Shown: positions 1-10,320 of the stretch, in pieces
Layout: every line of letters starts with the position of its first letter
How positions within the stretch are numbered: the first letter of the stretch is position 1
Assembly (NCBI GenBank): GCA_019348305.1
Contig: JAHWJQ010000063.1
Coordinates: forward strand, 1 to 10,320
Source of the DNA: Actinomycetota bacterium
GTDB taxonomy: Bacteria > Actinomycetota > Acidimicrobiia > Acidimicrobiales > CADCTF01
Direction: 5' to 3'
DNA length: 10,320 nucleotides
Made by a program: the position numbers and the translations under genes
Notes under the pieces: model-generated
What the model was told of the DNA's origin: nothing
The model's input: only the letters and a program-made list of their open reading frames with translations
The model's database searches: none

Positions 1-1122
1 GAAGCGGTACACCGTGCCGAACTCGAACATCCGCAAAGGGAGCTCGCGGTAGCTGCGCCCCCTCGACCGGTAGATCAACAGGTGGAAGGGGCAGTTCATG
101 GGCTTCGCGTAGTAGGACGCGCCCTCGAGCTCCATCGGCGGGTACATGTTCTCGGCGAACCACTGCAGGTGTCCGGAGGTCTCGAACAAGCCGGACTTGG
201 CGATGTGGGGGGTGTTGACGAAGCTGTAGCCGGCGGCCTCGTGCCGGCGCCGGGAGTAGTCCTCCATGAGCCGGCGGATGATGCCGCCCTTGGGATGGAA
301 GACGGCAAGGCCGCTTCCGATCTCCGGTGGGAAGGAGAACAGGTCGAGCTCGGCCCCCAGCTTCCGGTGGTCGCGCTTTTCGGCCTCCTCCAGCATCGTG
401 AGGTGCGCCTTGAGACCCTTTTCGTCCTCCCAGGCGGTGCCGTAGATGCGTTGCAGCTGCTGGTTGCGCTCGTCGCCCCGCCAGTAGGCGGCGGCCACCT
501 TCATGAGCTTGAACGCCTTCAACCGGGCGGTGGAGGGAACGTGGGGCCCGCGGCAGAGGTCGACGAAGTCCTCGGAATTGCGATAGGTGGTGACGATGCC
601 GCCGCCTGCCCCCTCGGTGGCGTCGACGCCCTCGATGATCTCGCGCTTGTAGGGCTGGTCGGCGAACAGCTCGAGCCCCTCGTCGACCGAGTGCTCCTCC
701 CGCACGAAGGGTTGGTCGGCCTCCACCAGCTCGCGCATGCGGCCCTCGATCCGCGCCAGGTCGTCGTCGGTGAAAGTCCCGCCACCGGGGAGGTCGAAGT
801 CGTAGTAGAAGCCGTCGTCGATGGGAGGCCCGATGGCGAACTTGGCGCCGGGCCAGAGCTGGGTGACCGCCTGGGCCATGACGTGGGCGGCCGAGTGGCG
901 CAGGACGTGGCGCCCGCGCGGGGAGTCGGCGGTGATGATGGCCACCTCCGCCCCGTCCGGCAGCGGCGCCCCCAGATCGACCTCGGCGCCGTTCACCTCG
1001 GCGGCAATGGCCGCCTTGGCCAGTCGTGACCCGATGGACGCCGCCAGGTCGGCCGCGGTAGCCCCGGCCGGCAACTCACGGGTGGAGCCGTCGGGGAGGC
1101 GGATGGAGATCCGGTCGGCCAT
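1..1122 (-). CDS. thrS: Threonyl-tRNA synthetase, N-terminal 374 residues (C-terminus outside window)
   Basis: Charges tRNA-Thr with threonine in the cytosol. The frame is open from an ATG at 1122 to the window edge, giving 374 residues; the E. coli enzyme has about 642, so the rest of the catalytic core and the anticodon-binding domain lie outside. Visible domains: a TGS domain (about 1-62), the editing domain with HSAAH (H76, H80) and DLCRGPH (C190, H194), and the start of the class II catalytic core. The core shows KPMNCPFH, whose C344 matches the catalytic zinc cysteine, and [14 protein letters not shown], the motif 2 region, at the edge. All expected editing residues are present. A GGGAG sits only two bases before the ATG, a poor Shine-Dalgarno spacing, but the N-terminus fits the family. 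The secreted peptidase gene ends 23 bp upstream, so thrS is probably co-transcribed with it. No T-box-like leader is possible in so short a gap. Confidence 0.97.
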
Positions 1123-1145
1123 GGCTCCCGAGGTTACCGGCGGGG

Positions 1146-2375
1146 TCAGCGGGCGGCCCAGCCAGATTCGAGGTCGGCGAGGCCGGCGCCGGCGGTCCTG
1201 CGCAGGGCGGCGTCGACCTGGAAGTCGACACTGCCGGCCACCACCTTGGGCTCGCCCAGGGCTCGGAACAACGCCGTGGGAGCCCCGCGACCCGAGCGCG
1301 ACGCAAGGTAGGAGATGGCCGAGCGGCTTTCGCGGTAGGCCCGCAGGATCTGGGGCTGGGGCCCCGTGGTGAACTCGAAGTCGCGGGGCAGGCGGCCGTC
1401 GCTGCCCTTGGGCTTGCGCTCGCGGGGCGGGCGACCGGTGGCGATCCAGTCGGCGGCACCCTCGTGGACCCATGCCGGGATCTGGGGCCCGGCGATGGGC
1501 GCACCGGCGGCGTGCACCAGCTCGTGCACCAGCGTCTCGACCTGGTAGGCCCGGCCGTAGCCGGAGAGATTGTTGTCCTGGATGTAGATACGGGGCGCCG
1601 TGGTCTCCCACCCGGTGTCGCGGACGGCGCCGTAGGAGACGAAGGCGACGAACTTGTCGAGGTCGAGGGTGGACTGCAGCAGCTTCTCGAGCTCGTCGGT
1701 GGAGCCCGGAAGGATGAGGGGGATTCGCTCCGACCAGGGCTGGTCCCAGCGGTCCCGGAGCACGGCCAGGGCCTCCTCGGCAATACCGGCCAGAGCTTTG
1801 GCCCGCTCGGCCTGAGCAGGGTGGTAGATGGTCAAGAAGTGCTCACCGGCCAACGCTTCGACGGGCCCGAAGTCCCACAGGCCCCTGAACGTGTCGACTC
1901 CGAGGGCGGCGAGGTCGTCGTCGCCGGCGACGTACCAGCGGCGGTCGCGCTGGACGAAGCTCAGCCAGAGGCTGTCGACGGCATCACGGTCGTCGTAGTC
2001 CCGGAAACGCAGCCGCTGGCGCGTCTCGGGCAGGAAGACGGGCCCGCCGTAGCGCTTGTCGAGGCCGGCGGAGAGGTCGCCGGTGTCTTCGAGGCGGGCC
2101 TGCAACTCGTAGCGCTCGAGCGGGAGCGACCGCAGCCCTTCGAAGGACCGACTCTGGGCTTCGCGGAACGAGGCCGGCGCCTGGGGGTCCACGGTGGCCA
2201 ACCAGCCGGCGCGGTCGCCGTTGGCTAGGGCAGCGACCCGGGCGTCGAGCACCGCCTGGACGGCAGCCAGGCGGTCGTCGCCGGCCTGGGCCGCCCGGGC
2301 GGGATGCTGGGGGGCGGCGGCGGTCGCCGCCGCCGCGGCCAGTAGCGCTAGGGCGACAAGCGCTCTGGAGCCCAT
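1146..2375 (-). CDS. Secreted zinc metallopeptidase, peptidase MA-like (gluzincin type)
   Basis: About 409 residues, probably exported or membrane-anchored by an N-terminal Ala/Leu-rich signal peptide (about residues 4-30). A domain rich in charged residues follows (about 35-175), resembling a small associated domain often found before such peptidases. The C-terminal half has HELVH at 284-288 and a downstream HEGAADW at 304-310 whose glutamate (E305) would be the third zinc ligand. This HExxH plus E arrangement is typical of the peptidase MA / M1-like gluzincins. Substrate is unknown. Two in-frame ATGs lie close together (2381 and 2375). I chose 2375 because a GGAAGG sequence lies about 7 bases before it but directly abuts the 2381 ATG. 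Either start lies inside the 3' end of pdxH (28 or 34 bp overlap), so translation is probably coupled. The stop is 23 bp before thrS. Family assignment rests on motifs only. Confidence 0.85.
2313..2334. repeat. Perfect 10-bp GC inverted repeat inside the peptidase signal-peptide codons
   Basis: Left arm GGCGGCGGCG (2313-2322), two-base centre, right arm CGCCGCCGCC (2325-2334). In the minus-strand mRNA it lies about 40-60 bases after the peptidase start. It arises from a run of GCG alanine codons followed by a run of GCC codons. It may simply reflect the Ala-rich signal peptide, or it could form a stable mRNA hairpin. Confidence 0.6.
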
Positions 2376-2920
2376 CCCCATCCCTTCCGGATGTAGCGAA
2401 TGCGGTCGTGCAGCCGGTCCTCGCCGTGCTGCCAGAACTCGATCGTTGCCGGGACCACCCGGTAGCCGCCCCAGTGCTGGGGTCGGGGGACGTCGTCAGC
2501 GGCGAACCGCTCGCTCGCCGCCGCCAGCGCCGCGTCGAGCACCTGGCGGGAGGCGATCACCTGCGACTGCTCCGAAGCCCAGGCAGCCAACTGGCTGCCG
2601 CGGGGCCGAGTGGCCCAGTAGGCGTCGGACTCGGCCTCGGCCAGCAGCTCGACCGGCCCGCTCACCCGCACCTGGCGGTGAGGTGCCCAGTGGAACACGA
2701 GCGCGGCGCGCGGGTTGACCGCCAGGTCGCGGCCCTTGGGGCTGGTGCGGTTGGTGTGGAACACGAAGCCTGTGGCGCTGGCACCTTTGAGCAGGATCAT
2801 CCGGGCGCTGGGCCCGCCGTCGGGCGAGGCGGTGGCCAGGCAGGCGGCGTCGGTACCGGCGTCGGCGTGCCAGGTGCGAAAAGCGGCGATCGGGTCGGGA
2901 CCAAGGTCTTCGAGTTCCAC
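2348..2920 (-). CDS. pdxH: Pyridoxamine/pyridoxine 5'-phosphate oxidase
   Basis: FMN-dependent enzyme that oxidises pyridoxamine or pyridoxine phosphate to pyridoxal phosphate, the last step of de novo and salvage B6 synthesis, in the cytosol. It has 190 residues against about 218 in E. coli; the difference is mainly a shorter N-terminus. Family blocks in order: SARMILLKG (38-46), FVFHTNRTSPKGRDL (52-66), NPRAALVFHWAPHRQVRVSG (69-88), RPRGSQLAAWASEQSQVI (105-122), HWGGYRV (149-155), and the C-terminal IEFWQHGEDRLHDR with H171 and R173, which match the substrate-binding residues of E. coli PdxH. The start is GTG at 2920, with AAGG five bases upstream, and the mshC stop is only 5 bp before it. 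The 3' end overlaps the start of the secreted peptidase gene. The gene sits in the mshC-thrS run; the metabolic link is loose (both PLP and cysteine serve amino-acid metabolism). Confidence 0.95.
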   Translation of the reverse strand: MELEDLGPDPIAAFRTWHADAGTDAACLATASPDGGPSARMILLKGASATGFVFHTNRTSPKGRDLAVNPRAALVFHWAPHRQVRVSGPVELLAEAESDAYWATRPRGSQLAAWASEQSQVIASRQVLDAALAAASERFAADDVPRPQHWGGYRVVPATIEFWQHGEDRLHDRIRYIRKGWGWAPERLSP

Positions 2921-2925
2921 CGGCC

Positions 2926-4098
2926 TTACAGCTCGACGCCTAGGAGAGCGGCCGCCTCGCCCACCGGGCGCCCGGCAGCGGCAGCCAGGTCCACAGCAGC
3001 GAGCGCAGTGGGGGTGTCCAAATCGTCGTCGAGCGCCCCCCGGACCGCCTCCAGAACCGCGCTACCACCAGAGACGGAACCGGCCAGACGCCATCGCTCG
3101 AGTCGCTCGGCCGCCCGGGGGAGCAGGTCGGCCGTCCAGTCCCATGGGTGGCGGTAATGGTGGGCGAGCACGGCCAAGCGGATGGCGGCGGGCTCCCATT
3201 CCTTCAACAGGTCGCTCACGAACACGAGGTTGCCGAGGGACTTGGACATCTTGGTGCCCTGGTAGCTCACCAGCGGCGCGTGCAGCCAGTGGCGTACGAA
3301 CGGCTCCCCCGTAGCCGCCTCCGACTGGGCGGACTCGCATTCGTGGTGCGGGAAGATCAGGTCGGTGGCGCCACCGTGCAGGTCGATGGTGGTGCCCAAC
3401 TCCCGCAGAGCGAGCGCCGAGCACTCGATGTGCCAACCGGGTCGCCCCCGGCCCCACAGCGACTCCCACGCCGGCTCGTCGGGCGCCGACGGCTGCCACA
3501 ACACGAAGTCGAGGGGGTCACGCTTGACCGGGTCGTCCGGGCGGCCCCCGTTCTCTGCGGCCAGCCGCAGCATCGCCGGGCGGTCGAGGTGAGAGATCTT
3601 GCCGAACCCCTCGAAGCTGGCCACGGAGAAGTAGACCGAGCCGCCGGCCTGGTAGGCGTGGCCGGCGTCGAGGACCATGCCGATGAAGCCGAGGATGTCG
3701 GGGATGGCCGAGGTGGCGCGGGGCTCGCTGAAGGGCTCCAGCAGGTTGAGGGCCCTCATGCAGGAGTCGAAGCGGGCCATCTCCTCGGCCGCCAGGTCGA
3801 GGTAGAAGACCTCGAGCTGGCGGGCCTTGGCGAACAGCGGGTCGTCGATGTCGGTGATGTTGCGAACGCACTGGGTGCGATGGCCGCGGTCACGGAGCCG
3901 GCGCTGCAGCACGTCGTACAGGAGGTAGGTGGCGGCGTGGCCGAGGTGGGCGGAGTCGTAGGGGGTGATGCCGCAGGTGTACATCTTCACCCTCTGGCCC
4001 GGCTCGAAGGGCACGACCGCCTGGCGGGCGGTGTCGTACAGCCGCATCCCTCGAGACGCCTTGCCCGCCGAAGCGGCTGGGTGTGAGCCGGATCGCAT
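2926..4098 (-). CDS. mshC: Mycothiol biosynthesis cysteine ligase MshC
   Basis: ATP-dependent ligation of cysteine to glucosaminyl-inositol (GlcN-Ins), the third step of mycothiol synthesis, in the cytosol. It has 390 residues; M. tuberculosis MshC has about 414. The protein is a cysteinyl-tRNA-synthetase relative lacking the C-terminal tRNA-binding region. It shows CGITPYDSAHLGHAATY (42-58) with the zinc cysteine C42 and the HIGH-type HLGH (51-54), NITDIDDPLF (80-89), GRPGWHIECSALAL (218-231, C226), LIFPHHE (247-253), KMSKS (283-287) and a terminal DDLDTPTALAAVD...LLGVEL. The phrases PYDxxHLGHAATY and RPGWHxEC, and the short C-terminus, point to MshC rather than CysS. The ATG at 4098 has no obvious Shine-Dalgarno. 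An internal ATG at 4047 (residue 18) is an alternative, but known MshC proteins carry a similar stretch of about 20 residues before the RLYD segment. Mycothiol replaces glutathione in Actinobacteria, so this gene is the best taxonomic pointer in the window. Confidence 0.92.
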   Translation of the reverse strand: MRSGSHPAASAGKASRGMRLYDTARQAVVPFEPGQRVKMYTCGITPYDSAHLGHAATYLLYDVLQRRLRDRGHRTQCVRNITDIDDPLFAKARQLEVFYLDLAAEEMARFDSCMRALNLLEPFSEPRATSAIPDILGFIGMVLDAGHAYQAGGSVYFSVASFEGFGKISHLDRPAMLRLAAENGGRPDDPVKRDPLDFVLWQPSAPDEPAWESLWGRGRPGWHIECSALALRELGTTIDLHGGATDLIFPHHECESAQSEAATGEPFVRHWLHAPLVSYQGTKMSKSLGNLVFVSDLLKEWEPAAIRLAVLAHHYRHPWDWTADLLPRAAERLERWRLAGSVSGGSAVLEAVRGALDDDLDTPTALAAVDLAAAAGRPVGEAAALLGVEL

Positions 4099-4176
4099 GT
4101 GGTGCCATGTTCGCGCCGGGGCCAGCCAATCAAGATCCAGGCGGATGCTCCGGCCGTCGCGGGGGGTGCCCAGGGG
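4099..4176 (-). other. Short intergenic gap between glycosyltransferase and mshC
   Basis: 78 bp. I see no convincing hairpin followed by a T-run and no clear promoter hexamers. It is either a spacer within an operon or the site of a promoter I cannot recognise. Confidence 0.4.
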
Positions 4177-5475
4177 TCATGACAGGAGGTACCACCGGGC
4201 GAAGAAGGACGTCATGAGCCCCAGCCCGGCCGCGCTTGCCGCCAGCACCGCGACGCGAGCGGGCCACGGCCGGTCGGCCAGGGCGGCACCAGCAACGGCG
4301 AAGCAGGGGAAGGCGGGCAGCAGGTAGCGGCCCATGGCGAGGAAGTCCGAGGACGTGAGCAGCGGCGCCCCGACCAGCAGGGCCGTGTAGGCGCCGTAGG
4401 CCCAGCCGAAGCGGCGGACGATGGCGGGGATGAGCGCGACTGCTCCGATCGAGAGCAGCCCCTGGAGCGTGAGCACGACGTTCACGACCGTCCACCCGTG
4501 GCCGGCCAAGCGGCGGAAGTAATCGACCATCAAGAGGGCGTCAGGACCGAGGTGTCGGTTCCAGCCCTCGGCCCGCTCCACTTTCGTGAAAGCCAGCGGC
4601 TCCCCGAAGCGCCACCACAAGAGGCCGCAGAAGGCGGCAAAGCCCAACGCGGAGAGGCCGACCGTGCAGTCCCGCCAACGGAAGCGGCTCAGGTCGAGGC
4701 GGCGAGGGAGCAGGTCGATCCGTCTGACGGCGTCGCCGCGCCCGGACCAGACAAGGGCCCCGAGGCTGCCTGGGAGGGCCCCACGAAGCTCGAAGGCACG
4801 CAGGAGCAACCCGACGACCACGGCCACGCCGACAGGTCGGGCGGCGGCGGCCAGGGCACCGACGACAGCGGCCAGCAGCAGTCGCCGCTGCTCGACGAGC
4901 ACGAAGGCACCCAGTGCGGCGGCAGCGAAGAGCGCGTCGGAGTAGACGGCGCCGAAGAGGAAGTAGGCGAACGGATAGAGGACGAGGAGCAGCACGCTGG
5001 CCCTGGCCGCCCGCTCGCCCTGGGCGGAGCGGCACCACCGGTAGAAGAGCCACACGTAAGTGGCTCCGGCCGCACAGCTGATCAGTACGCCGGCGAGAAT
5101 GAGGTCCCTCACGGCGAAGCCGACGGCGCGCATCGCGAGCGGGTAGGCCGGGAAGAACGCGACGGCCGATTGTCTCCCCGGCCCGTCGTAGTAGTAGCCG
5201 TCGTTCGCAATGTGCCAGTACCACCCGGTGTCCCACCGGGCGAAGGTCCCGAGCCACGGATGGTCGGGCCATCGGTGGGGTTGTACGGTCGAAGGCAGGT
5301 ACCTCCACGAGAGCTGCGCCACCACGAACACGCCCAAGAGGACCGCGACGTAGGTCGTCAACGCGAAGGTGACGCCCGCTCCGTCTCCCGTAGCGCGCCG
5401 ACCACTCGTCAGGACCGGGCGCCGGGTCCCGTTGACATCACCGGCGGATCCAGCCAGAGGCGGCGTCACGGACAT
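4177..5475 (-). CDS. Polytopic membrane glycosyltransferase, PIG-V (GT76)-like mannosyltransferase
   Basis: 432 residues with roughly eight to ten hydrophobic segments (for example 36-55, 122-145, 160-195, 199-226, 270-288, 328-352, 360-375, 385-400, 405-425). Signature segments of bacterial PIG-V-like enzymes are present: FARWDTGWYWHIANDGYY (78-95), whose aspartate D82 in the first extracytoplasmic loop is the likely catalytic acid position of GT-C enzymes; AFFPAYPLAMR (106-116); YSDALF (178-183); ARPVGV (212-217) and MGRYLLPAFP (381-390). It probably transfers a hexose from a polyprenyl-phosphate donor to a lipid or cell-envelope acceptor; the acceptor is unknown. The start is ATG at 5475 with no clear ribosome-binding site. 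The gene is divergent from the response regulator across 138 bp and 78 bp upstream of mshC, with no evident terminator in that gap, so read-through into the mshC run is possible. Confidence 0.85.
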   Translation of the reverse strand: MSVTPPLAGSAGDVNGTRRPVLTSGRRATGDGAGVTFALTTYVAVLLGVFVVAQLSWRYLPSTVQPHRWPDHPWLGTFARWDTGWYWHIANDGYYYDGPGRQSAVAFFPAYPLAMRAVGFAVRDLILAGVLISCAAGATYVWLFYRWCRSAQGERAARASVLLLVLYPFAYFLFGAVYSDALFAAAALGAFVLVEQRRLLLAAVVGALAAAARPVGVAVVVGLLLRAFELRGALPGSLGALVWSGRGDAVRRIDLLPRRLDLSRFRWRDCTVGLSALGFAAFCGLLWWRFGEPLAFTKVERAEGWNRHLGPDALLMVDYFRRLAGHGWTVVNVVLTLQGLLSIGAVALIPAIVRRFGWAYGAYTALLVGAPLLTSSDFLAMGRYLLPAFPCFAVAGAALADRPWPARVAVLAASAAGLGLMTSFFARWYLLS

Positions 5476-5493
5476 ACTGGATCATCACCGGCC

Positions 5494-5506
5494 CTGCCCG
5501 GGGCAG
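5494..5506. promoter_or_regulatory. 13-bp palindrome upstream of the glycosyltransferase start
   Basis: CTGCCC-G-GGGCAG is a perfect 6-bp inverted repeat around one base, 19-31 bp upstream of the divergent glycosyltransferase ATG. The loop is too small for a good RNA hairpin over the full arm length, so a protein-binding site is more likely than a terminator. The binding protein is unknown. Confidence 0.3.
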
Positions 5507-5511
5507 AGGGG

Positions 5512-5541
5512 ATTCTTGAGCATTCTTGAGCATCCTCAGTT
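5512..5541 (+). promoter_or_regulatory. Tandem 10-bp direct repeats, candidate response-regulator operator
   Basis: Two perfect adjacent copies of ATTCTTGAGC (5512-5521 and 5522-5531) are followed by a degenerate third copy (ATCCTCAGTT, 5532-5541). The spacing is about one helical turn. OmpR/PhoB-family regulators typically bind head-to-tail direct repeats with 10-11 bp periodicity, and this site is 72-102 bp upstream of such a regulator gene, in the divergent intergenic region. Autoregulation and control of the divergent glycosyltransferase are inferences. Confidence 0.45.
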
Positions 5542-5613
5542 CCCGCCACGACGTTCGAAGCCTGATGTGTCACGAGCCGCCGGCCTGTCGGCGTTTGCGG
5601 CAGGCTTTGGGAT

Positions 5614-6297
5614 GTGGCCAGTGGTTTCGAACACCCCCGCGTACTGCTGGTGGAAGACGACGACGCGGTGCGCGAAGGCGTGGCAGCGGCCCTGACCGCC
5701 AACGGCTACGAGGTCGTCGCCCTGGCCGATGGGACGGGAGTAGGGGAGGCGATGCGACTTCGGCCTGCCGACGTTGCCGTCCTCGACGTCAGTCTTCCTA
5801 CCGGCCCGGACGGATTCGCCATCGCGGCAGGGTTGCGGGGCGACCGGGGGACGCCGGTGATCTTCCTCACCGCCGCCGACGCCGAGGAAGATCGCCTTCG
5901 TGGCTTCGACCTCGGGGCCGACGACTACGTGGTGAAGCCGTTTTCCGTCCGCGAGCTGATGGCCCGACTCCAGGTCGTGCTGCGCCGCGCCGGCATAGCC
6001 GGCGGATCTTCCCTTCGTGTGCGAGACGTCGTCATCGACCTCGTCGATCGCGAAGTCCGCCGGGCCGGGGCGCTCGTGCCGCTGACCCCGCTCGAGTTCG
6101 ACATCCTGGCGGCGCTCGCGAGCACACCAGGACGGGCGTGGTCGAAACGCCAGCTCCTCGCGCACGTCTGGGGCCTCGAACGCTACGCGCCCCATCTCGT
6201 GGAGGTTCACGTCAGCTCGCTTCGCCGCAAGATCGAACAGCACGGGAACCGGCTGCTCTCCACCGCCCGTGGCGTCGGCTACGTGGTCTCTCCATGA
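5614..6297 (+). CDS. OmpR/PhoB-family DNA-binding response regulator
   Basis: 227 residues, full length. The N-terminal receiver domain (about 8-123) has the acidic cluster E14-D15-D16-D17, the phosphoacceptor D58 in AVLDVSLP, the switch threonine T86 (IFLTAAD) and K108 in the VVKPF motif. The C-terminal winged-helix domain (about 133-226) carries LTPLEFDILAAL (157-168), LLAHVWG (181-187), VEVHVSSLRRKIE (196-208) and the terminal ARGVGYVV wing. All phosphorelay residues are intact. The start is GTG at 5614: a TGA stop in frame 51 bp upstream and the absence of other good starts support it, although the Shine-Dalgarno is weak. Its stop overlaps the kinase start as ATGA. The tandem repeats upstream are its most likely target. 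The signal and regulon are not evident from the window. Confidence 0.95.
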   Translation: MASGFEHPRVLLVEDDDAVREGVAAALTANGYEVVALADGTGVGEAMRLRPADVAVLDVSLPTGPDGFAIAAGLRGDRGTPVIFLTAADAEEDRLRGFDLGADDYVVKPFSVRELMARLQVVLRRAGIAGGSSLRVRDVVIDLVDREVRRAGALVPLTPLEFDILAALASTPGRAWSKRQLLAHVWGLERYAPHLVEVHVSSLRRKIEQHGNRLLSTARGVGYVVSP

Positions 6298-7409
6298 CAG
6301 CGAGCCGCAAGGGCGTCGTCGAGCGCTGGATTTCGAGCGTCTTGCTGGCCCGGCCGCGGGGTGCGGCCACCCGCGCCGCGGTCGTGGCGGTGTCCACCGC
6401 TGCGGTCTTCGGGATCGGAGTGGTCGACTACGTCTCCGGTCAGAGGCTGTCGCTCGCCATCTTCTACCTGTTGCCGGTGATGGTCGTCGCCACCTTGGTC
6501 GGCAGTACCGCTGCCTACCTGCTCGCCATCGAGAGCGCGGTGGTGTCGGTTGCCGCCGAAGCCCTGCTCCAGCAGCACCCCGGTGTCGCCGCATCCGCCG
6601 CCAACGGCGCCGTTCGCGCCGCCACTCTGTCGGTGGTGGTAGTCCTCCTTACCGCGCTACGGCATTCGGTCGCCGAAGCCGAGACTTCGAGCCAGTCGGC
6701 AAAAGCGTTCCTCTCCACCGCCGCCCATCAACTGCGCACCCCCGTCACGGGGCTCGTCGTCACTGCCGAAGCCGTGGTGGCCGAGCCAGATCCCGCTCGG
6801 CGGGCCCGCCTCGCCGACACGCTCGCCGTTTCGACGGCCAGGGTGTCCCGGCTCTTGGGCCTGCTCCTCCACGTCGCCCGGCTCGACCAGGGAGGTGCCC
6901 TGCAACTCCGTCCCACGCGGCTCGACGAGATCGTGGAGCGTGAGGTGGAACTCGTAGCCCTGCGTCATCCGGAGGTCACCGTCCGCCTCGAGGACCAGCA
7001 CGTCCCCCTGGTACCACTCGACGGCCACGGCCTCGGAGAAGCCGTGGCCAACCTCTTGGACAACGCCGTCCGCCACGCACGAAGCGTCGTCAACGTCGTC
7101 GTCTACTCCGAGAGCGGTCAGCTCCTCCTCACAGTCGTCGACGACGGTCCAGGCGTCCCCTTCGGAGCAGAGGAAGTCATCTTCGACCGCTTCGTCAGTC
7201 TCGACGGCTGCGGCGGTAGCGGGCTCGGTCTGGCCATCGCCCGCGCCGCTGTCCAAGCGCACGGCGGGTCGCTGGTGTACCGGGCCGGCGGGTTCCACTT
7301 GCAGATTCCCATCCCCGTGGCCGGACGAAGGACCGACCGTCCGGGAGAGCCAGATCTGAGCGCGGCAGGCGACGGCCTGCCGGCTGTCACGGCAGAGAGA
7401 TGCCGGTGA
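6294..7409 (+). CDS. Membrane sensor histidine kinase, partner of the upstream regulator
   Basis: 371 residues. The ATG at 6294 overlaps the regulator's TGA (ATGA), so the two are translationally coupled. The open frame extends far upstream of this ATG, but that part lies inside the regulator gene in another frame and is not coding. The N-terminus has about four hydrophobic segments (28-44, 52-70, 72-90, 108-122) with little extracytoplasmic sequence, so it probably senses within the membrane or in the cytoplasm. The HisKA domain has AAHQLRTP with the phosphorylated H145. The HATPase domain has the N-box VANLLDNAVRH (251-261), G1 VVDDGPGVP (281-289), F-box IFDRF (296-300) and G2 GSGLGLAIARA (308-318). 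A 30-residue polar tail (343-371) follows the last strand and is encoded by DNA that includes a hairpin and the overlap with npdG. Confidence 0.94.
   Translation: MTASRKGVVERWISSVLLARPRGAATRAAVVAVSTAAVFGIGVVDYVSGQRLSLAIFYLLPVMVVATLVGSTAAYLLAIESAVVSVAAEALLQQHPGVAASAANGAVRAATLSVVVVLLTALRHSVAEAETSSQSAKAFLSTAAHQLRTPVTGLVVTAEAVVAEPDPARRARLADTLAVSTARVSRLLGLLLHVARLDQGGALQLRPTRLDEIVEREVELVALRHPEVTVRLEDQHVPLVPLDGHGLGEAVANLLDNAVRHARSVVNVVVYSESGQLLLTVVDDGPGVPFGAEEVIFDRFVSLDGCGGSGLGLAIARAAVQAHGGSLVYRAGGFHLQIPIPVAGRRTDRPGEPDLSAAGDGLPAVTAERCR
7363..7382. terminator. 8-bp GC hairpin just after the npdG stop, inside the kinase gene
   Basis: CGGCAGGC (7363-7370), loop GACG, GCCTGCCG (7375-7382) form a perfect 8-bp stem with a tetraloop. 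On the minus strand it begins 4 bases after the npdG stop codon, a typical terminator position. There is no T-run, as is common for actinobacterial hairpin terminators. On the plus strand it lies within the last codons of the histidine kinase. Terminator function is inferred. Confidence 0.45.
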
Positions 7410-8046
7410 GGCGGATCGCCGCCCTCGTCTTGTAGCGGACGTTCAGCTGCAGCAGCACCGCCGTCACCGCCTCGATCGGCATCGCGTTCGATAGGGAGCC
7501 GGCATTGAGCGGCCGCAGGTCGGGGATGAGGTCGACCAGCTCGGCGGTGGCGTCGTAGGCGTAGCGGTGGTCGCTGCAGATGAGGACGTCGGCGTCGATC
7601 GGCTTGTTGAGCGACGCCAGCGCCTTGGCCGGCAGGTGCTGGAAGGCGGCGGCGACCATCGCCCCTGGCGCGGCCGCTTGTACGTGCGCGGCCACCGAAC
7701 CGCGAGGCGGGACCAGCGGCTCGAACTCCTCCCCGACCCTCGCCAGCGCGTTGGCCATCGAGATCACCACCTTCCCGGTGATGCGGCCCTGGACGGAAGC
7801 CACGGTCGCGGCGGCGGCGTCCCACGGCGTGGCTACGACGACGATCTCGGCTGACGCGGCCCGCATGTTGTCGCCCGCCTCGAGCAGCAGGGTCTTGTCC
7901 GGCCAGGCCTTGCAGAGCGCCTCGCACGCCTCCTGGGCCCGCTCCTTGGACCGCGACCCGACCACCACCTCCAGGCCGGCGGCGGCGAGACGGGCGGCCA
8001 GGCCACTCCCGGCGGGACCGGTGCCTCCGAGGATTCCGACGTTCAC
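7387..8046 (-). CDS. npdG: F420H2:NADP+ oxidoreductase (F420-dependent NADP reductase)
   Basis: Transfers hydride between coenzyme F420 and NADP in the cytosol. It has 219 residues, the usual size for the Fno/NpdG family. The Rossmann nucleotide loop GGTGPAG (7-13) is followed by VVVGSRSKERA (27-37), where the SRS..R residues are expected to bind the NADP 2'-phosphate. Later family blocks are ATPWDAA (72-78), AFQHLPAKALASL (134-146), DADVLICSD (151-159) and LRPLNAGSLSNAMPIEAVTAVLL (177-199), close in order and spacing to the archaeal enzyme. The start is GTG at 8046, which overlaps the stop of the upstream EcsC-like gene as GTGA. The 3' end overlaps the convergent kinase gene by 23 bp. Its presence implies an F420-using organism. 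Its operon position behind an exported thioredoxin might link F420-derived reducing power to redox homeostasis, but that is only inference. Confidence 0.93.
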   Translation of the reverse strand: MNVGILGGTGPAGSGLAARLAAAGLEVVVGSRSKERAQEACEALCKAWPDKTLLLEAGDNMRAASAEIVVVATPWDAAAATVASVQGRITGKVVISMANALARVGEEFEPLVPPRGSVAAHVQAAAPGAMVAAAFQHLPAKALASLNKPIDADVLICSDHRYAYDATAELVDLIPDLRPLNAGSLSNAMPIEAVTAVLLQLNVRYKTRAAIRLTGISLP

Positions 8047-8810
8047 GGGGCAGAGACTCGCATGGCAGCGAGGTCGCGCACCACTGCCTCGCCCAGGCTG
8101 CGGGTGGCACGGCGGTTGACCTCGGCCCCGGCCACTGCGCCGGCGAGCAGCGGGGCCAGCGTCGAGAGGTTGCGGCCGAGGCGGCTCACCAGGCGGCGGC
8201 GAACCAGGCGCACCAGCTCGTTGCGGGTCCCCCGGCCGAGGGCGTCGGCCACTCCGCCGCGATGACGCAGCGCGGCAGGGTTGACACCCCTGCGTTCGGC
8301 CCAGGCCTTGACCAGGGCGACCGTGCGCTCGGTGCCGCTGCCCCGCACCGGCCGCCCGTAGACCTCGTGCAGCTCGCCCACCAGCTTCAACTCGATGACG
8401 GCGACGGCCAGCGTCTCGACCACCAGCTCGAAGGGCATGGTGACCCAGGCCGGGGGAGCGAACTGCTGGGCACTGATCACGGCGCCCGAAGCTGCCCCGA
8501 TGCCAGCGGACGCCCGGCTGGACCGGCGGATCAGCTCAGCGGCCAGCGCGGCACCCGACAGCCCGTGGTTCTGGGCCTGCAGGGTCTGTAGGTCCCGGAT
8601 CGGGATCCGGGGCGCCGTCTCGATGAGCGTGGTGGCCAGCCACTGCCCGCTGGCCACCGTCCGCGCGCCGGCGGCGCGGGCCGATCCGGCCAGAGCGCAA
8701 GCAAGGCGGGTGAGCGAGCGGGCGTCGGCACGGCCCTCCGCGATGTCGTGGACATCCTCATCGGGGACCACAGGCGGCTCTTCGACGAGCAGGTCATCAC
8801 CTTTCACCAT
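8043..8810 (-). CDS. EcsC-like protein of unknown function
   Basis: 255 residues; I do not recognise a defined function. The central part is alanine-rich with moderately hydrophobic stretches (GIGAASGAVISAQQF, 103-117; FELVVETLAVAVIELKLVGELHEVYG, 127-152). The end carries a Gly/Ala-rich stretch (LAPLLAGAVAGAEVNRRATRSLG, 218-240) resembling the C-terminus of EcsC or DUF697-type proteins. The ELKLVGELHEVYG block is the best family marker I see. It has no signal peptide and probably associates with the membrane. The open frame extends to 8996, but I start at 8810 because a strong GAAGGA sits 6 bases before that ATG and the longer version would overlap the end of the upstream thioredoxin gene. 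It begins 28 bp after that gene's stop and overlaps npdG by 4 bp, so the three genes look like one operon. Confidence 0.75.
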   Translation of the reverse strand: MVKGDDLLVEEPPVVPDEDVHDIAEGRADARSLTRLACALAGSARAAGARTVASGQWLATTLIETAPRIPIRDLQTLQAQNHGLSGAALAAELIRRSSRASAGIGAASGAVISAQQFAPPAWVTMPFELVVETLAVAVIELKLVGELHEVYGRPVRGSGTERTVALVKAWAERRGVNPAALRHRGGVADALGRGTRNELVRLVRRRLVSRLGRNLSTLAPLLAGAVAGAEVNRRATRSLGEAVVRDLAAMRVSAP

Positions 8811-8838
8811 TTGACGTCCTTCCCCGAGATGCCCGACC

Positions 8839-9384
8839 TCAGGCATCCACCAGACGGTTGAGTCGATCCTGGAGGCCTTTGGCACCCAACTCCCCGAAGA
8901 CCTTCTCCGATTTGCCGTCGGGGCTGACGAAGATCCAGGTGGGCTGGCCGACGACACCGAGGCGGCTTCGCAGCGAACCCTGCGCATCGGCGGCATTGGG
9001 AAAGCCCCTCAGGTCATGCTTGGAGACGAACGACTCCAGCGCTGCCGAACTGTCGTTGCTGCCGATGCCGACGAACTGCGCCTCTTCCTCGAACTGGCGC
9101 GCAACCTGCGCGACCGCCGGGGCCTCCCGGTTGCAAGAGCTTCACCAGGGGGACCAGAACCAGAGGACGACAGGACGACCGGCATACGCGGAGGCTTCGA
9201 CCTCACCGCCCCCGATCGCGGCAGCAGTGAAGTCGAGTGGGGCCGGCACCCCCGCCGCGCCCTGGGGGGCTGCGGGCGAAGCCGGCGCCCGTTGCGCAAC
9301 CGGTGCCGCGGGCTCGCCGCCGTTGCCACACGCGCTCAGGACCAACCCGAGGGCAGTGAGGCAGATGGCGAGGGCACGCGGCAT
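8839..9384 (-). CDS. Putative selenocysteine-containing lipoprotein thioredoxin (DsbE/MPT53-like), UGA at active site
   Basis: Reads as a 181-residue exported thiol-disulfide oxidoreductase if the in-frame UGA at 9142-9144 (codon 81) is decoded as selenocysteine. The lipoprotein signal ends in the lipobox LSAC with C19, followed by a Gly/Ala/Pro-rich linker and the fold: PLDFTAAAIGG, GRPVVLWFWSPW (69-80), then UGA-S-S-C-NREAP with resolving C84, VARQFEEEAQFVGIG, ALESFVSKHDL, and GVVGQPTWIFVSPDG with the cis-proline P148. The pattern closely resembles mycobacterial MPT53/DsbE, where this site is WCxxC. UGA therefore replaces exactly the catalytic N-terminal cysteine. Codon use stays GC-rich after it and no other stop or frameshift occurs before the TGA at 8839. 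Terminated at codon 81, the protein would lack its whole redox centre. It is followed by the EcsC-like gene (28 bp) and npdG. Selenocysteine is inferred; a nonsense mutation or sequencing error is the alternative. No sel genes are in the window. Confidence 0.82.
9101..9144 (-). promoter_or_regulatory. Candidate bacterial SECIS element directly after the UGA
   Basis: In the minus-strand mRNA, the UGA at 9144-9142 is followed after 11 bases by CCGGG-AGGC-CCCGG (9130-9117), a 5-bp GC stem whose loop starts 17 bases after the UGA and has G at its second and third positions. A second arrangement is a perfect GCAACC/GGUUGC stem (9134-9129 with 9106-9101) enclosing a GGUC (9115-9112) flanked by GC on both sides, reminiscent of the GGUC apical loop of E. 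coli fdhF. The two share bases, so they are partly exclusive. Bacterial SECIS elements lie just 3' of the UGA with a G in the first loop positions, which both fit. GC-rich coding DNA forms hairpins easily, so this is support rather than proof. Confidence 0.5.
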
Positions 9385-9460
9385 CGTTTTTTCAGGCTAC
9401 CGGGCGGCGCTGTCCTCTCCGGTGTCGCCCCCGGCCCCGAGGCAGTGCGGGCGAAAGACG
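9385..9460 (-). promoter_or_regulatory. Gap before the thioredoxin gene, with a possible -10 for a near-leaderless transcript
   Basis: 76 bp between the M23 peptidase stop and the thioredoxin ATG. TAGCCT (9399-9394 on the minus strand) matches the loose actinobacterial TANNNT -10 pattern and would place the transcript start within a few bases of the ATG. This would agree with the lack of any Shine-Dalgarno there. No clear -35 is seen, and no convincing terminator for the peptidase gene. Confidence 0.25.
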
Positions 9461-10320
9461 TCAGCAGTACCGCGACAGGGTCGAGTACGGGTTGACGGCT
9501 CCGCCGCCGTTGGGATGGATCTCGAAATGCAGGTGCGGAGTGCCCCGGGCGTTGCCCGAGTCGCCGACGTAGCCGATCACCGTGCCTGCCGCGACCTGAC
9601 CGCCTGCCGCAAACCCCTGAAGGTGGGTCCCGAAGTAGGTGTGGCCGTCGTTGCCCTTGAGGTAGTAGGAGAGGCCGCCGAGGCTGGAGTTGTGGTGCTT
9701 CACTGTTCCGGCGACATTGGCCACGACCGGCGTCCCGCGGGGCGACAGGATGTCGTTGCCCTGATGACTGCGGCCCCCTGAGCGGGGCTGGCCCCAGTCG
9801 TTGGAGAAGGCGCGTGGCCCCTGCACGGGACAGATCCACTCGCCGCTGGCGATGACGCCGGCGGCCCGCCGCGCCGCGGGTGCCGCCGCTGGCCGCACCG
9901 CCGCTCGGGACGCTGCGGCCTTCTGGGCGGCTGCCCGGCGCGCCGCGGCCTCCCGCTCTGCAGCCAGCCGGGCCAGGTGCTGCTTTTCGACCGCGGCCAG
10001 GCGCGTCAGCTCCTTGTAGGCGGCCGTCTTCTGCTGCTGGAGCTTGGCCGCCGCCGCCCGGCGGTCGGCCGTTTGCTTCCGCACCGCGGCGGAGCCGGCC
10101 TCGAGGTCTTCGCGGGCCGCCCGGTAGTCGTCGATGGCATCGGTGTTGCCCAGGTTCACGTACCGGGCCAGGGCCTGCTGGCGGGAGGTCTTGCTCAGGT
10201 CGTTGTCGAAGACGAAGACCGACCCGGAACCGTTGTGTAGGTAGGAGTTGATCGCAACCTGTTTGACCTGCCCCTCGAGCCCTGAGATCCGGGATCGGGT
10301 GGCGGCCGTCTTGGCCTCGA
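9461..10320 (-). CDS. M23-family peptidoglycan endopeptidase with N-terminal coiled coil (5' end outside window)
   Basis: The last 285 residues of a larger secreted protein; the frame is open across the right edge, so the signal peptide lies outside. An internal GTG at 10159 is in frame but is not a credible start, because coding continues upstream (…SRISGLEGQVKQ…VFVFDNDLSKTSRQQALARY…). Residues 1-150 in the window form an Ala/Arg/Gln/Glu-rich coiled coil typical of cell-division-type or envelope M23 proteins. The C-terminal LytM/M23 domain (about 160-285) has SHQGND, with zinc ligands H185 and D189, H232 in GTHL, and PHLHFEIHP with H262 and H264. It is expected to cut peptidoglycan cross-bridges or to activate amidases outside the cell; all catalytic residues are present, so it is likely active. 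Two cysteines, C163 (EWICPVQG) and the C-terminal C285, bracket the domain and may form a disulfide. The gene ends 76 bp before the thioredoxin lipoprotein. Confidence 0.93.
   Translation of the reverse strand, partial: EAKTAATRSRISGLEGQVKQVAINSYLHNGSGSVFVFDNDLSKTSRQQALARYVNLGNTDAIDDYRAAREDLEAGSAAVRKQTADRRAAAAKLQQQKTAAYKELTRLAAVEKQHLARLAAEREAAARRAAAQKAAASRAAVRPAAAPAARRAAGVIASGEWICPVQGPRAFSNDWGQPRSGGRSHQGNDILSPRGTPVVANVAGTVKHHNSSLGGLSYYLKGNDGHTYFGTHLQGFAAGGQVAAGTVIGYVGDSGNARGTPHLHFEIHPNGGGAVNPYSTLSRYC

Follow-up and report, generated by a model that had tools for sequence, protein, structure and literature searches.

The UGA at codon 81 of a minus-strand gene at 8839..9384 of the window, by which we mean the whole 10,320-nucleotide stretch of DNA that was analysed, is very probably a selenocysteine (Sec) codon, and by its sequence the gene would encode an exported DsbE/DsbF-like thioredoxin-fold oxidoreductase of an Acidimicrobiales bacterium. 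We favor this reading because the place of the TGA is conserved among relatives, shortened open reading frames end at the same residue, a hairpin follows the codon and SelA, SelB and tRNA-Sec co-occur with TGA-containing genes. The initial annotation had called the gene a likely UxxC selenoprotein of the DsbE/MPT53 kind, and the same observations, including a hairpin test on held-out loci, support that call.

An in-frame UGA at the redox site

Read through, the frame comprises 181 codons and a stop, from an ATG at 9384-9382 to a terminal TGA at 8841-8839 on the minus strand. As initially annotated, it is broken only by UGA at codon 81 (9142..9144, minus strand; TGA at 9144-9142), the sole in-frame stop ahead of the terminal one. 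The 181-residue read-through product, MPRALAICLTALGLVLSAC...VVLWFWSPW-U-SSC-NREAP...VGQPTWIFV...VDA, contains the elements that had been assigned to a single thioredoxin fold. These are the lipobox VLSAC19 (L16-S-A-C19; 9328..9339, minus strand), read by eye as part of a predicted lipoprotein signal peptide; the WFWSPW stretch; the resolving Cys of UxxC, encoded by TGC at codon 84 (9133..9135, minus strand) and placed by sequence and alignment; and a QPT loop holding Pro148 (8941..8943, minus strand), which aligns with 3ios and 1lu4 and would be the cis-proline of the fold, as its family suggests.

The best Pfam family is AhpC-TSA (PF00578; 63.7 bits, cut-off 26), and Redoxin (PF08534) also scores (48.3 bits, cut-off 26.6). 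The closest PDB entries by sequence are DsbF (3ios, E 9.7e-29) and MPT53 (1lu4, E 3.2e-25). Both carry Cys at the position of the UGA, the first Cys of WxPWCxxC in homologues, in line with the earlier placement of the UGA at the catalytic Cys of WCxxC. A predicted structure (pLDDT 87.2, built from a 7-row alignment) matched the same entries (3ios, TMt 0.95, rmsd 1.1; 1lu4, TMt 0.90). Its predicted fold and closest kinship place the protein in the DsbE/DsbF (MPT53) group, whose members have a thioredoxin fold. Six homologues from the protein search (P0003-P0008) also have Cys at the position aligned to codon 81 (6/6), an observation that is barely informative because gene callers stop at TGA.

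None of the ten further frames in the window taken as genes has an internal stop (that of ThrS runs off the window), and seven of the nine other genes that end within the window terminate in TGA; TGA is therefore not reassigned throughout. That UGA is read as Trp or Cys, through a code change or Sec-free readthrough, has a negligible probability: TGA terminates the gene itself as well as those seven, the TGA codons of relatives are confined to two redox positions, SelA co-occurs and a SECIS-type hairpin is present.

Conservation of the TGA among relatives

Among related loci, 92 of them distinct, TGA lies exactly at the codon-81 site in 84, at identities of 29-48% to the window; the count is not a frequency, because most loci were fetched on account of a TGA in the search listing. 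Ninety-three loci were fetched and one duplicate was removed (L007-L015, L017-L036, L107-L150 and L188-L207); L016, L151 and the Cys loci L001-L003 and L208-L227 were omitted from this check. The 92 comprise 76 with TGA at the first site, eight with TGA at both redox positions and eight with Cys codons. Within the aligned region of the 84 TGA loci, TGA occurs only at the two redox positions, and there are no further stops. The position of the stop was unselected in this set, and it is always a redox codon, far beyond chance. The initial annotation had suggested aligning homologues and looking for scattered stops in relatives; the first gave Cys in the protein-search homologues and TGA in these loci, and the second gave none in the aligned region.

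When stops were read through in a search of 396 Actinomycetota genomes, exactly one TGA was present in 18 of the 20 best places, including all of the first nine. In the order of genome G287 (248 genomes), one TGA was present in 17 of the 20 best places. In one match (G462:C62), an extra TAA was traced to the terminal stop of the gene itself. Plasmids yielded 88 matching records, each below 60% identity.

With the 80-residue fragment as the query, seven other database proteins were found (41-72% identity), all of which end ...LWFWSPW just before the UGA (7/7), as expected from the earlier remark that ordinary annotation would yield an 80-residue fragment. Because ordinary gene calling cuts the window gene and these seven fragments at the UGA, an extracytoplasmic redox enzyme group is likely missing from actinobacterial proteomes. 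Lipobox-like motifs are present in all seven shortened relatives, 69 of the 84 TGA loci fit a loose lipobox pattern, and C19 is invariant in the homologue alignment. Together with the lipobox seen by eye, these motifs suggest that the protein is probably exported as a lipoprotein.

Host lineage and locus

An MshC-like cysteine ligase of mycothiol synthesis (2926..4098, minus strand; TIGR03447 418.6 bits, below the cut-off of 485.1) has Acidimicrobiales matches and served as the lineage marker. It is nearest to proteins of Actinomycetota and Acidimicrobiales MAGs (P0010, 89%; P0012, 87%), placing the lineage in Acidimicrobiales, which agrees with the actinobacterial host proposed initially. The MshC-like protein also falls barely under the CysS cut-off (339.3 versus 340), and its relatives are labelled cysteine--tRNA ligase in some public records.

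The upstream neighbor, truncated by the end of the window, encodes a peptidase M23 protein (9461..10318, minus strand; PF01551, 3.4e-15) and is syntenic in G516 and G541. Downstream lie a conserved neighbor with no Pfam or NCBIfam match (8043..8834, minus strand; syntenic in G541) and the NADPH-dependent F420 reductase NpdG (7387..8046, minus strand; TIGR01915 183.6 bits, over the cut-off of 149.8). The 8043-8834 neighbor is placed by tblastn near MshC in G541, G403, G406, G465 and G526. In G516 and G541, the TGA gene stands in the conserved order M23 - Sec gene - NpdG - MshC - ThrS.

The nearest relative compared, G423, is 89.7% identical in DNA over 7.4 kb (MshC, 95%). Its copy of the gene (L178 on G423:C87) is missing ~371 nt of its interior, the UGA site included, between intact flanks; unless the assembly is faulty here, a near relative can do without the gene. 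SelA and SelD are over cut-off in G423, and its best tRNA-Sec match, at 43.6 bits, is below the cut-off of 47. Genome G465 gave no SelA match, and the gene is missing there from its place between M23 and the gene that follows; G403 and G406 have SelA and no such gene at the locus. The gene seems old at the locus yet patchy and was probably lost more than once. This patchy presence is a reason for caution on the importance of the gene in the strain of the window, not on the meaning of the UGA.

Both the deletion in the nearest compared copy and the SelA-bearing relatives without the gene would suit a pseudogene, in which UGA81 would have arisen by nonsense mutation as a Cys gene decayed, an explanation that we consider very improbable. 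Decay would scatter stops, whereas TGA stands at the same codon in 84 of 92 loci with no other stop, and all seven shortened relatives end at an identical residue. The G423 deletion is a separate event that takes the UGA site with it. By these sequence comparisons, decay as the origin of UGA81 appears refuted already.

Hairpins downstream of the UGA

The 50 nt after the UGA of the window, folded alone, show no unusual stability (z -0.67). The information came from comparison across the family and with synonymous shuffles. Published bSECIS limits, as given in the available text of PMC13188914, are a loop of 3-9 nt, a stem of 4-16 bp, a distance of 16-37 nt from the UGA, G in the first two loop positions and an energy of -7.5 kcal/mol or lower.

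Two hairpin positions are found in the family: A, with loop GGUC at 26 nt, and B, with loop AGGUN or AGUUG at 34 nt after the UGA. The window has the SECIS-type hairpin B, CGCGC-[AGGUU]-GCGCG (9098..9112, minus strand), with 5 bp and the apical loop 34 nt after the UGA; its bare 15 nt fold at -7.4 kcal/mol, slightly short of the published -7.5. With at least 4 bp, hairpin B is present in 19 of 55 UxxC-TGA genes (window counted) versus none of 11 Cys genes. Hairpin A or B (at least 4 bp) is present in 49 of the 55 UxxC genes, including that of the window, and in 7/8 UxxU genes versus 0/11 Cys genes, in a count of related loci whose sites were chosen by motif search (L109, L126 and L146 were missed), whose identical stretches were counted once and whose Cys controls are partly more distant. 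In 300 synonymous-codon shuffles of the 55 UxxC genes, which draw on the codon use of the set itself, the number with A or B averaged 13.3 and was at most 20, versus 49 for the real genes.

Because the hairpin positions had been picked on this discovery set, 20 further TGA loci and 20 further Cys loci were fetched. Hairpin A or B was present in 18/20 of these held-out TGA loci versus 0/20 Cys loci, the held-out loci being related to the discovery set. Shuffles of the held-out loci gave a mean of 5.6 and a maximum of 12, and none of 1,000 rounds reached 18. At +10, Val is encoded by GTC or GTT in all 55 UxxC genes and by GTG in 6 of the 11 Cys genes. When the best hairpin across the whole published bSECIS range was compared with synonymous shuffles, TGA genes showed a modest excess (mean z -0.86, sem 0.13), and the mean z of Cys genes was -0.32 (sem 0.26).

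A second hairpin in the window, CCGGG-[AGGC]-CCCGG (9117..9130, minus strand; loop 16 nt after the UGA, -8.2 kcal/mol), lies within all published bSECIS limits. It is no family feature, being present with at least 4 bp at the exact place in 2/55 TGA genes and 1/11 Cys genes.

A sequencing or assembly error, with TGC or TGT as the true codon, is extremely unlikely, as TGA stands at this codon in many separate assemblies and the RNA hairpin accompanies TGA, not Cys.

Sec machinery in genomes with the TGA gene

We surveyed 60 genomes, 34 with a one-TGA match among the matches listed (site verified in 23) and 26 without. Again among the matches listed, SelB was over cut-off in 30/34 TGA genomes versus 11/26 others, tRNA-Sec in 30/34 versus 13/26 and SelA in 29/34 versus 14/26 (Fisher p 0.01, kinship ignored). 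Including split or contig-cut SelA matches (G282 and G256 on one side, G203 on the other) gave 31/34 versus 15/26 among the matches listed (p 0.004, kinship ignored). No SelA match was found in the TGA-match genomes G272, G259 and G181, which were counted against the Sec reading.

SelA was also searched in 73 genomes of the order of G287, of which 33 carry a verified TGA gene (part of those matched). The 40 others comprise ten near the window by MshC, five with a Cys match and 25 without a match at E 1e-18. All 33 TGA genomes had a SelA match (32 over cut-off) versus 24 of the 40 others (22 over cut-off; p 2e-5, kinship ignored). Over the 10.3-kb window itself, Rfam and ARAGORN gave no match.

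UxxU, Cys and tandem relatives

Eight relatives (L132-L139, from G489, G490, G589, G572, G495, G611, G549 and G525) have the motif WAPW-U-P-[F/H]-U, all eight loci being flagged with two TGA codons. They form one clade in a quick tree (SH-aLRT 100), hairpin A is present in seven of them, and a SelA match was found in 8/8 of the genomes. In each of the three UxxU genomes tested (G489, G490 and G589), tRNA-Sec exceeded its cut-off and selD contained one TGA. This in-frame TGA in selD (L234, L235) probably marks a Sec-containing SelD.

The tree, made by the quick method from 117 rows and 135 columns, left 46 of 113 inner branches open, and gain and loss are not distinguishable in it; one Cys row is missing because row L016 took the neighboring TGA gene. 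A Cys clade comprising L225 (G434), L025, L029 and L224 is nested among the Sec genes and may represent a Sec-to-Cys reversion. Among the four genomes of this clade, SelA gave no match in G377, G434 and G402 and a match in G287. Gene L225 retains GGTCGCAG-AGGTC, which resembles the hairpin A region. Tandem copies also occur: two TGA genes are adjacent in G490:C11 (L125/L151), and in G159:C154 a Cys copy lies beside a TGA copy (L016, L146).

A large radiation of exported DsbE/DsbF-like selenoproteins, so far unannotated, is likely to exist in Acidimicrobiales and other Actinomycetota, often with several copies in one genome. It would have two alternative conserved SECIS hairpins, a UxxU clade of exported diselenide oxidoreductases and lineages that reverted to Cys as selA was lost. 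The SECIS patterns provide a concrete rule for re-annotation, and the mix of Sec, Cys and UxxU forms within one family makes the effect of Sec outside the cell testable. Acidimicrobiales are known mainly as aerobes. An exported Sec family with multiple copies in this order would thus be at odds with the picture in the available text of PMC13188914, according to which selenoproteins are seldom retained by aerobic bacteria and organisms rich in them are mostly anaerobes.

Proposed mechanism and function

In the mechanism that we propose, SelB would bring Sec-tRNA to UGA81, with the hairpin shortly downstream in the mRNA acting as the SECIS, and the resulting active site would be W-S-P-W-Sec-S-S-Cys. 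Sec81 would be the attacking nucleophile and Cys84 the resolving residue, with a Sec81-Cys84 selenenylsulfide forming on turnover. Anchored by its lipid, the protein would act as a thiol-disulfide oxidoreductase outside the cytoplasmic membrane.

The function that we prefer, at about even odds, is that of a reductase fed by a CcdA/DsbD-type membrane carrier and repairing extracytoplasmic proteins, for example as a donor to methionine sulfoxide reductase. A hint of a reductase comes from G453 (L160) and G405 (L162), in which an MsrA gene lies at most ~0.3 kb downstream on the same strand. DsbD_TM-like neighbors were found at L023 (22.5 bits, short of the 27.1-bit cut-off) and at L029 (38.5 bits, though this is a Cys gene). 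By analogy, likeness to the pneumococcal Etrx lipoproteins would also speak for reduction. Neither CcdA nor MsrA was seen in the window itself, and a Pfam match was absent in 3/5 of the neighbors taken as CcdA. Because the gene context varies by subgroup, we claim no single operon partner.

Mycobacterial MPT53 and DsbF are reported as disulfide oxidases. It is quite possible, if a little less to be expected than a reductase, that the window protein is a true selenoprotein acting as a disulfide oxidase or a peroxidase-like enzyme, a reading that differs in function alone. It fits DsbF and MPT53 as the closest structures and AhpC-TSA as the best Pfam family, whereas the MsrA neighbors of two relatives and the DsbD_TM-like neighbors of two others (one below cut-off, one beside a Cys gene) suggest a reductive route, a context that comes from other subgroups and not from the window.

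Comparison with known selenoproteins and thioredoxin-fold enzymes

The statement in the initial annotation that UxxC centers are known from other bacterial thioredoxin-fold selenoproteins holds: the available text of two reviews (2022, PMC9312934; 2026, PMC13188914) catalogues Prx-like thiol:disulfide oxidoreductase selenoproteins of PF00578 with UxxC or UxxU, with WP_010940744.1 as an example. In the accessible parts of earlier papers, a GOS table lists 'Prx-like 1' (pfam00578, UxxC, 225 sequences; PMC2398784), and Prx-like thiol:disulfide oxidoreductases are among the selenoproteins of a 2006 paper, with eight cases (PMC1794560). The same 2006 text counts Actinobacteria among three phyla rich in selenoproteins and gives them 19 selenoproteins from 12 families; Symbiobacterium accounts for 12 of the 19. 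Going by these texts, the window protein would belong with the Prx-like catalogue family, defined by PF00578 with UxxC or UxxU: it has PF00578 and UxxC, and its relatives include the catalogued UxxU form. It differs in coming from an actinobacterial DsbE/DsbF-like lipoprotein group, the catalogued examples having been compared by description. Two further entries in the available text of PMC13188914, 'Redoxin family protein' (PF08534) and 'Thiol-disulfide isomerase-like protein' (cd02966), have UxxC like the window protein; by their descriptions, one of them could include its group.

The ResA-like WAxxUGC selenoprotein family NF041054 of NCBIfam has the motif UGC and 354 positions. Membership was rejected, as the window protein scores 22.8 bits, far below the curated cut-off of 300. 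SelL is a UxxU diselenide protein that resembles the UxxU relatives L132-L139, whereas the window gene itself is UxxC. In the part of PMC2398784 available, SelL is named as a Prx-like protein.

The surface thioredoxin lipoproteins Etrx1 and Etrx2 of Streptococcus pneumoniae, described in the accessible text of PMC3914529 with methionine sulfoxide reductase as their redox partner, share a TlpA-like fold, and 4hqs and 2yp6 are among the fold matches of the model. They differ in being Firmicute Cys enzymes, and for the group of the window protein an MsrA/CcdA link is merely hinted at. MPT53 (1lu4) and DsbF (3ios) of Mycobacterium tuberculosis are alike in W-x-P-W-C-x-x-C, with 38-39% identity over the domain; they have Cys where the window gene has UGA, and the lineage of the window is Acidimicrobiales.

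The initial annotation had called such a protein possibly undescribed. In the available text of the 2026 review (PMC13188914), the strings 'actino', 'DsbE' and 'MPT53' occur 0 times, and a full-text literature search, in the titles and beginnings of abstracts that it returned, gave nothing tying a DsbE/MPT53-like selenoprotein to Acidimicrobiia or Actinomycetota. The claim stands at most for the subfamily and falls for the wider class: as far as these sources extend, UxxC and UxxU thioredoxin-fold selenoproteins, including those in PF00578 (PMC13188914, PMC9312934), are already known, and the new part is at most an actinobacterial DsbE/DsbF-like lipoprotein subfamily, of which the UxxU clade among the relatives is the most novel part.
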